From: Eubacterium sp.
GTDB taxonomy: Bacteria; Bacillota; Clostridia; Lachnospirales; Lachnospiraceae
Assembly (NCBI GenBank): GCA_017433825.1
Contig: JAFRGL010000013.1
Span: forward strand, 1 to 64,000
Direction: 5' to 3'
Length of the DNA stretch: 64,000 nucleotides
This document shows positions 1-64,000 of the stretch, piece after piece. The translations under genes were made by a program, and so were the position numbers. The stretch's first letter is position 1; each line of letters opens with the position of its first letter. A model generated the notes under the pieces. It made no database searches. It was given only the letters and a program-made list of their open reading frames with translations, and was not told the origin of the DNA.

Positions 1-180
1 CGCAGAAAGAAATATACCGAATATTCGAAGCCCGATTTCGGGTACCGCTCAAAGAGGGAGAGTTCTGTTGATCACAACTCTCCCTCTTTCGCTCGGAAAC
101 CTGGCATGGTAAGCGCAGTTTCCGCCCCTCATCGGTCTTCTTATCTTCGGTATTTCTTTGTCTGCTTGCTCCAATACGGC
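1..180 (+). repeat. Structured intergenic repeat, copy A (left end probably cut by the window edge)
   Basis: This copy shares conserved blocks with the copies at 252-480 and 63695-63940: GATTTCGGGTACCG at 33-46, GCCCCTCATC at 124-133 and TTGCTCCAATAC at 166-177. Between them lie a perfect 14-bp stem (51-64 with 76-89) around a loop resembling those of the other copies, and a second stem CGGAAAC/GTTTCCG (94-100 with 118-124). Bases 2-20 can pair with 147-165. The stem sequences differ from the other copies but stay paired, which points to a conserved fold. No coding potential is evident. Identity is unknown: a structured RNA or a small non-autonomous mobile element are both possible. Confidence 0.7.
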
Positions 181-251
181 CTCGTTCAGCACGGTTGATT
201 TCCGGCCGCAAACCGCCTGATTTGGGGTCCGCCCGGGATTGACAGGCAGCC

Positions 252-480
252 ATCCGGCAGAAAGAGCAGGCCGGGATTGGAGTAAGGCCATGAAAAATAC
301 AGCTGTCGGAAACGGCTGATGAGGGGCAAAAAGTTGCTTCCAGGCAATTCTTTTTGAGGCCTGCTGAGGCGAGTTGTCATCAGAGAACTCGTCGAATCAG
401 GCCGGTACCCGAAATCAGACGGTTTTGCAGCTGTATATTTTTCAGGCTGAAACGACCTGCCGGCCGTTCTTCTGCCGGAT
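252..480 (-). repeat. Structured intergenic repeat, copy B (inverted relative to copy A)
   Basis: Read on the minus strand, the core (419 down to 317) is almost identical to the copy at 63767-63866 and differs mainly in a hairpin loop. It has the GATTTCGGGTACCG block, a CGAGTT/AACTCG stem nested within GCCTG/CAGGC, a CAAAAAG/CTTTTTG stem and the GCCCCTCATC block. The outer arms at 252-274 and 460-480 pair through ATCCGGCAGAA and GGCCGG. It lies just past the stop codon of the PAP2 gene and converges with copy A. Function is unknown. Confidence 0.75.
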
Positions 481-499
481 TGTCTGCTGTTCAGATTTT

Positions 500-1429
500 T
501 TATTTCTTTCCAATTTTCGCCGTGTGTCTGAACAGCAGCGGATAGATTCCCAGTTCCACGAAGGAAATGATGCCGTACCGGATAAACCGGAACAGGTTCT
601 CGCTGTATGCTGCCGCTGCCGCGGAAAATGCTGTTTTCAGCAGAATGTTCAGCGCCAGATAGACAGCCACGCCGCCCAGCAGCCGCAGAATCAGCCGAAG
701 GACGTTTCTCGTATTTTCAAACCGTACCAGCTTCTCCTCGAACATACAGCCCACCAGCATACCGAGCAGCATGCCTACGCCTGAGAAATAATCCTCGCTC
801 GTGCAGATAAACGCGCCCGGGACTGCCAGGACTGCCAGTACAAGGTAGCGGATCCACTTATGCTTAACCTTCTGGCCCAGGATATATACGATGATGGCGG
901 AAACAACGCCCACCGCCAGGCCGCAGATTACATCCGTGGGATAGTGAACGCCCAGGCAGATCCGCGAAAAGCCCACCACTACACAGATTGTCACACTGAC
1001 GGCAGTCACCCACCGTTTTTTCAGATATCCGATTATACTGCCGAAAACCGCGCCAACGTTCGCGGAATGCCCGCTGGGGAAAGAATACCCCTGGGCGGAC
1101 AGGCTGTAGATATCCTTGCCTTTCTCCGGTGCTTTCAGGCATTTGATCTCCGGATGGTCAAAATACGGCCGTCGGCGGACGAACACATTCTTGATCGTCG
1201 AATTGAGCACCGTGGCAAGCGCCGCACTGATGCCGATCTCCTTACCCAGCTCCTTGTCCAGTCCCCAGTAAAAGAAACCGATAAGCCCGATGGTTACAAC
1301 CGGTTCCCCGAATACGGAAAAGAACGAAACGACGGCCTGGCCGATAACGCCCAGGTGTGCCTGAAGCCATATGATGAAAGCAGGTTCCCACGCAAAATAA
1401 AAGGTAGCTCCTGCCGCTGCTGCTGTCAT
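500..1429 (-). CDS. PAP2-family membrane phosphatase
   Basis: A 309-residue polytopic membrane protein of the PAP2 (type 2 phosphatidic acid phosphatase) superfamily. All three signature motifs are present: KX6RP (KNVFVRRRP), PSGH, and SRX5HXXXD (SRICLGVHYPTD), so the active site looks intact. Members dephosphorylate phosphatidate, undecaprenyl pyrophosphate or related lipid phosphates at the outer membrane face; which substrate applies here cannot be read from sequence. The C-terminal third adds extra hydrophobic segments beyond the core domain. The ATG at 1429 is preferred over an upstream TTG at 1438, which sits only 3 bases from AAGGAG. The gene stands alone and is divergent from the DHp-REC gene. 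Confidence 0.88.
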   Translation of the reverse strand: MTAAAAGATFYFAWEPAFIIWLQAHLGVIGQAVVSFFSVFGEPVVTIGLIGFFYWGLDKELGKEIGISAALATVLNSTIKNVFVRRRPYFDHPEIKCLKAPEKGKDIYSLSAQGYSFPSGHSANVGAVFGSIIGYLKKRWVTAVSVTICVVVGFSRICLGVHYPTDVICGLAVGVVSAIIVYILGQKVKHKWIRYLVLAVLAVPGAFICTSEDYFSGVGMLLGMLVGCMFEEKLVRFENTRNVLRLILRLLGGVAVYLALNILLKTAFSAAAAAYSENLFRFIRYGIISFVELGIYPLLFRHTAKIGKK

Positions 1430-1537
1430 GAAAAACAAACACTCCTTATTAAAGATTCTATTTGCTGCATGTTATTTTATAGTACTATTATACGCCTTCG
1501 GTGGCAAGATCATCTCGCACAAAGAAGAGGAAAACTA

Positions 1538-1566
1538 TTGTAAATATATTTGTTGCAGGTTATAAT
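1538..1566 (+). promoter_or_regulatory. Predicted sigma-70-type promoter for the DHp-REC gene
   Basis: TTGTAA at 1538-1543 and TATAAT at 1561-1566 are separated by 17 bases, about 70 bases ahead of the start codon at 1635. The match is by eye. Confidence 0.55.
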
Positions 1567-1634
1567 TTTTCCGGAAACTCTTTCGGTTTTCCTGCCCTGC
1601 CCGATACAGCGGCAGACTGAAAAAGGAGCATGCC

Positions 1635-2393
1635 ATGTCAGCCAAAACCGATAAAAATAAAGACCCGGAAAACCTTATCCCGATTCTGGAGGAGTCCCTT
1701 TCCAAGGCGGAATCCGAAAGCCGGGCCAAAACCGCCTTCCACGTGAAAATGTCCCAGGATATCAAAAGCAGCATCAACGTTATTCTGGAATATTCGGAAG
1801 CCGCCCGGAAAACCATGGGCAGCCCGGAAAAACAGCTGGACTGCCTGGACAAGATTGATTATTACGGTCAGGCCCTCCTGGGGCTTATCAACCAGGTGCT
1901 GGATATGACCGGTTTCGAAGCGGACGTGCGTTCTTTTGGCACCACCCTTTCCCTGCCCGAGCGCGCGGCCGAACCTCCCGCAGAAGAAAAAGCAGCCGGT
2001 GATTTCTCCTGTCTTGCCGGAAAGCATGTGCTTCTCGCAGACGACAATGAGATGAACCGTCAGATTACAAAAGAAGCCCTGGAAGCCCGTGGTATCTCTG
2101 TTACCACAGCGTCCAACGGGCGTATTGCCGCGGACACGGTAATTTCCGCCGATGCGGGCACTTTTGATTTTATCCTGATGGACCTCATTATGCCGGAAAT
2201 GGACGGCTATGAAGCCGCGAAAGCTATCCGTGCCCTGCCGGAGCCGGAAAAGTCCCGGCTTCCCATTCTGGCCATGTCCGCCAGCACCTTAAATGAAGAC
2301 ATCCAGAAGGCAAAGGACTGCGGCATGGACGCCCTGGCGCTCAAGCCCATCCGGATTCCGGAGCTTCTGGAAACCCTGCAGAAACTGCTCTGA
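1635..2393 (+). CDS. DHp-like and receiver-domain protein lacking the kinase histidine and ATPase domain
   Basis: A 252-residue cytoplasmic protein. Residues about 30-95 look like the dimerisation/phosphotransfer helices of a hybrid histidine kinase, but the usual MSHDIRTP reads MSQDIKSS, so the phospho-accepting His is Gln41. There is no HATPase domain. Residues about 130-252 are a complete REC domain with Asp136/Asp137, phospho-acceptor Asp183 (ILMDLIMPEMDG) and Lys237. It looks like a remnant or purpose-built derivative of a hybrid kinase that can receive but not generate phosphate. No output domain is present. AAAAGGAG precedes the ATG. No kinase gene is adjacent, so the partner is unknown. 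Confidence 0.8.
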   Translation: MSAKTDKNKDPENLIPILEESLSKAESESRAKTAFHVKMSQDIKSSINVILEYSEAARKTMGSPEKQLDCLDKIDYYGQALLGLINQVLDMTGFEADVRSFGTTLSLPERAAEPPAEEKAAGDFSCLAGKHVLLADDNEMNRQITKEALEARGISVTTASNGRIAADTVISADAGTFDFILMDLIMPEMDGYEAAKAIRALPEPEKSRLPILAMSASTLNEDIQKAKDCGMDALALKPIRIPELLETLQKLL

Positions 2394-2407
2394 ACTCACA
2401 GGAATAT

Positions 2408-2450
2408 GAAAAAGACCTCATCCGCATAACTTCCGGATAAGGTCTTTTTC
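2408..2450. terminator. Bidirectional rho-independent terminator
   Basis: GAAAAAGACCT and AGGTCTTTTTC form an outer stem, with ATCCG/CGGAT pairing further in. A- and T-runs on both sides let it work in both directions. It separates the convergent DHp-REC gene and ABC permease gene. Confidence 0.85.
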
Positions 2451-2478
2451 ATTTGCGGTGTATGCGGAAATTCTCCGT

Positions 2479-4086
2479 CTACAGCTCTTCGAAAAGCCTG
2501 CTGCCCCTCTTCTTAAGCCACTCGTTCATCATTCTGACAATCAGTGCCAGAATCACAACCACAAAGACCAGGTATACATCGGTGCCCACCCTGCCCTGCA
2601 GCAGTAAGCAGATACCGGCTACGGCAATGGATACGACCAGGTTGATGAGCATCACGAACAGCATGTTCAGGCTCTGCTTGATGGGCACGATTTCATTTGT
2701 CCAGGTGAAATTGGGCCTTTTCAGTCCGAATATCAGTCCGAGACGCGCTATAAACATCACGTGCAGGAGGATTGCCGCCAGCACCAGCACCGTCTCTGTC
2801 CAAGCCGCTTTAAGGCTGACGCAGATAAGGACACCGGAGAAAAGCGCCGGGCCGTAATTGAACACCTCATGAAGCCTGCATTTGGCAGTCAGGATGTCAT
2901 AGGGTTTTACCGGAAGTGATTTCAGCAGCCATAATGATTTTCCCTCCAGAGAGACGGAAGGCGTGGAAATCAGATTCAAACCGGAGACGAGGAAGACAGC
3001 CAGGATTGCCAGCATCGGTGCGTATACTGCCGCTGCCCACGGGATGCCGCGGAACATTGTCCAAATAACCGTCATGACATCATTGCGCTTCACACAGATA
3101 AGGATGGCCAGAATCGGCAGCAGGAAAAGTCCCAGGCCGCAGTTCAGCATATAAGTCGTGCTGGAAGTAAAGCGGGCCAGCTCCTTGCGGAAAAGCGTCT
3201 TCTTCACATCGTTCTGCACCAGTTCGGTCTTTTTGCCCGTGCCGGCGGATACACTGCTGTTCATGGCTGTCAGCTTCAGGAAGGTTTTCGAAAGCACCGT
3301 CAGGCACAGCAGGGACAATACGGCCGTCACTGCCGCAAACAGCAGGAAATATCCCGCATTGCCGGCCGCGCCAAGGCCCAGCCAGTAAAACACATTGCCC
3401 CAGTCTTTGAAGGACCTGCCCACAGCCTGCGCATTGTTCGCTATGTGCTGCATAATGGAAGACATCCTGAAGCAGAAGAAATAGTAGACCAGGAAAAGCG
3501 CCACGGCAATCAGCACCGTAACGATATTTCTGCCTTTCAGCTTTCCCGCGGCAATGGCCACAACCCAGCCCAGGATGCAGGTAAGCACCGTCACCAGCGC
3601 GCCGATGAAGAAAAACAGCAGAATGCTGAAGATGATCGACGCCGCGGAAGGTCCCGCCACGATATGATAGACTACCAGGGCAGGCACCCACAGCAGGCCG
3701 CTGTATAAAAGGGCCGTGCCGTACACGCCCGCCACCCGGGAAATCACGATTTTCACCGGCGGGATGGGCATTGAAATCAGAAGGTCATTGTCCTTTGCCC
3801 TGTACAGCCCCGCGTAGGTATTGAATACGCTGCCGATGATACCCAAAATGACGGACACCATACCCAGGATACTGAAATACAGCCAGCCCAGGTTTATGGG
3901 GATAAAGGTAATCGCGAAAAAAGAGCTCAGCCCCGCCAGCGATCCGGCAATAACCAGCATCAGGACGGTAAACAGCGTGATGTTTGCGGTCACCCTTCCT
4001 TTGGTGTAGGCCTTTCCGTTTTTCCTGTTGACGAAAAAGCCCCGGAAAATTTCCATGAACTGTTTCTTAATCAACGCTTTTAACAT
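2479..4086 (-). CDS. ABC-2-type exporter permease
   Basis: A 535-residue integral membrane protein with about 12 hydrophobic segments spread over its whole length and short loops between them. It resembles the large ABC-2 permeases of Firmicutes that pair with a stand-alone ATPase. It begins one base after the stop codon of the ATPase gene at 4088-4810, so the two are co-transcribed and probably translationally coupled. The substrate is unknown; such pairs export lipids, peptides or drugs. It ends at the bidirectional terminator at 2408-2450. Confidence 0.82.
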   Translation of the reverse strand: MLKALIKKQFMEIFRGFFVNRKNGKAYTKGRVTANITLFTVLMLVIAGSLAGLSSFFAITFIPINLGWLYFSILGMVSVILGIIGSVFNTYAGLYRAKDNDLLISMPIPPVKIVISRVAGVYGTALLYSGLLWVPALVVYHIVAGPSAASIIFSILLFFFIGALVTVLTCILGWVVAIAAGKLKGRNIVTVLIAVALFLVYYFFCFRMSSIMQHIANNAQAVGRSFKDWGNVFYWLGLGAAGNAGYFLLFAAVTAVLSLLCLTVLSKTFLKLTAMNSSVSAGTGKKTELVQNDVKKTLFRKELARFTSSTTYMLNCGLGLFLLPILAILICVKRNDVMTVIWTMFRGIPWAAAVYAPMLAILAVFLVSGLNLISTPSVSLEGKSLWLLKSLPVKPYDILTAKCRLHEVFNYGPALFSGVLICVSLKAAWTETVLVLAAILLHVMFIARLGLIFGLKRPNFTWTNEIVPIKQSLNMLFVMLINLVVSIAVAGICLLLQGRVGTDVYLVFVVVILALIVRMMNEWLKKRGSRLFEEL

Positions 4087-4087
4087 A

Positions 4088-4810
4088 TCAGACCTCTTCC
4101 GTCACATCCTCCGCCAGTTCCAGGAAGGTTTCCTCCAGGGATTCGTCACCCTTAACCTCTTCCATGGTTCCGGAACGGATGAGCTTTCCTTCTTTGATAA
4201 TGGCAATTTTGTCACACAGCTTTTCCGCCACGTCCAGCACGTGGGTGGAGAAGAAAATCGCGCCGCCCTCGTCGCAGAGCTCCCGCATCATTTCCTTTAA
4301 GGAATGGGAGGCCTTCGGGTCCAGGCCCACGAAGGGCTCGTCCATAAGGATAAGCTTCGGCTCGTGCATCCAGGCGGAAATAACCGCCAGCTTCTGTTTC
4401 ATGCCGTGGGAATAAGAAGATACCGACTGATCCAGGTCTGCCGTCAGGCCGAATACTTCCGCGTATTTTCCGATTCGTTCCTTTCTTTTCTGTGTGGAAA
4501 CGCCGAAAATATCACCTACGAAGTTCAGATACTGGGTTCCGGTCATGAAATCATAAAGATCCGGATTGTCCGGTATATAAGCCATGATTGTCTTGCAGCC
4601 CGTCGGGTCTTCCCGCACGGATTTCCCCGCCACATAGATCTCGCCGCTGTCAAACTGCAGGATTCCCGCAACGCTTTTCAAGGTGGTGGTTTTACCCGCG
4701 CCGTTTAAGCCGATAAAGCCGTAAACCTCACCCGGCGCGATATGAAGCGTCAGATCGTCCACTGCTTTCCTGCTGTCGTAGGTTTTTGTCAGATGTTCGA
4801 TTCTAAGCAT
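4088..4810 (-). CDS. ABC transporter ATP-binding protein
   Basis: A 240-residue ATPase subunit. It shows a Walker A (GLNGAGKT), a signature motif region (SYSHGMKQK, a variant of LSGGQ), a Walker B (LILMDEP) followed by FVGLDP, and the switch His (FFSTHVLD). This is the pattern of ABC-2 exporter ATPases such as the CcmA and BcrA families. A strong AAAGGAG lies before the ATG. It is the first gene of a two-gene operon with the permease at 2479-4086. The substrate is not predictable. Confidence 0.92.
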   Translation of the reverse strand: MLRIEHLTKTYDSRKAVDDLTLHIAPGEVYGFIGLNGAGKTTTLKSVAGILQFDSGEIYVAGKSVREDPTGCKTIMAYIPDNPDLYDFMTGTQYLNFVGDIFGVSTQKRKERIGKYAEVFGLTADLDQSVSSYSHGMKQKLAVISAWMHEPKLILMDEPFVGLDPKASHSLKEMMRELCDEGGAIFFSTHVLDVAEKLCDKIAIIKEGKLIRSGTMEEVKGDESLEETFLELAEDVTEEV

Positions 4811-4893
4811 GATTTACTCCTTTTGAAAGCCTCCGGCTGCCGGAAGCCTTCCTTTAAGTGCATTTACTTTTCTTATTATCCCGCATTATAGGC

Positions 4894-4923
4894 AAAACCG
4901 CTGCGGCCGTCAACAGCCGCAGC
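4894..4923 (-). terminator. Rho-independent terminator after the FtsX-type permease
   Basis: On the minus strand GCTGCGGC and GCCGCAGC form an 8-bp GC-rich stem followed after two bases by a short TTTT run. It lies between the end of the FtsX permease at 4967 and the start of the next operon at 4810. The short T-tract makes it a weaker call. Confidence 0.55.
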
Positions 4924-4966
4924 AGTGTAATACTTGTCTCTATTTCTCCGTCTTCGGAATGTTTCC

Positions 4967-7567
4967 TCAGAAGGTTTCGTTTTTCAGCGCGTCAATCAGG
5001 TTGTCCTGCTTTACCTTTCTGCCGGCGTAAATCATGGTGGCGAACACGACGATGAAGATGCTGGCAACGGCGATGACAATGGCATGCACCGGGATATAGA
5101 AAGGAAGGTCCAGGTCAATGCCTACCACCCGGTAAATCAGGTATGTCACCACGATGGAGGCGGGCAGGCCGTATATCAGGCCTTTCAGGCCGTAAATCAT
5201 GCACTCGTAGCTGAGCATTTTCCGGAAGGATTTGCCGTCCATGCCCACCGATTTCAGCATTGCAAATTCCCGACGGCGCTGGCTCACATTGGTGGAAATG
5301 GTATTGAACACATTTGCCGCGGCAATGAGGGAAATCAGTATGATGAAGCAGTAGGCGAACACGTCGATAACCGTCACCACCATCCGCATGGTTTCAAATT
5401 CTTCCGCATAGTCTGCCATCCTGGTATCATCCATGCCGGCCTCAGAGAGGACTTTCTTCATTTCATTGAATGTGGAGGCATGATTGGCTGCACGGAATGC
5501 GAAATAGGTTATCTGGGTAAGCTCGAAGGAATCATAACCGCTTTTCTCCAGTACCGTATCCAGCATGCTCAAAGGATAGTACAGATTCATTCCGTCGTCC
5601 GCCTGGAAAGGCGCGTTTGTCTCTATCAGGTCCGCGATGGTGAAATACGCATATCCGGTGATATCCTCGCCGTAAACCTCCCCGTACATGGTCGCGCAGC
5701 CGGTGACCGGAAGGGCATCTTTACGGATGACATCCGTGGTATACCAGTGACTCTGACGGCCGCTTCCTGACGAACCCATCACCCGCAGGGTGTTGTAGGC
5801 GATGGCAGCCGGGTTTTCCGTATCGTAATATTTCTGCGCATCCAGTCCGTTGGTCCTGCACAGCTCGTCAAAAGCGCTGTCCTCCAGGAAAATGAGATTG
5901 GCTGAGGCATAAGCCGTTTCGGTATAGTACTCCGATGATCCGCGCCAGTCCAGGTAGCGGTCCGTCATCTCTTCCGGGGCAAAGGAAAGCCCCTGCCAGG
6001 CACTGCGGTAATACGTACCGTCCTGCACTCCTTTCACACCGGAAAGCATGGACATAATTTCCGCGTCGGATTTTTCCTCTCCCAGGGCGTAATACAGAAT
6101 ATCCGTATGGCTGTCTCTGGCGAAAACCGAATTCACCGATTCCTTCAGGTAGGAAGTCAGCGCGGAAGCCGAGATAAACAGCAGCACGCTTAAGAACAGG
6201 GATACCACGACGGAACGGTAGCGTTTCCGGTTCCTTTTGAAGTTCTTTGACGCCATTACGCCGGGCAGCCCCCAGAGTTTCATCGTCAATTTTGAGGTTT
6301 TCACGCTGCGGGGCTGAATTTTCACATCCTCATTCTGGCGGATGGATTCGATGGGGGAAACCTTCTCCACTGCCTTCGCCGGAACCCAGGCGGAAATCAT
6401 GGTGGTAACCAGGCAAATGGCCACGGCAGCCAGCAGGATAACAGGGCTTAATACCAGTTTAATAACGGCGCCTTCCCCTTCCGGGCCCACCATATAACCG
6501 AACATCCGTGTAAAATTATCCCGCAGGAGGTAAAGTACCAGGCCGATGGCGCAGCAGCCGGCCACCAGGCCCACCGGAATGCCGATGCCGCAAAGGGTAA
6601 GGGCTTCGTACATGACGCTGGACCGTATCTGCTTTCTTGTGGCGCCCACGGATTTTAAGATGCCGAACAGTTTCTTCCTCTCACTTAAGGAAATGGCGAA
6701 GGAATTGTAAATCAGGGAAACCGAACCGAAGCAGATGAGGGCAACCAGGATGATGGCAAAGCCTGCAATCACCATATTCAGGCCGTTAAAGCCGGTGACG
6801 CCGTACATGCTCATCAGTTCGTTGTGCACGCTCCAGCTGCCGGAAACAGTCTGATCACGCATGAAATTATAAATGCTTTTCGGATTCTTCAGCGTGAAAT
6901 AACAGCTGTCGGTATCCGTCTCTTCCCCGAAGGTAAAGGCCATATAACCCGGACAGGACCATTCTTCTATGCCATAATCGATACGCGCGATGATGCCGGT
7001 AATGGTGTAGGTCTTCTCTGCCGTTCCCTCCAGGGTTTCCGCCGGACTGTATTCGTCCGTTTCCGTCAGGGTATTTCCGTAGAAATTCCGTTGGCCCACG
7101 GAAAGGGTGATGGTGTCTCCTACGTCATAGGGATAATAAGTCTGATCCTTGAGATGCTTGGGCAGGACGATTTCGCTGCTGTTTTCCGGCAGGCGGCCTT
7201 TGACGATTTTGAGTGCCAGGAAATCCTCCCAGCCCTCTTCCAGGGATTTCACAAGAATGTAGGGTTTGTAGTCAATTCCGGTATCCGCATCGGCCCAGCC
7301 GACCTGGCCCAGCAGTGTATAATCCTTAATCTGCGTTTCCGCCGAAAGCCGATCCCGGCCTGCAGCGTCCACGTTCATCAGGCAGCCTTCCCAGGCGCCG
7401 GCATCCGCCTTGATACAGTTAATAAGATACTGCTGCCCTGAGTAGGCGCCTTCCAGAACCGCGGTGAACAGCATCATGGACAGCACGATGCCGATAACCG
7501 TCACCAGCGTTCTGACCCGGTTTGCCGCCAGGCATTTTCTGGTGAAACTGTGAAATATGTTCTTCAT
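4967..7567 (-). CDS. FtsX-family ABC transporter permease (MacB/LolE-like)
   Basis: An 866-residue permease with two FtsX domains. One TM helix near residue 20 is followed by a large extracellular region (about 45-250), then three TM helices with the typical SLSERKKLFGILKSVGAT loop (about 290-410). After a second N-terminal-type TM near 455 and another extracellular domain come three more TM helices with RRREFAMLKSVGM (about 730-850). Its start codon overlaps the stop of the partner ATPase in an ATGA. In Firmicutes such pairs usually export or sense peptides and antibiotics. The nearby two-component genes at 10763-12451 could regulate it, but that is only proximity. Confidence 0.9.
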   Translation of the reverse strand: MKNIFHSFTRKCLAANRVRTLVTVIGIVLSMMLFTAVLEGAYSGQQYLINCIKADAGAWEGCLMNVDAAGRDRLSAETQIKDYTLLGQVGWADADTGIDYKPYILVKSLEEGWEDFLALKIVKGRLPENSSEIVLPKHLKDQTYYPYDVGDTITLSVGQRNFYGNTLTETDEYSPAETLEGTAEKTYTITGIIARIDYGIEEWSCPGYMAFTFGEETDTDSCYFTLKNPKSIYNFMRDQTVSGSWSVHNELMSMYGVTGFNGLNMVIAGFAIILVALICFGSVSLIYNSFAISLSERKKLFGILKSVGATRKQIRSSVMYEALTLCGIGIPVGLVAGCCAIGLVLYLLRDNFTRMFGYMVGPEGEGAVIKLVLSPVILLAAVAICLVTTMISAWVPAKAVEKVSPIESIRQNEDVKIQPRSVKTSKLTMKLWGLPGVMASKNFKRNRKRYRSVVVSLFLSVLLFISASALTSYLKESVNSVFARDSHTDILYYALGEEKSDAEIMSMLSGVKGVQDGTYYRSAWQGLSFAPEEMTDRYLDWRGSSEYYTETAYASANLIFLEDSAFDELCRTNGLDAQKYYDTENPAAIAYNTLRVMGSSGSGRQSHWYTTDVIRKDALPVTGCATMYGEVYGEDITGYAYFTIADLIETNAPFQADDGMNLYYPLSMLDTVLEKSGYDSFELTQITYFAFRAANHASTFNEMKKVLSEAGMDDTRMADYAEEFETMRMVVTVIDVFAYCFIILISLIAAANVFNTISTNVSQRRREFAMLKSVGMDGKSFRKMLSYECMIYGLKGLIYGLPASIVVTYLIYRVVGIDLDLPFYIPVHAIVIAVASIFIVVFATMIYAGRKVKQDNLIDALKNETF

Positions 7568-8256
7568 GATGCCATCCCCCTGATGCGGTCATCTTTCACG
7601 ATTCTGCCGTCTTCCACCGCGATGATCCGGTCTGCCTGAAGCGCAATGTTTTCGTCATGTGTAATGATGACCACGGTCTGCCCGTAATTTCGGTTGGACA
7701 TTTTCAGAAGCTCCACGATTTCCTGACTGTTCCTGGAATCCAGGTTGCCGGTGGGTTCGTCCGCCAGCACCACCGCCGGGGCGTTCATCAAGGCGCGTCC
7801 GATGGAAACACGCTGCTGCTGTCCGCCGGAAAGCTGGTTTGGCAGGTTATGTCTTCTCTTCTTCAGACCCAGGACGTCCAGCAGTTCCTTCAGCCGTGTT
7901 TCATTGACCGGCGCACCGTCCATCAGCACGGGCAGGGTAATGTTTTCTTCCACGTCCAGTACAGGAATCAGGTTGTAGAACTGATAAATCAGGCCCACCT
8001 GTCTCCTGCGGAACACCGCCAGCTGGTCTTCGTTCTGGGCATATACATCCTGCCCGTTGACGTAGACCCTGCCGCCTGTGGGCTCATCCACGCCGCCGAG
8101 GATATGCAGCAGGGTGGACTTTCCGGAACCGGAGGGGCCGATAATGGCCAGGAATTCTCCCTTTTCAATGGAGAAGCTTACATTGTCAAGCGCTCTGACT
8201 TCATTGTTGCCGGAGCCGTATACTTTTGTCAGGTTTTCAACTTTGATGATTTCCAT
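7564..8256 (-). CDS. ABC transporter ATP-binding protein (MacB/LolD-like)
   Basis: A 230-residue ATPase with Walker A (GPSGSGKST), Q-loop, the signature [15 protein letters not shown], Walker B ([12 protein letters not shown]) and switch His (IITHDE). The DEPTGNLD string and overall length match the LolD/MacB/FtsE class that works with FtsX-type permeases, fitting the partner immediately downstream with a 4-base overlap. AAGGAG precedes the ATG. It is the first gene of the operon, behind the terminator at 8350-8382. Confidence 0.95.
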
Positions 8257-8349
8257 GATTTCTCCTTTTTTATCTGTCCCGGCCTTCTCCCGCAGGTGAC
8301 GTCCTACTGCCTGGCCAACCGGTATTTTTCTTGTTTACAATGTCAGTAT

Positions 8350-8382
8350 AAAAAAAGAAAGTGACACCAAAGTGACACTTTC
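8350..8382 (-). terminator. Rho-independent terminator after aspartate kinase
   Basis: On the minus strand GAAAGTG pairs with CACTTTC, extended by inner pairing, and a seven-T run follows. It ends the GNAT-NUDIX/aspartate kinase operon before the ABC transporter operon. Confidence 0.8.
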
Positions 8383-8446
8383 AAAAGTTTTTTGTCATTT
8401 TTTTCAAGTCGGCAGAACCGGCGGGGAAACACGCCTTTTCCCCCGG

Positions 8447-9772
8447 TCAGCTGCCCAGGTTTTCGATGGCCTCGTACACCGCCCGCACGGCTTCCCCGTA
8501 TTTCTCCCCCGGCACGCCCACCAGAAGGTTCAGCTTTCCGGCCCCCTGGTTCATGGTGCTGATGGGGATGCCTTCCTTTGCCAGGGCCGCCAGCACACGG
8601 ACATTCGCGTCGGAAGACTCCGCGCCCTGCTCGCCTATGACCGCCAGCATGGACAGGTTTTCCTTTACCTCCAGATGATCGGGATGCACGGTTTTCGAGA
8701 TTTCCGCCAGCAGTTCCTTAAGGCATGGGGAAAGCAGGTCGCTCCTGATAACCACACTTACCGTATCGATGCCGGTCAGGCACTGTTCGAATGGCAGCTG
8801 CCTTTTCTTTAAAATATCCAGAATCAATGCTGTAAATCCGGATTCGTCGCTGACGTTCAGCTTTTCCACCTGGATGACCGACATGCCGGACCGGCCTGCC
8901 ACGCCCACAATAGGCGCTTCGCTGTCATCTTCCGCCAGCTGGTTCACAATCATCGTGCCGGGGTCCTCCGGACGGTTGGTATTGCGGATATTGATGGGGA
9001 TGCCTGCCTCGGAAACAGGGAACACCGCGTCCGTATGCAGCACGGAGGCCCCCATATAGGAGAGAGTTCTCAGTTCCCTGTAGCTCATGCGCGCTACGGT
9101 TTTGGGCGAGGGTACAATTCTGGGATCTGCGGCCAGAAGTCCGGATACATCCGTCCAGTTCTCGTACAAATCAGCAGAAACCGCCGCTGCGGCAAGACTG
9201 CCGGTCACGTCGGAACCGCCTCTGGAAAGTGTGTAAATCCGTCCTTCCATGTCCGCGCCGTAAAAGCCCGCGATGACCGCTTGCTCCAGCGGCTTCAGGG
9301 CGGCCCCGAAGGTCCGCAGCGTGTGCTTTAAATCCAGCTTTCCTTCCTCATCGAAGCAGACGCACCATTCCGGATCCACAAAGGTGAAGCCCAGAAATGC
9401 CGCGCATATTTTCGCGTTCAGGTATTCGCCGCGGCTTAAGACATAGTCTTCCTCCGCACCTGCCAAAAGCCGGCTTTCAAGCACAGCCATCTCTTCTTCC
9501 AGCGGAAAATGCAGGCCCAGCGGCCGGATGATTTCCTGAAACCTGCCGGATATCCGTGCGAGTTCTTCCCCGAAATCCTCTCCCGCAGCCGCTTTTCTGT
9601 AACAGGCAGCCAGCATATCGGTGACCTTCACGTCCTCCGGGAAGCGTTTTCCCGGGGCGGAAACCACAATATACCTCCTGCCGGGATCCGCATTTACGAT
9701 TTCCTTAACCTTGCGGAACTGCCCCGCGTCTGCTAGCGAGCTGCCGCAGAATTTTGCCACAACCGGCTTCAT
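8447..9772 (-). CDS. Aspartate kinase
   Basis: A 441-residue enzyme phosphorylating L-aspartate with ATP, the first step to lysine, threonine, methionine and diaminopimelate. The N-terminal kinase motif reads KFCGSSLAD (classically KFGGSS), the middle has YTLSRGGSDVTG, and residues about 300-441 carry two ACT-type repeats (VIQVEKLNVSDESGF and LAVIGEQGAESSD) for allosteric control by amino acids. The start ATG overlaps the stop of the upstream GNAT-NUDIX gene in an ATGA; a longer reading frame to 9901 would run inside that gene and is not favoured. No riboswitch was seen upstream of the two-gene operon. Confidence 0.93.
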   Translation of the reverse strand: MKPVVAKFCGSSLADAGQFRKVKEIVNADPGRRYIVVSAPGKRFPEDVKVTDMLAACYRKAAAGEDFGEELARISGRFQEIIRPLGLHFPLEEEMAVLESRLLAGAEEDYVLSRGEYLNAKICAAFLGFTFVDPEWCVCFDEEGKLDLKHTLRTFGAALKPLEQAVIAGFYGADMEGRIYTLSRGGSDVTGSLAAAAVSADLYENWTDVSGLLAADPRIVPSPKTVARMSYRELRTLSYMGASVLHTDAVFPVSEAGIPINIRNTNRPEDPGTMIVNQLAEDDSEAPIVGVAGRSGMSVIQVEKLNVSDESGFTALILDILKKRQLPFEQCLTGIDTVSVVIRSDLLSPCLKELLAEISKTVHPDHLEVKENLSMLAVIGEQGAESSDANVRVLAALAKEGIPISTMNQGAGKLNLLVGVPGEKYGEAVRAVYEAIENLGS

Positions 9773-10725
9773 TTCCTTTTTTCCTGCCTTTCTGCCTGTA
9801 AACCCTCTTTTTCCTGCTTCATCCGGTATCTGACCGCTCCCAGCGCCGCTTCGTCCGCCGGCAGCCATTTCACCGTATCCAGTTCTTCCTCCGTCAGCCA
9901 TCTGGCGGATTCATGCTCCTTTAATGTCAGCCTGCCGCTTATCACCGTACACCAGAAGCATTCCATGGACAGATGGAAGGATGGCATGTCGTATTCCACG
10001 CCGGTCAGCTTTGCGCCGACTTCCACTTCCGTATCCAGCTCTTCCCTGATCTCCCGGGCCAGGGCTTCCTTTCCTGTTTCGCCCGGCTCCACCTTGCCGC
10101 CGGGGAATTCCCACCAGTCCTTGTACTCTCCGTACCCCCTCTGGGTGGCGAAAACCCTGCCTTCCCGGTAAATAACCGCCGCAGCCACTTGTACATGCTT
10201 CCGGTCTTCCTTACGTCCGCCGAACAAAAAGCGCCAGAATTCGTGGAAATCCGCCCGGGTCACGTCCCCGCCGTAAGAGAGGATATCATAGTCCTCCCCC
10301 TGCCAGTTGTAATTGATTTCGGTTTTTTCAAAGCCGTTGTGCAGGTAAAACTGCATCCTTTTAACCCGCTCGTCCGGATTTTCCTTCCAGGGCAGGTCCG
10401 ACTCCACATCCACAATTACCCTCTGTCCGGCTTTGGCGCTGCAGATGGCTTTCAGAAGCTTTGAACCGTATCCCAGTCCCCTGTAAGCGTCTTCCACGGC
10501 GAAATATATGACGTGGGAAATCTTCGGGCTGTTTAAGAAGCCTGCAAAGCCGATGAAAGTTCCTTCCTCGTCAAAAGCGTAAAGCTCCCGAATCTGCTGG
10601 GTTTCATCCAGGAAGCCGGACATGTCCATCCGTTCGTTTTCCGGGAAAGCGGAGAAATAAAGCTGTCTGCTCTCCTCATAATACTGACTGTCCCGCCCGG
10701 TCAGGCGCCGCATGGTTAATGACAT
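9769..10725 (-). CDS. GNAT acetyltransferase-NUDIX hydrolase fusion
   Basis: A 318-residue two-domain protein. Residues about 1-150 are a GNAT N-acetyltransferase domain (IYFAVEDAYRGLGYGSKLL is the acetyl-CoA-binding segment). Residues about 180-310 are a MutT-like NUDIX domain with a nearly complete box, starting GGKVEPGE and continuing through REIREEL; the last conserved Gly is Asp. MutT-type enzymes hydrolyse 8-oxo-dGTP or other nucleoside diphosphate compounds. The start MQVAAAVIYREGRVFATQRG-like segment (about 177-196) is typical of (8-oxo)dGTP pyrophosphatases. It overlaps aspartate kinase by 4 bases, so the two are translationally coupled, without an obvious metabolic link. Confidence 0.88.
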   Translation of the reverse strand: MSLTMRRLTGRDSQYYEESRQLYFSAFPENERMDMSGFLDETQQIRELYAFDEEGTFIGFAGFLNSPKISHVIYFAVEDAYRGLGYGSKLLKAICSAKAGQRVIVDVESDLPWKENPDERVKRMQFYLHNGFEKTEINYNWQGEDYDILSYGGDVTRADFHEFWRFLFGGRKEDRKHVQVAAAVIYREGRVFATQRGYGEYKDWWEFPGGKVEPGETGKEALAREIREELDTEVEVGAKLTGVEYDMPSFHLSMECFWCTVISGRLTLKEHESARWLTEEELDTVKWLPADEAALGAVRYRMKQEKEGLQAERQEKRK

Positions 10726-10762
10726 TATTAAATCCTCTCAGCCATATCTTCCTTAAAGCTCT

Positions 10763-11776
10763 TTAAATGACCGTTTTGTAGAAACGGACGGTGAATCTCG
10801 CGCCGCCTTCCGGTGCATTGTCGGCAGTAATGGTACCGTTCTGGGCGGAAATAATCATCCGGGACAGTGCCAGGCCTATGCCGATGCTGCCCTCGGAAGC
10901 ATTCTGCCCTTTATAAAACCGTTCAAACAGGTGAGGGATGTCTTCGGGCACAAAGCCTTCACCCGTATCCCGCACGATAAACTCGGTAAAAAGCGGCGTC
11001 TCGGAAACGCTTACCTCTATGCTTCCGCCTGCCGGGGTGTGTTCCATGCAGTTCTTCAGAAGATTGCCGAAGGCTTCCACGGTCCAGGCCGGGTCGGCAT
11101 CCACCGACTCATCGGACACAAAGGTCCTGTATTCCTGGCCCCGGAGCTCCATGGCCACCAGGAAGGGCTGGGATGCCCTTTCCAGCAAGGCTGAAGCTTT
11201 GATATGCTCCGGCCTGAATACGGCCGTACCGGAATCAATCCTTGACATTTTAAGCAGGGATTCCACCAGCCAGGAGATACGCTCCAGCTGTGTTTTAAGG
11301 CTCCTGGTATGCCGGATTCTTTTCTCATAGGGGAGGTTTTCCTCCGCAAGCAGGGATACGGTCAGGTTCATGGAGGTAAGCGGCGTGCGCAGCTGGTGGA
11401 AAATATCCGCGATGGCGTCCGTCAGGTTGAGCTTCGACTGCGCAAGCTGGTCCGCCTGCTCCTTTAACCGGATGGTCATCTTGTGCACTTCGCTGTTCAG
11501 TATGGACAGCTCGCCCTCGCTGCTGTCTTCGATGAGCACCGTCTGCTGGCCGTGCAGGATTCTGTCCAGGCTTCCGGAAAGCTTTGCAATCCTGGCATAG
11601 CGGCCCGCGGCAAAAAGATAATGCACCAGGGTCAGTACCAGCCCGGTGATTAAAACAGTCAGAAGCCCGGACAGTTTCCGGCCTGTAAGGAAGAAGCCGC
11701 AGACGGCTGCGGCTGCGGTGACAACAATATAAATGACGGTTTCCCTTGCGATTTCCGGGTTTCGGTTCAGCTTCAT
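10763..11776 (-). CDS. Membrane sensor histidine kinase
   Basis: A 337-residue kinase. Two TM helices near residues 14-32 and 36-55 are joined by a very short loop, so there is no real extracellular sensor domain, as in intramembrane-sensing kinases of the BceS/LiaS style. HisKA follows with phospho-acceptor His in IFHQLRTPLTSM, then HATPase_c with N box (NLLKNCMEHT), G1 (DTGEGF), and G2 (GSIGIGLALS). It pairs with the response regulator 12 bases upstream. Targets are unknown; the ABC operon at 4967-8256 is one candidate by proximity. Confidence 0.92.
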   Translation of the reverse strand: MKLNRNPEIARETVIYIVVTAAAAVCGFFLTGRKLSGLLTVLITGLVLTLVHYLFAAGRYARIAKLSGSLDRILHGQQTVLIEDSSEGELSILNSEVHKMTIRLKEQADQLAQSKLNLTDAIADIFHQLRTPLTSMNLTVSLLAEENLPYEKRIRHTRSLKTQLERISWLVESLLKMSRIDSGTAVFRPEHIKASALLERASQPFLVAMELRGQEYRTFVSDESVDADPAWTVEAFGNLLKNCMEHTPAGGSIEVSVSETPLFTEFIVRDTGEGFVPEDIPHLFERFYKGQNASEGSIGIGLALSRMIISAQNGTITADNAPEGGARFTVRFYKTVI

Positions 11777-11788
11777 CTTCCCGCCTTC

Positions 11789-12451
11789 CTAGTCCATCCG
11801 GTATCCGATTCCCCGGACTGTCTTAATCAGTTCCGGCTTCGCGGGATCGTCTTCTATCTTTTCCCGCAGCCGTTTTATATAAACCGTCAGGGTATTGTCA
11901 TTGACAAAGTCCCCGGCAATGTCCCAGATATCCTCCAGCAGTTTGTTCCTGGACAGGAGGATCCCCCGGTTATTGATAAAAAGCACCAGAAGCCGGTATT
12001 CCAGGGCGGAAAGCGTGAGTGTCTGCCCTTTTTTCTCCACGATGCCCTTGTCCGTATCCACCGTAAGGCTTCCGATACGGATTTTGGATTCGCTTCCGTA
12101 TCTGCGCAGCACATTGTTGATGCGGGACAGAAGCTCCCTGGGCCGGAACGGCTTCGGGATATAGTCGTCCGCCCCCATGTCCAGGCCTTTGACCACGCTG
12201 TTCTCATCGGCGGAGGCCGTCAGGAATATAACGGGCAGCCCTTTTTCCTTTGCCTTTTCACAGACCTGGAAGCCGTTGCCGCTTCTTAAGGAAACATCCA
12301 GAAGAAGCAGGTCAAAGCTGCTTTCGGCCATCCGGCTTTCCGCCTTCATGCGGCTGTCCGCGGACGCAACTTCAAAGCCCTCCCCGGCAAGGAAATCCGT
12401 AAGGGTGCGTACAATGGCCGTATCGTCTTCTACCAGAAGTATTTTTCTCAT
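11789..12451 (-). CDS. OmpR-family response regulator
   Basis: A 220-residue DNA-binding regulator. The REC domain (1-115) has EDD at 8-10, phospho-acceptor Asp in LLLLDVSLRSGNGF and Lys in IPKPF. The winged-helix domain (125-220) carries the recognition region with VNDNTLTVYIKRLREKIEDD and ends GIGYRMD. First gene of a two-gene operon with the kinase at 10763-11776. The regulon cannot be read from the window. Confidence 0.94.
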   Translation of the reverse strand: MRKILLVEDDTAIVRTLTDFLAGEGFEVASADSRMKAESRMAESSFDLLLLDVSLRSGNGFQVCEKAKEKGLPVIFLTASADENSVVKGLDMGADDYIPKPFRPRELLSRINNVLRRYGSESKIRIGSLTVDTDKGIVEKKGQTLTLSALEYRLLVLFINNRGILLSRNKLLEDIWDIAGDFVNDNTLTVYIKRLREKIEDDPAKPELIKTVRGIGYRMD

Positions 12452-12479
12452 TTTCCCCTCTGCAGCAAATACTGATGGT

Positions 12480-13031
12480 TCAGATATATTTCTGAATAGC
12501 TTTCTGGAATTCCTCCACTGCTTCCGTATCGCCTTCTTCGATGGCGTGGTAAATGCAGTGGGCGATGTGTTCGTTGATAATCTGCTTGCCCAGGCCGTTT
12601 AAAGCTGATTTGGAGGCGGAAATCTGAATCAGTACGTCCGCACAGTCCTCATCTGCTTCCAGCATCCTCCTGACATACTCCAGATGTCCGATAACCCGGG
12701 AAAGCCGGGCCAGCTGACGTTTCTTCTCCTTCGGGTCATGCACATGGATGTGGGTGTGCTGTTCCGGTTCCGGCGCGGGGTCCGGCAGGTTTCCCTCTTC
12801 CGCGTCCTCCAGCTGGGCCAGCACCTCCGCCAGGGCGGCATTTGCGGCTTCGAAAATTCCCAGGATAGCCTCCAGCCTTTTCTCTGTCGCCGGACCGCTT
12901 TCATGCGCAACCTCGGACAGCTGCTCGGCATGGCGGTCATTGTGCCTGACCATATATCGTAAAACTGCCCGTACCTTTTCCATCGTTCCGTATTCGGCGC
13001 GGGCATCCTGCTTCTTTCTGTTTTCTTCCAT
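12480..13031 (-). CDS. CsoR/FrmR-family metal-sensing repressor with an extra N-terminal domain
   Basis: A 183-residue protein, twice the usual CsoR length. Residues about 95-183 form the CsoR/FrmR (DUF156) helical core with putative metal ligands Cys130, His155 and Cys159, the C-H-C set used by copper- and nickel-responsive members. Residues about 10-80 are an additional helical domain with His-rich HNDRHAEQL. The two are joined by an acidic linker ending in EQHTHIHVHD, a likely metal-binding stretch. The family represses efflux or homeostasis genes and releases DNA on binding metal. No metal transporter is adjacent, so the target is unknown. The preceding terminator at 13100-13127 makes it its own transcription unit. 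Confidence 0.82.
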   Translation of the reverse strand: MEENRKKQDARAEYGTMEKVRAVLRYMVRHNDRHAEQLSEVAHESGPATEKRLEAILGIFEAANAALAEVLAQLEDAEEGNLPDPAPEPEQHTHIHVHDPKEKKRQLARLSRVIGHLEYVRRMLEADEDCADVLIQISASKSALNGLGKQIINEHIAHCIYHAIEEGDTEAVEEFQKAIQKYI

Positions 13032-13099
13032 GGCGGTACTCTCCCTTCGTCAGTATAAAAGCATAACACATTTCATTCATTCCCGCCACCTTTACCTTA

Positions 13100-13127
13100 A
13101 AAATAAAAAACCTGCCCAAAGGGCAGG
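13100..13127 (-). terminator. Rho-independent terminator after the DUF4956 gene
   Basis: On the minus strand CCTGCCC, loop TTT, GGGCAGG, then a TTTTTTATTTTT tract. It ends the three-gene cluster 13130-15883. Confidence 0.9.
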
Positions 13128-13129
13128 AT

Positions 13130-13801
13130 TTACAGCTGGTTGGACTGCTCCGTATAAGGCTGCAGCGCGATTTCCAGATTTCCGTTTTTCGTGCGCAGCT
13201 CGTCAATGAAGGCTTTTTGTTCCGCCGGGTCTTTCATCTGTACTTTGAAGGAAAGCCTGAACATGGACCCCATGCCCGTGGTTTTCACCCCGGCGTTTTC
13301 CGCCTTGGAAAGATAACGGCCGAAGATGCCGTCAAAGGTGCCGTTGTATTCCAGGGATTCCGGAATGGTAATCCGAAGCAGCATGTCCGCCGCCATGTTT
13401 TTGTGTTCAAAAACCGGAATCCGGACAAATATCATGTACAGAACCGCCAGTCCGATGAGAATAATAACGCCATATGCGAGATAGCCCATGCCGAAGGCAA
13501 TTCCGGCACCCATGGAGAAAAGGATTGCCGCGATTTCATCCGCGCTGCCCGGTGCGCTCCGGAAACGGATGAGGCTGAAGGCGCCGCCCACCGCCACGCC
13601 GGCGCCGATGTTGCCGTTGACGAAGGTAATGACAGCGGCCACCACGAAGGGAAGGATGGCGGTCACCACGAAGAACCTCTTCTGGGAGCGGATGGAAAAG
13701 CTCATCAGCCAGGAATAAAGAAAGCCGCAGACGATGGCAGTGGCAGCCATCATCAGGAACTGCACAGGGGTTACCGAGTAGGAATATATCGAATCAAACA
13801 T
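13130..13801 (-). CDS. DUF4956 membrane protein
   Basis: A 223-residue protein with about four TM helices in residues 10-130 and a soluble C-terminal domain of about 90 residues. The motif FSLIRFRSAPGSADEIAAIL is diagnostic of DUF4956. Family members are encoded next to VTC polyphosphate polymerases and CotH or carbohydrate-binding lipoproteins, exactly as here; they are thought to be the membrane part of a surface or polyphosphate system, but no biochemical role is established to my knowledge. AAAGGAG lies 6 bases before the ATG, 22 bases after the VTC gene. Last gene of the operon. Confidence 0.88.
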   Translation of the reverse strand: MFDSIYSYSVTPVQFLMMAATAIVCGFLYSWLMSFSIRSQKRFFVVTAILPFVVAAVITFVNGNIGAGVAVGGAFSLIRFRSAPGSADEIAAILFSMGAGIAFGMGYLAYGVIILIGLAVLYMIFVRIPVFEHKNMAADMLLRITIPESLEYNGTFDGIFGRYLSKAENAGVKTTGMGSMFRLSFKVQMKDPAEQKAFIDELRTKNGNLEIALQPYTEQSNQL

Positions 13802-13823
13802 GTAAATCTCCTTTCACAAAAGC

Positions 13824-14531
13824 TTAAGCAGCTTTTAAAAGCTGTCGTTTATACGCTTCCCCGTATTTGGAAAAGCTGGTTTTGTATATCTGTCCGCCGG
13901 ACAGGATGTCAGAAAGCCATAAGGGCATTGCCTCCTGCACCTTGATTTCCAGTACCGACCAGCCTTCCGGAAGCAGCGAAATGCCTTCCATGGATTTGTC
14001 CAGTCTGAGGTCTGTCATTCTGTACCGGGGATTTTCGTCAATCGTAAGCCTTAAGTCGCCGTCCGTTTCAAAATACGCCGTCCGGTCGTAGATAATCATG
14101 CAGGCCGGGACCAGGGTGCCGTAATAATCCCGGAAGGTCTGTATTTCCCTGGTAATCTGGCTTTCCGGAAAGCTTCCGCCTCTGCCGTCAAAAAACCGGT
14201 TCACTTCCGGAATCGTACTTTGAATCCTGCGTTTGTACACGATACCGAAAGCCTTGCGCTTCAGTTCCAGGAATACCGGGGAGTTTTCATCCGCGGGCCC
14301 GTAGGAACGAAGACGGATTTTCTCCTTAAACAAAGGTTTTTCCAGGCTTGCCCGCACAAGGCGGGCATCCGGTGTGTCATAGTAGAGGGAAGCAATGGAG
14401 GTCTTCCCGTATTCATCAGGCTGCATACGGTCTTCCAGTCTGTTCTTCAGATAGTATGCCTGCCGCGGGCTGATCAGGTATTTCAGCTCATACCGTTTCA
14501 TGACCGCGATGGGGTCTTCCGTCTTTGCCAT
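13824..14531 (-). CDS. VTC-domain polyphosphate polymerase
   Basis: A 235-residue VTC-type tunnel enzyme. Visible are the basic motif near the N-terminus (KRYELKYLIS), RLRSYG, ELKRKAFGIVYKRR and the late LEIKV, the charged strands that line the polyphosphate tunnel in yeast Vtc4. It lacks the SPX domain and TM anchor of the yeast protein. The predicted reaction is transfer of the ATP gamma-phosphate to polyphosphate. GGAGG overlapping the upstream stop codon lies 8 bases before the ATG at 14531, which is therefore chosen over a GTG at 14540. Cotranscribed with the lipoprotein upstream and DUF4956 downstream. Confidence 0.87.
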   Translation of the reverse strand: MAKTEDPIAVMKRYELKYLISPRQAYYLKNRLEDRMQPDEYGKTSIASLYYDTPDARLVRASLEKPLFKEKIRLRSYGPADENSPVFLELKRKAFGIVYKRRIQSTIPEVNRFFDGRGGSFPESQITREIQTFRDYYGTLVPACMIIYDRTAYFETDGDLRLTIDENPRYRMTDLRLDKSMEGISLLPEGWSVLEIKVQEAMPLWLSDILSGGQIYKTSFSKYGEAYKRQLLKAA

Positions 14532-14536
14532 GCTTC

Positions 14537-15883
14537 TCACCTCCGGGGCCCGAAGCCTGTATTTCCGCCGGGCTGCGTGCCGCCCTGCTGACCGAAGCCG
14601 CCCTGACCGCCGAAATCTCCGGGCTGGCCGCCGAATCCGCCCTGCTGCATGCCCATGCCTCCCATCATCTGATTGGTGATGGAATTCACCTGGACGCCGT
14701 TTACGATGATGGTGCCGCCGTTGTATTCGGCCGTGCCGTCATAATCGAAGGCTGACCGGGCTGTGATATCCAGCGTTCCTCCATTGATATACAGATTCCC
14801 GTTGGAATCCACCGCGTCCGTGTCGCCTGCACCTATGTCTATGGTAATGGTGCCGCCGTTGATCTCGATGGTGGGCGTATAGGCGGAAGATTTGTAGGCG
14901 CCGTTGATGCCGTCGTCACTTGCGGTAATGCTGATGGTGCCGTCATTAATCTGCACCCAGGTGGCTTCCAGGCCCTCCGCAGCGCTGATATTGATTTCGC
15001 CGCCGTCAATCTGCAGGATGGTGGTGGCGTGGACGGCATCGTCGCCGGCCGTAATCGTAAGGCTGCCGCCGCCCATATAGAAATTACCGACGGTATCGTC
15101 TTCGTCATTTTCCACATGCACGCCGTCTTCGCCGGTTTTGATGACAATGACGCCGTCTTCCATATAAACCGAATCATTTGCCTCCAGGGCATCGGACTGG
15201 CTGCTGATATAATATGTGCCGCCCGTAATCTTCAGGTCGTCCTTGCAGGAAATGCCGTTGTCAGAGGAAGAAATGTTTAAGGTTCCGGTGCCGTTAAGTA
15301 CCAGGCCGTCTTTTGAGAAAATGACCGCGTCCGTATTGGTGGTGCCGTCATCGGTAAATGTGCCGATTACAAACAGGCTGTTTTCCGTATCCGTGGTGGT
15401 CACGAAGACCTTGTCCGCGTTTTTCACATAGATGCAGGGGAAATCCTTATTGGAAATGGAGACGCCGTCCAGCACCAGCTGCACTTTGTCTTCATCCCCC
15501 GCTTCCACGATGATGGTCGCATCGGAGGCGGTTCCGGTGAAGACGTAAGTGCCTTCGGAAGTGATGGTGACGTTTTCGCCGTCTTTGACCGTAATGTATT
15601 CCGCTTCGGAAAGGTCGGCCGTCTGGGTTAAATCCCGGTCGGTGAACAGGCTTTCCGTATCAAGCGCAGCGTCAGATGAAGAATTGTCCGATGTGCCTGT
15701 GTACTGCTCCCCGGATGACTGTTCTGTCTGAGTATTTTGGGTGATTTGTGATGTCTGTGCTGCAGAAGCAGCGGATGAATTGCCGGATGAGGCAGCCGTG
15801 CCGCAGGCTGTAAGCGCAGCAGCGAGAAGGACTGCGGCTGTTGCGGCTGCCAGGTATTTTCCGTTCAGATTTCTTTTTCTCAT
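14537..15883 (-). CDS. Carbohydrate-binding-domain lipoprotein (DUF4353-like)
   Basis: A 448-residue surface lipoprotein. The signal peptide ends in a lipobox LTAC (Cys at about 27), followed by a Ser/Gln/Thr-rich spacer. Residues about 95-400 are a repetitive beta-rich domain built from short units of the type NGGTITI, the hallmark of the right-handed beta-helix carbohydrate-binding DUF4353 family. The C-terminus is a Gly/Gln-rich tail with GGFGGQ-like repeats. First gene of an operon with VTC and DUF4956. The domain is often found with spore-coat CotH kinases; none is present here. The ligand is unknown. Confidence 0.85.
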   Translation of the reverse strand: MRKRNLNGKYLAAATAAVLLAAALTACGTAASSGNSSAASAAQTSQITQNTQTEQSSGEQYTGTSDNSSSDAALDTESLFTDRDLTQTADLSEAEYITVKDGENVTITSEGTYVFTGTASDATIIVEAGDEDKVQLVLDGVSISNKDFPCIYVKNADKVFVTTTDTENSLFVIGTFTDDGTTNTDAVIFSKDGLVLNGTGTLNISSSDNGISCKDDLKITGGTYYISSQSDALEANDSVYMEDGVIVIKTGEDGVHVENDEDDTVGNFYMGGGSLTITAGDDAVHATTILQIDGGEINISAAEGLEATWVQINDGTISITASDDGINGAYKSSAYTPTIEINGGTITIDIGAGDTDAVDSNGNLYINGGTLDITARSAFDYDGTAEYNGGTIIVNGVQVNSITNQMMGGMGMQQGGFGGQPGDFGGQGGFGQQGGTQPGGNTGFGPRR

Positions 15884-15998
15884 ATTTGTATCTCTCCGTT
15901 TCTTTTTTGTCTTCAGACGTAAGAATACGGGAGAAAAAAGGAGAAAAAGTGATGATAATTTTTAAGAAATGTGAAAAGGAGTGAATAAACTGTGTTTT

Positions 15999-17438
15999 TC
16001 AGTCCGTCATGCCGGCTGCCAGACGGACGCATTCGTAGCCGCCGTTGTAGTCTCCGGCCGCCTTCATTGCATTGATCCGCAGGCACATATGGCAGTAAAG
16101 CTCCGGGTCGGACAGGAGCCGGTCTATCATTTCGTTCATGGATTTCTCCGTCGGGCATTCGAAGGTGCCGTCCCCGGCTTCCTGGGAAGCAACGGCGCCG
16201 TATACCTCATGGCCGCCGATATGCTTCATGAAAATCTTCGGAATCGGATAATACGCCAGCTCCGAAGGCTTGGTAATCAGGATATCGCATTCGGGCATGC
16301 ACAGGTTCGTGGCATATACCGCCTTGAAAATATCCTCGTCGCAGACGGCGGTGATGCCCTCCGCTTCCGAATATCTTAAATCGGAAACAAATGCCTTCAG
16401 TCTCTCGTAATCATCGAAGAACTTCCGCACTTCCATACCGCCTAAGGCAGTCTGCATCTTTTCGTAAGCATCCCTGTGGTCGCCGAAATTGACGATGACC
16501 GCAGCTTTTTTCTTCTGAACATAGGGAAGAAGATGCTTCACCATGGCTAGGAACTGGTCGAAGCCCGCGCCGGCGCCGCCCACGGTCAGAAGGAAACGGA
16601 CCGGACGGCCCTCCTTCGCCCTGGCCATACGCCTTTCATTGTCCTCCTCCAGGTTTACCAGAAGCTCGTGGTCCACGTAACGGCCGGTCATTTTCAGGTA
16701 TTCGTCCGGGATGCCCTTTAAGGGCTCTTTGGCAAATCCGTTCATCATTTTATAGCCCAGATAGGCAAACTGCGTCTGCACCGTATGGATTGCGCCTTCG
16801 GACAGATGCAGGGCCATGGGCCAGTTGTCCGGAATCGCGTTTACCACGTGGGTCATGCCGGCGTGCACCGCGCCTTGGCTGGGCCACACATGGGTGGCGA
16901 TGTAAGGCACGTCTTTGGGCAGGGCTTTTAAAATGGGCACCAGAAGCTCCGCGCTTTTCTGGTCCTTCGCGTTGTATGTCAGCTGCCGGAAGCCCTCGCT
17001 GTTTAACGGCTCCCAGATGACACGGTTGAACAGCCTGGATTTCTGGGAAATCCGGCTGGCCTTGGAATACAGGTCGTTCTGCTCGCGGATCATTTTCGAA
17101 CCGGTGGCGTCAAAGCCCGCGAGATCCAGCCAGTAGGGCGTAAAGCCCAGGGCTTTCGCGCAGGAAGCCATGGCCATGCTGATGCGGTAATGGCCGAAGC
17201 CCATGCGGATGTTGCCGACCACCAGGGGATTGCCGGCCAAAGGCTCGTCCGTATCGGAGAACACCAGCTTTTTCGCGCCGATAAAATCCAGTACCGGGAT
17301 ATCCTCCGCTGCCAGATGATAAACCGCATTCGAGTCGTCACCGTATTTCTGTATATATTTCTGTTTTGCCTTTTCCGCCTTGCGGACGGTAGCTTCATCG
17401 ATTCTGTTGCCGAATATTACACTTGTTCTGTCGATCAT
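15999..17438 (-). CDS. Uncharacterised GT-B-like (MurG/MGDG-synthase-like) protein
   Basis: A 479-residue protein whose precise family I cannot name with confidence. Two segments recall GT28-type GT-B glycosyltransferases: VGNIRMGFGHYRISMAMA (about 76-93), like the acceptor-side glycine-rich loop of MGDG synthases, and FLLTVGGAGAGF (about 283-294), like the start of the donor-binding Rossmann half. A late ILITKPSELAYY echoes the nucleotide-sugar site. No signal peptide or TM helix is visible. AAAGGA lies 6 bases before the ATG at 17438, preferred over the TTG at 17444. It is the last gene of an operon with GH36 and a GPH symporter, suggesting a role in glycoside or glycolipid metabolism. Confidence 0.6.
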   Translation of the reverse strand: MIDRTSVIFGNRIDEATVRKAEKAKQKYIQKYGDDSNAVYHLAAEDIPVLDFIGAKKLVFSDTDEPLAGNPLVVGNIRMGFGHYRISMAMASCAKALGFTPYWLDLAGFDATGSKMIREQNDLYSKASRISQKSRLFNRVIWEPLNSEGFRQLTYNAKDQKSAELLVPILKALPKDVPYIATHVWPSQGAVHAGMTHVVNAIPDNWPMALHLSEGAIHTVQTQFAYLGYKMMNGFAKEPLKGIPDEYLKMTGRYVDHELLVNLEEDNERRMARAKEGRPVRFLLTVGGAGAGFDQFLAMVKHLLPYVQKKKAAVIVNFGDHRDAYEKMQTALGGMEVRKFFDDYERLKAFVSDLRYSEAEGITAVCDEDIFKAVYATNLCMPECDILITKPSELAYYPIPKIFMKHIGGHEVYGAVASQEAGDGTFECPTEKSMNEMIDRLLSDPELYCHMCLRINAMKAAGDYNGGYECVRLAAGMTD

Positions 17439-17479
17439 AAACAATCCTTTCGAAAAGCGTTAAGCGGATTTTTTTCAGC

Positions 17480-19075
17480 CTACCGCATCCGGCCGTCTTC
17501 TATACTGTAGATGAAATCGCGGATTCTCCCGTCCATCTCATAGACGACCACGATTTCATCCCCGGTCCTGCGTGTGGAAAGAACTTTGCCGCGTTTAAAC
17601 AGGGCCAGCATTTCTTCCAGTATCTTCTTCTTTTCCCTGTCGTACCGCGCGATGTTATCGGACGTCATCAAAAGCGAACCGAACAGCCCGTTGATAACCG
17701 CGAGGCTTCTGCGCTGTTCTTTTTCCATGTTCATGTTGTCATCCCGCAGGAGGAAGACATCCGGATCATTCATGAACAGATGCCCGTCCATGGGATACCG
17801 GAACATGGTATTAAGCAGGGTAACCTTGGTGGATACCCGCTCCGGGTGAAAGACCCGCATATAAGCCGCATCGTCGAATTTCAGGGACACGTCCGGGCCG
17901 ATCCGGCAGAAATCAAACCGTTCCGCCGCGTTAAATAACGGCACGCCGCAGCCCAGGATAATTTTACCCTTCAGCTCCTCACGGATAAGGCCGCAGGCAA
18001 ATTCCGAAGTCTCCGCCCGGGTCTTTCCCTGAAGCGGCTTCAGGTTGCAGGCATACAGGAAATCCAGCTTGAAGAAATCTATGCCAAGGTCGACATAATG
18101 TTTCAGCACACGCCGGATATACGCCACCGCCTCCTGATTGTTCAAATCCAGCGCGCAGTCACCGCTCCAGTTGCTGCCGGCGTAAATCTTATGCCCGGCT
18201 GCAGTTTTCGCAATCCAGTCCGGATGCTCTTTCATAAGCCTGGAGGAATCCTCCGCCACCAGCGGTGCCAGCCAGATGCCGGCCAGCATGTTTTTCGCAT
18301 GGATTCTTTCGATAACCGGCGTAAGCCCGTTCGGAAACTTTGCCGGGTCCACATCCAGCCAGTCTCCCACGAAGGTCTCAAAGCCGTCGTCTATCTGGAA
18401 CAGGTCAAACCGTTCGTCCGCCTCGTCAAGCGCGGTATTGATAAGTTCTTCATTAATATTCTGGTAATGGTTGTACCAGGAAGTATAGCCGAACAGTTTT
18501 TTATCCGACACAGGCTTAAACCGTTCGAAATACGCCGTACCGTCCTCCGCTGTCACATAGTCAAACAGCGTAAAAGTCTCCCCGGCTTTCAAAACGCGTC
18601 CTTCCGCGTCGCTTTCCAGGGTAATCTTCCCGGTGCGTCTGTCAAACAGGATAATCAGATAGGCGTTTTTGTAATTCAGGCTGCCGATAAATAAAGGCTT
18701 ATCCCCCTTCACATACGAAAACTCCCAGCCCTGGTGGATGCCGGAGGGCATCGGCATAAATGCCTGGGAACCGTACTGCTTGAAATGGAATCTGGATACA
18801 ATGGGCCTGGGCCGCCTGGCCAGGTCATTCAGGTACTCCCCGTCGGCAAACTCCCTTGTCTCCGTCCAGGACTGATAGCCGTTGGCCATGACCAGGTCCT
18901 TGCCGGAAAACGTCTCCGCAAGCTGCCGCTTCGCGTTTCCCAGCACCAGCCTTTTTTCGGCCCGCACCGTAACCGTGGTACGGTTTCCGCTTACCTGTTC
19001 TTCGATATGGATACAGTCATCCGATGCGGAGGTTTTAACCTTCCCGCCGTCTGCCTGATAAACGATCGTAAGCAT
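17480..19075 (-). CDS. GH36-type alpha-galactosidase
   Basis: A 531-residue cytoplasmic glycoside hydrolase of clan GH-D. The catalytic TIM barrel shows the family strings LFQIDDGFETFVGDWL, AGIWLAPL and DFFKLDFLYA, whose Asp is the expected nucleophile, and RIGPDVSLKFDD, which holds the expected acid/base Asp. It is shorter than the ~720-residue GH36 group I enzymes, so it belongs to a compact subgroup. It hydrolyses terminal alpha-galactosides such as melibiose or raffinose, or a related alpha-linked sugar. There is no signal peptide, fitting uptake by the symporter just upstream (4-base gap). Confidence 0.85.
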   Translation of the reverse strand: MLTIVYQADGGKVKTSASDDCIHIEEQVSGNRTTVTVRAEKRLVLGNAKRQLAETFSGKDLVMANGYQSWTETREFADGEYLNDLARRPRPIVSRFHFKQYGSQAFMPMPSGIHQGWEFSYVKGDKPLFIGSLNYKNAYLIILFDRRTGKITLESDAEGRVLKAGETFTLFDYVTAEDGTAYFERFKPVSDKKLFGYTSWYNHYQNINEELINTALDEADERFDLFQIDDGFETFVGDWLDVDPAKFPNGLTPVIERIHAKNMLAGIWLAPLVAEDSSRLMKEHPDWIAKTAAGHKIYAGSNWSGDCALDLNNQEAVAYIRRVLKHYVDLGIDFFKLDFLYACNLKPLQGKTRAETSEFACGLIREELKGKIILGCGVPLFNAAERFDFCRIGPDVSLKFDDAAYMRVFHPERVSTKVTLLNTMFRYPMDGHLFMNDPDVFLLRDDNMNMEKEQRRSLAVINGLFGSLLMTSDNIARYDREKKKILEEMLALFKRGKVLSTRRTGDEIVVVYEMDGRIRDFIYSIEDGRMR

Positions 19076-19078
19076 TTT

Positions 19079-20512
19079 TTACTTTTCCTTCCGGTCTTCT
19101 TCCGGTATTTCCACTGCCGCCTGCTCCGCATGATTCTTCTCGATAATGCCCATGACTTCCTTCTCCCTGTAGAAGAGGATGACAATCATGGCAATCACGC
19201 AAAGGATCAGCGCAATCACCAGGCTGATGCGGTAGCCGTCGCCGTTGTTGCGGATGATTTCCTGCCCCGCGGAATTAATCTCGGTGTACTGGCCGATTAC
19301 CGCAAGGGAGGTGAAGATAACCATGGCAATGGACTGGCCCAGCTTGAAGGCGAAGGTCCTGGCCGCGTAGAACATGGCGTCCCGGTTCTCACCGGTTTTG
19401 ATACAGTCGCTCTCCGCGATATCCGCCACGATGGCCTGGGGGATAACGCCCAGGACGGACAGCGGCACGCCGACCAGGATACAGATGATGAAGCCGTAGA
19501 TCTGGTTCGGAATGGCCGTAACCTTGCCGGCGAAGGAAGACACCAGGAATGCCACTGCGAAGAGGGCAAAGCCCGCAACCAGCAGCTTTTTCTTGCCGAA
19601 TTTCCGGGAAAGTATGTTGACGAGGGCATAACAGACGAAGGTGACCAGCGTCATGAAAATGAACAGGACCATGTAGTTGTCCAGTTCCAGGAGCACCTCC
19701 ACATAGTAAATGAAACCGGTATTGAAGATGGTGATACCGATCCAGTAGATAATATCGGAAACAACAAACACCCTGAAATGGCGGTTCTTAAAGGTTTTGC
19801 CTAAAGATTTGAAGGCATTTTCCTTTACGGGCGGGGTATTGTCGTAGTCTTTTTCCTTTATGGCAAAAGCGGGGATAATCATGCAGATGAAGGCGATAAG
19901 AGCCAGCACACCCAGGGTAAGACGGGCGCACAGGTAATAGTCCAGGCCGGTGGCGGCCTGAACGCCTTCCCAGATCATTTTTCCGGCAAAGGCAATGCCG
20001 GTACCTACGATGTAGGTAAGGGAAATGTAGGTGGAAATATCCATCCGGTCCTTCTGGTCCCGGCCGAGAACCGGAATCAGGGCATTGTAAGGTGTACAGT
20101 AAGCGGTCATGCAGATGTAGAAAATTACCATGGTAACCGCCAGCCAGACTATGTTGATCGGCGATTCACCTCTGACCGGGCAGCAGAAAATCAGCACTGT
20201 CACCACGGCAAAGGGCAGGGCGGAATACCGCATGAACGGGATACGCTTTCCCAGCGGGCTTCTGCAGTTATCCGACTTGCTGGCAATCCAGGGGTCAGTG
20301 ACTGCGTCCACAATCCTTCCGAATGCGGTGATCAGGCCGATGACCGTCAGTCCGGCAAAGGTGGCGCTGGTCACGAAGGTGGTAATCCCGCCTTCCGTGG
20401 TATCCGGCAGGTAAAAGTTTACCAGCAGGTTGGCAATGATGCCGGACAGAATGGACCAGCCAAGCTGTCCGATTGCAAAAATCCATTTAACTTTCGCAGA
20501 TACTCTCTTCAT
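19079..20512 (-). CDS. GPH-family sugar:cation symporter (MFS)
   Basis: A 477-residue transporter with 12 predicted TM helices. The N-terminus (YLPDTTEG after helix 1) and DAVTDPWIASKSDNCRSPLGKR (shown here by its halves DAVTDPWIA and RSPLGKRIPF) are the classical signature of glycoside-pentoside-hexuronide:cation symporters such as MelB, XylP and UidB. It brings sugars in with Na+ or H+. AGGAGG precedes the start. First gene of the operon with GH36 and the GT-B-like protein, so an alpha-galactoside is the likely cargo. Confidence 0.9.
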   Translation of the reverse strand: MKRVSAKVKWIFAIGQLGWSILSGIIANLLVNFYLPDTTEGGITTFVTSATFAGLTVIGLITAFGRIVDAVTDPWIASKSDNCRSPLGKRIPFMRYSALPFAVVTVLIFCCPVRGESPINIVWLAVTMVIFYICMTAYCTPYNALIPVLGRDQKDRMDISTYISLTYIVGTGIAFAGKMIWEGVQAATGLDYYLCARLTLGVLALIAFICMIIPAFAIKEKDYDNTPPVKENAFKSLGKTFKNRHFRVFVVSDIIYWIGITIFNTGFIYYVEVLLELDNYMVLFIFMTLVTFVCYALVNILSRKFGKKKLLVAGFALFAVAFLVSSFAGKVTAIPNQIYGFIICILVGVPLSVLGVIPQAIVADIAESDCIKTGENRDAMFYAARTFAFKLGQSIAMVIFTSLAVIGQYTEINSAGQEIIRNNGDGYRISLVIALILCVIAMIVILFYREKEVMGIIEKNHAEQAAVEIPEEDRKEK

Positions 20513-20589
20513 GAGTCCTCCTGTTTCCCCTTTCAGCGTACACCTTACGATATACCGGAGAATATATTTTATTTTTTATTGCTTTTTAT

Positions 20590-20664
20590 TTTTTACTGCT
20601 TTTGGTACTGCTTTATTACTTCCTTTTCTTTACTGCTTCGGGTACTGCTTTGTTACTTATTGCA
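20590..20664. repeat. Imperfect 38-base tandem repeat
   Basis: Two imperfect units (starting near 20590 and 20628) share TTTACTGCTT, GGTACTGCTTT and TTACTT. The T-rich stretch lies between the stop codon of the membrane gene at 20678 and the GPH symporter promoter region. Function is unknown; it could be part of a leader or operator, or simple slippage. Confidence 0.55.
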
Positions 20665-20677
20665 AAGTGAATTACTC

Positions 20678-21631
20678 TCAGCCCAGCTTCTGTTCCAGTT
20701 TGTCAAACTTCGCGGAAACGCCGAGCACGTTTCGGAATGAACCTTCTGTCGGAACATCCCTGATACCGGAATTGATGTAGTTGCGGAGCACGCCCACGAG
20801 AACATAGGGACGTATAAAGGTGGAGTGGATGATACCCCAGATGATGACGCCGATGATAAAGGCGATGACAACCATCAGGACCTTCGGGTCTGACAGATAG
20901 GCAGCATCCTCTGAATCGGCAAACGCCTGCGCCAATTCCCGGAAAAATACAGGATAGCCGGAGAAAACTTTGTAGAACAGTGCTGTCAGTCCGCCGACGA
21001 TGGGCACGAAGGACAATGCGCCGATACCGAATATCCGGCCCATGTTCTTCGCGAAGGTTTTGCCGTGCTTGAAGAAGATAACCGCGCCTTCGCAGGTAGC
21101 CTTGAATGCGTTCTGCTCCCTTCTGAAGAACACCCAGCCCAGACAGCAGGTGCACAGATACGAGATGATGGTCTGGATTACGGAAGAAACCACCGAACCC
21201 ACCGCACTGCCGGTATTGCCTCCTACGGACCTTCCCACATTGGAAATCACGCTGCCCAGCCTGTTGAACAGGCCCTTTATGGCATTTACCGCCAGGAAAT
21301 AAATGGCTATGGTCACAAAGCGTTCCTTTACCGCCTGCTTTGCCGCCGCAATGATGTCGTCGGGCAGTTCATTTTCAGTAATGCCCCTGGTCATCATGGC
21401 CACCTGGCCCGCCTGATACTGATAAGCCACAAATCTGAGAATCACCGCCAGGGCAATAATGCCGATTACAAGGCCGATTAACAGGCCGATGGCGCCTTTT
21501 TCCTGTATCCTTTCACCCAGAATAAAACCGACTGTAGGACAGGCGATGAACAATATCAGGGCCAGGATGTCGAAAAGCAGTGCCCTCACGGAAAAAACAA
21601 GCGTTCTTTTGTAAATCTCTTTGTCGGTCAT
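20678..21631 (-). CDS. Polytopic membrane protein of unknown function
   Basis: A 317-residue protein with about six to seven hydrophobic segments (near residues 15-32, 40-70, 100-125, 150-175, 195-225 and 245-275). No catalytic motif is recognisable. A Gly/Ser-rich stretch (NVGRSVGGNTGSAVGS) lies between helices. An overall likeness to choline-transporter-like membrane proteins is only an impression. AGGAGG precedes the ATG. It follows the transglutaminase-like lipoprotein in the same direction with a 53-base gap and may be co-transcribed. Confidence 0.7.
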   Translation of the reverse strand: MTDKEIYKRTLVFSVRALLFDILALILFIACPTVGFILGERIQEKGAIGLLIGLVIGIIALAVILRFVAYQYQAGQVAMMTRGITENELPDDIIAAAKQAVKERFVTIAIYFLAVNAIKGLFNRLGSVISNVGRSVGGNTGSAVGSVVSSVIQTIISYLCTCCLGWVFFRREQNAFKATCEGAVIFFKHGKTFAKNMGRIFGIGALSFVPIVGGLTALFYKVFSGYPVFFRELAQAFADSEDAAYLSDPKVLMVVIAFIIGVIIWGIIHSTFIRPYVLVGVLRNYINSGIRDVPTEGSFRNVLGVSAKFDKLEQKLG

Positions 21632-21684
21632 AAAACCTCCTGTTTACTGTTTGTATTTTTTTATTCTTTGGTCTGTTTCATTCT

Positions 21685-22878
21685 TCAGGACGGGAATCCG
21701 GCATATGAAAAACGATGAACCAGCCCGTTGTAATCCCTGTACACGATTTCCTGATTTGCCCGGTTCATGCCCAGATACACGCTGTCCCACATCGGGGCAA
21801 ACGTATCATCCGCCGCTTCGAATTCACAGTGCAGCCGCGTCTGATCCCCCCAGGCTGCCAGGGTATAGGTATCCCTTGGGAAACAGTCGCGCTCTTCGCG
21901 GATCTCATCGGTCATCATAAAATAGCAAAGCGGCGGCCGGCTTTCCGTCAGCCCGTAGGTGGGATCAATATGGTAAGATTTCCCGTTCATGGTCACATAT
22001 ACCCAGGAATGACCTTCTGTAAGGCCCGTCGAATAATGTACCGCCCCGCCCATTTCCTCGGAATCGATGCCGGCCTGGAGAAGCAGATAGTTGTACAGGC
22101 CGGCGATTTCATTGCAGATCCCCCTCTTCTCCTGCAGACATCTGTAGGGGGACTGTCTGTCCATCCACTCCAGGGAAAAGCCGGCCATCTCCCTGTCATA
22201 GACATGGTTCATCGTCATGTACTCGTAAAGCGCCAGTGTTTTCTCCAAATCGTTATAATCATCGGACAGGCAGTCGTTCAGGATACCGGTAATGGCTGCT
22301 TCGAATTCCTGTTCCTTCTGCAGGAACTCCTCTTTCGGGATCAGATAAACGATCTGCGCGGTTCCGTCCCGCCATACCCCGGCTTCTATAAAGGAACCGG
22401 CCACCGGGAAGAAAAAGTTCTGCAGCCGGCCGGCACACCAGCCCGCCGTGTCCGCATCCGGGCAGGGGAAAGAATCCTCCCCGTTCCGAAGCGCATCGAC
22501 AAACGCAAAAAAGGCATCCCTCTTCTCTTCTCCGAACTGCTCCAGGTAACGGGAACCGAACACATGCGGATTGAAACTGTAATGCCCTTCCTCGTTGCTG
22601 CAGATTGTCTCGGGTTCCGGTTCGGATTCCGGGATTTCGGAAATCTCCGTAAAACTTATCTCCGATACCTCCGTATTACCGGCCCCGGAAGACGTTTCGG
22701 AAACGGATTCCGAAAGAGGTTCGGTTATTGCTTCCGAAAGGGGTTCGGAAACGTTTTCGGAAGAGGCATCAAAACTGCTGCTCCTGCCTGTTTCCTGCCC
22801 GGATTTCTCTGCCGTGCCGCAGCCCGCCAGCAGGATACCGGCCGCAAGCAATGCTGCAAATATTTTAACTGCTTTCAT
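21685..22878 (-). CDS. Transglutaminase-like domain lipoprotein
   Basis: A 397-residue secreted lipoprotein. The ATG at 22878 gives a standard signal peptide with lipobox LAGC (Cys20); an upstream ATG at 22920 would bury it. Residues about 25-80 are a Ser/Glu-rich low-complexity linker of SEPLSE-type repeats. The C-terminal half holds a transglutaminase-like fold: Cys in QEKRGICNEIAGLYNYLL, His in EGHSWVYV and Asp in YHIDPTYG, the Cys-His-Asp triad. Bacterial members act as proteases, or cross-linking or peptidoglycan-associated enzymes at the cell surface; the substrate here is unknown. Confidence 0.88.
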   Translation of the reverse strand: MKAVKIFAALLAAGILLAGCGTAEKSGQETGRSSSFDASSENVSEPLSEAITEPLSESVSETSSGAGNTEVSEISFTEISEIPESEPEPETICSNEEGHYSFNPHVFGSRYLEQFGEEKRDAFFAFVDALRNGEDSFPCPDADTAGWCAGRLQNFFFPVAGSFIEAGVWRDGTAQIVYLIPKEEFLQKEQEFEAAITGILNDCLSDDYNDLEKTLALYEYMTMNHVYDREMAGFSLEWMDRQSPYRCLQEKRGICNEIAGLYNYLLLQAGIDSEEMGGAVHYSTGLTEGHSWVYVTMNGKSYHIDPTYGLTESRPPLCYFMMTDEIREERDCFPRDTYTLAAWGDQTRLHCEFEAADDTFAPMWDSVYLGMNRANQEIVYRDYNGLVHRFSYAGFPS

Positions 22879-22979
22879 TTTCTGCTGTCTTTCATATATG
22901 GTTTCGTTCAGCGACGTCAATAGGTTATTATACAGGAGTATTCCGCAATCGGGAAGAGAAAATTATAAATTTTCTGCAT

Positions 22980-23006
22980 AAAAAATCCCGATGCTTTCTA
23001 AGCACC
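22980..23006 (-). terminator. Possible terminator after the EamA transporter
   Basis: On the minus strand GGTGCTT, loop AGA, AAGCATC, then GGGATTTTTT. The stem is short and contains a G-T pair. Confidence 0.45.
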
Positions 23007-23009
23007 CTT

Positions 23010-23879
23010 TTATCCCCATATGGCCATGGCGAGCGTGCCGATAACCATGCATGCCAGGCCGATAAGGCCTTTTTTACTGAGCTTCTCCTTAAAAACGATG
23101 CGGGAGAACAGAATGGACACGAGAATACTCAGCTTGTCAATGGGCACCACCACGCTGACAATGCCGTTCTGTATTGCATAATAGTAGCACAGCCAGCTTC
23201 CGCCGGTGGCCAGACCGGACAGGGCGATGAAAACCAGTTCTTTTCTGTCCAGTGTTTTCAGCTGCGACTGTTTGCCCTTAATGAATACTATCAGCCAGGC
23301 CATCACCAGCACCACGCCGGTGCGGACGGCGGTACCGAGATTGGATTCAACGCCGGCAATGCCGATTTTGGCGAGAATGGACGTAAGCGCAGCAAAAACA
23401 GCCGACCCGGCTGCATAAGGCAGCCATGCCGACCTGGTTTCTTTGGCGTTATCGGATTTTTTCTCAATCATCAGGAATACGCCGGCTGCCAGCAGGGCCG
23501 TTCCTGCGAGCTTGACCCACAGATGGTTGGTTTCGCCGAACAGGATAATCGCCAGCAGGATGGTCAGCACCGTGCTGGATTTGTCGATCGGCACCACCTT
23601 GTTGACATTTCCGACGGAAAGCGCCTTGAAATAACAAATCCACGAGGCGCCTGTGGCTATACCGGAAAGCACCAGAAACAGAAGCGATTTCGAATCGATC
23701 GAAGTTATGGTACCCGCCGAACCGACTATAAATACCATTATCCACGAAAACAGCAGTACAATAACCGTACGCAGGGCCGTGGCCACATCCGAGTCAGTTT
23801 TTCTGATACCGCATTTGGCAAGGATGGAAGTCAGGCCGGCAAAAAGGGCGGACAATGCCGCCGCCAGTAACCATGCCAT
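23010..23879 (-). CDS. EamA/DMT-family transporter
   Basis: A 289-residue membrane protein with ten predicted TM helices made of two tandem EamA repeats (about 1-138 and 150-289). The repeats share FAGLTSILAKCGI/FAALTSILAKIGI and SGIATGASWICYFKAL/SGLATGGSWLCYYYAI, a clear internal duplication. The family exports or imports small metabolites such as amino acids; the substrate is not predictable. AAAGGA precedes the ATG. It appears monocistronic. Confidence 0.9.
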   Translation of the reverse strand: MAWLLAAALSALFAGLTSILAKCGIRKTDSDVATALRTVIVLLFSWIMVFIVGSAGTITSIDSKSLLFLVLSGIATGASWICYFKALSVGNVNKVVPIDKSSTVLTILLAIILFGETNHLWVKLAGTALLAAGVFLMIEKKSDNAKETRSAWLPYAAGSAVFAALTSILAKIGIAGVESNLGTAVRTGVVLVMAWLIVFIKGKQSQLKTLDRKELVFIALSGLATGGSWLCYYYAIQNGIVSVVVPIDKLSILVSILFSRIVFKEKLSKKGLIGLACMVIGTLAMAIWG

Positions 23880-23942
23880 AATTACATTCCTTTCTTCGGT
23901 TTATCCGTTTATATTCTTTTCTCAAAGCATATGATCCGGGCC

Positions 23943-24872
23943 TCAGATATCAAAGCGCATCTGCCCGTCGATCCATGACTTTTGCGGCACATCATGAATC
24001 CTGTCTCCTTCTCTGAAGTTCCCGATAAGGAAAGGGGATTTCGGGTCGTGCAGGCGGCTTTGCGCCAGCACCTCCGACGGCTCTGCATTTGCGTAGCAGT
24101 AACGGCACAGGTGCCTGCACGTATTGTAAGCGCCGATATCGCAGGACAGATAGCAGGCGCACTCTGCCCTTGCCCCTTTCTTTCTGGGCACGTTCAGATG
24201 CCAGCCGATGGCCTTTTCATAATCGCTGATCCGCATGCATCCGCCGCAGTCAGCTCCATAGGCAGCAAGTTCATCGCCTTCCGCGCAGGGTTTGACCGTC
24301 ATGCCGTGGACAGAAGCAGCCTGAATGAATGCCTTGCCTAACGTCAGGCGCTGCTCCTTCGTCACCTCCCTTGCCTCCGGAAAGTTCCTCCTCACCTTCG
24401 GATACAGATCGATAAAACTGATCACCGCAGTTTCCGTGTACCCCTCCAGTGCAGAAGCTATCTGCTCAAAAGCCCGGAGATGGTAGTCCGCTGTATATTT
24501 TTCAGAGATAAATACAGGATCATACCTCCAGCCGACAGAATGAACGCCGACAATATCGGAAAGTTTCTGGAAATCGTCCAGCAGCCTGTGCTTGTCCGGT
24601 ACGTTCGGCTCAATATCCCGCCCGTAGCCGGTGATTGTGACGAACCAGTACTGTCCGTAATCTTTGAGAAGGTCCATATAAGGAAACATCGGTGCTGGAT
24701 TCTTCGTACAGAAACCGATTGCGTCCACAACAGCAGGATCAAGGCGGTAGCGGCTCACCTGGCCCGGATTATAGGGATTGCGGACACAGACAAAGCCTTC
24801 TTTCAGCCTGTTCGCAAACCATTCGGTATAAAAGGCCGGAATATCCGTCCTCTGTCCGGTGTTGATGATCAT
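23943..24872 (-). CDS. DUF1848 protein with a radical-SAM-like cysteine cluster
   Basis: A 309-residue protein matching DUF1848: the N-terminal RTDIPAFYTEWF, FCTKNPAPM and WRYDPVFI, and a C-terminal segment CDIGAYNTCRHLCRYCYAN. The four cysteines in that last segment, spaced CX8CX3CX2C, look able to hold an iron-sulfur cluster, and FCTKNP plus WRYDP recall radical-SAM photoproduct-lyase-like folds. No activity is established to my knowledge. AAAAGGAGG precedes the ATG. The GNAT gene upstream is 27 bases away, and the two may share a transcript. Confidence 0.85.
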   Translation of the reverse strand: MIINTGQRTDIPAFYTEWFANRLKEGFVCVRNPYNPGQVSRYRLDPAVVDAIGFCTKNPAPMFPYMDLLKDYGQYWFVTITGYGRDIEPNVPDKHRLLDDFQKLSDIVGVHSVGWRYDPVFISEKYTADYHLRAFEQIASALEGYTETAVISFIDLYPKVRRNFPEAREVTKEQRLTLGKAFIQAASVHGMTVKPCAEGDELAAYGADCGGCMRISDYEKAIGWHLNVPRKKGARAECACYLSCDIGAYNTCRHLCRYCYANAEPSEVLAQSRLHDPKSPFLIGNFREGDRIHDVPQKSWIDGQMRFDI

Positions 24873-24899
24873 ACCGTCTCACCTCCTTTTCCGGCCGGT

Positions 24900-25406
24900 T
24901 TAAAGCATCTTTATAAAAAATCTGTTCATCGAGGAGTGCACCACACCCTCCGGTTTATCTATTTCGGTATAGCCGCATCTCTGATAAAGATGAATTGCAA
25001 CATCGAGATTGTCATGGGTTTCCAGATACATCCGGCTGTATCCCCTTATTTCTGCCTCCTGCTCGATCCGGGCGATCATTTCATACCCCAGGCCGCGGCC
25101 CTTAACCCGGTCTGCAAGATAAAGCTTCTGCAGCTCGGCACAGTTCTCGAACGGGGTAAACGCCGCCAGTCCGACGCCGCCGACAACGCTGCCGTCACTG
25201 TCTGTCAGTATGATATATGTACGTCCCGGGTCAGAAAGATAAAACGAACTGAGATGGTCCAGATTGCTGTCGAAATAAACCGTACCCGGGATATCCAGGC
25301 CGCGGGCCTTCAGATTGTCCCGGATAATTGCGGCAAGGGCCGCGTCATCCTGCGCGGTAATCGTACGGTAATTAATGTCTGCGTTATTTACTTTATGTTC
25401 CGGCAT
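24900..25406 (-). CDS. GNAT-family N-acetyltransferase
   Basis: A 168-residue single-domain acetyltransferase. The acetyl-CoA site is LADRVKGRGLGYEMIARIE (RGLGYE for the Q/RxxGxG/A loop), followed by YLETHDNLDVAIHLYQRCGY, the typical motif B region. The substrate is unknown. It begins 6 bases after the upstream methyltransferase gene ends, so the two are probably one transcript. Confidence 0.88.
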   Translation of the reverse strand: MPEHKVNNADINYRTITAQDDAALAAIIRDNLKARGLDIPGTVYFDSNLDHLSSFYLSDPGRTYIILTDSDGSVVGGVGLAAFTPFENCAELQKLYLADRVKGRGLGYEMIARIEQEAEIRGYSRMYLETHDNLDVAIHLYQRCGYTEIDKPEGVVHSSMNRFFIKML

Positions 25407-25412
25407 TGATTG

Positions 25413-26213
25413 TTAAAACTCCTTTTTTCCCCGGATGATCATGGAAAGGGGGAAGCCTTCGTGATCCAGCGCGGAAAATCCGCCGCTGATATCATAGTCA
25501 AACTCCCAAAATCCGGTGACGGCAATTCCGTTTCCGCACATTCCTGACAGGATCTCAGACAGCGGGTGTGTGAAATCCGTGAACGTCCTGGAATGATAAC
25601 GCTTCTGCGTCATGTAGTACATGCCGTCATTACCGGTCCATTCATGTTCAAAGTAGGAATAACGGCACTCCAGCCTGTGGTCCGGATCATACAGTTCCTC
25701 TCCTTCCGCGACAAGCATATTCGTGCACGGATGCTGCTCATTGATCACAATTTCCGCGCCTGGTTTCATGCATTTTGCGGCTATGGCAAAGAAACGATCC
25801 AGATCATCAAACCAGCAGAGAGCGCCGATGGTAATAAGCACCACGTCAAACTGTTCCCTGTAACGGTCGTCAATATCGTAAATATTAACCGCTTCGAACC
25901 CGCACGGCAGCTGCAGCTCCTTCGCTTTTTCATTGGCAAACGCCACCTGGTTTTCGGCAATGTCAAAGCCGATCCCTTTTCTTGCCTTCCCGCTTTTCAC
26001 CAGGGAAAGCAGTTCCCTGCCGTTGTTGCAGCAGAACTGGCCGATGACAGCTTCTTCCGTACGGATCTGCTTCAGTACGTTTACTGTCTCCTCATTGAAA
26101 AAGGGATAGTCTTCCTTCCGTATGCGCTCCGTGATATCAGCGCCCCAGGTCTCCGCCCTGTTTTCAAAGGCCTCTTCCCAGGCTGCTTTGTTTCCCTCTA
26201 TGTACTTATCCAT
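25413..26213 (-). CDS. Class I SAM-dependent methyltransferase
   Basis: A 266-residue Rossmann-fold methyltransferase. Motif I is degenerate, QFCCNNGRELLSLVKSG at about 58-74 (normally E/DxGxGxG), but ARKGIGFDIAENQVAFANE and VVLITIGALCWFDDLDRFF follow the expected pattern of SAM ribose contact and post-II motif. Such CCNNGRE variants are seen in a common Firmicutes family of unknown substrate. GGAAGGAG precedes the ATG. It heads a possible operon with the GNAT and DUF1848 genes. Confidence 0.83.
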   Translation of the reverse strand: MDKYIEGNKAAWEEAFENRAETWGADITERIRKEDYPFFNEETVNVLKQIRTEEAVIGQFCCNNGRELLSLVKSGKARKGIGFDIAENQVAFANEKAKELQLPCGFEAVNIYDIDDRYREQFDVVLITIGALCWFDDLDRFFAIAAKCMKPGAEIVINEQHPCTNMLVAEGEELYDPDHRLECRYSYFEHEWTGNDGMYYMTQKRYHSRTFTDFTHPLSEILSGMCGNGIAVTGFWEFDYDISGGFSALDHEGFPLSMIIRGKKEF

Positions 26214-26255
26214 AACAACTCCTTCCGGCCGGCTGCTTCTGAAATGCAGTCTCTC

Positions 26256-27611
26256 TTATCGGCGAACCAGGCAGCATACGTTTTCTATATGGACTGTCAT
26301 CGGGAACATGTCCACGGGCTGGACCAGTACCGGCGTCCACCCCTGCCCGGCCAGGTATTTTAAATCCCGGGCCAGGGTGGCCGGATCACAGCTCACGTAG
26401 ACGATCCGTTCCGGCGACATGGCGGAAATGGTATCCAGCACGGCTTTCTCACAGCCTTTGCGGGGCGGGTCGACCACGATCACATCTGCCTTAATCTTCC
26501 GCTGCTCATACAGCTTCGGCAGTACCTCCTCCGCCTTTCCGCAGAAAAATTCCGTATTGTCCAGGCCGTTTATCCGGGCGTTTTCCCGGGCATCCTCAAT
26601 GGCTTCCGTGACGATTTCCACGCCGTATACCTTCTTCGCCTTCTTTGCCAGCTGCAGGGAAATACTGCCGATGCCGCAGTATACGTCCCAGACCGTTTCC
26701 GTGCCCGTAAGGCCCGCGGCCTCCAGGGCCTTTTCGTACAGCACATCCGTCTGCAGCGGGTTGACCTGGAAAAATGAGTTCGGGGAAATCCGGTATGTGA
26801 CGCCGTTTATCTCATCCTCTATATACGGTTTCCCGTAAACGGTGACCGCCTTCTGCGTCATGATGACGTTGGTTTTTTCCCTGTTGACGGAATAGCTGAT
26901 GCCGGTGATTTCCGGAAAGGCGGACAGCTTCTCCGTAAGCGCTTTCTGCGCGGGAAGCTTCCTGCTGTTGACAATCAGGCAGACTGCGGTCTGCCCGGTT
27001 TTTCCGCCCCTTCTGATGAAGATATGCCTGACAATGCCCTCCCCGGTTTCTTCATCGTAGGCGGAAATGCGGTTTTCCCTCATCCATTCCAGGACCGCTT
27101 TCGTTATCTGTCCGAAAAGCGCGGGGCTTAAAACGCAGTCGTCCATCGGGATAATCCGGTGGCTCCTGCCGGCGTAAAAGCCGGCCGCGGGCCTGCCTTC
27201 CGCATCCGTTCCGACGGGATACTGGGCCTTGTTCCGGTAGCGTAAGGGCTCCTGCATGCCGAGCACCGGCTCAACCTGCAGGTTTTCAAACCCGCCGATT
27301 CTTCTTAAGGCTTCCTCCACTTTTTTCCGCTTGAAGGCCAGCTGTCCCTCATACGACATGCTCATGATCTGGCAGCCGCCGCATTTCGGGAAGGCTTCAC
27401 AGGGGGGAGAAACGCGAAAAGCGGAAGGCCTGATCAGTTCCTCAAGCCTTCCGTAGCCATAGCTTTTATTGATTCTGGTGACCCGTGCCGTGATCACATC
27501 GCCGATGACCGCGTTTTTAATAAACAGGGGGAAGCCTTCTGCTTTGCCGACCCCCTCGCCGGTCTGAATCTGATCGGTTATCTCAACACGGACCAAATCA
27601 TTTTTCTTCAT
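26256..27611 (-). CDS. rlmD: 23S rRNA (uracil-C5)-methyltransferase, RlmD/RlmCD type
   Basis: A 451-residue RNA methyltransferase. The N-terminal TRAM domain (about 1-60) is followed by a cysteine motif CEAFPKCGGC for a 4Fe-4S cluster. The C-terminal catalytic domain has VYCGIGSISLQLA for SAM, DPPRKGCEKAVL and catalytic Cys in YVSCDPATLARD. Firmicutes homologues methylate U747 and/or U1939 of 23S rRNA. The start codon overlaps the stop of yhaM in an ATGA. Which uridine is modified cannot be told here. Confidence 0.93.
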   Translation of the reverse strand: MKKNDLVRVEITDQIQTGEGVGKAEGFPLFIKNAVIGDVITARVTRINKSYGYGRLEELIRPSAFRVSPPCEAFPKCGGCQIMSMSYEGQLAFKRKKVEEALRRIGGFENLQVEPVLGMQEPLRYRNKAQYPVGTDAEGRPAAGFYAGRSHRIIPMDDCVLSPALFGQITKAVLEWMRENRISAYDEETGEGIVRHIFIRRGGKTGQTAVCLIVNSRKLPAQKALTEKLSAFPEITGISYSVNREKTNVIMTQKAVTVYGKPYIEDEINGVTYRISPNSFFQVNPLQTDVLYEKALEAAGLTGTETVWDVYCGIGSISLQLAKKAKKVYGVEIVTEAIEDARENARINGLDNTEFFCGKAEEVLPKLYEQRKIKADVIVVDPPRKGCEKAVLDTISAMSPERIVYVSCDPATLARDLKYLAGQGWTPVLVQPVDMFPMTVHIENVCCLVRR

Positions 27612-28555
27612 ACATCCGTCGTCTTTCTGATATTTGACTCGAATATCCGGTTGAAGCCCAGCCAGTCCTCCTTGTGCACCGTGGATTCCAGCAGCTCCCG
27701 CATGGTCTCAAGTCTGGCATCGGTCAGGTCCGCCAGGCTTAACGCCACGGCTTCCGCCAGCGCCGGCTTCTTCGGGGAACCGTATTCCAACTCGCCGTGG
27801 TGGGAAAGAATACAATGCTTCAGCTCATCCTCCAGCGTCTCCGGGAAGCCCGGGATTTCCTTCGCCGCGTCGTGGATCATCTCCGCGCCGATGAGGATAT
27901 GCCCCAGAAGCTGGCCCTCGTCCGTATAGTCGTTTGCCGGGAACCGGGACAGTTCCTTCAGCTTGCCCACGTCGTGGAACATGGCTGCCGTAATCAGCAG
28001 GTCATAGTTCAGCATCGGATACAGCTTGCTGTAAATAACGCACATACGGACTACGTTCATGGTGTGCTCCAGCAGGCCGGAAATAAAGCTGTGATGGATG
28101 GTTTTCGCCGCGGAGCAGGCCTTGAACTCCTTAATGAATTCCTCGTCCTCCACGAAAAAGCGGCTGATCAGGGCTTTCAGGTAGGGATTCTGCACCTTTT
28201 CCGCATTTGACATCAGCTGTTTGTACATGTCCGCCGGCGAATACCGGCTGCAGGGCATGTAGTCCGCCGTATTATATTCCCCGGGCTGTGCAACCCGGAG
28301 CCTTCTGACCGCAACCTGCAGGGATCCCGCAAACAGGGAAACGTCGCCTACGATGTCCACGTAATCATAAACGGCAAAATCCGCGATGGCCGGGGAATCC
28401 ACGTCCCAGACCTTGGCGTCGATAAGCCCGGTTTTATCCTGCAGCACACAGTTCAGGTAGGTTCTGCCGGTTTTAGTGGTGGCTTCTATCCTGGATTTGA
28501 CAAAATAGATGCCGGACATTTTATTCCCTTCGGCAAGCTCCTGTATGTATTTCAT
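27608..28555 (-). CDS. yhaM: YhaM-type 3'-5' exoribonuclease (OB fold plus HD domain)
   Basis: A 315-residue enzyme. Residues about 10-95 form an OB-fold nucleic-acid-binding domain (TYLNCVLQDKTGLIDAKVWD). Residues about 155-300 form an HD phosphohydrolase domain with HHSFISGLLEHTMNV, the HD pair in AAMFHDVGK, and LSHHGELEYG. This arrangement is that of YhaM/CBF1, which degrades RNA and single-stranded DNA from the 3' end with Mn2+. It is co-transcribed with rlmD (4-base overlap). Confidence 0.93.
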   Translation of the reverse strand: MKYIQELAEGNKMSGIYFVKSRIEATTKTGRTYLNCVLQDKTGLIDAKVWDVDSPAIADFAVYDYVDIVGDVSLFAGSLQVAVRRLRVAQPGEYNTADYMPCSRYSPADMYKQLMSNAEKVQNPYLKALISRFFVEDEEFIKEFKACSAAKTIHHSFISGLLEHTMNVVRMCVIYSKLYPMLNYDLLITAAMFHDVGKLKELSRFPANDYTDEGQLLGHILIGAEMIHDAAKEIPGFPETLEDELKHCILSHHGELEYGSPKKPALAEAVALSLADLTDARLETMRELLESTVHKEDWLGFNRIFESNIRKTTDV

Positions 28556-28609
28556 GAAGAAGTTCTCCTTGCATTTCTTTTAAAATGGCTGTCTTTATCT
28601 GCCCGTCCG

Positions 28610-29965
28610 TCAGATTTCACCCAGCTCCACGGTGAATTCCACTTCCGCGTAGCCGTCCGCGCCCTGGCGCAGGGCTTTAACCCTGACGGTCTCTCCCGGT
28701 TTGTGATGCATAAGGCATTCCTTGAACCGGGTCATGTTGCCGGTTTCTTCATCCGCAATGCTTAAAATGATGTCGAATTCCTTGATGCCGGAAAGCATGG
28801 CCGGGGAATCCGCCGCCACCTCCGTAACCAGGACACCCATGGGGATATCCGTCAGGGAGGAAAGAACGGCCGTTACTTCTGAGCCCTTGATGCCCATATA
28901 AGGCCTTGCCACGTTATTGGAAAGGTCCTCCATCAGGCTCTTTAAGGCGGTAATGCCCACAGCAGCCACTGTGGCGGAACCCGCAGGGGCGTATTTCCGG
29001 GCAATGATCCCCACCACTTCGCCCTGGGCGTCAATCAGTATGCCTGATCCGGCATCTGAAGAGGGGATGTCCGTAAAGAAGAGGCTGTAGTCCATATCCA
29101 GTGTGGACACCGTGCCGGTAATGGCGGTCACATTGCCGAAGGCAACGCTGCCGGGATAACCTAAGGGCCTGCCAAGCGCCATAACCGGGTCGCCTCTTTT
29201 CACGTTGTAGGTACTGCCCAGATTGGCAACGGAATACCGCTGGAGGGTTTCATTCGGGATGTCTTCCATGTTCACCGTTATAACCGCCAGCCCGGTATTT
29301 GCATCATGTTTCCTTATCTGGGCCGGTGCTGTGGCATTGTCATAGAAGGTGACTACGATGTCGTTTACATCGTTAATCGCCTCATGGGCGGTCAGGATGA
29401 AGATTTCGGCTTCATTGCCGGCAATAATAAGCCCGGCCGTGTTTTTCCTGCTTTCCCTGGCCTTGTCAAAATAATCCATCCTGCTGTTGATACCGGCCAC
29501 GTCCACGACGGCAGTCTGCGTCTTGTCCGCCACCGCCATCATTTTGTGCATCATGGTGGTGTAGTCCGACACCTCCAGCTCCTTAGGCTCGACAACGACC
29601 GGTTCCAAAGAGGTTTCCGCCGTCGAACCGGGCTCTGCCGTCTCCTCCGACGAACTGCCGGTCTCTGAAACAGGCTCGGAAACACTTACTGTTTCGCTGC
29701 TTACCGACACCGGCTCCTCCTTCGGTATCACGATGGAGGAAGGCTCGTCCCTGTGGAAAATTCTCTCGGCCGTGGGCAGGAATTTCACGAAAACACAGGC
29801 CGCGATAATACCGGCCGCTATCGCGAGAACGACAAACAAAACAACGGTCAGCAGGATATTCCTCTTACTGACCGGCTTTTTCTTGGTCACTTCCCGGATA
29901 TGGGAGCTTTCGCCGTTTTCATTTGTATTCTGTTGTGTCCGGTTATTTTCATCAGGCTGCTGCAT
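28610..29965 (-). CDS. Membrane-anchored HtrA/DegP-like protein with degenerate catalytic triad
   Basis: A 451-residue protein: cytoplasmic tail, one TM helix (about 37-60), a Ser/Glu-rich linker (90-130), a trypsin-like domain (about 140-330) and a C-terminal PDZ domain (about 345-450, VLVTEVAADSPAMLSGI). The fold matches HtrA, but the active site does not. The His segment reads LTAHEAIN with His194 one position early, the Asp of the D-L-A-V motif is Gly225, and the Ser motif GNSGGP is GSGIL with Ser307. It is probably not a classical serine protease and may act as a binding or chaperone protein. It lies 54 bases upstream of yhaM in the same direction. Confidence 0.8.
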   Translation of the reverse strand: MQQPDENNRTQQNTNENGESSHIREVTKKKPVSKRNILLTVVLFVVLAIAAGIIAACVFVKFLPTAERIFHRDEPSSIVIPKEEPVSVSSETVSVSEPVSETGSSSEETAEPGSTAETSLEPVVVEPKELEVSDYTTMMHKMMAVADKTQTAVVDVAGINSRMDYFDKARESRKNTAGLIIAGNEAEIFILTAHEAINDVNDIVVTFYDNATAPAQIRKHDANTGLAVITVNMEDIPNETLQRYSVANLGSTYNVKRGDPVMALGRPLGYPGSVAFGNVTAITGTVSTLDMDYSLFFTDIPSSDAGSGILIDAQGEVVGIIARKYAPAGSATVAAVGITALKSLMEDLSNNVARPYMGIKGSEVTAVLSSLTDIPMGVLVTEVAADSPAMLSGIKEFDIILSIADEETGNMTRFKECLMHHKPGETVRVKALRQGADGYAEVEFTVELGEI

Positions 29966-30165
29966 AAATAAGCCTCCCTAAACGGTAAAATGATAGCAGA
30001 GGAATATGAACAATTTATGAATAACGCCTTTAATCCAGGTAAATTTTATTGTATTATATAGTGAGATGCCAGGGCAAAAGGTCAGAATTCATGTTTTGCA
30101 GGATTTCGGAAGCTGCAGGCAGCGAAGAAATCCGCAGGCATCGAAACTAACTAAGGGTTTAAAAA

Positions 30166-32541
30166 ATGAACGAAAAAGCACTGAAAACACTGGAATATAC
30201 AAAAATCCGGGAGATGCTGGTTTCCCACGCCTCCTCGGACGCCGGCGCGGAAAAATGCGCTGCCCTTGTACCCACTTCGGATATCGCGGAGATCATCCGG
30301 CTTCAGGAACAGACGGCAGCGTCCCTGTCCCGGCTCCTGCGCAAGGGCAATCTGTCCTTTGCCAACTCGAAAGGCCTGAAGGGCTCCCTCTCCCGCCTGA
30401 AGCTGGGCAGCACCCTGAACGCGGTGGAGCTGCTGGCGGTGGCCGCCCTCTGCGAAAACGCCGGACGGGTGAAATCCTACGGAAAAAGGGAGCGGAACGA
30501 CGTGTCGGGCGACTGTCTGGAAGAGCTCTTCGACGCGCTGGAGCCGGCGTCCGCTCTGACCGTGGAAATCCGCCGCTGCATTCTCTCAGCCGACGAAATC
30601 GCGGACTCCGCAAGCCCCGGCCTTTCCCGGGTGCGCCGGGCCATCAAAAGCTGCACCGACCGGATTCATTCCCAGCTGGTGGGCATGCTGAACGGGCCGC
30701 TGCGCACGTACCTGCAGGACGCCCTCATCACCCAGAGGGACGGCAGGTACTGCGTGCCGGTCAAATCCGAATACCGGGCAAACGTCCCCGGCATGATCCA
30801 CGACCAGTCCTCCACCGGGGCGACCATCTTCGTGGAGCCCATGGCCGTGGTAAAACTGAACAATGAAATCCGCCAGCTGGAGCTGGACGAGCAGAAGGAA
30901 ATCGCCGCCGTACTGGCGGAGTTAAGCACCCGGGTTTACGACAGCCTTTCCGCCGTGGAAACCGACCTGAAGGTCCTGCCGGAGCTGGATTTTATCTTTG
31001 CCAGGGGCAAGCTGGCCCTGGAAATGGACGCTTCCATGCCGGTCTACGACGGGGAAGAATTTATAAACTTACGGAAAGCCCGCCACCCCCTCATCAGCAA
31101 GGACAAGGTGGTCCCCATCGACCTGAAGCTGGGGCAGGACTTCGACCTTCTTGTAGTTACGGGCCCGAACACCGGCGGCAAAACCGTCTCCTTAAAAACC
31201 CTGGGGCTTTTGAGCATCATGGGCCAGTGCGGCCTTCATATCCCCGCGGCGGACAGGAGCCACTTAAGGGTGTTTGAGGAAATATTCGCGGACATCGGCG
31301 ACGAACAGAGCATCGAACAGTCCCTGTCCACCTTCTCCTCCCACATGACCAACGTGGTTTCCTTTATCGAAAAGGCGGATGAGAATTCCCTGGTGCTCTT
31401 CGACGAGCTGGGCGCAGGCACCGACCCGACGGAAGGCGCGGCCCTTGCCATCGCCATTCTTTCCGACCTGCACCAGCGGGGCGTATTTACCATGGCCAGC
31501 ACCCACTACAGCGAGCTGAAGCTGTACGCCCTTTCCACCGAAGGCGTGGAAAATGCCTGCTGTGAATTCGACGTGGAAACCCTGGCCCCCACCTACCGCC
31601 TGCTCATCGGCATTCCCGGAAAAAGCAACGCCTTCGCCATTGCCGGCAAGCTGGGCCTGCCGGATTACATTATCGACGAGGCGAAAGCCCAGATCAACGA
31701 GCAGGACGAGGCCTTCGAGGACGTGCTGGCCAGGCTAGAAGCCAACCGTGTCCAGCTGGAAAACGAACGCGCCGAGCTGGATAAAATGAAAGCCGAGTCC
31801 GAGGACATCAACAAACGGCTGAAGGAACAGAATAAGAAGCTTTCCGAACAGCGTGACAAGCTGATTCAGAAAGCCAATGAAGAGGCCTATGCCATCTTAA
31901 AGGAAGCCAAGGACTACGCGGACGCCACCATGCGGGATTTCGCGAAATTCGGCAAAAACAACGTTTCCGCAAAGGAAATGGAGAAAAAGCGCAGCGACCT
32001 GCGGGAAAAGATGAAGAAAGCCGGCAGCGACATGAGCATCAAGGCCGAAAAGCGCACCGGCAGGGAGCTGAAGGCTTCCGATATCATGATCGGGGATTCG
32101 GTGCGCGTCTTAAGCATGAACGTGAAGGGCACGGTCTCCACCCGCCCGGATTCCAAGGGCTTCCTGTTCGTACAGATGGGCGTTATAAGGTCAAAAGTAC
32201 ATCTGTCCGATCTCGAGCTTCTGGAGGACGAGCTGCCCGAATCCATGAAGAAAACCGCGTCCGGAAGCAGCGGCATCCGCATGGGCAAATCCCTCTCCGT
32301 CACCTCGGAAATCAACCTCCTGGGCAAGACGGTGGACGAAGCCATCGCCCTGCTGGACAAATACCTGGACGACGCCTACCTTGCCCACATGCCCAGCGTG
32401 CGCATCGTGCACGGCAAGGGCACCGGAGCCTTGAGGGCAGGCGTGCACTCCTACCTGAAGCGCAACCCCCATGTGAAGGAATATTCCCTTGCCGGCCTGG
32501 GCGAAGGCGATTCCGGCGTAACCATCGTCAAATTCAAATAG
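30166..32541 (+). CDS. mutS2: Endonuclease MutS2 / ribosome-splitting ATPase
   Basis: A 791-residue protein of usual MutS2 length. Domains in order: MutS core and lever (1-310), ATPase (about 320-520) with Walker A TGPNTGGKT, Walker B LVLFDELGAGTDP and the switch STHYSELK, a long coiled coil with KOW-like region (520-700) and a C-terminal Smr domain (about 720-791) with DLGK-like NLLGKTVDEA and VRIVHGKGTGALRAGV. MutS2 suppresses recombination and, in Bacillus, splits collided ribosomes for quality control. It heads a rightward group with the two-component pair; the response regulator begins 15 bases after the TAG stop. Confidence 0.96.
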   Translation: MNEKALKTLEYTKIREMLVSHASSDAGAEKCAALVPTSDIAEIIRLQEQTAASLSRLLRKGNLSFANSKGLKGSLSRLKLGSTLNAVELLAVAALCENAGRVKSYGKRERNDVSGDCLEELFDALEPASALTVEIRRCILSADEIADSASPGLSRVRRAIKSCTDRIHSQLVGMLNGPLRTYLQDALITQRDGRYCVPVKSEYRANVPGMIHDQSSTGATIFVEPMAVVKLNNEIRQLELDEQKEIAAVLAELSTRVYDSLSAVETDLKVLPELDFIFARGKLALEMDASMPVYDGEEFINLRKARHPLISKDKVVPIDLKLGQDFDLLVVTGPNTGGKTVSLKTLGLLSIMGQCGLHIPAADRSHLRVFEEIFADIGDEQSIEQSLSTFSSHMTNVVSFIEKADENSLVLFDELGAGTDPTEGAALAIAILSDLHQRGVFTMASTHYSELKLYALSTEGVENACCEFDVETLAPTYRLLIGIPGKSNAFAIAGKLGLPDYIIDEAKAQINEQDEAFEDVLARLEANRVQLENERAELDKMKAESEDINKRLKEQNKKLSEQRDKLIQKANEEAYAILKEAKDYADATMRDFAKFGKNNVSAKEMEKKRSDLREKMKKAGSDMSIKAEKRTGRELKASDIMIGDSVRVLSMNVKGTVSTRPDSKGFLFVQMGVIRSKVHLSDLELLEDELPESMKKTASGSSGIRMGKSLSVTSEINLLGKTVDEAIALLDKYLDDAYLAHMPSVRIVHGKGTGALRAGVHSYLKRNPHVKEYSLAGLGEGDSGVTIVKFK

Positions 32542-32556
32542 ACAAGGAGAATGCAA

Positions 32557-33270
32557 ATGAGCGCAAAACAGAAAATACTGATTGTGGATGACGACGAAAA
32601 TATTGCGGAGCTCATCTCTTTATACCTGACCAAGGAATGCTTCCAGTGCCGTATAGCCCATGACGGTGAGGAGGCGCTGAAGCTGGTGCCCTCCTTTGCC
32701 CCGGACCTTATTCTCTTGGATTTGATGCTGCCGGGCATGGACGGCTACCAGGTTTGCAGGACCATCCGGCAGACCTCCACCCTCCCCATCATCATGCTGT
32801 CCGCCAAGGGGGAAGTATTTGACAAGGTGCTGGGTCTGGAGCTGGGCGCCGACGACTATATCATCAAGCCCTTCGATTCCAAGGAAATGGTAGCCCGGGT
32901 AAAGGCCGTGCTGCGCAGAAGCCAGCCTGCAGTGCAGACTGCCGCGGCGGAAACGCCCGAACGGTCGGGCAAATTCGTGGAATACCCGGACCTTATCGTC
33001 AACCTGACCAACTATTCCGTTACCCTCAAAGGGGAGTCTGTCGACATGCCCCCCAAGGAGCTGGAGCTTCTGTATTTCCTGGCCGCCTCCCCCAACCGGG
33101 TATTTACCAGGGAACAGCTGCTGGACCACATCTGGGGCTATGAATATATCGGGGACACCCGCACCGTGGACGTGCATATCAAAAGGCTCCGTGAAAAAAT
33201 CGGGGACAATCCCTCCTGGGCCATTACCACGGTCTGGGGCATCGGATATAAATTCGAGGTTAAGAAATAA
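32557..33270 (+). CDS. OmpR/PhoP-family response regulator
   Basis: A 237-residue regulator. REC: DDDE near residue 10, phospho-acceptor Asp in ILLDLMLPGMDGY and Lys in IIKPFDSKEM. The C-terminal winged helix has YIGDTRTVDVHIKRLREKIG and ends GIGYKFEVKK. Start choice: AAGGAGA directly abuts an ATG at 32551, leaving no spacer, while the ATG at 32557 has the normal 6 bases, so the latter is used. The stop TAA overlaps the kinase start by one base (TAATG). The general sequence resembles PhoP/WalR/ResD regulators. Confidence 0.94.
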   Translation: MSAKQKILIVDDDENIAELISLYLTKECFQCRIAHDGEEALKLVPSFAPDLILLDLMLPGMDGYQVCRTIRQTSTLPIIMLSAKGEVFDKVLGLELGADDYIIKPFDSKEMVARVKAVLRRSQPAVQTAAAETPERSGKFVEYPDLIVNLTNYSVTLKGESVDMPPKELELLYFLAASPNRVFTREQLLDHIWGYEYIGDTRTVDVHIKRLREKIGDNPSWAITTVWGIGYKFEVKK

Positions 33271-34667
33271 TGCGCATTCGGATATTCTGGAAATTTGTAA
33301 TTACCTACGTGGTAATTGCGGTGATAAGCTTTGTCTTTATTTCCACCGCCGGTTCCCGCATGGCTGAGAATTCCATCATCCGTTCGGAAAGCCGGAAGAT
33401 GTACAATGAAGGCAAAACCATCATTTCCCTCCTCTCCAACCGCTATGCGGGGATGCCCTTTGACGAGCTGACCGACAGCTTTGAGGCAGTCGCCGCGTTC
33501 CAGGGCTCCAGGATCATGCTGATTGCCACCGACGGCAGGGTTATCACCGACAGCGGGAAGAAGCCGGCAGAAGGGGAAGAACTGAAAATTTCCGGTTTTG
33601 ACCCCCTGGCCCTGGGATCCGAATACTACAGTACAGGCAGCTTCTTCGGTTATTTTCCGGAAAAAATGCTGACTGTCCTGCTTCCTGTAACGGGAAGCTA
33701 CGAAATCCACGGTTACCTGGCCATCCACGTGCCCTGGCCGGAGATCATTTCCCAGAGGGAATCGGTGCTGGCCATCGTTCACAAGATGGCCATCGCGATA
33801 TTCGCGATTTTCCTGCTGATTTTCATCATCCAGCATTTCACCGTCAACCGGCCCTTAAACCGCATCATCAAAGGCGCCCAGGAATACGCCGCGGGCAATC
33901 TGGGCTACCGCATCGAGGTGAAAAGCAGGGATGAAATGCAGTATCTGGCGGACACCCTGAACTACATGTCCGAGGAAATGAACAAGGTGGGGGAATACCG
34001 CCACAACTTTATCGCGAACATTTCCCACGACTTCCGCTCTCCCTTAACCTCCATCAAGGGCTATGTGGAGGCCATCGCGGACGGTACGATTCCGCCGGAA
34101 ATGCAGAACCACTACCTGGAAATCGTGCTCTACCAGACCGAGCGGCTGAACAAGCTGACGGAAGAACTGCTGGCCTTAAACCAGGTGGACAACTCGGTCA
34201 TCCTCCTGAACTACTCCCGGTTTGATATCAACGACCTCATCCGCCAGGCCGCCGCCTCCTTCGAAGGCGCCTGCGGGAAGAAAAGCCTGGTTCTGGAGCT
34301 GCTGCTGGAGGAAGATCTGCCGGAGGTGAAGGCGGATTATTCCCGGATTTCACAGGTGCTGCATAACCTCATCGACAACGCGGTGAAATTCAGCCGGCCG
34401 GACAGCATCATCCATATCGAAACCACGAAACGGCATGACAAAATCCAGGTTTCGGTCAAGGACCACGGCATCGGCATTGACAATAAAAACCTGAACAAGA
34501 TCTGGGACCGTTTCTACAAGGCGGATGAATCCCGGGGCAGGGACCAGACAGGCACGGGCCTGGGCCTGGCCATAGTTAAAGAAATAATAAATGCCCACAA
34601 CGAGAAGATCACTGTCGTGAGCACTCCCGGTGCGGGCACTGAATTTGTATTTACACTGTCGTACTAG
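33270..34667 (+). CDS. HAMP-domain sensor histidine kinase (PhoR/ResE/WalK-like)
   Basis: A 465-residue membrane kinase. TM1 (about 7-27) and TM2 (about 170-192) enclose an extracellular sensor domain of about 140 residues; a HAMP linker (193-245) leads to HisKA with FIANISHDFRSPLTSIKGY and HATPase_c with HNLIDNAVKF, VKDHGIGID and GTGLGLAIVKE. All catalytic motifs are intact. It is translated with the response regulator through a one-base overlap. The signal is unknown; the architecture is shared by phosphate, redox and cell-wall sensors. Confidence 0.94.
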   Translation: MRIRIFWKFVITYVVIAVISFVFISTAGSRMAENSIIRSESRKMYNEGKTIISLLSNRYAGMPFDELTDSFEAVAAFQGSRIMLIATDGRVITDSGKKPAEGEELKISGFDPLALGSEYYSTGSFFGYFPEKMLTVLLPVTGSYEIHGYLAIHVPWPEIISQRESVLAIVHKMAIAIFAIFLLIFIIQHFTVNRPLNRIIKGAQEYAAGNLGYRIEVKSRDEMQYLADTLNYMSEEMNKVGEYRHNFIANISHDFRSPLTSIKGYVEAIADGTIPPEMQNHYLEIVLYQTERLNKLTEELLALNQVDNSVILLNYSRFDINDLIRQAAASFEGACGKKSLVLELLLEEDLPEVKADYSRISQVLHNLIDNAVKFSRPDSIIHIETTKRHDKIQVSVKDHGIGIDNKNLNKIWDRFYKADESRGRDQTGTGLGLAIVKEIINAHNEKITVVSTPGAGTEFVFTLSY

Positions 34668-34709
34668 CCCTCTCCTCCGGAGAGGGTGGCCCGCCAGGGC
34701 CGGGTGAGG
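34668..34709. repeat. REP-like double hairpin after the histidine kinase
   Basis: CCCTCTCC/GGAGAGGG is followed by GGCCC/GGGCC and GGGTGAGG, without a T-tract. This arrangement resembles the short palindromic intergenic repeats ending in GGGTGAGG that occur in many unrelated bacteria. It lies between the convergent kinase and polC genes and could act as an mRNA-stabilising or terminating structure. Confidence 0.55.
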
Positions 34710-34726
34710 CTTTCCCAGGGGAAGGC

Positions 34727-36559
34727 TTACTTCAGCAGATCAAACACGGACATCTGGTCGGTTTCGGGCAGATCACCGAACATTCCCTGCTGGTCCATGT
34801 AATCAATAACGGTTTTGGTTACCTTGGTCCGGGTGCGGAAATCATCCTTCGACATGAACTTTCCATCGGCTGCGGCGGCCTTCACGGCTTCCGCAGCTTT
34901 TTCGCCCATGCCTTCGATCTTATCCAGGGACGGCAGAAGCTTCCCGTCCACAATCCGGAAACGGTGGGCATCTGATTCATAGATATCCGCCGGGATGATT
35001 TCGATGCCGCGGGCATACATTTCCCTGGCGATACGCATATCCCTCAAGGTATCCTTCTCCGTGGCGTTCAAGGTATCCTTCCTGGCTTCGTAATCCGCGA
35101 TATAGGAGAACAGCCTTTCCTTACCGCGGCACATCTTGTCGTAGGAGAAGCCTGAGGCGCGGATGGAGAAATAGGAAGCATAGTAGGCTTCCGGATAGTA
35201 AACCTTAAACCAGGCAATCCGGAAGGCCATCATGACGTAGGCAGCCGCGTGCGCCTTCGGGAACATGTACTTGATCTTCTTGCAGGAATCGATGTACCAC
35301 TCCGGCACGTCGTGCTCCCGCATCACCTTCTCCCAGTCGGGCTTTAATCCCTTGCCTTTCCGGACGCTTTCCATAATGGTGAAGGACTGCTCAGAATCCA
35401 GTCCGCGGGCAATGAGCGATGTCATGATATCGTCCCTGTTGCAGATGCAGGTGGAAATATCCGCAATGCCCTCTTCAATCAGGGTCTGGGCGTTGCCCAG
35501 CCATACGTCGGTGCCGTGGGCCAGGCCGGCAATCCTGACCAGGTCGGACAGGTATTCCGGTTTGGTATCCATCAGCATGGACATGGCGAATTCCGTACCG
35601 AATTCCGGCACGCCGAGACACCCTAAAAGGCAGCCGCCGATGTCCTCCGGGGTGATGCCCAAAGCTTCGGTGTTCTTGAACAGGGACATGACCTTCCTGT
35701 CGTCCAGGGGGATGCCTGTGGGATCCACGCCTGTCAGGTCTGTCAGCATCTTCATCATGGTGGGATCATCATGCCCCAGGATATCCAGCTTCAGCAGGTT
35801 GGAATCGATGGAATGATAATCAAAGTGCGTGGTAATAATATCGGTTTCGGTATCGTTTGCCGGGTGCTGGACCGGGGTAAAGGAGTTGATGTTCTCTCCT
35901 AAAGGCAGCACGATAATACCGCCGGGATGCTGGCCGGTGGACCGGCGTATGCCGGTGCAGCCTTCGGCGATTCTTTCGATTTCACAGTTTCTCTTGAAGA
36001 TATTCCGCTCTTCATAGTACTTCCGGACAAAGCCGAAGGCAGTCTTCTCCGCCACCGTACCGATGGTGCCGGCCTTGAAGGTCTGGCCTTTGCCGAAAAT
36101 CACTTCGGTATAGCGGTGGGCCTTGCCCTGGTATTCACCGGAGAAATTCAGGTCTATATCCGGCTCCTTGTTGCCCTTAAAGCCCAGGAAGGTTTCAAAG
36201 GGGATATTGAAGCCCACCTTCCTTAAGGCGGTGCCGCAGACCGGACAGACCGCATCCGGCATGTCGCTGCCGCACTTGTCCGAATACGCAATCACCGTCT
36301 CCGAATCAAAGTCCACATAATGGCACTGGGGGCACAGGTAATGCGGCGGCAGCGGGTTTACCTCGGTAATACCGGCCATGGTGGCCACAAAGGAGGAGCC
36401 TACGGACCCCCTGGAGCCCACCAGGTAGCCGTCCTCATTGGACTTCCACACCAGCTTCTGGGCAATGATGTACATGACGGCGTAGCCGTTGGAAATAATC
36501 GAATTCAGCTCCCTTTCCAGCCGCTGCTCCACGATGGCGGGCAGGGTCCTGCCGTACAT
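34727..36559 (-). CDS. polC: PolC C-terminal part: polymerase domain
   Basis: 610 codons open from the ATG at 36559, in phase with the rest of polC. It carries the palm with LVGSRGSVGSSFVATM, the zinc-binding module CPQCHY through CPVCG, the catalytic aspartates in EPDIDLNFSGEYQG, HPGGIIVLP and the helix-hairpin-helix region near KIEGMGEKAAEAV. No ribosome site precedes this ATG, so separate translation is unlikely. The 22 codons between the TAA and this ATG continue the PolC sequence (PPIIENSDSDLRRICYDKAH). Confidence 0.8.
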   Translation of the reverse strand: MYGRTLPAIVEQRLERELNSIISNGYAVMYIIAQKLVWKSNEDGYLVGSRGSVGSSFVATMAGITEVNPLPPHYLCPQCHYVDFDSETVIAYSDKCGSDMPDAVCPVCGTALRKVGFNIPFETFLGFKGNKEPDIDLNFSGEYQGKAHRYTEVIFGKGQTFKAGTIGTVAEKTAFGFVRKYYEERNIFKRNCEIERIAEGCTGIRRSTGQHPGGIIVLPLGENINSFTPVQHPANDTETDIITTHFDYHSIDSNLLKLDILGHDDPTMMKMLTDLTGVDPTGIPLDDRKVMSLFKNTEALGITPEDIGGCLLGCLGVPEFGTEFAMSMLMDTKPEYLSDLVRIAGLAHGTDVWLGNAQTLIEEGIADISTCICNRDDIMTSLIARGLDSEQSFTIMESVRKGKGLKPDWEKVMREHDVPEWYIDSCKKIKYMFPKAHAAAYVMMAFRIAWFKVYYPEAYYASYFSIRASGFSYDKMCRGKERLFSYIADYEARKDTLNATEKDTLRDMRIAREMYARGIEIIPADIYESDAHRFRIVDGKLLPSLDKIEGMGEKAAEAVKAAAADGKFMSKDDFRTRTKVTKTVIDYMDQQGMFGDLPETDQMSVFDLLK

Positions 36560-36625
36560 TTCATGGGCCTTGTCATAGCAGATGCGGCGCAGATCGCTGT
36601 CGGAATTTTCGATAATCGGCGGGAA

Positions 36626-38500
36626 TTATCCTGCCCGGATGGGCGAAATCTTTTCGCACATGTCCGCAACCTTTGCCGGATCATCGATGACCACCTTCCT
36701 GGCCGTTTCGCTGTCCAGATAGGAGAACTCCTCCAGCATTTCCGCGGTGGTCCGCAGGTACAGGGGCGCCTGCTGGTCCGCGTCCGCAAATCCCTGGCCG
36801 GCCATGATGATCCTTCTGTAAATCTCGTCTTCAGGGTCCAGGAAATGCACGTCTCCCGTGGCAACCACGGGCTTTCCGGCCTTCTCACCCAGGGAAATAA
36901 TCTCCTTGTTGATATCGATGAGGTCCTGGCGGCTCTTCACCCGGTCATTGTCCTCGTCGGCAATCAGGAACTCATTGTTCCCCAAAGGCTGCACCTCCAG
37001 ATAGTCATAGAAATCCACGATTTTCGCGATTTCCTCCTCCGGGAGGGACCGTAAGAGTGCCTGATAAAGCTCTCCCTGCTGGCAGGCAGAACCGATCATC
37101 AGGCCTTCGCTGTACTTCATGTACACAGATTTCGGCACCCTGGGCCGCCTGTAATAATAGTCCAGATGCGATTTGGAAATCAGCGTGTACAGATTCACCC
37201 TGCCGGTCTCGTTCTTCGCAAGGACCACGGCATGGTAGTAGGGCATTTTCTTAATCAGGTCCACGGAAACGGAAGCATGGGCATTTAAGGCATCCAGGTC
37301 GTAAATGCCTTTCTCCGCGCAGATGCCGCAAAGCTTTTTGAAGATTTCCGCGGTGCATTCCGCGTCGTCCACCGCCCGGTGATGCTTCAGAAGCGGCACA
37401 TTCAGGTGCTTGGCCACCGTTTCCAGCCTGAACCGGTGAAGATCCGGCAGCAACGCCCTGGAAAGGGCCACCGTATCAATCACCGTGGGACTGATGCGGA
37501 TGTCCATGTCTTCGCAGTTTTTGTAAATAAAGCTCATGTCGAATTCCGCGTTGTGGGCCACCATAATGGCGTCCCCGCAGAAATCCACGAATTTCGGCAG
37601 CACTTCTTCTATCTCCGGCGCGGAGATCACCATGTTGTCGTTGATGTCCGTCAGCTGCTCAATCCTTAAGGGAATGGGCATCTTCGGGTTGACGAAGGTG
37701 GAAAACCGGTCCGTAATCCGGCCGTCCGTCACCTTGACCGCGCCGATCTCGATGATTTTGCAGCTCTTCGGGGAAAAGCCGGTGGTTTCCAGGTCAAACA
37801 CCACGAAGGTGCCGGACAGCGACTGCCCCCGGCTGTTGGATACAATATCCTTTTTGTCATCCACCAGATAGATTTCACAGCCGTAGATCACCTTGAAAGG
37901 TGCGGAAACGGCTGCCAGCTCTTCTTTTGTGGCGTCCGGATGCTCCGCCTTGTACTGCGCCAGGTATTCGCTTTCGATATCCTCCATGGCATGGTTGGCG
38001 TCCGGGAAAGCCTGCACCACGCCATGGTCGGTAACCGCGATGGCCTTCTGGCCCCACTTCCAGGCCCTTTTGACGATGTCCTTCACGTCGCTGACACCGT
38101 CCATGTCGCTCATCTTGGTATGGCAGTGAAGCTCGATCCTCTTTTCCGGATTCACGTCTTTACGCGTATCGCGGAAATCTGCCGCCTTCTTAATGCCGAA
38201 GACGTTGGTTATCGCCAGTTCCTTCTCGTAGGCATCCAGGCTTACCCGGCCTTTCAGCTTGACAAAGCTTCCGGCTTTCAGTTTGCCGGAAACCTCCTCC
38301 GCTTCCTCCGGGGAAAGGAACAGCTTCACGTTGATGGTATCGGTGAAATCAGTTACTGACATAATGTACAGCAGTTTACCGCTCTTTAACTCCCGCACCT
38401 CCAGATGGGCAATCTGCCCCAGGATGACCGCTTCTGTAACGCTTTCATCCAGGGATACGATGGGCACGGAATCCTCGGTAATATCCCTGCCGTAAAACAC
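36626..38500 (-). CDS. polC: PolC middle part: OB, PHP and proofreading exonuclease
   Basis: 624 codons open from a GTG at 38500, which has no ribosome site. OB fold about 20-85, PHP domain starting RIELHCHTKMSDMDG, interrupted as usual by a DEDDh exonuclease (FVVFDLETTGFS, AHNAEFDMSFI, HHRAVDDAECTAEIF), then the second PHP half through VVATGDVHFLDPEDE. It ends KISPIRAG at the TAA, where homologues continue without a break. All exonuclease residues are kept. Confidence 0.8.
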   Translation of the reverse strand: MFYGRDITEDSVPIVSLDESVTEAVILGQIAHLEVRELKSGKLLYIMSVTDFTDTINVKLFLSPEEAEEVSGKLKAGSFVKLKGRVSLDAYEKELAITNVFGIKKAADFRDTRKDVNPEKRIELHCHTKMSDMDGVSDVKDIVKRAWKWGQKAIAVTDHGVVQAFPDANHAMEDIESEYLAQYKAEHPDATKEELAAVSAPFKVIYGCEIYLVDDKKDIVSNSRGQSLSGTFVVFDLETTGFSPKSCKIIEIGAVKVTDGRITDRFSTFVNPKMPIPLRIEQLTDINDNMVISAPEIEEVLPKFVDFCGDAIMVAHNAEFDMSFIYKNCEDMDIRISPTVIDTVALSRALLPDLHRFRLETVAKHLNVPLLKHHRAVDDAECTAEIFKKLCGICAEKGIYDLDALNAHASVSVDLIKKMPYYHAVVLAKNETGRVNLYTLISKSHLDYYYRRPRVPKSVYMKYSEGLMIGSACQQGELYQALLRSLPEEEIAKIVDFYDYLEVQPLGNNEFLIADEDNDRVKSRQDLIDINKEIISLGEKAGKPVVATGDVHFLDPEDEIYRRIIMAGQGFADADQQAPLYLRTTAEMLEEFSYLDSETARKVVIDDPAKVADMCEKISPIRAG

Positions 38501-38518
38501 GTCGGGATTGGAGGATTT

Positions 38519-39226
38519 CTATTTCTTCCGGTCTTTGCCTTTTTTCTTTTTTCCGTCTTTTGCGCTGTCCGTGTCCTTTGCTTCCGTATCCTGCGGCTGA
38601 TCCGCCCTGTCTTCTGCCGGTTCATCCCCGCCGGATTCGGATACCATGCCTGCCTTGCGGGATACCTGCCTGGCCTCTTCTGCCAGCATGGCGGCACTTT
38701 CCGACAGCAGGCTTCTGCCCTCTTCCCTGCCGTAGCGGACAAAGCATTCCACCGGCAGGCTGCAGCGGACCGTCAGGATTTCCTCCAGCAAATCTTTCAG
38801 CTTTCCGCCGTAATTCCTGGAAATGGGCGTATCCGTCAGGTTCAGCACCACCCGGTCTTCCTCCGGGAAGGAAAGCTCGCCGCTTCTGAACACCTGGTAC
38901 ATGATGCGGTTTTCCTTCTTCAGCTCGGTTTCAATGCTCTTCCTGTACTGATCCATCAAGGTCTGCGCCGTATAAAGGGCCGAAAGGGTAAAATGCTCCT
39001 CAATATACACCGAGAGGGGCGTATCCGCAAAAAGCTGGCTCTTCAGCAGCTTTTCCAGGGCATAGATATGCTTTTTATGCACCCAGGTTTCCGCGTGCAC
39101 GCAGATCTTCAGGGTCTGCTGCCGGCTGCATAAGGCCACCCGCTCCACGTTCAGCAAAGCGGCAATATTATTCAGTTCATTGTCCTTGATAATAAGACCG
39201 GGAAAGGTCTCTTTGAATGGTTTCAT
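38519..39226 (-). CDS. polC: PolC N-terminal part: domains I/II
   Basis: 235 codons forming the N-terminal domain of PolC (VHKKHIYALEKLLKSQLF, LYTAQTLMDQYRKSIETEL, VFRSGELSF), ending in a Lys/Asp-rich linker KKKKGKDRKK. The TAG sits inside this lysine run, and codons KSSNPDVFYGRDI follow in the same frame, matching the typical PolC linker into the OB fold. A K codon (AAG) at the TAG would restore a smooth sequence. Confidence 0.82.
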   Translation of the reverse strand: MKPFKETFPGLIIKDNELNNIAALLNVERVALCSRQQTLKICVHAETWVHKKHIYALEKLLKSQLFADTPLSVYIEEHFTLSALYTAQTLMDQYRKSIETELKKENRIMYQVFRSGELSFPEEDRVVLNLTDTPISRNYGGKLKDLLEEILTVRCSLPVECFVRYGREEGRSLLSESAAMLAEEARQVSRKAGMVSESGGDEPAEDRADQPQDTEAKDTDSAKDGKKKKGKDRKK

Positions 39227-39239
39227 TTCTCTCCTTTAT

Positions 39240-40295
39240 TTATCTTTCCCAGTTGTCCAGTTCATGCTTCAAGGCGGAAAGCAACTCCCCTTCGGGAAGC
39301 TTCCGGATGATTTCCCCCTTTTTAAACAGGAGTCCCTCGCCGATACCGCCCGCGATGCCTAAGTCAGCCTCCCTTGCTTCTCCGGGACCGTTGACCACAC
39401 AGCCCATCACGGCAACCTTCAGGTCCAGATCATAGCTCTGCACCATGGTTTCCACCTGGTTTGCCAGGGAAATCAAATCGATCTGCGTCCTGCCGCAGGT
39501 TGGGCAGGAAACCACCTCGATGCCGCCGGTTTTCAGTCCCAGGGTCTTCAGAATCAGTTTGCCTGCCTTGATTTCCTCCAGCGGGTCGCCGGTTAAGGAT
39601 ACTCTTACAGTATCGCCGATTCCCTGTCCCAAAATCAGCCCTAAACCGACGGCGGATTTGATGCTGCCGGAATAAAGGGTTCCGGCCTCGGTAATGCCCA
39701 CATGCAAAGGATGCCGGGTCTGCCTGTCGATGAGCTCATGGGCTTTCACGCACATGGTTACGTCCGAGGATTTGATGGAAATCACCAGGTTGTCATACCC
39801 CATGTCTTCAATCAGCTTCACCTGGCCCAGCGCGCTTTCCACCAGGCCTTCCGCGGTTACACCGCCGTATTTCTCCAGAATCTCCTTTTCCAGTGAGCCG
39901 GAATTGACGCCCACCCGGATGGGAATACCGTGTTCCTCCGCCGCACGGACCACCTCCGCCACCTTTTCGGCAGAACCGATGTTGCCGGGATTGATGCGGA
40001 TTTTGTCCGCGCCGTTTTCGATGGCCGCCACAGCCAGCCGCCAGTCGAAATGGATATCCGCCACCAGCGGGATGGAAATCTGATTTTTAATCTCACGGAA
40101 AGCCGCCGCCGCTTCCATGGTGGGCACCGCACAGCGGATAATATCGCAGCCGGCTTCCGCCAGCCTGCTGATCTGCGAAACGGTTGCGGAAACATCTTCC
40201 GTTTTTGTATTTGTCATGGACTGGATGAGCACCGGGTTTCCGCCGCCGATCATTCTGTCCCCGATATGGACAACTTTCGTCTGTTCTCTGCTCAT
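39240..40295 (-). CDS. ispG: 4-hydroxy-3-methylbut-2-en-1-yl diphosphate synthase (IspG)
   Basis: A 351-residue iron-sulfur enzyme of the MEP isoprenoid pathway, converting MEcPP to HMBPP using reduced ferredoxin or flavodoxin. The N-terminal TIM barrel shows GGGNPVLIQSMTNTKTEDV and KIRINPGNIG; the C-terminal domain holds the cluster cysteines in VSCPTCGRTQ and VMGCVVNGPGEA, with the Glu of NGPGEA. GAGGAG lies 7 bases before the ATG at 40295, so an upstream extension to 40361 is rejected. It precedes polC by 13 bases, the standard Firmicutes order. Confidence 0.96.
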   Translation of the reverse strand: MSREQTKVVHIGDRMIGGGNPVLIQSMTNTKTEDVSATVSQISRLAEAGCDIIRCAVPTMEAAAAFREIKNQISIPLVADIHFDWRLAVAAIENGADKIRINPGNIGSAEKVAEVVRAAEEHGIPIRVGVNSGSLEKEILEKYGGVTAEGLVESALGQVKLIEDMGYDNLVISIKSSDVTMCVKAHELIDRQTRHPLHVGITEAGTLYSGSIKSAVGLGLILGQGIGDTVRVSLTGDPLEEIKAGKLILKTLGLKTGGIEVVSCPTCGRTQIDLISLANQVETMVQSYDLDLKVAVMGCVVNGPGEAREADLGIAGGIGEGLLFKKGEIIRKLPEGELLSALKHELDNWER

Positions 40296-40326
40296 GATAT
40301 ACTCCTCAAAAAAAGGATACACGTTC

Positions 40327-40355
40327 AGTATATAACAGCGTATGGGAAAAATCAA
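40327..40355 (-). promoter_or_regulatory. Predicted promoter of the ispG-polC operon
   Basis: Minus-strand TTGATT (40350-40355), 17-base spacer, TATACT (40327-40332), about 32 bases before the ispG ATG. Confidence 0.6.
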
Positions 40356-40415
40356 AGCCATCCCCTTCCAAAAATCAGGGGTGTTCTTCTGTATAAATTG
40401 GAGAAATTGCTTTTT

Positions 40416-40445
40416 TTGACTTTAACGCGGTACCTGTGTTATACT
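40416..40445 (+). promoter_or_regulatory. Predicted promoter of the XerS-like recombinase gene
   Basis: TTGACT at 40416-40421, an 18-base spacer and TATACT at 40440-40445, leaving a leader of about 90 bases before the ATG at 40545. It is back to back with the ispG promoter. Confidence 0.6.
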
Positions 40446-40544
40446 TTACACAGGCACCGGAAAACCAGTGTTTATTCAGTGATCCCGGGAATATAGGGGA
40501 GACGGTGTTCCGCCGTATGTTATCCGGGAAGGAAGGGGAAAGAA

Positions 40545-41552
40545 ATGCCGAAGAAATACAGTTCAGACAAAGAGCATAAGCAGGAGCTTCTGTCCGCCCT
40601 GCCGGATTTCGCGCGCGGGTATATCCGGCATTTCTCCCATGACGCCCAGGACCGGTCTGTCTACGCCTACACCTACGACCTCATCACCTTCTTCGAATTC
40701 CTGATCCGGTCGAACCCGGTGTTCAAGGACAGGAAAACCAGCGACTTTACCGCGGCGGAAATGGAAGCCTTAACCCCCATGGATTTCGACGAATACCTGG
40801 CGGATTTGAAGGATGACGGCAACCAGACCTCCGCACTCAGACGCAAGCTGGCGCCGATTCACGGCATGTACGCCTACATGCAGAGCAGGAACATGATTAC
40901 GGCCGACCCCTCCGCCAATGTGAAGGTGAAGGACAAATTTCTGGACAATGAAATCGTCTATCTGACGGACGAGGAAACCGCTTCTTTGCTTTCCTACATT
41001 AAAAACCGGGCCATCCTGCCCGGGGAACGGGTGAACCAGAAGGAAAAGGAAAGGGTGCGGGACTACGCCATTGCCGCCCTGCTGCTGGGTACCGGCATGC
41101 GTGTTTCCGAGCTCACAAACATTGACCTGAACGACATTGATTTTTCCACCAACCGGGTCAATATCCTGCGCAAGGGCGGCGCCACCAAGCACGTGTACAT
41201 GAGCGACACGGTCGCCATGGCCATCCTGGACTACATCGAACAGAGGGAATTCATCGAACCCGCAGACGAGGACGCGAAGCAGGCGCTCTTCCTTTCCTCC
41301 CAGCGCCGCCGGATTACCGCCCGGACCATCGAAAACCTCATCTGCCGGTACGCAAAGGCCGTGGTTCCCTACAAGCACATCACTCCTCACAAACTGCGTT
41401 CCAGCTTTGCCACTTCGGTTCTGCACAAAACCGGCAATATTGCCGTGGTTTCCGCGGCTTTGAACCACAAGCAGCTTTCCACCACCCAGCGGTATTACAG
41501 CAAGGTGCTGGACGAGGATCTGAAGGAAGCAGCCAAGAACTCACCGGTCTAA
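40545..41552 (+). CDS. Tyrosine recombinase, XerS/XerC-like
   Basis: A 335-residue site-specific recombinase. The N-terminal SAM-like core-binding domain spans about 20-120; the catalytic domain spans about 145-335 with Arg in LLGTGMRVSELTNID, Lys in ILRKGGATKHV, HxxR in ITPHKLRSSFATS, the late His in LNHKQLSTTQRYYSK and nucleophile Tyr within that last string. It resembles the single Xer enzymes (XerS-like) and TyrR recombinases found once per genome in Firmicutes, so chromosome dimer resolution is likely. No phage genes or att-like repeats flank it. Confidence 0.87.
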   Translation: MPKKYSSDKEHKQELLSALPDFARGYIRHFSHDAQDRSVYAYTYDLITFFEFLIRSNPVFKDRKTSDFTAAEMEALTPMDFDEYLADLKDDGNQTSALRRKLAPIHGMYAYMQSRNMITADPSANVKVKDKFLDNEIVYLTDEETASLLSYIKNRAILPGERVNQKEKERVRDYAIAALLLGTGMRVSELTNIDLNDIDFSTNRVNILRKGGATKHVYMSDTVAMAILDYIEQREFIEPADEDAKQALFLSSQRRRITARTIENLICRYAKAVVPYKHITPHKLRSSFATSVLHKTGNIAVVSAALNHKQLSTTQRYYSKVLDEDLKEAAKNSPV

Positions 41553-41588
41553 CGGTGTTATTATATGATTTTTCGAAAGGAGCCGAAC

Positions 41589-42500
41589 ATGGACAAACAC
41601 ATTTTTACCAACAGGCATATCCTGGCCTGGCTGGAATACTATTCCGAAAATGCGGACATTGACCTCGAGCACGTTAAGCTTCTGGATATCACCCGCAAAA
41701 ACAAGAATCTGATTCCCATGGTTAAATCCCACAAGGCCGTCATGGTCTTTACCGAAGCCGGCCACCCGGATATCTTCTACCGGATGTTTAATGCAGGGCT
41801 GGGAGAATGCACGGTTATTTACAACGAGGGAAGCGATCCGGCAGGTCCTGTTAAGGTAAATAAAATCTACGACATGATCAACCGGGGCATCAACGCCGCG
41901 GCCGCCATGCTGATCATCAATGACAATGCGAAGCGCACCATCGGCTTCGGCATGGACAACGACCTCTTCGCCCACGGCTCCGTACGCTACGTCTGCCCGG
42001 AAATCCGCGCGGTCATCCTGTCGAAGATGCTCATCGACGAGCAGAAAAACCTGTGCATCGTTACCGGGGAATCCATCGCCGTGGAAGCCGCAAACATGTG
42101 CGGCGAGGCCACCGTCATCGCGGTGGAATACAGCCCGAAGGACAGGCGGACCCTGGAGGAGAACGTGAACCGCTTCGGCCTGCACAACATACATATCCTG
42201 GAGAAGCTGGACGAGGAAAGCCTCGCCGGCCTGCCGGTGCCGGACGTGGCCATGATCGTGGCCTCCCCCCTGCTGGACAAGGAAATGGACGTGCTGCTGG
42301 CTGTCAATCCGAAGATGGAATTCGTCATTTATACCCTGGATTTCATCACGGCGGCCTCCCTTCCCGCGCTTTTCGCGGACAAGGGCATTTCCGGCACGGA
42401 CGTCATCCAGATCCAGGTAGCAAACCTGAACGCGAAAAACGCTTTCGATATCCAGCCCAGCCCCTGGCTTATTACCGGCCGGGCAGGCACGGAAGAATAA
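41589..42500 (+). CDS. CbiE/CbiT-like (precorrin-6Y methylase-like) protein with degenerate SAM loop
   Basis: A 303-residue protein whose layout follows CobL/CbiET: an N-terminal tetrapyrrole-methylase-like part (VMVFTEAGHPDIFYRMF, about 50-66) and a C-terminal CbiT-like Rossmann part (IRAVILSKMLIDEQ onward). It is about 100 residues shorter than CobL, and the CbiT SAM loop, usually DIGAGTGSVSIEAA, reads IVTGESIAVEAA, lacking the glycines. No other cobalamin genes are nearby. It may be a repurposed, non-corrin protein. AAAGGAG sits 7 bases before the ATG at 41589. A DnaK-family gene follows in the same direction. Confidence 0.7.
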   Translation: MDKHIFTNRHILAWLEYYSENADIDLEHVKLLDITRKNKNLIPMVKSHKAVMVFTEAGHPDIFYRMFNAGLGECTVIYNEGSDPAGPVKVNKIYDMINRGINAAAAMLIINDNAKRTIGFGMDNDLFAHGSVRYVCPEIRAVILSKMLIDEQKNLCIVTGESIAVEAANMCGEATVIAVEYSPKDRRTLEENVNRFGLHNIHILEKLDEESLAGLPVPDVAMIVASPLLDKEMDVLLAVNPKMEFVIYTLDFITAASLPALFADKGISGTDVIQIQVANLNAKNAFDIQPSPWLITGRAGTEE

Positions 42501-42519
42501 CTGACTGAAAGGAACCTTT

Positions 42520-44292
42520 ATGGGAAAAGTAATCGGCATTGATCTGGGCACCACCAACAGCTGCGCTGCCGTCATTGAAAATGACGAGCCCGTCATTATT
42601 CCCAACAATGTGGGAGGACGCACCACGCCCAGTATCGTCGCCTTTACCAAATTCGGGGAAATACTGGTCGGTGACCCGGCGAAGCGCCAGCTGGCCACCA
42701 ATCCGACCCGCACATTTACGTCCATCAAAAGGCAGATGGGCAGCACCTGGTCCGTAAATGTGGACGGCAAAAAATACAACCCGCAGATGATCAGCGCCTT
42801 CATCCTGATGCAGCTGAAAAAGGACGCGGAAGCCTTTACCGGCGGGCCGGTGAAAGACGCGGTTATCACCGTTCCGGCGTATTTTACGGACGCCCAGCGC
42901 CAGGCCACCAAGGATGCCGGCAAAATCGCGGGCTTAAACGTACTGCGTATCATAAACGAGCCCACCAGCGCGGCCCTCTCCTACGGCCTGAACCACGGCG
43001 AAAGCACCAAGGTTATGGTCTATGACCTGGGCGGCGGCACCTTCGAAGTGTCCGTCATCGAGATTGAAGACGGCGTAATCTCCGTCCTCGCCACCTCCGG
43101 CGACAACCATCTGGGCGGCGATGATTTCGACGACCGGATTGCCTCCTATATCGTATCCGAGTTCAAGGCGTCAAACCAGGTGGACCTTTCGAAGGACCCG
43201 ATAGCCTTTAACCGGGTGAAGGAGGCTGCGGAAGCGGCCAAAAAAGAGCTTTCCACCTCCGAAACCACCAATATCAACCTGCCCTTCGTAACGGTGAAAA
43301 AAGGCGAACCGCTGCACCTGGACATCAACCTTTCCCGGTCTAAGTTCGACGCGCTGACCTCCGACTTGGTGGAACGCACCGCAGGCCCGGTCCGCGCGGC
43401 CCTGGCCGACGCAGGGATCTCCCCCTCCGCCCTAAGCCGCGTGCTTCTGGTAGGCGGCTCCACCCGGATACCCGCCGTCCAGAAAAAGGTGCGGGAGCTC
43501 ACCGGCAGGGAACCGTCGAAAAATATCAATCCGGACGAATGCGTTGCCATGGGCGCGGCGATTATGGGCAGCACTTTAGGCGGCAACGCCATCATTGCCA
43601 AGGATGCAGGCAAGAGCCTGCTGCTCCTGGACGTGACGCCGATGAGTCTTTCCATTGAAACCATAGGCGGCCTGTCCACGGTGCTGATTGAGAGGAACAC
43701 CACCATTCCCACCCGGGTTTCCAAGGTATTTACCACCTCGGGCCCCTACGCCTCCAGCGTGGAAATCCATGTGCTGCAGGGCGAGCGGCCCATGTCCCGG
43801 GACAATAAAACCATCGGCAGGTTCATGCTGCGGGGTATCCGGCGCGCGCCGGCAGGCGTTCCGCAGATAGAAGTAACCTTCGATATCGATGCCAACGGAA
43901 TCTTAAAGGTTTCGGCAAGAGACCTGGATACCGGCAGACAGCAGTCGGTAACCATCAACGCGGACGACCGGATGACGGACGCGGAAATCGAGCAGGCCAT
44001 GCGGGATGCCCAGATGAACATGGGCGTGGACATGGTCAAAAGGGAGACGGCCGACGTGGCCAATGAATGCCGGAACCTGACCATGCGGGTGGACCGGGCT
44101 TTGTCCGCGGACCGCAGGAATACTTCCAGGGAGGAAAAAAAGCGGATTAAGGATGACAGAAATGCGCTGGAAAAGGTGATGCGCAGCATCCGTCCGGAAA
44201 ATGCCAATGAATCAGACCTGGCAAGGTTAAAGGAAGCCAAAGCCGTCCTGGAAAATTCCGCCGCAGATCTTCTGGCCCGCACCGGGATGTAA
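42520..44292 (+). CDS. DnaK/Hsp70-family chaperone (second-type, without grpE/dnaJ neighbours)
   Basis: A 590-residue Hsp70. ATPase domain (1-380): [58 protein letters not shown] and [11 protein letters not shown]; the substrate domain (about 390-510) has [21 protein letters not shown] and [15 protein letters not shown]. The lid is short, and the acidic tail of canonical DnaK is absent. It is not in an hrcA-grpE-dnaK-dnaJ operon and probably is an additional paralogue co-transcribed with the CbiE/CbiT-like gene (19-base gap). AAGGAAC precedes the ATG. Confidence 0.92.
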
Positions 44293-44348
44293 AACCGCTG
44301 CAAAATGCATCTTTACACCGCTGTTATACGGACTGCATAGAATAATCA

Positions 44349-44377
44349 TTGATATTTATGCATGTATCCGCTATAAT
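44349..44377 (+). promoter_or_regulatory. Predicted promoter of the 61-residue protein gene
   Basis: TTGATA (44349-44354), 17-base spacer, perfect TATAAT (44372-44377), followed by a strong AGGAGAGGAG ribosome site before the ATG at 44424. It is one of the best promoter matches in the window. Confidence 0.75.
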
Positions 44378-44423
44378 ATACAAAAATACTGTTGTTTATC
44401 ACAGGAGAGGAGCAGGAAATATT

Positions 44424-44609
44424 ATGACAGCAAAGGAACTTAAGGCACTTTTGGAAAAGGTCCCCGACGACGCATATGTTATGCTGGAAGCAGAAAAGCA
44501 TCTCGAGCCTGCGGAAATCGTGCAGAACATTAAGGACGTAATCGTCCGGTACGACGATACGCATTTTCTGACCGAACCGATTGTAATCATCAAGACCAGC
44601 AGCAAATAA
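44424..44609 (+). CDS. Small acidic protein of unknown function (61 aa)
   Basis: A 61-residue protein starting MTAKELKALLEKVPDDAYV. It has an N-terminal helix followed by alternating beta-type segments (YVMLEAEKH, DVIVRYD, IVIIKTS), no cysteines and no membrane segment. The MxxKELxxxLxxxPDDA pattern is seen in small proteins of phages and Firmicutes chromosomes whose role is unknown. A strong promoter and ribosome site on one side and a terminator on the other show a real, independently expressed gene. Confidence 0.75.
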   Translation: MTAKELKALLEKVPDDAYVMLEAEKHLEPAEIVQNIKDVIVRYDDTHFLTEPIVIIKTSSK

Positions 44610-44654
44610 CCTTATCTGCATGACAGGATGAATATTGTCCGGGCACTGCCCGGC

Positions 44655-44690
44655 ATGAAAAAGCACCGGGCGCTGCCCGGTGCCTTTTTA
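44655..44690. terminator. Bidirectional terminator with GCACCGGGC hairpin
   Basis: GCACCGGGC (44663-44671), loop GCT, GCCCGGTGC (44675-44683), with TTTTT downstream on the plus strand and AAAAA upstream. It serves the 61-residue gene and the convergent zinc-ribbon gene. The same hairpin sequence family recurs at 47755 and 50432. Confidence 0.9.
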
Positions 44691-44705
44691 TGTTTTCATA
44701 TCGGA

Positions 44706-45215
44706 TTACTGCAGCATTTTCTCCACGGCTTCCTTGGCTTCGGTAAGATCCGCCCCGGTTTCGTCCATATAGTACCGGATAGCCTTAATCTTGTCGGAAG
44801 CGTCGAAATGATCCCGGATATACTGCTCCAGGGGACTGTAAACCGGCTTCACCTCAACCGGGTCCGGTACAGGCACATAGGTGCCGTCAAACATGGACTC
44901 GATGACTGCCCGGACCTCCATAATGTCAAGCCCGGTTTCCCTTTTGTAAAAGCTGATGGCCTTCATCTTATCCCCGGCCGGGTAGAAATTTGCCATGATA
45001 TATTCGTATTTTGAATCCACACCCACGGGAGCTTCCGGTTCGGATGCTGCAGGGACTTCCTGCACGGGAGCTGTGACAGCTTCTGCTGCCTCATCCGGCA
45101 TTTCCTCCGGTATCTCCTCTTCAGGAACTATGACCATGGAGCGCACTTCTGCCCCGCAGTTACGGCAGAATTTCTCTCCATCTGCCACTTCGGCGCCGCA
45201 TTGCGAACAAAACAT
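44706..45215 (-). CDS. Zinc-ribbon protein with two L7/L12 C-terminal-like repeats
   Basis: A 169-residue protein. Residues 1-25 form a zinc ribbon with two CxxC pairs (CSQCGAE and CRNCGAE). A Glu/Pro/Ala-rich linker spans about 30-65. Two repeats follow (about 70-110 and 130-169), each of the form DKxKAIxxYxxETGxxxxExxxxIExM, closely resembling the helical part of the ribosomal protein L7/L12 C-terminal domain ([21 protein letters not shown]-like). That domain binds translation factors, but a role here is unproven. AGGAGG precedes the ATG. Confidence 0.78.
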   Translation of the reverse strand: MFCSQCGAEVADGEKFCRNCGAEVRSMVIVPEEEIPEEMPDEAAEAVTAPVQEVPAASEPEAPVGVDSKYEYIMANFYPAGDKMKAISFYKRETGLDIMEVRAVIESMFDGTYVPVPDPVEVKPVYSPLEQYIRDHFDASDKIKAIRYYMDETGADLTEAKEAVEKMLQ

Positions 45216-45229
45216 TCTGCTACCTCCTG

Positions 45230-46249
45230 TTATGATCTGCGCTGTTTCGCCTTGTCCGGCGCGCAGACATAGCCGTCAAACAGCTTTTCAGGCGCGGTTT
45301 CGATGAAATAATCCACCGTCCACTGCTGGTCCCTGCTCTCCTTGCGGATCATCGCGCAGAACTCGGGATCGCTGTACCTGCCCACCATACCGTCTACGGT
45401 AAAGAAGGTGGTTCCCGTTACGTCCTTCGCCGCATCCGTGCAGAGATAGCTGATGAAGGGACAGAAGCCGTCGGGCAGCGGCGTATCGTCAAAGTGCATG
45501 AAGACTTCACCGGTCAGTGTCGAGGATTTCTCGCCGGCTGCCAGGGCCTGGTCGAATACTTCCATGTCGATGGCCGCGCGGGTTCTTGCCGCCGGGCAGA
45601 AAATATTGGCGGTGATATTGTAATCGCGGAGCTCGTAGGCAATACTGCGGGTAAAGCCGATAACGCCGGCATTTGCCGCGCCGTATTCACTCTGGCGGAT
45701 GGTGGAGCCCAGGAACGCGCCGGAGGAACAGTTTACGATACGGCCCCATTTATTCTTAATCATATAGGGAATGGCATGACGGAGCACATAGAAATAGCCG
45801 GTGGGCTTTGTGGTCACAACCCTGTCCCAAAGCTCCTTGGGCATATCCTCCACTGCGCAGAAGCCGAAGGCGCCGGCCACGTTTACAACGATGTCCACGG
45901 AACCGTAGGTTTCCACGGCTGTCTCCACCAGGCGTTTCGCATCGTCCCAGTTCGTAATATCAGCGAAGCATGCGGTCGCTTCCCCGCCGGCTTCCCGGAT
46001 AGCTGCAGCCGTCGTCTCCGCATCGCCTGCAAACTGGTCTTCTTCCTTACGCACCCATTCCTTAAGCTCAGGGGTCAGTCTCTCGAATTTCTCCGGGGAG
46101 AGGATGTGAAGTTCACCGGGCTTGACCGGCTTGCGGTTGTTGGTAATAACCTTCGCGCCTTCGGAAGCCAGATGCTTCGCGATTGCGCGGCCGATGCCCT
46201 GGCCGGAACCGGTAACAATTGCAACTTTTCCTTCAAGATGTCTGCTCAT
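45230..46249 (-). CDS. Short-chain dehydrogenase/reductase with a YxxxN active site
   Basis: A 339-residue SDR. NAD(P)-binding TGSGQGIGR at about 12-20, NVAG in VVNVAGAFGF, and catalytic Ser in NCSSGAFLG. The catalytic tetrad Lys is missing: the motif is Tyr189-GAA-Asn193 instead of YxxxK. An insertion of about 35 residues after strand 2 and a C-terminal extension of about 60 residues (GYSDP onward to KQRRS) set it apart from 250-residue SDRs. It probably reduces or oxidises a hydroxy or keto group in the pathway of the adjacent UroD-like and glycyl radical enzymes, which is inference from position only. Confidence 0.85.
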   Translation of the reverse strand: MSRHLEGKVAIVTGSGQGIGRAIAKHLASEGAKVITNNRKPVKPGELHILSPEKFERLTPELKEWVRKEEDQFAGDAETTAAAIREAGGEATACFADITNWDDAKRLVETAVETYGSVDIVVNVAGAFGFCAVEDMPKELWDRVVTTKPTGYFYVLRHAIPYMIKNKWGRIVNCSSGAFLGSTIRQSEYGAANAGVIGFTRSIAYELRDYNITANIFCPAARTRAAIDMEVFDQALAAGEKSSTLTGEVFMHFDDTPLPDGFCPFISYLCTDAAKDVTGTTFFTVDGMVGRYSDPEFCAMIRKESRDQQWTVDYFIETAPEKLFDGYVCAPDKAKQRRS

Positions 46250-46422
46250 AAAAAACCTCCTAAATAATCTCTATATAAGAGTGTTCCGCCGCATTTCGCG
46301 CGGCCGTTTTACAAAACGGATTATGCACCCGCAAAGGATGCATTGCCTGAATTAATAATAACCGATTTCTCCCGAAAAGCATACGAAAAAATGAAGAATA
46401 ATCTATATTTTTTCCGAAAATC

Positions 46423-46460
46423 AAAAACCCCCGCATTTCCCTTAAACAGGAAATGCGGGG
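46423..46460 (-). terminator. Rho-independent terminator after the first UroD-like gene
   Basis: On the minus strand CCCCGCATTTCC and GGAAATGCGGGG form a 12-bp stem, followed by GTTTTTG. It separates the UroD-like and SDR genes into different transcripts. Confidence 0.92.
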
Positions 46461-46479
46461 CGTAAGGATATACACAGGA

Positions 46480-47562
46480 TTATTCGCCGCGTTCCTCGTC
46501 GTATTTTTCGCTGCTGTAGCAGTACCACTCATAGGCTGCATCCCAGGTGGCCGCAGGTCCGGGACCGTAAGCGCCGCCGTGCAGGCCGCCGCCCTTGCCG
46601 TAGGTATCGATGATTTCATGTACTGCAGCCTTGATGTCCTCCGGTTTGTCGGAGGGGCTCATCGCGCTCATGTTAAAGCCGATCTTGTCTCCCCATTCTC
46701 TCTTGTATCTGGGAAGATCGTTTGCCCTTGCCTGGAACTGGCCGAAGTCGGCGCCCATTTCCACCATGTAAGGCAGGAAACGCTCGATTTTTCCGCAGGA
46801 GTGCAGCTGTACGACCGTATTGCGGGAATGATAGTAATCGAACAGACGTTTGGTGGGCTCAAGGACGATATCCTCCATCATCTGCGGTGAGAAGAAGGTA
46901 TCACGCTCGGTGCCCCAGTCATCATGATAGGTAATCATATCCACCGGAAGGTATTTCAGCAGCGTGTCATGGAAATGAATTTCAAAATCCACAAAGGCTT
47001 CCAGGAAATCCTTGACTGCTTCCGGCTCAACTGCCATGGCCAGCATGCTCTCGGTGTAGCCGCCGAGCAGGGCTACCAGTCTCTCCGTGCAGCCTGCCAG
47101 GATATCCACGTGGATAAGCTTCTCCGGATCATGAACCTTCATGATCTCGCCGCAAAGGCCGGCAATATCATAATCTCCCAGGTTCGGGAAGGTTACCTGT
47201 TTTTCCCATTCGGTAATATCATCCACCACGGGAGGTGTATTCGGATCCAGCATGGGGCCGCCGGCCGAACGGACGAACCGCCACTCACAGCCGAACCAGT
47301 CCGTGAAATTATGGTCATTCGGCGCGCCGAAATCCGCTTCGCCGCAGCCTGTTACCTGGGAAAGCATGTACATATCCATATCTACGCCGTCATTGGGAAC
47401 CCAGTAGGGATTCTGACGTTTTGCCGCACGCATGAAGTTTTCACGGATGGAAATCGGGTAATCAATCTTCGGAACATAATTCGTCTGCTGACTGAAAAAT
47501 GATTTCACCGCATAGCTTTTGGCACCGGGTGTGCCGTAGGGGACTCTTTCGTATTTTTTCAT
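46480..47562 (-). CDS. Uroporphyrinogen-decarboxylase-family protein (MtaA/CmuA-like), copy 1
   Basis: A 360-residue TIM-barrel protein of the URO-D superfamily. The segment VVQLHSCGKIE contains His254-x-Cys256, the zinc motif of methylcobamide:CoM and related corrinoid methyltransferases (HxCxnC) rather than of haem UroD. The third Cys expected near position 280 is Ala (QARANDL). Haem genes are absent, so porphyrin metabolism is unlikely. The ATG at 47562 has AGAAGGAG 7 bases upstream, preferred over 47586. It is transcribed after the two glycyl radical enzymes but separated by a terminator. A second UroD-like gene sits beside the third glycyl radical enzyme at 59371. Confidence 0.82.
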   Translation of the reverse strand: MKKYERVPYGTPGAKSYAVKSFFSQQTNYVPKIDYPISIRENFMRAAKRQNPYWVPNDGVDMDMYMLSQVTGCGEADFGAPNDHNFTDWFGCEWRFVRSAGGPMLDPNTPPVVDDITEWEKQVTFPNLGDYDIAGLCGEIMKVHDPEKLIHVDILAGCTERLVALLGGYTESMLAMAVEPEAVKDFLEAFVDFEIHFHDTLLKYLPVDMITYHDDWGTERDTFFSPQMMEDIVLEPTKRLFDYYHSRNTVVQLHSCGKIERFLPYMVEMGADFGQFQARANDLPRYKREWGDKIGFNMSAMSPSDKPEDIKAAVHEIIDTYGKGGGLHGGAYGPGPAATWDAAYEWYCYSSEKYDEERGE

Positions 47563-47754
47563 CTCTGACTCCTTCTCTCTGTACATAAAAATCCATTCTT
47601 CTCAGGGACTGACCGTTTAAATACCCTGGAATGTCCTTCTAGGCATTAAACAGATTCCCACTATATACCAAATTTATTATAACAGACTTCCTTTCCCGGA
47701 TCATCGTCCTGACAGCCTAATATATTCCGCGGTTTCCCCGTCGGTTTTTGTACA

Positions 47755-47783
47755 TAAAAAGGCACCGGGTACGGCCCGGTGCC
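47755..47783 (-). terminator. Rho-independent terminator of glycyl radical enzyme gene 1
   Basis: On the minus strand GGCACCGGG, short loop, CCCGGTGCC, then TTTTT. It is nearly identical to the terminator of the paralogue at 50432, as is the 3' untranslated stretch between stop codon and hairpin. Confidence 0.92.
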
Positions 47784-47831
47784 TTTCTTTATCGCTTAGT
47801 TTAATGATTTGACTAAAAATCCGGTCTTCTT

Positions 47832-50288
47832 TTAGAAGCTGTGCTCCGTACGGGAAATCAGGTCGTTCTGCATCGCCTCGGTCATATCCACGAAATATGC
47901 GGAATAGCCGGCGATACGGACTACCAGGTTGTGGTAATCATCCGGATGCTCCTGCGCATCGCGGAGGGTCTCCACGCCTACCACGTTGTACTGAACTTCC
48001 ATGCCGCCGCCTTCGAAGAATGCCTTGGTCATGTCGCGCAGCTTCTCAACGCCTTCCTCACGGGAAAGGGCGGTCGGATGGATACGGATGTTGACAGCCA
48101 TGCCGCTCATGAAACGGCCGTTGTCCCAGGCAAGGGTGGAGTTGAATACGCCGGTGGGGCCGTTTCTGTCCATACCCTGTACCGGGCTCATGGCATCGGC
48201 GATCGGGGTGCCGGCCTTACGTCCGTCCGGGGTAGCCCAGGTGATCTCACCCTGCGGCACATGGTCGGAAGCGCCGAACATGCCGCAGCTGTAGCCTTCC
48301 GCACGGCAGGTTGAATAGCCCCTGGTCATGTTGTAGTACCAGTCAAGGACGTATTTCTGCTGCTCGTCGGCATAGGGATCGGCATTGCCGTAACGCGGGC
48401 ATTCGTTCAGGATTCTCTGACGGAGGGCTTCATACTCGGGGCCTTCCCAGTTGGCCAGAACGGCATCCAGAAGCGTCTTTGCGGAGCAGATCTTCTTGTC
48501 ATAAACGGCCCACCTGATGGCGGTGAGGGAGTCGCCGACAGTGGCTGTACCGGTAGCCGTGCCGCCGAAGTAATTGTACTTCGCGCCGCCTTCGGATACG
48601 TCCATGCCCTTTTCCATACAGCCGTCGGTGGAAATGGAAAGGTTCGGATAGCAGAACTTCAGGGGCTGCATATAGTCCGCGTAGTTGTTCAGGGTAATGG
48701 ACCATTCCATATAATACTTGGTGAGCTTCTCGAATGCCTTCTTCACGTCCTCGAAGGTCTCCATCTCATACAGATAGCCGGAACGCACCTCTTCCGGTCC
48801 CTGGGCCCCGTTCATCGGGTTGATGCCGTTGTTGATGGTCATCAGCAGGCAGATCGGCCACATAAGGCCGTTGTGGCCCATGGCTACGGCATTGGGCGCC
48901 GGATAGTCATTGCCGGAACCGGTAACTTCCTGACAGCCGATGAAGGCGAAGTTCCTGGCATCCTCCAGTTCCATCTTTCTCTCTCTTAAGATGGCGGGAA
49001 TGATGATGTCGTCATTCTGAAGCAGGGGCAGGCCGCCGACTCTCTTGGAGGTCTCAATGGCCAGGTTCCACAGCTCATCCGGGGTATCCTTGCTGATACG
49101 CAAGGAAATGGTGGGCTCATGCAGCTCCAGGCGGGCTTCCGCTTCCAGTACCATGTAGGTAACGGGGTTGGAGGATTCTTTGCCTGTCTTGGGATCGCAT
49201 CCGCCGATGGTGGTATGCTGGCCGATGTGACCGATACCGGCTGTCTGCGCGCCGGGGCCGAAGCCGCCGCCGTAGAAGATATTCAGCTTCAGGAAGAATG
49301 CGTCAACCAGCTCCTGGGCATGTTCTTCGGTGATGGTGCCTTCTTCCAGTTCTTTTTTCAGGTACGGCCAGGTGTACTGGTCGAAACGGCCGATGGAGGT
49401 AACGCCGGGGCCGTTGTTGAATCTCATGAGGACATTGTACAGCATATAATGCTGCAGGGCCTCCCAGAAGTTCCTGGGCGGGTTGTAGGCGATCCAGTCA
49501 AGGCTGTCAGCCATCATCTCGTACTCGGCCTTCTTTTCCGCATTCTCTTCCTTCGCGGCTTTCTCTCTGGCGATGTCGGCATATCTCTTGGTCAGGGTGA
49601 TGATGCCGTCGCAGGCAATGCATGCTGCGTTGTAGAAAATGTATTTTCTGATATCCTGGCCGAACACTTTGCCCTTATGCTCTTCCATCCAGTCGGAGGC
49701 TTGTTTGCGGATAGCCGCATAGCCTTTCCTCATAACATTCTGGAAGCCGGGCGTAAGGTGTCCGGGCATTGCCAGCAGTCCGAAGCCGCCCGGACGGCCG
49801 TAAGTGGTGGCGATGGTGGCGCTGAGTTCCTTAACGCCTTCGGGCTCATATGCCTGGGGCCTTACGCCAAGGGGGCTTGCCATCTGGATCTTCATCAGTT
49901 CGCGGAGGTCTTTCAGCTCTTCGGGGGAAACCGCCAGCTTCTGGTGTGAATACAGCGGATCCTCATCGGGAGCGTGATGCAGGCCGTCCTCCCAGATGGG
50001 CCAGGTGTTTTCGATGTCAACCATCAGCCATCTGATACCGTCGGAACCGCCCCAGTGCTTGTGGCCCAGATCGCCTACAAAAAACTCATCCTCTTCGATG
50101 TCCAGGGGAGCTCTTTCGATAATGTAGAGGTCCTCGGCAGCTTTCTGGATAACCGGCGGATAATTCTTGTAGATTTCCTGCGACTCGAATTTCAGGCGCA
50201 TCTTACCGGCATCCGCAATGATAAGCCTGTCACGGACTTTGACTTTCATTCTCGCGATACGCTCGGTATACGGTTTGAATTGATACAT
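47832..50288 (-). CDS. Glycyl radical enzyme (PFL/dehydratase-lyase superfamily), paralogue 1
   Basis: An 818-residue oxygen-sensitive enzyme. The active-site thiyl Cys452 lies in FIGCQEVTG, with Glu454 giving the GCxE arrangement of diol dehydratase, choline lyase and related eliminases and decarboxylases, and not the CC pair of true pyruvate formate-lyase. The radical Gly794 lies in VVRIAGYSAYF, 25 residues from the end. It is about 85-90 % identical by eye to the next gene, so they arose by recent tandem duplication. The ATG at 50288 (MYQFKPY) follows GAAAGGAAG; the longer frame to 50339 is rejected. The substrate is unknown. No activating enzyme is encoded in the window. Confidence 0.9.
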   Translation of the reverse strand: MYQFKPYTERIARMKVKVRDRLIIADAGKMRLKFESQEIYKNYPPVIQKAAEDLYIIERAPLDIEEDEFFVGDLGHKHWGGSDGIRWLMVDIENTWPIWEDGLHHAPDEDPLYSHQKLAVSPEELKDLRELMKIQMASPLGVRPQAYEPEGVKELSATIATTYGRPGGFGLLAMPGHLTPGFQNVMRKGYAAIRKQASDWMEEHKGKVFGQDIRKYIFYNAACIACDGIITLTKRYADIAREKAAKEENAEKKAEYEMMADSLDWIAYNPPRNFWEALQHYMLYNVLMRFNNGPGVTSIGRFDQYTWPYLKKELEEGTITEEHAQELVDAFFLKLNIFYGGGFGPGAQTAGIGHIGQHTTIGGCDPKTGKESSNPVTYMVLEAEARLELHEPTISLRISKDTPDELWNLAIETSKRVGGLPLLQNDDIIIPAILRERKMELEDARNFAFIGCQEVTGSGNDYPAPNAVAMGHNGLMWPICLLMTINNGINPMNGAQGPEEVRSGYLYEMETFEDVKKAFEKLTKYYMEWSITLNNYADYMQPLKFCYPNLSISTDGCMEKGMDVSEGGAKYNYFGGTATGTATVGDSLTAIRWAVYDKKICSAKTLLDAVLANWEGPEYEALRQRILNECPRYGNADPYADEQQKYVLDWYYNMTRGYSTCRAEGYSCGMFGASDHVPQGEITWATPDGRKAGTPIADAMSPVQGMDRNGPTGVFNSTLAWDNGRFMSGMAVNIRIHPTALSREEGVEKLRDMTKAFFEGGGMEVQYNVVGVETLRDAQEHPDDYHNLVVRIAGYSAYFVDMTEAMQNDLISRTEHSF

Positions 50289-50348
50289 AGCATTCTTCCT
50301 TTCTGTTCTCTTTATACTTTCATGCAAAATAAACAACACTCCGTTATT

Positions 50349-50377
50349 ACTATAATCTACTTTTTTTCATAATACAA
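50349..50377 (-). promoter_or_regulatory. Predicted promoter of glycyl radical enzyme gene 1
   Basis: Minus-strand TTGTAT (50372-50377), 17-base spacer, TATAGT (50349-50354), about 60 bases before the ATG at 50288. It differs in sequence from the promoter of the paralogue. Confidence 0.6.
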
Positions 50378-50431
50378 GATAATCCTGCAGCCGGAATACT
50401 CCAAATACGTCAGGGTATCTGCAGCACATGT

Positions 50432-50460
50432 AAAAAAGGCACCGGGCCGGGCCCGGTGCC
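50432..50460 (-). terminator. Rho-independent terminator of glycyl radical enzyme gene 2
   Basis: On the minus strand GGCACCGGG, loop CCCGG, CCCGGTGCC, then TTTTTT. It shares stem and flanks with the terminator at 47755-47783. Confidence 0.92.
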
Positions 50461-50507
50461 TTTCTTTGTCGCTTAGTTTAATGATTTGCCTTAAAATCCG
50501 GACTTCT

Positions 50508-52964
50508 TTAGAAGCTGTGTTCGGTACGGGAAATCAGGTCGTTCTGCATCGCCTCGGTCATATCCACGAAGTATGCGGAATAGCCGGCGATACGGACTAC
50601 CAGGTTGTGGTAATCTTCCGGATGCTCCTGCGCATCGCGGAGGGTCTCCACGCCTACTACGTTGTACTGGACTTCCATGCCGCCACCTTCGAAAAATGCC
50701 TTGGTCATGTCGCGCAGCTTCTGAACGCCTTCCTCACGGGAAAGGGCGGTCGGATGGATACGGATGTTGACAGCCATACCGCTCATGAAACGGCCGTTGT
50801 CCCAGGCAAGGGTGGAGTTGAATACACCGGTCGGGCCGTTCGTATCCATGCCCTGTACCGGGCTCATGGCGTCGGCGATGGGAGTGCCGGTCTTACGTCC
50901 GTCCGGGGTAGCCCAGGTAATCTCACCCTGCGGCACATGGTCGGAAGCACCGAACATACCGCAGCCGTAGCCTTCCGCACGGCAGGTGGAATAGCCCCTG
51001 GTCATGTTGTAATACCAGTCAAGGACGTATTTCTGCTGCTCGTCAGCATACGGATCGGCATTGCCGTAACGCGGGCATTCATGCAGGATTCTCTGACGGA
51101 GGGCTTCATTCTTCGGGCCTTCCCAGTTCGCCAGAACGGCGTCAAGCAGTTCCTTGCCGGTGCAGATCTTCTTGTCATATACTGCCCACTTGATAGCGGT
51201 CAGGGAGTCGCCTGTGGTGGCAGTACCGGTGGCTGTACCGCCGAAGTAGTTGTACTTCGCGCCGCCCTCGGATACGTCTTTGCCCTTTTCCATACATCCG
51301 TCAACGGAAATGGAAAGGTTCGGATAGCAGAACAGCAGCGGCTGCATGTAATCGGAATAGTTGTTCAGGGAGATGGACCACTCCATGTAGTACTTGGTGA
51401 GCTTCTCAAATGCCTTCTTGACATCCTCGAAGGTTTCCATCTCGTACAGATAGCCGGACCGTACCTCTTCAGGTCCCTGGGCACCGGTCATCGGGTTGAT
51501 GCCGTTGTTGATGGCCATCAGCAGGCAGATAGCCCACATAAGGCCGTTGTGGCCCATGGATACGGCATTGGGAGCCGGATAGTCGTTGCCGGAACCGGTA
51601 ACTTCCTGGCAGCCGATGAAGGCATAGTTCCTGGCGTCCTCAATCTCCATCTTTCTTTCCCTGATAATTGCAGGGATAATCAGGTCGTCATTCTGAAGCA
51701 GGGGCAGGCCGCCGACTCTCTTGGAGGTCTCAATGGCCAGGTTCCACAGCTCATCCGGGGTATCCTTGGATACACGTAAGGAAATGGTGGGCTCATGCAG
51801 TTCCATACGGGCTTCGGCTTCCAGTACCATGTAGGTAACGGGGTTGGAGGACTCTTTGCCGGTCTTGGGATCGCAGCCGCCGATGGTGGTATGCTGGCCA
51901 ACATGGCCGATGCCTGCGGTCTGGGCCTGCTTGCCGAAGTTGCCGCCGTGGTAAATGTTCAGTTTCAGGAAGAATGCGTCAACCAGCTCCTGGGCATAGT
52001 CCATGGTAATGGTTCCTTCTTCCAGATCCTTCTTCAGGTACGGCCAGGTGTACTGGTCGAAACGGCCGATGGAGGTAACGCCGGGGCCGTTGTTGAATCT
52101 CATGAATACGTTATACAGGGTGTAGTGCTGCAGGGACTCCCAGAAGTTCCTGGGCGGATTGTAGGCGATCCAGTCAAGGCCGTCGGCCATCTTCTCGAAC
52201 TCAGCCTTCTTCTCGGGATTTTCTTCCTTCGCGGCCTTCTCCTTCGCAATGTCGGCATATCTCTTGGTCAGGGTGATGATGCCGTCGCAGGCGATGCATG
52301 CTGCGTTGTAGAAGATGTACTTCTTGATATCCTGTCCGAATACTTTGCCCTTGTGCTCTTCCATCCAGTCGGAGGCCTGCTTGCGGATAGCCGCATAGCC
52401 CTTCCTCATAACGTTCTGGAAGCCGGGGGTAAGGTGTCCGGGAGGCAGAAGCAGTCCCCACTCCATCGGACGTCCGTAGGTGGTGGCTACGACAGATCTC
52501 AGTTCCTTCAGGCCTTCGGGCTCATAAGGCTGCGGTCTAACCCCTAAGGGGCTTGCCATCTGAGCTTTCATCAGCTCACGGAGAGCTTTCAGTTCTTCAG
52601 GAGATACAGCCAGCTTCTGGTGGGAGTACAGCGGATCCTCATCAGGAGCGTGATGCAGTCCGTCTTCCATAATGGGCCAGGTGTTTTCAATGTCAACACG
52701 AAGCCACATCATGCCGTCGGAGCCGCCCCAGTTCTTGTGGCCGAGGTCGCCTACAAAGTACTCATCTTCTTCGATATCCAGGGGAGCTCTTTCGATAACA
52801 TAGAGATCCTCAGCGGCAGCCCTGATTACCGGCGGATAATTCTTGTAGATTTCCTTGGCTTCGAATTTCAGACGGAGTTTGCCGGCGTCTGCAATGATGA
52901 CATGTTCACTGACTTTGACTTTCATTCTTGCGATACGCTCGGTATACGGTTTGAATTGATACAT
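50508..52964 (-). CDS. Glycyl radical enzyme (PFL/dehydratase-lyase superfamily), paralogue 2
   Basis: An 818-residue paralogue of the enzyme at 47832-50288, with the same catalytic positions: Cys452 and Glu454 in FIGCQEVTG, and radical Gly794 in VVRIAGYSAYF. Differences cluster in surface stretches such as residues 160-185 and 340-360 (for example YHGGNFGKQAQTAG for FYGGGFGPGAQTAG), leaving the barrel intact, so both copies look functional. It has its own promoter and terminator. AGAAAGGAA precedes the ATG. Reaction unknown; dehydratase, C-N, C-S or C-C lyase or decarboxylase chemistry are all possible in this clade. Confidence 0.9.
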   Translation of the reverse strand: MYQFKPYTERIARMKVKVSEHVIIADAGKLRLKFEAKEIYKNYPPVIRAAAEDLYVIERAPLDIEEDEYFVGDLGHKNWGGSDGMMWLRVDIENTWPIMEDGLHHAPDEDPLYSHQKLAVSPEELKALRELMKAQMASPLGVRPQPYEPEGLKELRSVVATTYGRPMEWGLLLPPGHLTPGFQNVMRKGYAAIRKQASDWMEEHKGKVFGQDIKKYIFYNAACIACDGIITLTKRYADIAKEKAAKEENPEKKAEFEKMADGLDWIAYNPPRNFWESLQHYTLYNVFMRFNNGPGVTSIGRFDQYTWPYLKKDLEEGTITMDYAQELVDAFFLKLNIYHGGNFGKQAQTAGIGHVGQHTTIGGCDPKTGKESSNPVTYMVLEAEARMELHEPTISLRVSKDTPDELWNLAIETSKRVGGLPLLQNDDLIIPAIIRERKMEIEDARNYAFIGCQEVTGSGNDYPAPNAVSMGHNGLMWAICLLMAINNGINPMTGAQGPEEVRSGYLYEMETFEDVKKAFEKLTKYYMEWSISLNNYSDYMQPLLFCYPNLSISVDGCMEKGKDVSEGGAKYNYFGGTATGTATTGDSLTAIKWAVYDKKICTGKELLDAVLANWEGPKNEALRQRILHECPRYGNADPYADEQQKYVLDWYYNMTRGYSTCRAEGYGCGMFGASDHVPQGEITWATPDGRKTGTPIADAMSPVQGMDTNGPTGVFNSTLAWDNGRFMSGMAVNIRIHPTALSREEGVQKLRDMTKAFFEGGGMEVQYNVVGVETLRDAQEHPEDYHNLVVRIAGYSAYFVDMTEAMQNDLISRTEHSF

Positions 52965-53051
52965 ACTGTCTTTCCTTTCTATTTGATAAATATAGACTAC
53001 TGTATATTACTGCCGGATTTCCTTCAGAAACCACACCAGTATCCATAATTT

Positions 53052-53080
53052 AATATAATCAATCTCAGTTCAAAATGCAA
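53052..53080 (-). promoter_or_regulatory. Predicted promoter of glycyl radical enzyme gene 2
   Basis: Minus-strand TTGCAT (53075-53080), 17-base spacer, TATATT (53052-53057), about 88 bases before the ATG at 52964. Confidence 0.55.
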
Positions 53081-53099
53081 GTCATTCTTATTATTAAAT

Positions 53100-53140
53100 G
53101 AAGGGCCGGTATTGCATTTTTTTACAATACCGGCCTTTAT
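53100..53140. terminator. Terminator at the end of the por operon
   Basis: GGCCGGTATTG and CAATACCGGCC form an 11-bp stem around a T-rich loop, 33 bases after the porB stop codon. The trailing T-tract on the minus strand is weak (CTTCATTT). Confidence 0.75.
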
Positions 53141-53172
53141 GGGCAGTCATTATTCGTTGTATCAGTCCTTAT

Positions 53173-54102
53173 TTACCGGCACTTTGCCAGCAAAGCTTCC
53201 CAGCGCTCATCCACGTATTTCTGGGCTGCTTCGATGGTCCATTCGTTGCCGGGTTTGAAGCAGTGGGCGAAACGGCCCTGCATTTCCATGAACCGCTCCA
53301 CGGGCAGCTTCTTCTTCGGAATGTAGGTCATGCGATATTCCCCGTCTTCCACCTCGTACAGCGGCCACACGCAGGTATCCACCGCCATCCTGCAGATTTC
53401 CGGGAGCAGCTCCGCCGGATACTGCCAGCCCCTGGGACAGGGGGAAAGCACGTTGACGAAGGTGGGGCCGTCGGTGTAAATGGCCTTCCTGGCCTTGTCA
53501 TGGAAATCCTTGAAGGTTCCCAAAAGCGTGGTCTGGGCCACATAGGGTGAGCCGTGGGCCACCACAATCTGGGTCAGGTCCTTCTTGCCTTCCTTTTTGC
53601 CCACGGACTGGGTGCCCGCCGGCGTCGTCGTAGCGCTGGCAAAGGGCGGGGTCGCCGAGGAACGCTGGGTACCGGTGTTCATGTAAGCTTCGTTGTCATA
53701 GCAGAAATAGGTGTAATTGTGGCCTCTTTCCATGGCGCCGGACAGGGACTGGAAGCCGATGTCGTAGGTGCCGCCGTCGCCGCCGATGGCGAGGATTTTA
53801 TAATTGTCGGTGATTTTCCCCTTCTTTTTCATGGCCTTCAAAGCCGCTTCCACGCCGGAAGCCACCGCGGAGGTGTTCTCAAAAGCCACATGGATGTAGG
53901 AATCCTCCCAGGCTGTTAAGGGATACTGGAAGGAGGATACCTCCAGACAGGAGGTGGCGTTGCAGACGACCGCCTTGTCTTCCGGGTCCAGGGCCCTTAA
54001 CATGGCGCGGCTTACGATGCCCGCGCCGCAGCCGGCACAGAGGCCGTGTCCCGGATGAAAGCGTTCCGGTTTGCTCATCTGTTCTTTCAGATTGTATGCC
54101 AT
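53173..54102 (-). CDS. porB: 2-oxoacid:ferredoxin oxidoreductase, beta subunit (PorB-like)
   Basis: A 309-residue thiamine-diphosphate-binding subunit. CAGCGAGI near residue 24 supplies cluster cysteines, and GDGGTYDIGFQSL with NEAYMNTG is the ThDP/Mg2+ motif. It ends with LPVERFMEMQGRF and the C-terminal domain normal for four-subunit enzymes. The complex converts a 2-oxoacid plus CoA to acyl-CoA, CO2 and reduced ferredoxin, or the reverse. Its ATG overlaps the porA stop by one base, with GGAGG just before. Last gene of the operon; see the T-box at 56243-56484 for the probable substrate class. Confidence 0.93.
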   Translation of the reverse strand: MAYNLKEQMSKPERFHPGHGLCAGCGAGIVSRAMLRALDPEDKAVVCNATSCLEVSSFQYPLTAWEDSYIHVAFENTSAVASGVEAALKAMKKKGKITDNYKILAIGGDGGTYDIGFQSLSGAMERGHNYTYFCYDNEAYMNTGTQRSSATPPFASATTTPAGTQSVGKKEGKKDLTQIVVAHGSPYVAQTTLLGTFKDFHDKARKAIYTDGPTFVNVLSPCPRGWQYPAELLPEICRMAVDTCVWPLYEVEDGEYRMTYIPKKKLPVERFMEMQGRFAHCFKPGNEWTIEAAQKYVDERWEALLAKCR

Positions 54103-55301
54103 TACTGTGCCTCCTCTCTTAAATCTCTCTGGCCCAGGTGGGTGTAAACCGGGCCGGTTTCCCCGGTTTCCGCAATTTTTGCCAGCCGGGCGAATACGCG
54201 GGCTGCCTGGTCCACGGTAAAGTCCCTGCCGCCCAGGCCGTACACGATATTGATAAGCTTCGGACGGACGGGCTCGTTAATCAGCGCGCCGGCTGTTTCC
54301 GCGAAAACAGGCCCGCCGCAGGCGGAGAATCCTTCGCTCTTGTCCATGACAGCCACTGCCCTGCAGCCTTTTAATGCCTTTGCCAGCTCTTCCGCCGGGA
54401 AGGGCCGGAAAACACGGATTTTCACGATACCGGCTTTAACACCTTTCTCACGCAGTTCGTCCACGCAGGCCTTGGCCGTACCGGCTGAGGAGCCCATGAT
54501 TACCATCGCGACCTCGGCGTCTTCCATCCTGTATTCTTCAAAGAAGCCGTAGCTTCTGCCGAAGGTTTTCTCAAAGTCCGCTGCTACGTCCAGGATCACT
54601 TTTCTGGCGTTTTTCATGGCTTCCGCCTGGGCAACCCGGGCTTCCATATAATAAGGGGAGGTGCCGTAGGGACCTGCCGCCAGCGGGTTTTCCGCCTTCA
54701 GCAGATAGTTTTCCGGCTGATATTCGCCTACGAAAGCCTTTACCGCGTCATCTTCTTCTATTTCGATATTCTCCAGGGCATGGCTTGTGATAAAGCCGTC
54801 CTGGCAGATCATAACAGGGAGACGCACCGCTTCGTTTTCGCCGATCCGGTGGGCCTGCAGGTAGTTGTCGTAAACCTCCTGATTGTTCTCGGCATAAATC
54901 TGGATGAAGCCGGAATCACGCTCCGCCATGGAATCGGAATAGTCATGGTTGATGTTTATCGGTCCGGAAAGAGCCCGGCAGGATACCGCGAGCACCACCG
55001 GCAGCCTGAGAGAAGCCGCGCAGAACAATACTTCGTTCATGTAGGAAAGGCCCGCAGAGGAGGTAGCCGTCACCGCCCTGCAGCCGGCCGCTTCCGCGCC
55101 GATGCAGGCTGACATGGAAGAATGCTCGCTTTCCACACAGATAAATTCCGTATCCACCTTGCCGTCTGCCACGTACTGGGCGAAATACTGGGGAATTTCC
55201 GTGGAGGGTGTAATGGGGAACATGGCAAATACGTCCGGGTTGATCTGGCGCATGGCGGTCGCCACGGCTTCATTGCCGGAAAGCCTGTCTTTGATGCTCA
55301 T
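54102..55301 (-). CDS. porA: 2-oxoacid:ferredoxin oxidoreductase, alpha subunit (PorA-like)
   Basis: A 399-residue subunit with the pyrimidine-binding domain of the ThDP enzyme: GNEAVATAMRQINPDVFAMF at the N-terminus, FICVESEHSSMSACIGA (the conserved ES-EHS) and TATSSAGLSYM, followed by the transketolase C-terminal-like domain (AMVIMGSSAGTAKACVDELRE). Two adjacent ATGs are possible; the second (55301) is 7 bases from AGGAGG and is used, the first is 55304. Both overlap the porD stop. Translationally coupled to porD and porB. Confidence 0.93.
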   Translation of the reverse strand: MSIKDRLSGNEAVATAMRQINPDVFAMFPITPSTEIPQYFAQYVADGKVDTEFICVESEHSSMSACIGAEAAGCRAVTATSSAGLSYMNEVLFCAASLRLPVVLAVSCRALSGPININHDYSDSMAERDSGFIQIYAENNQEVYDNYLQAHRIGENEAVRLPVMICQDGFITSHALENIEIEEDDAVKAFVGEYQPENYLLKAENPLAAGPYGTSPYYMEARVAQAEAMKNARKVILDVAADFEKTFGRSYGFFEEYRMEDAEVAMVIMGSSAGTAKACVDELREKGVKAGIVKIRVFRPFPAEELAKALKGCRAVAVMDKSEGFSACGGPVFAETAGALINEPVRPKLINIVYGLGGRDFTVDQAARVFARLAKIAETGETGPVYTHLGQRDLREEAQ

Positions 55302-55603
55302 CATTGTACCTCCTTCCACTCAATTGCCTTGAACGGGCAGATTTTAAAGCAGATGCCGCAGCCCTTGCAGTGGTCATAATCAAAATCTCCCCTTTTGCCG
55401 TCTTTGACCGGGATGGAGGAATCCGGGCAGAAAGGCGTGCAAAGCAGGCACTGCTTGCATTTGGCAGGATCCCAGGAGGGCACCTTTGAGCGCCATTCAC
55501 CGGTTTTCCTTAAGCGGGAGGTGCCGCCTTCGTAGATTTCACAGCCTGTGGTCATCTCCTGCCAGGCTGAATGTTCGTTGATATCGCAGGCTTTTTTATT
55601 CAT
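55301..55603 (-). CDS. porD: 2-oxoacid:ferredoxin oxidoreductase, delta subunit (PorD-like, 2x[4Fe-4S])
   Basis: A 100-residue ferredoxin-like subunit with two cluster motifs, CKQCLLCTPFCP and CKGCGICFKICP, which pass electrons from the ThDP site to external ferredoxin. It overlaps porC by 8 bases and porA by 1-4 bases. The gamma-delta-alpha-beta gene order is the one known from hyperthermophile POR and VOR enzymes and is distinct from the single-chain NifJ common in Clostridia. Confidence 0.94.
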   Translation of the reverse strand: MNKKACDINEHSAWQEMTTGCEIYEGGTSRLRKTGEWRSKVPSWDPAKCKQCLLCTPFCPDSSIPVKDGKRGDFDYDHCKGCGICFKICPFKAIEWKEVQ

Positions 55604-56177
55604 GCTTTTTCACCTCCTGCATTGCTTCCGCCAGGCATTTCAGGTTGCCTTCCACCACCTGGGGCTTGTTTGCGAATTTATGCCGGTAGGATTCCTCCAT
55701 ATCCGCCATGAAGCGCTCCGCGTCCAGCACGCCGCTGACGGCCACCACTGCGGCCAGCATGGGCGTATTCGGGAAATAACTGCCCAGGTTCTTCCTTGAA
55801 ATGGTCCCTGCGTCCACGGTATAAACCCGGCCTTCGTAGCCGTTCAGCAACGGGCGCAGTTCCTCCGGGTGCTTCTCGGAATTGACAATCACCGCACCGT
55901 CCTTCTTCAGTCCCGCGGTCACGTCCACGCTGGTAAGCAGCGTCTCATCCACCACCACAGCGTAATCCGGATCGTAAATATTGGAGTGTATGGTGCACCG
56001 TTCATCGGAAATCCGGTTGTAGGCCGTAATCGGCGCGCCGGAACGCTCCGGACCGTATTCCGGGAAAGACTGCACATACTTGCCGGCCATAAATGCCGCA
56101 TCTGCCAGAAGGAGGCTGGCGGTTTTCGCGCCTTGGCCGCCCCGGCCGTGCCACCTGATCTCTGTCATCTCTGCCAT
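55596..56177 (-). CDS. porC: 2-oxoacid:ferredoxin oxidoreductase, gamma subunit (PorC/PorG-like)
   Basis: A 193-residue subunit with the family start EIRWHGRGGQGAKTA, the CoA-binding-region motif YGPERSGAPI, and the central DVTAGLKKDGAVIVNS. GGAAGG lies 8 bases before the ATG at 56177; alternatives at 56183 (2-base spacer) and 56237 (no ribosome site, inside the leader) are rejected. It is the first gene after the T-box leader, whose terminator ends about 70 bases upstream. Confidence 0.94.
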   Translation of the reverse strand: MAEMTEIRWHGRGGQGAKTASLLLADAAFMAGKYVQSFPEYGPERSGAPITAYNRISDERCTIHSNIYDPDYAVVVDETLLTSVDVTAGLKKDGAVIVNSEKHPEELRPLLNGYEGRVYTVDAGTISRKNLGSYFPNTPMLAAVVAVSGVLDAERFMADMEESYRHKFANKPQVVEGNLKCLAEAMQEVKKHE

Positions 56178-56242
56178 AATCATTACCTTCCTTGTCAATG
56201 GGAGTTTTTCATCAATGCATGCGAACCGGGATTCCATGCAAC

Positions 56243-56484
56243 AATAAAGCCCGTCCTGTAAAAGGACGGGCTAAAGTATCAGCTCGCTGTACCACCTTAC
56301 TACATACCATCATATGAGCCTTCGCTTACGTGGAAGGAGGACGTCGCCGCTTACTTGCATACGGGTTCGGCAGCGCAGCTCGGAAGTGATATTCGACATC
56401 CCTGCTACCGGCACCGGGCTTGCACCATCCCCGGCTCGCTGAAGCTTTCACATGCGGACGCTACTTTCTTCGTCATTGCCTTTG
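56243..56484 (-). promoter_or_regulatory. T-box riboswitch, probable isoleucine (AUC) specifier
   Basis: On the minus strand, Stem I opens with AAGAAAGTAGCG (AGTA of the loop-E motif), continues with AGCGAGCCGGGGATGGTGC, the distal AG-bulge and loop, and returns through GTCGAATATCACTTCCGAGC. GAA, one base, then AUC followed by a purine places AUC in the specifier position. The antiterminator T-box is AAGGTGGTACAGCG (56298-56285) and the terminator is AGCCCGTCCT/AGGACGGGCT (56272-56248) then TTATTGTT. The leader reads into porC. Uncharged tRNA-Ile would therefore allow por transcription. The specifier is assigned by eye; UAU (Tyr) is the alternative but lacks a following purine. Confidence 0.85.
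56248..56272 (-). terminator. Regulated terminator of the T-box leader
   Basis: A 10-bp stem AGCCCGTCCT/AGGACGGGCT with loop TTTAC and a T-rich tail on the minus strand. It would form when tRNA is charged and the antiterminator is not stabilised. Confidence 0.88.
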
Positions 56485-56502
56485 TGATATTCAATTGACC
56501 CT

Positions 56503-56531
56503 ACTTTAAACGCTCCCGCAGGGATTGTCAA
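56503..56531 (-). promoter_or_regulatory. Predicted promoter of the por operon
   Basis: Consensus TTGACA (56526-56531), 17-base spacer and TAAAGT (56503-56508) on the minus strand place the transcript start near 56496, just ahead of T-box Stem I. Confidence 0.75.
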
Positions 56532-56575
56532 GGGTTTTCTTTACGGCACAGCCGGCAAACAAGCCTGCTGCTGTG

Positions 56576-58066
56576 TTATTTGGCAGGATCGCCGTCGTAA
56601 ATCGTCAGGCCGTTGATGAAGGACAGGAAAGCCGCGTCATTGGGCAGAACGGTTTCGGCGGTATCGTACAGCCGGCATTCCTCGAACATAACAACGAAGG
56701 TCACGCCGTTTTTCTCAATCCAGCCTTCGTATTCCACATAGTGGTTGGGCTCAAGCTCGTTGCCGTCGTCATCTATAACCACATCGTCATAGGCAACACG
56801 GGAGAATACCATCTCATAATCCCCCACCTTCACGGTGCTGTTTTCGGATTTTTCCACGTTGACATAATCATCCGGCTCCTGGGCAATGAAAGCCGCGTCG
56901 CAGTACTCGTCATACTGGTCGATGGTGGTGTCCGCCAGGAAGTAATAGTCAATGAAGATATCATGCAGATATCCGTCAACCTCATAAGTGCCGGATACTT
57001 CAAATTCGGAACTGTATTCCAGATCGAAGCCTTCCGGAACCGGGCAGGCTGCATAGAAATCATCATAAGCATGGATTACATAGCGGCCCTGGGTATCCTT
57101 CCAGGCACCCGGATCTTCATAATCATCTTCCCCGCCGTCATCCGGAACCACCGGCGCGTTAAAGTCGGGAAGGGCAATTTCGTCGATAAGGTTGAAGCCG
57201 GTATACTCGATGACCATGCCGCAGTTGTTGAACTTCAGCATGTCAATGTAGTCTTCTCCCATGGAAGCGCCCATGGCGCTCATCATCAGGTCCTTCATGT
57301 CGAACTCCACTGCCACAGGAAGCAGGGAAGCTCTGTCGAAGTACATGGTAAGATCATAGGAAAGGTCCTTAATCGCTTCATCGCTTAAGTTCATCGCTTC
57401 GCCGGCACCGCCCATGAGCTCCTTAACCATGTCGCCGGATACGGTAGCATTGATGGTATAAACGTTCTGGCCTTTGTAGGTCGTAACGCTCTTGTCGATT
57501 TCCGCTTTGTATTTTCCTTCGGCACCGGCAGTATACATATCGCCGGCCAGCATGCCTTCCGTATCCACGGAATCGGTATTTTCTGTCTGGTACCAGTCGG
57601 AAGCTTCGCCGTCTTCAACAGTCCTGATATAGGATACATAGGAACTGTCTTCCTTCCAGGTATAAGTTTCCGCTTCCTGGGTTATGGCTTCTCCCATGGA
57701 ATCCATATCCATGTACATGCTGATATGGGCAACTTCCGGATCCCTTGTGGCTTCCGCGTCGATCCGCATCTGCATGTTCATGTCCATCTCGCCCATATTA
57801 TAAGCGGACATGTCGATAACCATCTCCACATCCATATCCGCAGTCAGTGCATAGGAATCCATGTCATTGACCGCCTTGGCTGCTTCCGCCAGGATTTCCT
57901 GGGCTGTCAGCTCTCTTACGGGTTCCGGAGTTGCGCTTTCCTGCTTTGAGGAACTGCCGCCGCTGTTTCCGCCGCCGTCATTGGGTTTGTCCCCGCAGGC
58001 CGCCAGTCCGGTAACCACCATGGCTGCTGCCGCGAAAACCGCAATCCATTTTGCGAATTTTTTCAT
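56576..58066 (-). CDS. Lipoprotein of unknown function (LppX/DUF6612-like N-terminal half)
   Basis: A 496-residue lipoprotein with lipobox LAAC (Cys at about 24) and a Gly/Ser-rich spacer. Residues about 50-275 form a beta-rich, Met- and Asp-rich domain (VNDMDSYALTADMDVEMV, DLTMYFDRASLLPVAVEFDM) like the LppX/LprG-type or DUF6612 lipid-binding proteins of Gram-positives. Residues about 310-496 are a second domain, without Cys or catalytic motif, recalling PsbP-like small secreted domains. AGGAGG lies 7 bases before the ATG at 58066; the GTG at 58072 is too close. It stands upstream of, and in the same direction as, the por promoter. Confidence 0.75.
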   Translation of the reverse strand: MKKFAKWIAVFAAAAMVVTGLAACGDKPNDGGGNSGGSSSKQESATPEPVRELTAQEILAEAAKAVNDMDSYALTADMDVEMVIDMSAYNMGEMDMNMQMRIDAEATRDPEVAHISMYMDMDSMGEAITQEAETYTWKEDSSYVSYIRTVEDGEASDWYQTENTDSVDTEGMLAGDMYTAGAEGKYKAEIDKSVTTYKGQNVYTINATVSGDMVKELMGGAGEAMNLSDEAIKDLSYDLTMYFDRASLLPVAVEFDMKDLMMSAMGASMGEDYIDMLKFNNCGMVIEYTGFNLIDEIALPDFNAPVVPDDGGEDDYEDPGAWKDTQGRYVIHAYDDFYAACPVPEGFDLEYSSEFEVSGTYEVDGYLHDIFIDYYFLADTTIDQYDEYCDAAFIAQEPDDYVNVEKSENSTVKVGDYEMVFSRVAYDDVVIDDDGNELEPNHYVEYEGWIEKNGVTFVVMFEECRLYDTAETVLPNDAAFLSFINGLTIYDGDPAK

Positions 58067-58231
58067 TTTCACTCCTCCTGTTTATATTTTTCTCTCTGTG
58101 TTCAGGTTTGCCTGCTGCATTTTCCATGTACAGTCCGGCAGATGCTCCTGTTTCTGCCTTTTGTTCATTTTAACATAAAAGGCAGGCGAATTCAACTATA
58201 TCAGTACCTGACGGATTTTTATACATTTTTA

Positions 58232-59278
58232 TCAGAAACCGTAATACATGTTGATTCCTGTAAGCAGGCCGGCTGCCCACCGGTAAATGCTGCCCTCGGA
58301 ATGATCGGACGACTGGTTTCCCAGTTCAATGTCCACCGAGGGAATGCTGCTGTAGGAGGTCTGGGTAAGGTCCATGTCCATGGCGCCGCCTCCGAATATG
58401 GACACGCCGGCGGATGACAGCCCTGCTATCAGGCAGTCCCCCAGCGCTTCCGATGCCTGCCAGGATGCCGCCACATTATCCAGATACTTGATGCCGTCAG
58501 GCACGGACATGTAAAATGCCCCTTTGTCATAAGGCAGGCCGTCGCCGTCCAGATGGATGGCGATATGACAGTCCGCCATGTTGTTCGCGATGACGGTCCT
58601 GGCCACATTGTCCAGCTGTACGTCGGAGGATTCCCGGATCATCAGCACGTCGTAGCCCGCATCCAGCAGAAGGTCCTTCAAGGTTAAGGCTACCGCCAGA
58701 TTGACGTCCGCTTCCGTCACGCCGTCCGACATGGTCATGCCGGAGGAAACGGAAACCGCTGTCAGGGATCCGGCCGAGGTGGTGCCGCCCGTCACCTTGG
58801 GCGTATGGTCCGGATGGCAGTACGTATAGGCGGAATAGGAACCGGAAGTACCGTGGCCCGCGTTTACGCAGATAATGATATTGTTCCGGTCTGACGGCGC
58901 GGTATACATCACTGCGTACCCGGAATTGATCAGCGACTCGTAAGCGTACCGCCAGTCCGGATTCAGGTATACTGCCTGTCCGTTTACGCAGCCGTTTTTC
59001 GCTGTGGGGTTTTCCGGCTCGGGCATGTGCCTGCCGTAATCCGTCACGATACGGCCTTCTTCGTCATAATCAAAGGCGGTCTTTACCGGCGGTTTCTTCT
59101 TCACCCGGTTCTTTGGAACGCTGTCCAGGATGATGCGGCCGTCCTCTGCAGTTTTTTCTTCCGCAGAAGATGCCGTGCTGCTGTCTTCTGTCATATCCGT
59201 ATTTTCCGGGCCGCAGCCGGAAAGCATTACCGCCGCAAGGCAGAAAGCGGCAGCGGTCTTAAGCAGTATTTTTCTCAC
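58232..59278 (-). CDS. N-acetylmuramoyl-L-alanine amidase lipoprotein (Amidase_3)
   Basis: A 348-residue lipoprotein. GTG at 59278 gives signal peptide and lipobox LSGC. The Amidase_3 domain (about 135-345) shows the zinc ligands His in ICVNAGHGT, Glu in GVTEADVNLAVALTL and His in CHIAIHLDGDG, and the late conserved VDIELGNQSSD with catalytic Glu. It cleaves the bond between muramic acid and the stem peptide of peptidoglycan and is membrane-anchored outside the cell. The GAGG ribosome site is 11 bases from the GTG, rather long, so translation may be moderate. Confidence 0.88.
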   Translation of the reverse strand: MRKILLKTAAAFCLAAVMLSGCGPENTDMTEDSSTASSAEEKTAEDGRIILDSVPKNRVKKKPPVKTAFDYDEEGRIVTDYGRHMPEPENPTAKNGCVNGQAVYLNPDWRYAYESLINSGYAVMYTAPSDRNNIIICVNAGHGTSGSYSAYTYCHPDHTPKVTGGTTSAGSLTAVSVSSGMTMSDGVTEADVNLAVALTLKDLLLDAGYDVLMIRESSDVQLDNVARTVIANNMADCHIAIHLDGDGLPYDKGAFYMSVPDGIKYLDNVAASWQASEALGDCLIAGLSSAGVSIFGGGAMDMDLTQTSYSSIPSVDIELGNQSSDHSEGSIYRWAAGLLTGINMYYGF

Positions 59279-59314
59279 GCGGTATGCATCCTCAACTGTA
59301 ATAATATAATAATA

Positions 59315-59350
59315 ATAAAAAAACACGGCCGCGCAAAACATGCGGCCGTG
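59315..59350 (-). terminator. Rho-independent terminator after the second UroD-like gene
   Basis: On the minus strand CACGGCCGC and GCGGCCGTG form a 9-bp stem followed by a TTTTTTT tract. It separates the UroD-like gene from the amidase gene. Confidence 0.92.
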
Positions 59351-59370
59351 CTGTTTTTGTCTCTGCCGGA

Positions 59371-60450
59371 TTATTCACGTCCGTACAGTTTATTGTAGTA
59401 CTGAAGCGAATAATTGTAAAGCTCGTCTCTGGCAACCTGGGCGGTTTCGGGCGGGGCCATGATGCTGGCCATGATACGTCCGTTTTTGCCGTACTTCTCC
59501 ACGAAATCATGAACGGCTTCCTTAACCGTCTGCTCGTCAGCGCCTGCGGGGATATCCACCGGGAAGGTAAAGGTGATCTTCTCGTTGAAGTTGTCGAACA
59601 GGTACTCCAGGTCATTGCAGGTGGACTGCGGCGTCCACATGTCAGCACCCATTTCGATCATTTCCGGCACATACTGCATATTCCTGCCGCAGCTGTGCAG
59701 CTCGAAATACCTGCCGGTGCTCTTTACATACTGGATGAATTTCTTCTCGTGCGGCATCAGCTGTTCGTCGAACATGTCGTTGGAGAAGAATCCGGCTCTC
59801 TGTGTGCCCCAGTCATCCGAATAATAAACGCCGTCAATCTGTCCGTAATATTCAAATACAGGCTTCACGCAGTTGATCTTATAATCTGCCATCATATCAA
59901 AGAAATCCCACAGAAGCTCCGGCTCCTCATAGAAGGTCAGCAGGGTTTCGTCAAAGGGCATCAGCTCGTGCAGACGCTCGAAGATGCCTTCGGGGATGAA
60001 CACCAGCGTAGGTCTGTCGGGATCCAGGATTTTCTGCATCTTGGCGCCGTCGGTCTTGAAATCCAGAAGGGAAAGATCCGGTACGTCCACCTGTTCCTTC
60101 CATTTCGCGAAATCGGTGATAACCCGGGTGCCGGGCCTTACCATGGAACCCGCTATAGTCTTGTCGTAAATCCAGTCCACACCCCAGTAATCAAAGCCGT
60201 CTTCATTGCCGGGAATCGGGTGCTCCTGCACCGGGTCCGGGGTAAAGTAGGTGGCGTCAAAGAAAGAAACCGGGATCCAGTAAGGTTTCTGGCCCCAGAG
60301 GGTTCTCTTGTAGTTATCCCTTACGCTGATGGGCCTGCCCTCCAGCGGGGGTTTGCGCTGCTGCATGAAATAGTCAAATGTTCCGTACGACTTCCAGTCA
60401 ATGGAATAGTCACGGTCAATGGCTTCCTGCATGTACTTGTTAATTGCCAT
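59371..60450 (-). CDS. Uroporphyrinogen-decarboxylase-family protein (MtaA/CmuA-like), copy 2
   Basis: A 359-residue URO-D-superfamily protein. FELHSCGRN gives His252-x-Cys254, and QSTCNDLE gives Cys278, a full HxCxnC zinc set like that of MtaA-type methylcobamide methyltransferases. It is related to the copy at 46480 (shared SIRENFMRAAKRQNPYWV/SVRDNYKRTLWGQKPYWI-type start and EMGAD after the motif) but clearly diverged. No corrinoid protein is encoded nearby, so a methyl acceptor cannot be named. AGGAGG precedes the ATG. It begins 130 bases after the third glycyl radical enzyme, with only an unconvincing hairpin between, so co-transcription is likely. Confidence 0.83.
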   Translation of the reverse strand: MAINKYMQEAIDRDYSIDWKSYGTFDYFMQQRKPPLEGRPISVRDNYKRTLWGQKPYWIPVSFFDATYFTPDPVQEHPIPGNEDGFDYWGVDWIYDKTIAGSMVRPGTRVITDFAKWKEQVDVPDLSLLDFKTDGAKMQKILDPDRPTLVFIPEGIFERLHELMPFDETLLTFYEEPELLWDFFDMMADYKINCVKPVFEYYGQIDGVYYSDDWGTQRAGFFSNDMFDEQLMPHEKKFIQYVKSTGRYFELHSCGRNMQYVPEMIEMGADMWTPQSTCNDLEYLFDNFNEKITFTFPVDIPAGADEQTVKEAVHDFVEKYGKNGRIMASIMAPPETAQVARDELYNYSLQYYNKLYGRE

Positions 60451-60518
60451 AATATTCCTCCTGATGGTACATATAATTTCCTAGAATAATCGTATCACCG
60501 TTTTCCCGGGAATGCTAC

Positions 60519-60551
60519 GGACGCAGCCTACAGAAAAATGAGGCTGCGTCC
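60519..60551. terminator. Hairpin between the third glycyl radical enzyme and UroD-like gene 2
   Basis: GGACGCAGCC and GGCTGCGTCC form a perfect 10-bp stem, but no T-tract follows on either strand. It may be a processing or stability element rather than a terminator. Confidence 0.4.
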
Positions 60552-60579
60552 GTTCAATAATTGTATGAATACTGCAGTA

Positions 60580-62976
60580 TCAAAGCTCGTGGCTTGTCCT
60601 GGAAATCACGTCTTCCTGCACGCCGGGGGTCAGGGTTGTGAAATAAGCCGAATAGCCGGCCACCCGGACGATGAGGTCCCGGTACTGCTCCTTGTTTCGC
60701 TGGGCATCCAGAAGGGTTTCCTTATCCACCACATTGAACTGGACATGCTTGCCGCCGTTTGTCAGGTACGTCCTGATAATGGAGGAAAGCTTCTCCACGT
60801 CGGCATCGGTCTGCAGTGTGGAGGCGGAGAATTTCATGTTCAGCAGGGTGGACATGTACTCATCCTGGTTGATGGACATGGCAGACTGCAGTACGGCCAG
60901 CGGGCCGCAGGTATCGGTGCCCTGCACCGGAGAGGTGGTGCCGTCCGCCAGGATATCGAAATCCATCCGGCCGTCCGGTGTTGCCTTCATGGCCTTCCCC
61001 GCCGGGGAATACGCCGTAATGGAGATGCCCGAGGGCACCATCGGCGCGTCATAGATGGTTTTGGTCTTTTTGGTCAGTTCCGCGATATCATGCCAGATGC
61101 GGCGGGCGATTTCATTGACCTCCGGGTCGTTGTTGCCGTACTTCGGGGCTTTCAGGCAAAGCTTCCGCAGGTCTTCCTTCCCTTCCCAGTTGGTATTTAC
61201 CGCGGTAAGGAGTTCGGAAGCGGATACCTTTTTCTCGTCGAACACCAGCTTTTTGATGACTTCCAGGGAGTTGATGACGTTCTGGATGGCGCAGATATTG
61301 CACAGCGCGCCGTTTTCGTAAATCATCTTCCGGGAAATAATCGGCTTCCCCGCATTTACCGCGTCATAGGCCCAGATGGATAAAAGCGCATCCTGCTCGT
61401 ACTGCCGGAAATAATCCAGCTGGATGTTGTGCTCCTCGCAGATAAGCTGGATAGCCCAGTCGAACTGCTTTATGAGCGCCTGATAGAAATCCTCGTACGT
61501 TTCAAAGTCTTCGAAGCGTCCGGTGTGCAGCGCCACATCGTCGCCGGTATTCGGGTTGACGCCGTTGTTCATGGCACTCTGCAGGATCATGGGCGTGATG
61601 AACATGCCCACGGAGTTCTGGTGGGAACGCCCGGTAACCTGAAGGTCCAGACAGCCCGCCATGGCATACTCCCTGGCGTCCTCCAGCGGCACGCCCCTGC
61701 CGGTCAGGAAACTGATGATGGACTTGTCGGAGACGAAGGCCGGCATGCCGATGCCGGATCTTACGCATTTCACCGCCCGTTCCAGAAGCTCCTTCGGGGT
61801 CTTGTCGGATACCCGTAAGGTAATTGTCGGGTGCGGGGTGCGCACCTCTTCCGCCGCGTCCAGCCAGATAAAGCTGAATTCATTGGAAACTTCGCGGCCG
61901 TCCCGGTCCTCGCCGCCGATCATGAAATTCTGCCACCGGGCCATGCCCGCCCATTTCTCTCTTTGGGCCTTGCCGCCGCCCACGCTGTTGTATTCCATGA
62001 TTTTGATGCGCAGCAGTTCGCACAGCTCCAGGGCTTCCTCACGGGTAATCAGGCCTGCGTCCAGATCCTTTTTGTAGTAGGGATACATGTACTGGTCGAT
62101 TCTGCCGCCGGGAAGCGTCGGGTTCGCGATGGAGAAATAATAGAAAAGGAAAAACTGCATGGCCTCCCGGAAGGTACGGGCCGGCTTCCTGGGCACCCGG
62201 GCACAGATTTCCGAAATCTGGTAAAGCTCCGCCTTCCGCTTTTCATCCGTTTCCGCTTCCGCCATTTCCTTCGCCAGCGCACTGAACCGGTCGCCGGTGC
62301 GGCACAGGGCTTCCATCTGGATGACGGACGCCTCAAAGAAATCGTATTTTTCCATGTCATCGGAGGAATGGAAGCGGATTTCGCTCATGGCTTTCTTCAC
62401 TTCCTCAATCTTCGCCTCCATGCCGGTGGAAATGATTTCGCCGTACATCGGCACATACAGTCCCAGCCCGCTGAAATTGCCCCAGGGTGCACCGGCACCG
62501 CCGTAGCCTCTGCCGGCTTTCTTGGATTTCCACGCGGGGCACAGGATTCCCTGCTTTACGAAGGGCCAGATGCGGTCGTCGGTATAATACCGGCTGCGGC
62601 GTTCGCTGTTGGTGCGGCCGCGGTCGCGCCAGTATTCATTGACCTTGCCCAGCTTCTCTTTGGCATCCTCCGGTATCTCTATATCATTGCTGTTCAGCAT
62701 TTCCTCCAGGTCATCCTCGTCCCAGGAGGGCCCGTTGTAATCCGCCTCCATGCCCATATATTTCGACGCGAAATTCCCCACCAGGAGCTCGCCGTCATTG
62801 ATGAAAATGGTTCTTTTATCCAGGTATGCCGCCATGCCGTAAGCCCTGCGGACGATATGTGGGTCTCCGTCGTGCTTTTTGTAAACGTCGATAACAATGT
62901 CCGCAGCCTCGGTGCATACGGTATATTTCTTCTCCGCCCGCATGGCAGCAAGGCGTTTCTGTACTCTGTCGGTCAT
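60580..62976 (-). CDS. Glycyl radical enzyme with GCxD active site, third and divergent
   Basis: A 798-residue enzyme. The thiyl Cys442 lies in AMAGCLDLQVTGRS, where Asp444 stands in place of the Glu of GCxE enzymes. The radical Gly774 is in VRVAGYSAYF, 25 residues from the C-terminus. It is only distantly related to the tandem pair at 47832-52964, so it probably acts on another substrate. AAAGGAG lies 6 bases before the ATG at 62976; the longer frame to 63012 has no ribosome site. Followed by UroD-like gene 2 in the same direction. No activase is present in the window. Confidence 0.88.
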   Translation of the reverse strand: MTDRVQKRLAAMRAEKKYTVCTEAADIVIDVYKKHDGDPHIVRRAYGMAAYLDKRTIFINDGELLVGNFASKYMGMEADYNGPSWDEDDLEEMLNSNDIEIPEDAKEKLGKVNEYWRDRGRTNSERRSRYYTDDRIWPFVKQGILCPAWKSKKAGRGYGGAGAPWGNFSGLGLYVPMYGEIISTGMEAKIEEVKKAMSEIRFHSSDDMEKYDFFEASVIQMEALCRTGDRFSALAKEMAEAETDEKRKAELYQISEICARVPRKPARTFREAMQFFLFYYFSIANPTLPGGRIDQYMYPYYKKDLDAGLITREEALELCELLRIKIMEYNSVGGGKAQREKWAGMARWQNFMIGGEDRDGREVSNEFSFIWLDAAEEVRTPHPTITLRVSDKTPKELLERAVKCVRSGIGMPAFVSDKSIISFLTGRGVPLEDAREYAMAGCLDLQVTGRSHQNSVGMFITPMILQSAMNNGVNPNTGDDVALHTGRFEDFETYEDFYQALIKQFDWAIQLICEEHNIQLDYFRQYEQDALLSIWAYDAVNAGKPIISRKMIYENGALCNICAIQNVINSLEVIKKLVFDEKKVSASELLTAVNTNWEGKEDLRKLCLKAPKYGNNDPEVNEIARRIWHDIAELTKKTKTIYDAPMVPSGISITAYSPAGKAMKATPDGRMDFDILADGTTSPVQGTDTCGPLAVLQSAMSINQDEYMSTLLNMKFSASTLQTDADVEKLSSIIRTYLTNGGKHVQFNVVDKETLLDAQRNKEQYRDLIVRVAGYSAYFTTLTPGVQEDVISRTSHEL

Positions 62977-63141
62977 GGCAATCTCCTTTATCTGCAATGA
63001 TTGAATTTGCAAATATTATACTACAAAATAATTTTCCTGTGTTATAATTCTTAAATAAGATTCGGACGTAAGACAGTCTTTCGTCCCTGCCATGCCGATA
63101 CGGCATTACCTGTTGATTCAGAAAATGAATGGAGGTTTTTT

Positions 63142-63660
63142 ATGAACAGTTTTCTGGAACTTGCCAAAGAGAGATATTCCGTGAGGGATTTTAAGCCGGA
63201 CGCAGTGGAAGATGAGAAAATCGCGAAAATTCTGGAAGCCGGCCTGGCCGTGCCCACGGCCCGCAACAACCAGCCGCAGAAAATCTATGTGCTGAAAAGC
63301 GAGGAGGCGCGTAAAAAGCTTGCGGAGCTGTCGCCCTGCACATTTGACGCACCGGTCATCTTCATGGTGGGCTATGACAGCAGTCTGGCCGCCGTGGGAA
63401 GAATTGCCGAGGATTACAGCTTCGGCGATATTGATTCCGCCATCTGCATGACGCATTTGATGCTGGCGGCCTGGGATCTGGGGCTGGGCTCCTGCTGGGT
63501 CGGCCATTTCATGGCCGATGAAGTGGAGAAGGCCTTCGCCCTGCCGGAGAACATCCGTATCCGGGCCCTGCTGCCCGTCGGCTACGCCGCAGACGGCTCC
63601 GTTCCCGGCCCGATGCATTCCGCCTCCCGGAGCATGGCTGACGTCGTGACCGAATTATAA
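63142..63660 (+). CDS. Nitroreductase-family FMN oxidoreductase
   Basis: A 172-residue flavoprotein. The start RYSVRDFKPDAVEDEKI is the FMN phosphate-binding motif of the nitroreductase family, followed by AGLAVPTARNNQPQKIYVL and the late WDLGLGSCWVGHF. Length matches the short, homodimeric NAD(P)H-dependent subgroup. The substrate is unknown. GGAGG precedes the ATG. It is divergent from the third glycyl radical enzyme; a TATAAT lies near 63042 in the shared intergenic region, without a clear -35 box. Confidence 0.9.
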   Translation: MNSFLELAKERYSVRDFKPDAVEDEKIAKILEAGLAVPTARNNQPQKIYVLKSEEARKKLAELSPCTFDAPVIFMVGYDSSLAAVGRIAEDYSFGDIDSAICMTHLMLAAWDLGLGSCWVGHFMADEVEKAFALPENIRIRALLPVGYAADGSVPGPMHSASRSMADVVTEL

Positions 63661-63694
63661 ACACTATGCAGCAATCACTCTTTCTGACATGAAC

Positions 63695-63940
63695 ACCGGC
63701 TGAACCGGCAGAAAATGCGCCAGTAGGTCGCTTCGCTGTAAAAAACATGCCGCCGCAGAAAAGTCTGATTTCGGGTACCGGCCTGATTCGACGAGTTCTC
63801 TGATGACAACTCGCCTCAGCAGGCCTCAAAAAGAATTGCTCCGTGGCAACTTTTTGCCCCTCATCATCCTTTCCTGACAGCGGCGTTTTTAATCGCGCTT
63901 GCTCCAATACTGGCGCATTTTTTCTGCCGGTTCAGCCGGT
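63695..63940 (+). repeat. Structured intergenic repeat, copy C (complete, with long terminal arms)
   Basis: A 246-base element bounded by inverted arms (63695-63725 and 63908-63940), about 31 of 33 positions paired, differing by two A/T in a run. Inside are a GTAAAAAAC...GCCGC/GCGGCGTTTTTAA pairing, GATTTCGGGTACCG, the nested GCCTG and CGAGTT stems, CAAAAAG/CTTTTTG with variable loop, GCCCCTCATC and TTGCTCCAATAC. The core is nearly identical to copy B. The remaining 60 bases to the window end are AT-rich and show no gene. Confidence 0.8.
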
Positions 63941-64000
63941 TGATTATGCCATAAAACGAATGATAACTAACATATAATTTACATATTACAATACATATTC

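Follow-up and report, generated by a model that had tools for sequence, protein, structure and literature searches.

Hairpin repeats behind stop codons in Lachnospiraceae: a candidate non-autonomous mobile DNA family with covarying stems

The 64,000-nucleotide stretch of Eubacterium sp. DNA analysed here (the window) carries at positions 63695-63940 a multi-stem repeat whose stems change in sequence between copies and stay paired. The question raised by this locus is whether such a fold is kept as an RNA or as a DNA structure. A preliminary description had offered two identities, a new non-coding RNA or a structured non-autonomous element; the latter fits better, and the RNA option is less well supported. 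Our reading, held with slightly more confidence than doubt, is that the copy belongs to a new non-autonomous mobile family of palindromic DNA in Lachnospiraceae, which lies next to stop codons and keeps its stems by DNA copying. The units of this family are giant hairpins, single or joined as tail-to-tail composites, and many of them stand at unrelated genes of one genome.

The copy at 63695-63940 (246 nt; all its parts are given on the plus strand) forms a rod of outer arms, an internal loop, a middle stem, an inner stem and the hairpins P2 and P3. The near-perfect inverted arms reported for it were recovered in a self-match of the window, in which 63695-63725 and 63908-63940 form an inverted repeat with a 94% match, and both arms fold. 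The fold of the whole copy had a z-score of -10.9 as RNA and -10.4 as DNA, with 0 of 200 shuffles equal in each case. The 5' side of the outer internal loop is the motif AGGTCGCTTC (63725-63734), which reads AGGTCGYTTC in 15 of 15 full copies of the own genome, and its 3' side is CTCCAAT (63902-63908), invariant in the 15 own copies. The 5' strand of the middle and inner stem (63735-63766) varies in sequence among copies with its pairing kept. The block GATTTCGGGTACCG (63767-63780) follows, with 19 exact occurrences in the genome versus 0 for a reversed control, and its first part pairs with GCCCCTCATC (63856-63865, placed by comparison of copies) in a stem that is interrupted here and perfect in other genera. 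Between these blocks lie P2 (63780-63825), with a TGAT-type loop and an ATTC/CTCAG internal loop, and P3 (CAAAAAG...CTTTTTG, 63827-63856), as placed in the core alignments. Comparison of P2 and P3 between copies bore out the earlier statement that the stems vary yet keep pairing. The named blocks do persist, and they are conserved, but GATTTCGGG and CCCCTCATC are not simply single-stranded as had been proposed: they oppose each other where the inner stem is broken, and in other genera this stem is uninterrupted, perfect and covarying.

The element lies on the same strand as the upstream host gene, a member of the nitroreductase family (63142-63660, plus strand), whose stop codon ends 34 nt before it. 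Between 62900 and 64000, no promoter-like site was found, and the search for intrinsic-terminator-like sites (a short-loop G+C-rich stem with a T run) gave 0, with a mean of 1.2 in shuffles. The whole window was without an Rfam match at gathering cut-offs, in agreement with the view that no known RNA class is recognisable; below threshold, three snoRNA matches with E of 4-6.3 appeared in 63600-64000. CTGATGA has a resemblance to a hammerhead or C/D-box sequence; the motif does not keep this form across genera, and such a reading was rejected.

The preliminary description had compared this element with copies at 1-180 and 252-480. Both are real, but the first is truncated, since the window opens with the first base of contig C12, and the two form one tail-to-tail pair. 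Its left half (1-181, plus strand) is of another type with a long P2 and has its core at 38-129 (E 7e-10), and its right half (about 254-478, minus strand) is of the same type as the query copy, 81% identical to it, with a core at 322-412 (E 3e-16). With the query core at 63771-63861, these are the three cores found in the window by the core model R2. The same tail-to-tail pairing was seen again in the genome and in other genera. In the own genome, blastn returned 22 matches, two of which are the query element's own arms. The covariance model R1, made from 15 own copies, gave 25 matches and R2 gave 23; four truncated own copies had been left out before alignment A1. Many contig ends of this genome (C4, C8, C12, C16, C18, C21, C23) fall within copies of the element; the assembly therefore probably breaks at these repeats, and the copy numbers are lower bounds.

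The suggested covariance-model search did reveal homologues in other Lachnospiraceae, with a patchy occurrence among the other genera. The family is present in 2 of 7 genomes of the genus, in 7 of 200 of the taxonomic family (R1) and in 5 of 392 of the order (R2), each count including the own genome; all five in the order belong to the same taxonomic family, and the searches of 200 and 392 genomes used stricter filters. Bearing genomes hold 3 to 95 copies each by R2, with 23 in the own genome and 4, 59, 16, 22, 15, 4, 3, 43 and 95 in the others. A 33-base P2 pattern, run against one genome per species for 84,980 species, returned 24 hits: 11 in Clostridia bacterium INTA.CYC.029, 10 in Lachnospiraceae STE_209, 2 in Faecalicatena faecalis AGMB00832 and 1 in Clostridiales VE202-21, with no other genome hit. 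Three patterns had no match in viral contigs, and blastn gave none in plasmids and phages (one G528 element was among the plasmid queries). A search of the open-licence literature, judged by titles and abstract openings, found no description of this hairpin-repeat family, which is apparently previously undescribed.

For the anatomy across genera, 40 distinct units were analysed from among the 197 R2 matches in STE_209, INTA and VE202-21. A unit measures about 250-330 nt. The genera have the internal-loop motifs and P3 in common, together with a P2 that carries the TGAT-type loop and the ATTC/CTCAG internal loop; the terminal sequences differ between genera. The arms in STE_209, INTA and VE202-21 are longer, nearly perfect and different from locus to locus, and end boxes GGACG/GGCTGG occur in the three genera. 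A GGACG box was present in 35 of the 40 units and lay 88-112 nt from the core in 29 of these 35, a spacing which indicates that arm length is held and arm sequence is not. Two local additions were also observed. A G-rich unit of about 75 nt with GCGTGCCA...TGGCACGGGGCTTG stands 3' of many STE_209 copies (L074, L098 and others), sometimes in tandem, and an additional hairpin of about 20 nt (AGGCTCCCGCCT) is inserted in the P2 loop at L081, L084, L086 and L077 of genome G073.

Functional RNA is usually proved by covariation, and a comparison with shuffled alignments showed it very strongly here. The alignment of 51 cores, 50 of them distinct, had 87.4% of its cells paired versus 58.8% in shuffles, all 31 of 31 modelled pairs showed double changes, in 431 cells altogether, and the covariation score was 0.666 versus 0.175; none of 500 shuffles reached any of the five measures. 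RNA stems, however, usually accept G.U pairs. We therefore aligned each 5' arm with its reverse-complemented 3' partner and counted the isolated mismatches. Among 49 elements from outside the window, 4778 Watson-Crick positions stood beside 50 G.U, 45 A.C and 51 transversion mismatches; the 15 own copies gave 1121 Watson-Crick, 2 G.U, 5 A.C and 12 transversion. The same held in the hairpins: P3 of the non-own copies had 468 Watson-Crick, 1 G.U, 3 A.C and 8 other cells (own P3, with 116, 10, 13 and 11 respectively, was left out as out of register), and P2 had 327 Watson-Crick, 5 G.U, 11 A.C and 9 other. Nine young right-hand units of genome G528 differed in their stems by 13 distinct A.C, 6 G.U and 11 transversion changes, with 4 two-sided Watson-Crick changes and one each of a gap, a two-sided G.U and a two-sided transversion. 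G.U is thus no commoner than A.C in these stems, and the claim that the pattern marks a fold selected as RNA was not supported.

A global version of the mismatch count leaned to G.U. For 48 elements it gave 40 G.U, 26 A.C and 41 transversions when three flanking pairs were required, 51/42/65 with two and 61/56/115 with one. A 6S RNA control treated by the same method gave 3/1/10, 20/4/31 and 45/20/127 for three, two and one flanking pairs, a weak contrast. Judged by eye, a single conserved T.G position in the STE_209/INTA copies seems to account for much of the G.U excess. Because the global version leans to G.U, our confidence in the mobile DNA reading was slightly lowered.

The balance of one-sided and two-sided changes was also compared. 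Two older G528 clades differed by 19 two-sided Watson-Crick changes versus 3 one-sided changes and 1 gap. The family cores had 35 one-sided versus 431 two-sided changes, and 29 6S sequences of relatives had 91 and 96, a comparison in which the 6S alignment rests on a plain RNAalifold structure. One unit, L087, has arms identical at 102 of 102 positions; where its relatives have the conserved 5' loop block, L087 carries an exact complement of its 3' strand, and the orientation of its end boxes is reversed with respect to the core. The arm identity together with the lost loop is what arm-to-arm template switching would leave.

Template switching has been put forward as a mechanism by which RNA hairpins arise and persist (PMC8794818, available in part), and the likeness lies in perfect stems restored by reverse-complement copying. 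The difference is that the accessible part of that report concerns RNA genes, mostly rRNA, and the present case is a dispersed repeat family. From the mismatch spectrum and L087, the covariation, although genuine, does not on its own amount to evidence that an RNA is selected, and as far as the alignments can tell it does not look like RNA selection. The survival of loops and internal loops through arm copying suggests that these parts are selected for something. The family passes the covariation test, yet its mismatch spectrum resembles that of DNA inverted repeats, which makes it a case on which to test how selection on an RNA can be told from upkeep by template switching. If our reading is true, it is a natural case in which overwhelming covariation alone does not prove a functional RNA.

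Placement at stop codons was then considered. In G528, an ORF of 90 aa or more faces 24 of the 30 ends; the stop codon lies within 3 nt of the junction in 19 of these 24 and within 25 nt in 23, and 11 of the 19 close stop codons are completed by the element's two terminal bases (AA, once AG). Among the 40 units of the three other genomes, 27 have an ORF stop at 95-160 nt from the core on its 5' side and 2 have one on its 3' side; the inverted L087 is one of these two. This distance window was set after the distances had been seen; without it the count is 30 versus 13 of the 40 units, and in most of the 13 the ORF ends within an arm. Moreover, some of the 40 units are halves of one pair, so not all are independent. 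When a GGACG box follows an ORF, it lies at most 32 nt from the stop in 23 of 25 cases. Of the 21 units of the own genome with an upstream ORF, 19 have the nearest one on their own strand; most units there lie between convergent genes, where orientation is uninformative. A single upstream gene family was ruled out, because 18 of 20 upstream proteins had Pfam families of many kinds. This placement, mostly in one orientation and in up to 95 copies per genome, points to a new targeting mechanism or a 3'-end function.

The main rival is accordingly a structured putative 3'-UTR RNA that has spread to many genes and would stabilise, regulate or yield a small RNA by processing; its conserved P2/P3 loops would bind a protein, and template switching would merely tidy the stems. 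We regard it as doubtful, and it stays the main rival because of orientation: the 27 versus 2 placement behind stops is what such an RNA, with its fixed orientation, would be expected to show. Conserved loops, internal loops and arm length beside variable stems, the strong covariation and the fold z-score as RNA are also in its favour. On the other side, G.U tolerance was absent in the first arm alignment, the P2/P3 counts and the young copies, the upstream genes are unrelated, an upstream gene is missing for some units (in many cases one half of a composite), and neither a promoter-like nor a terminator-like site was found in 62900-64000. An Rfam-type structured RNA would share the covarying multi-stem fold and conserved loops with this family, but no Rfam family matches and the mismatch spectrum is not RNA-like.

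Evidence on mobility came mainly from G528, which has 15 delimited composites of 293-1191 bp without genes, with inverted ends AAATTCCGGTTTGT and dispersed over different loci. Twenty-nine of the 30 unit ends match another end at 77-99.7%, and one matches none. The outer ends are A-rich/T-rich, the composite interiors inspected have no long ORF, and a search for end pairs in this genome found only short ones and none longer. No consistent target duplication was seen at the G528 junctions inspected. The two ORFs that flank one G528 composite enclose, in genome G575, a 108-bp palindrome whose ends are related and touch both stop codons, which indicates a site common to both genomes with a different interior. 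Since the orthologous G575 site is occupied by this shorter palindrome, a true empty site was not found. Flanks of six G528 sites matched genome G573 (G573/G528 loci L270/L228, L273/L199, L300/L194, L304/L215, L308/L186 and L312/L224), and the interiors differ at several shared sites; L276, L298 and L306 had none among the matches listed. The L304/L215 match is 100% identical over 2203 bases, and the matched loci are otherwise 82-92% alike; contamination or recent transfer is possible there. Further palindromes with other ends and divergent interiors were seen behind stop codons in the L226/L180 region and at L183 of G528.

These shared sites bear on a second rival, in which the repeats are host-selected bidirectional 3'-end insulators or terminators that expanded, diverged in place and had their interiors recombined, with mobility minor. 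The G528 composites occupy the gap between two convergent stop codons, the G575 site and several G573 sites are the same with different interiors, and the A-rich/T-rich ends would suit such a role. We consider it improbable in view of the patchy presence, the single units between tandem genes, the separate terminator-like sequence seen by eye before some copies, and the negative terminator search around the query element. An ordinary MITE family, in which one insertion sequence still mobilises copies derived from it by deletion, agrees with the inverted ends, high copy number and inspected composite interiors without a long ORF, but is very improbable given that the ends differ completely between genera and the arms even between loci of one genome while the internal hairpins are common, that G528 has no longer end pair, and that the wide +/- interval inspected contains host-type ORFs.

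That interval, 2.8 kb at L279 of genome G026, was the one inspected for an autonomous parent, and a parent there was rejected on reading its ORFs. No transposase for the elements was found. Mobilisation in the RAYT/REPIN manner was set aside as well: Y1 genes (PF01797) matched in 7 of 11 genomes and in none of the bearing genomes G148, G154 and G222, so they are inconsistent among bearers, and 0 elements lay within 14 Y1 loci. An origin of the arms as inverted host coding sequence was likewise rejected. Lenient local alignment entered the gene in 12 of 26 copies, 7 of them at 56-62% identity, taken as noise, and 5 reaching 3-35 nt into it at 69-76%.

In the mobile DNA reading, pairing would be maintained at the DNA level by arm-to-arm copying during replication (template switching). 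P2, P3 and the loop motifs would be kept by selection through a putative trans-acting factor that recognises the folded strand, and recognition would occur as the element is copied to new sites. The copies behind stop codons may have been delivered there or may survive best there. A more specific version is tentative: a recombination or transposition system might read the folded single strand via the P2/P3 motifs and deliver the oriented, non-autonomous hairpin to stop-codon edges, with the stems covarying by DNA copying. Such a system, if real, would be a structure-read, stop-codon-targeted counterpart of attC/IntI or REPIN/RAYT with a putative new enzyme, and the terminal bases of the hairpin would often complete the codon T|AA.

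On the features tested, membership in REPINs, attC sites and intrinsic terminators failed, and MITEs fit partly. REPs are 20-40 bp according to the portion available of PMC3733652 and are tied to RAYT genes in that of PMC3116915. REPs and REPINs resemble the present family as non-autonomous high-copy extragenic palindromes with inverted doublets, here the tail-to-tail pairs of several genera; the units here, however, are about 250-330 nt, contain internal hairpins and are oriented at stops, and no Y1 gene tracks or flanks them. REP units also bear a GTAG or CGTC tag, and their small size is by itself enough to set the present units apart. The attC sites, 57-141 bp with core sites RYYYAAC/GTTRRRY in the accessible part of PMC3053210, likewise have variable sequence with conserved structure, a position behind genes, and conserved unpaired bases and end boxes. 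The present units differ in size (246 nt in the window), in their GGACG/GGCTGG boxes and in lying behind ordinary chromosomal genes. In our reading, the family resembles REPINs and attC sites in logic and belongs to neither. With MITEs it shares gene-less, dispersed copies with inverted ends; it differs in that no consistent target duplication was seen at the G528 junctions inspected, the ends are not family-wide and the inner fold is large and conserved, and the end-pair search in G528 gave short pairs and no parent element.

Elsewhere in the window, two 300-nt stretches within 47831-52749 are repeated 2676 bases apart (97% and 80% identical), which makes this a local gene-sized duplication. 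Terminator-like palindromes, similar to one another, were seen at 44658, 47756 and 50433.
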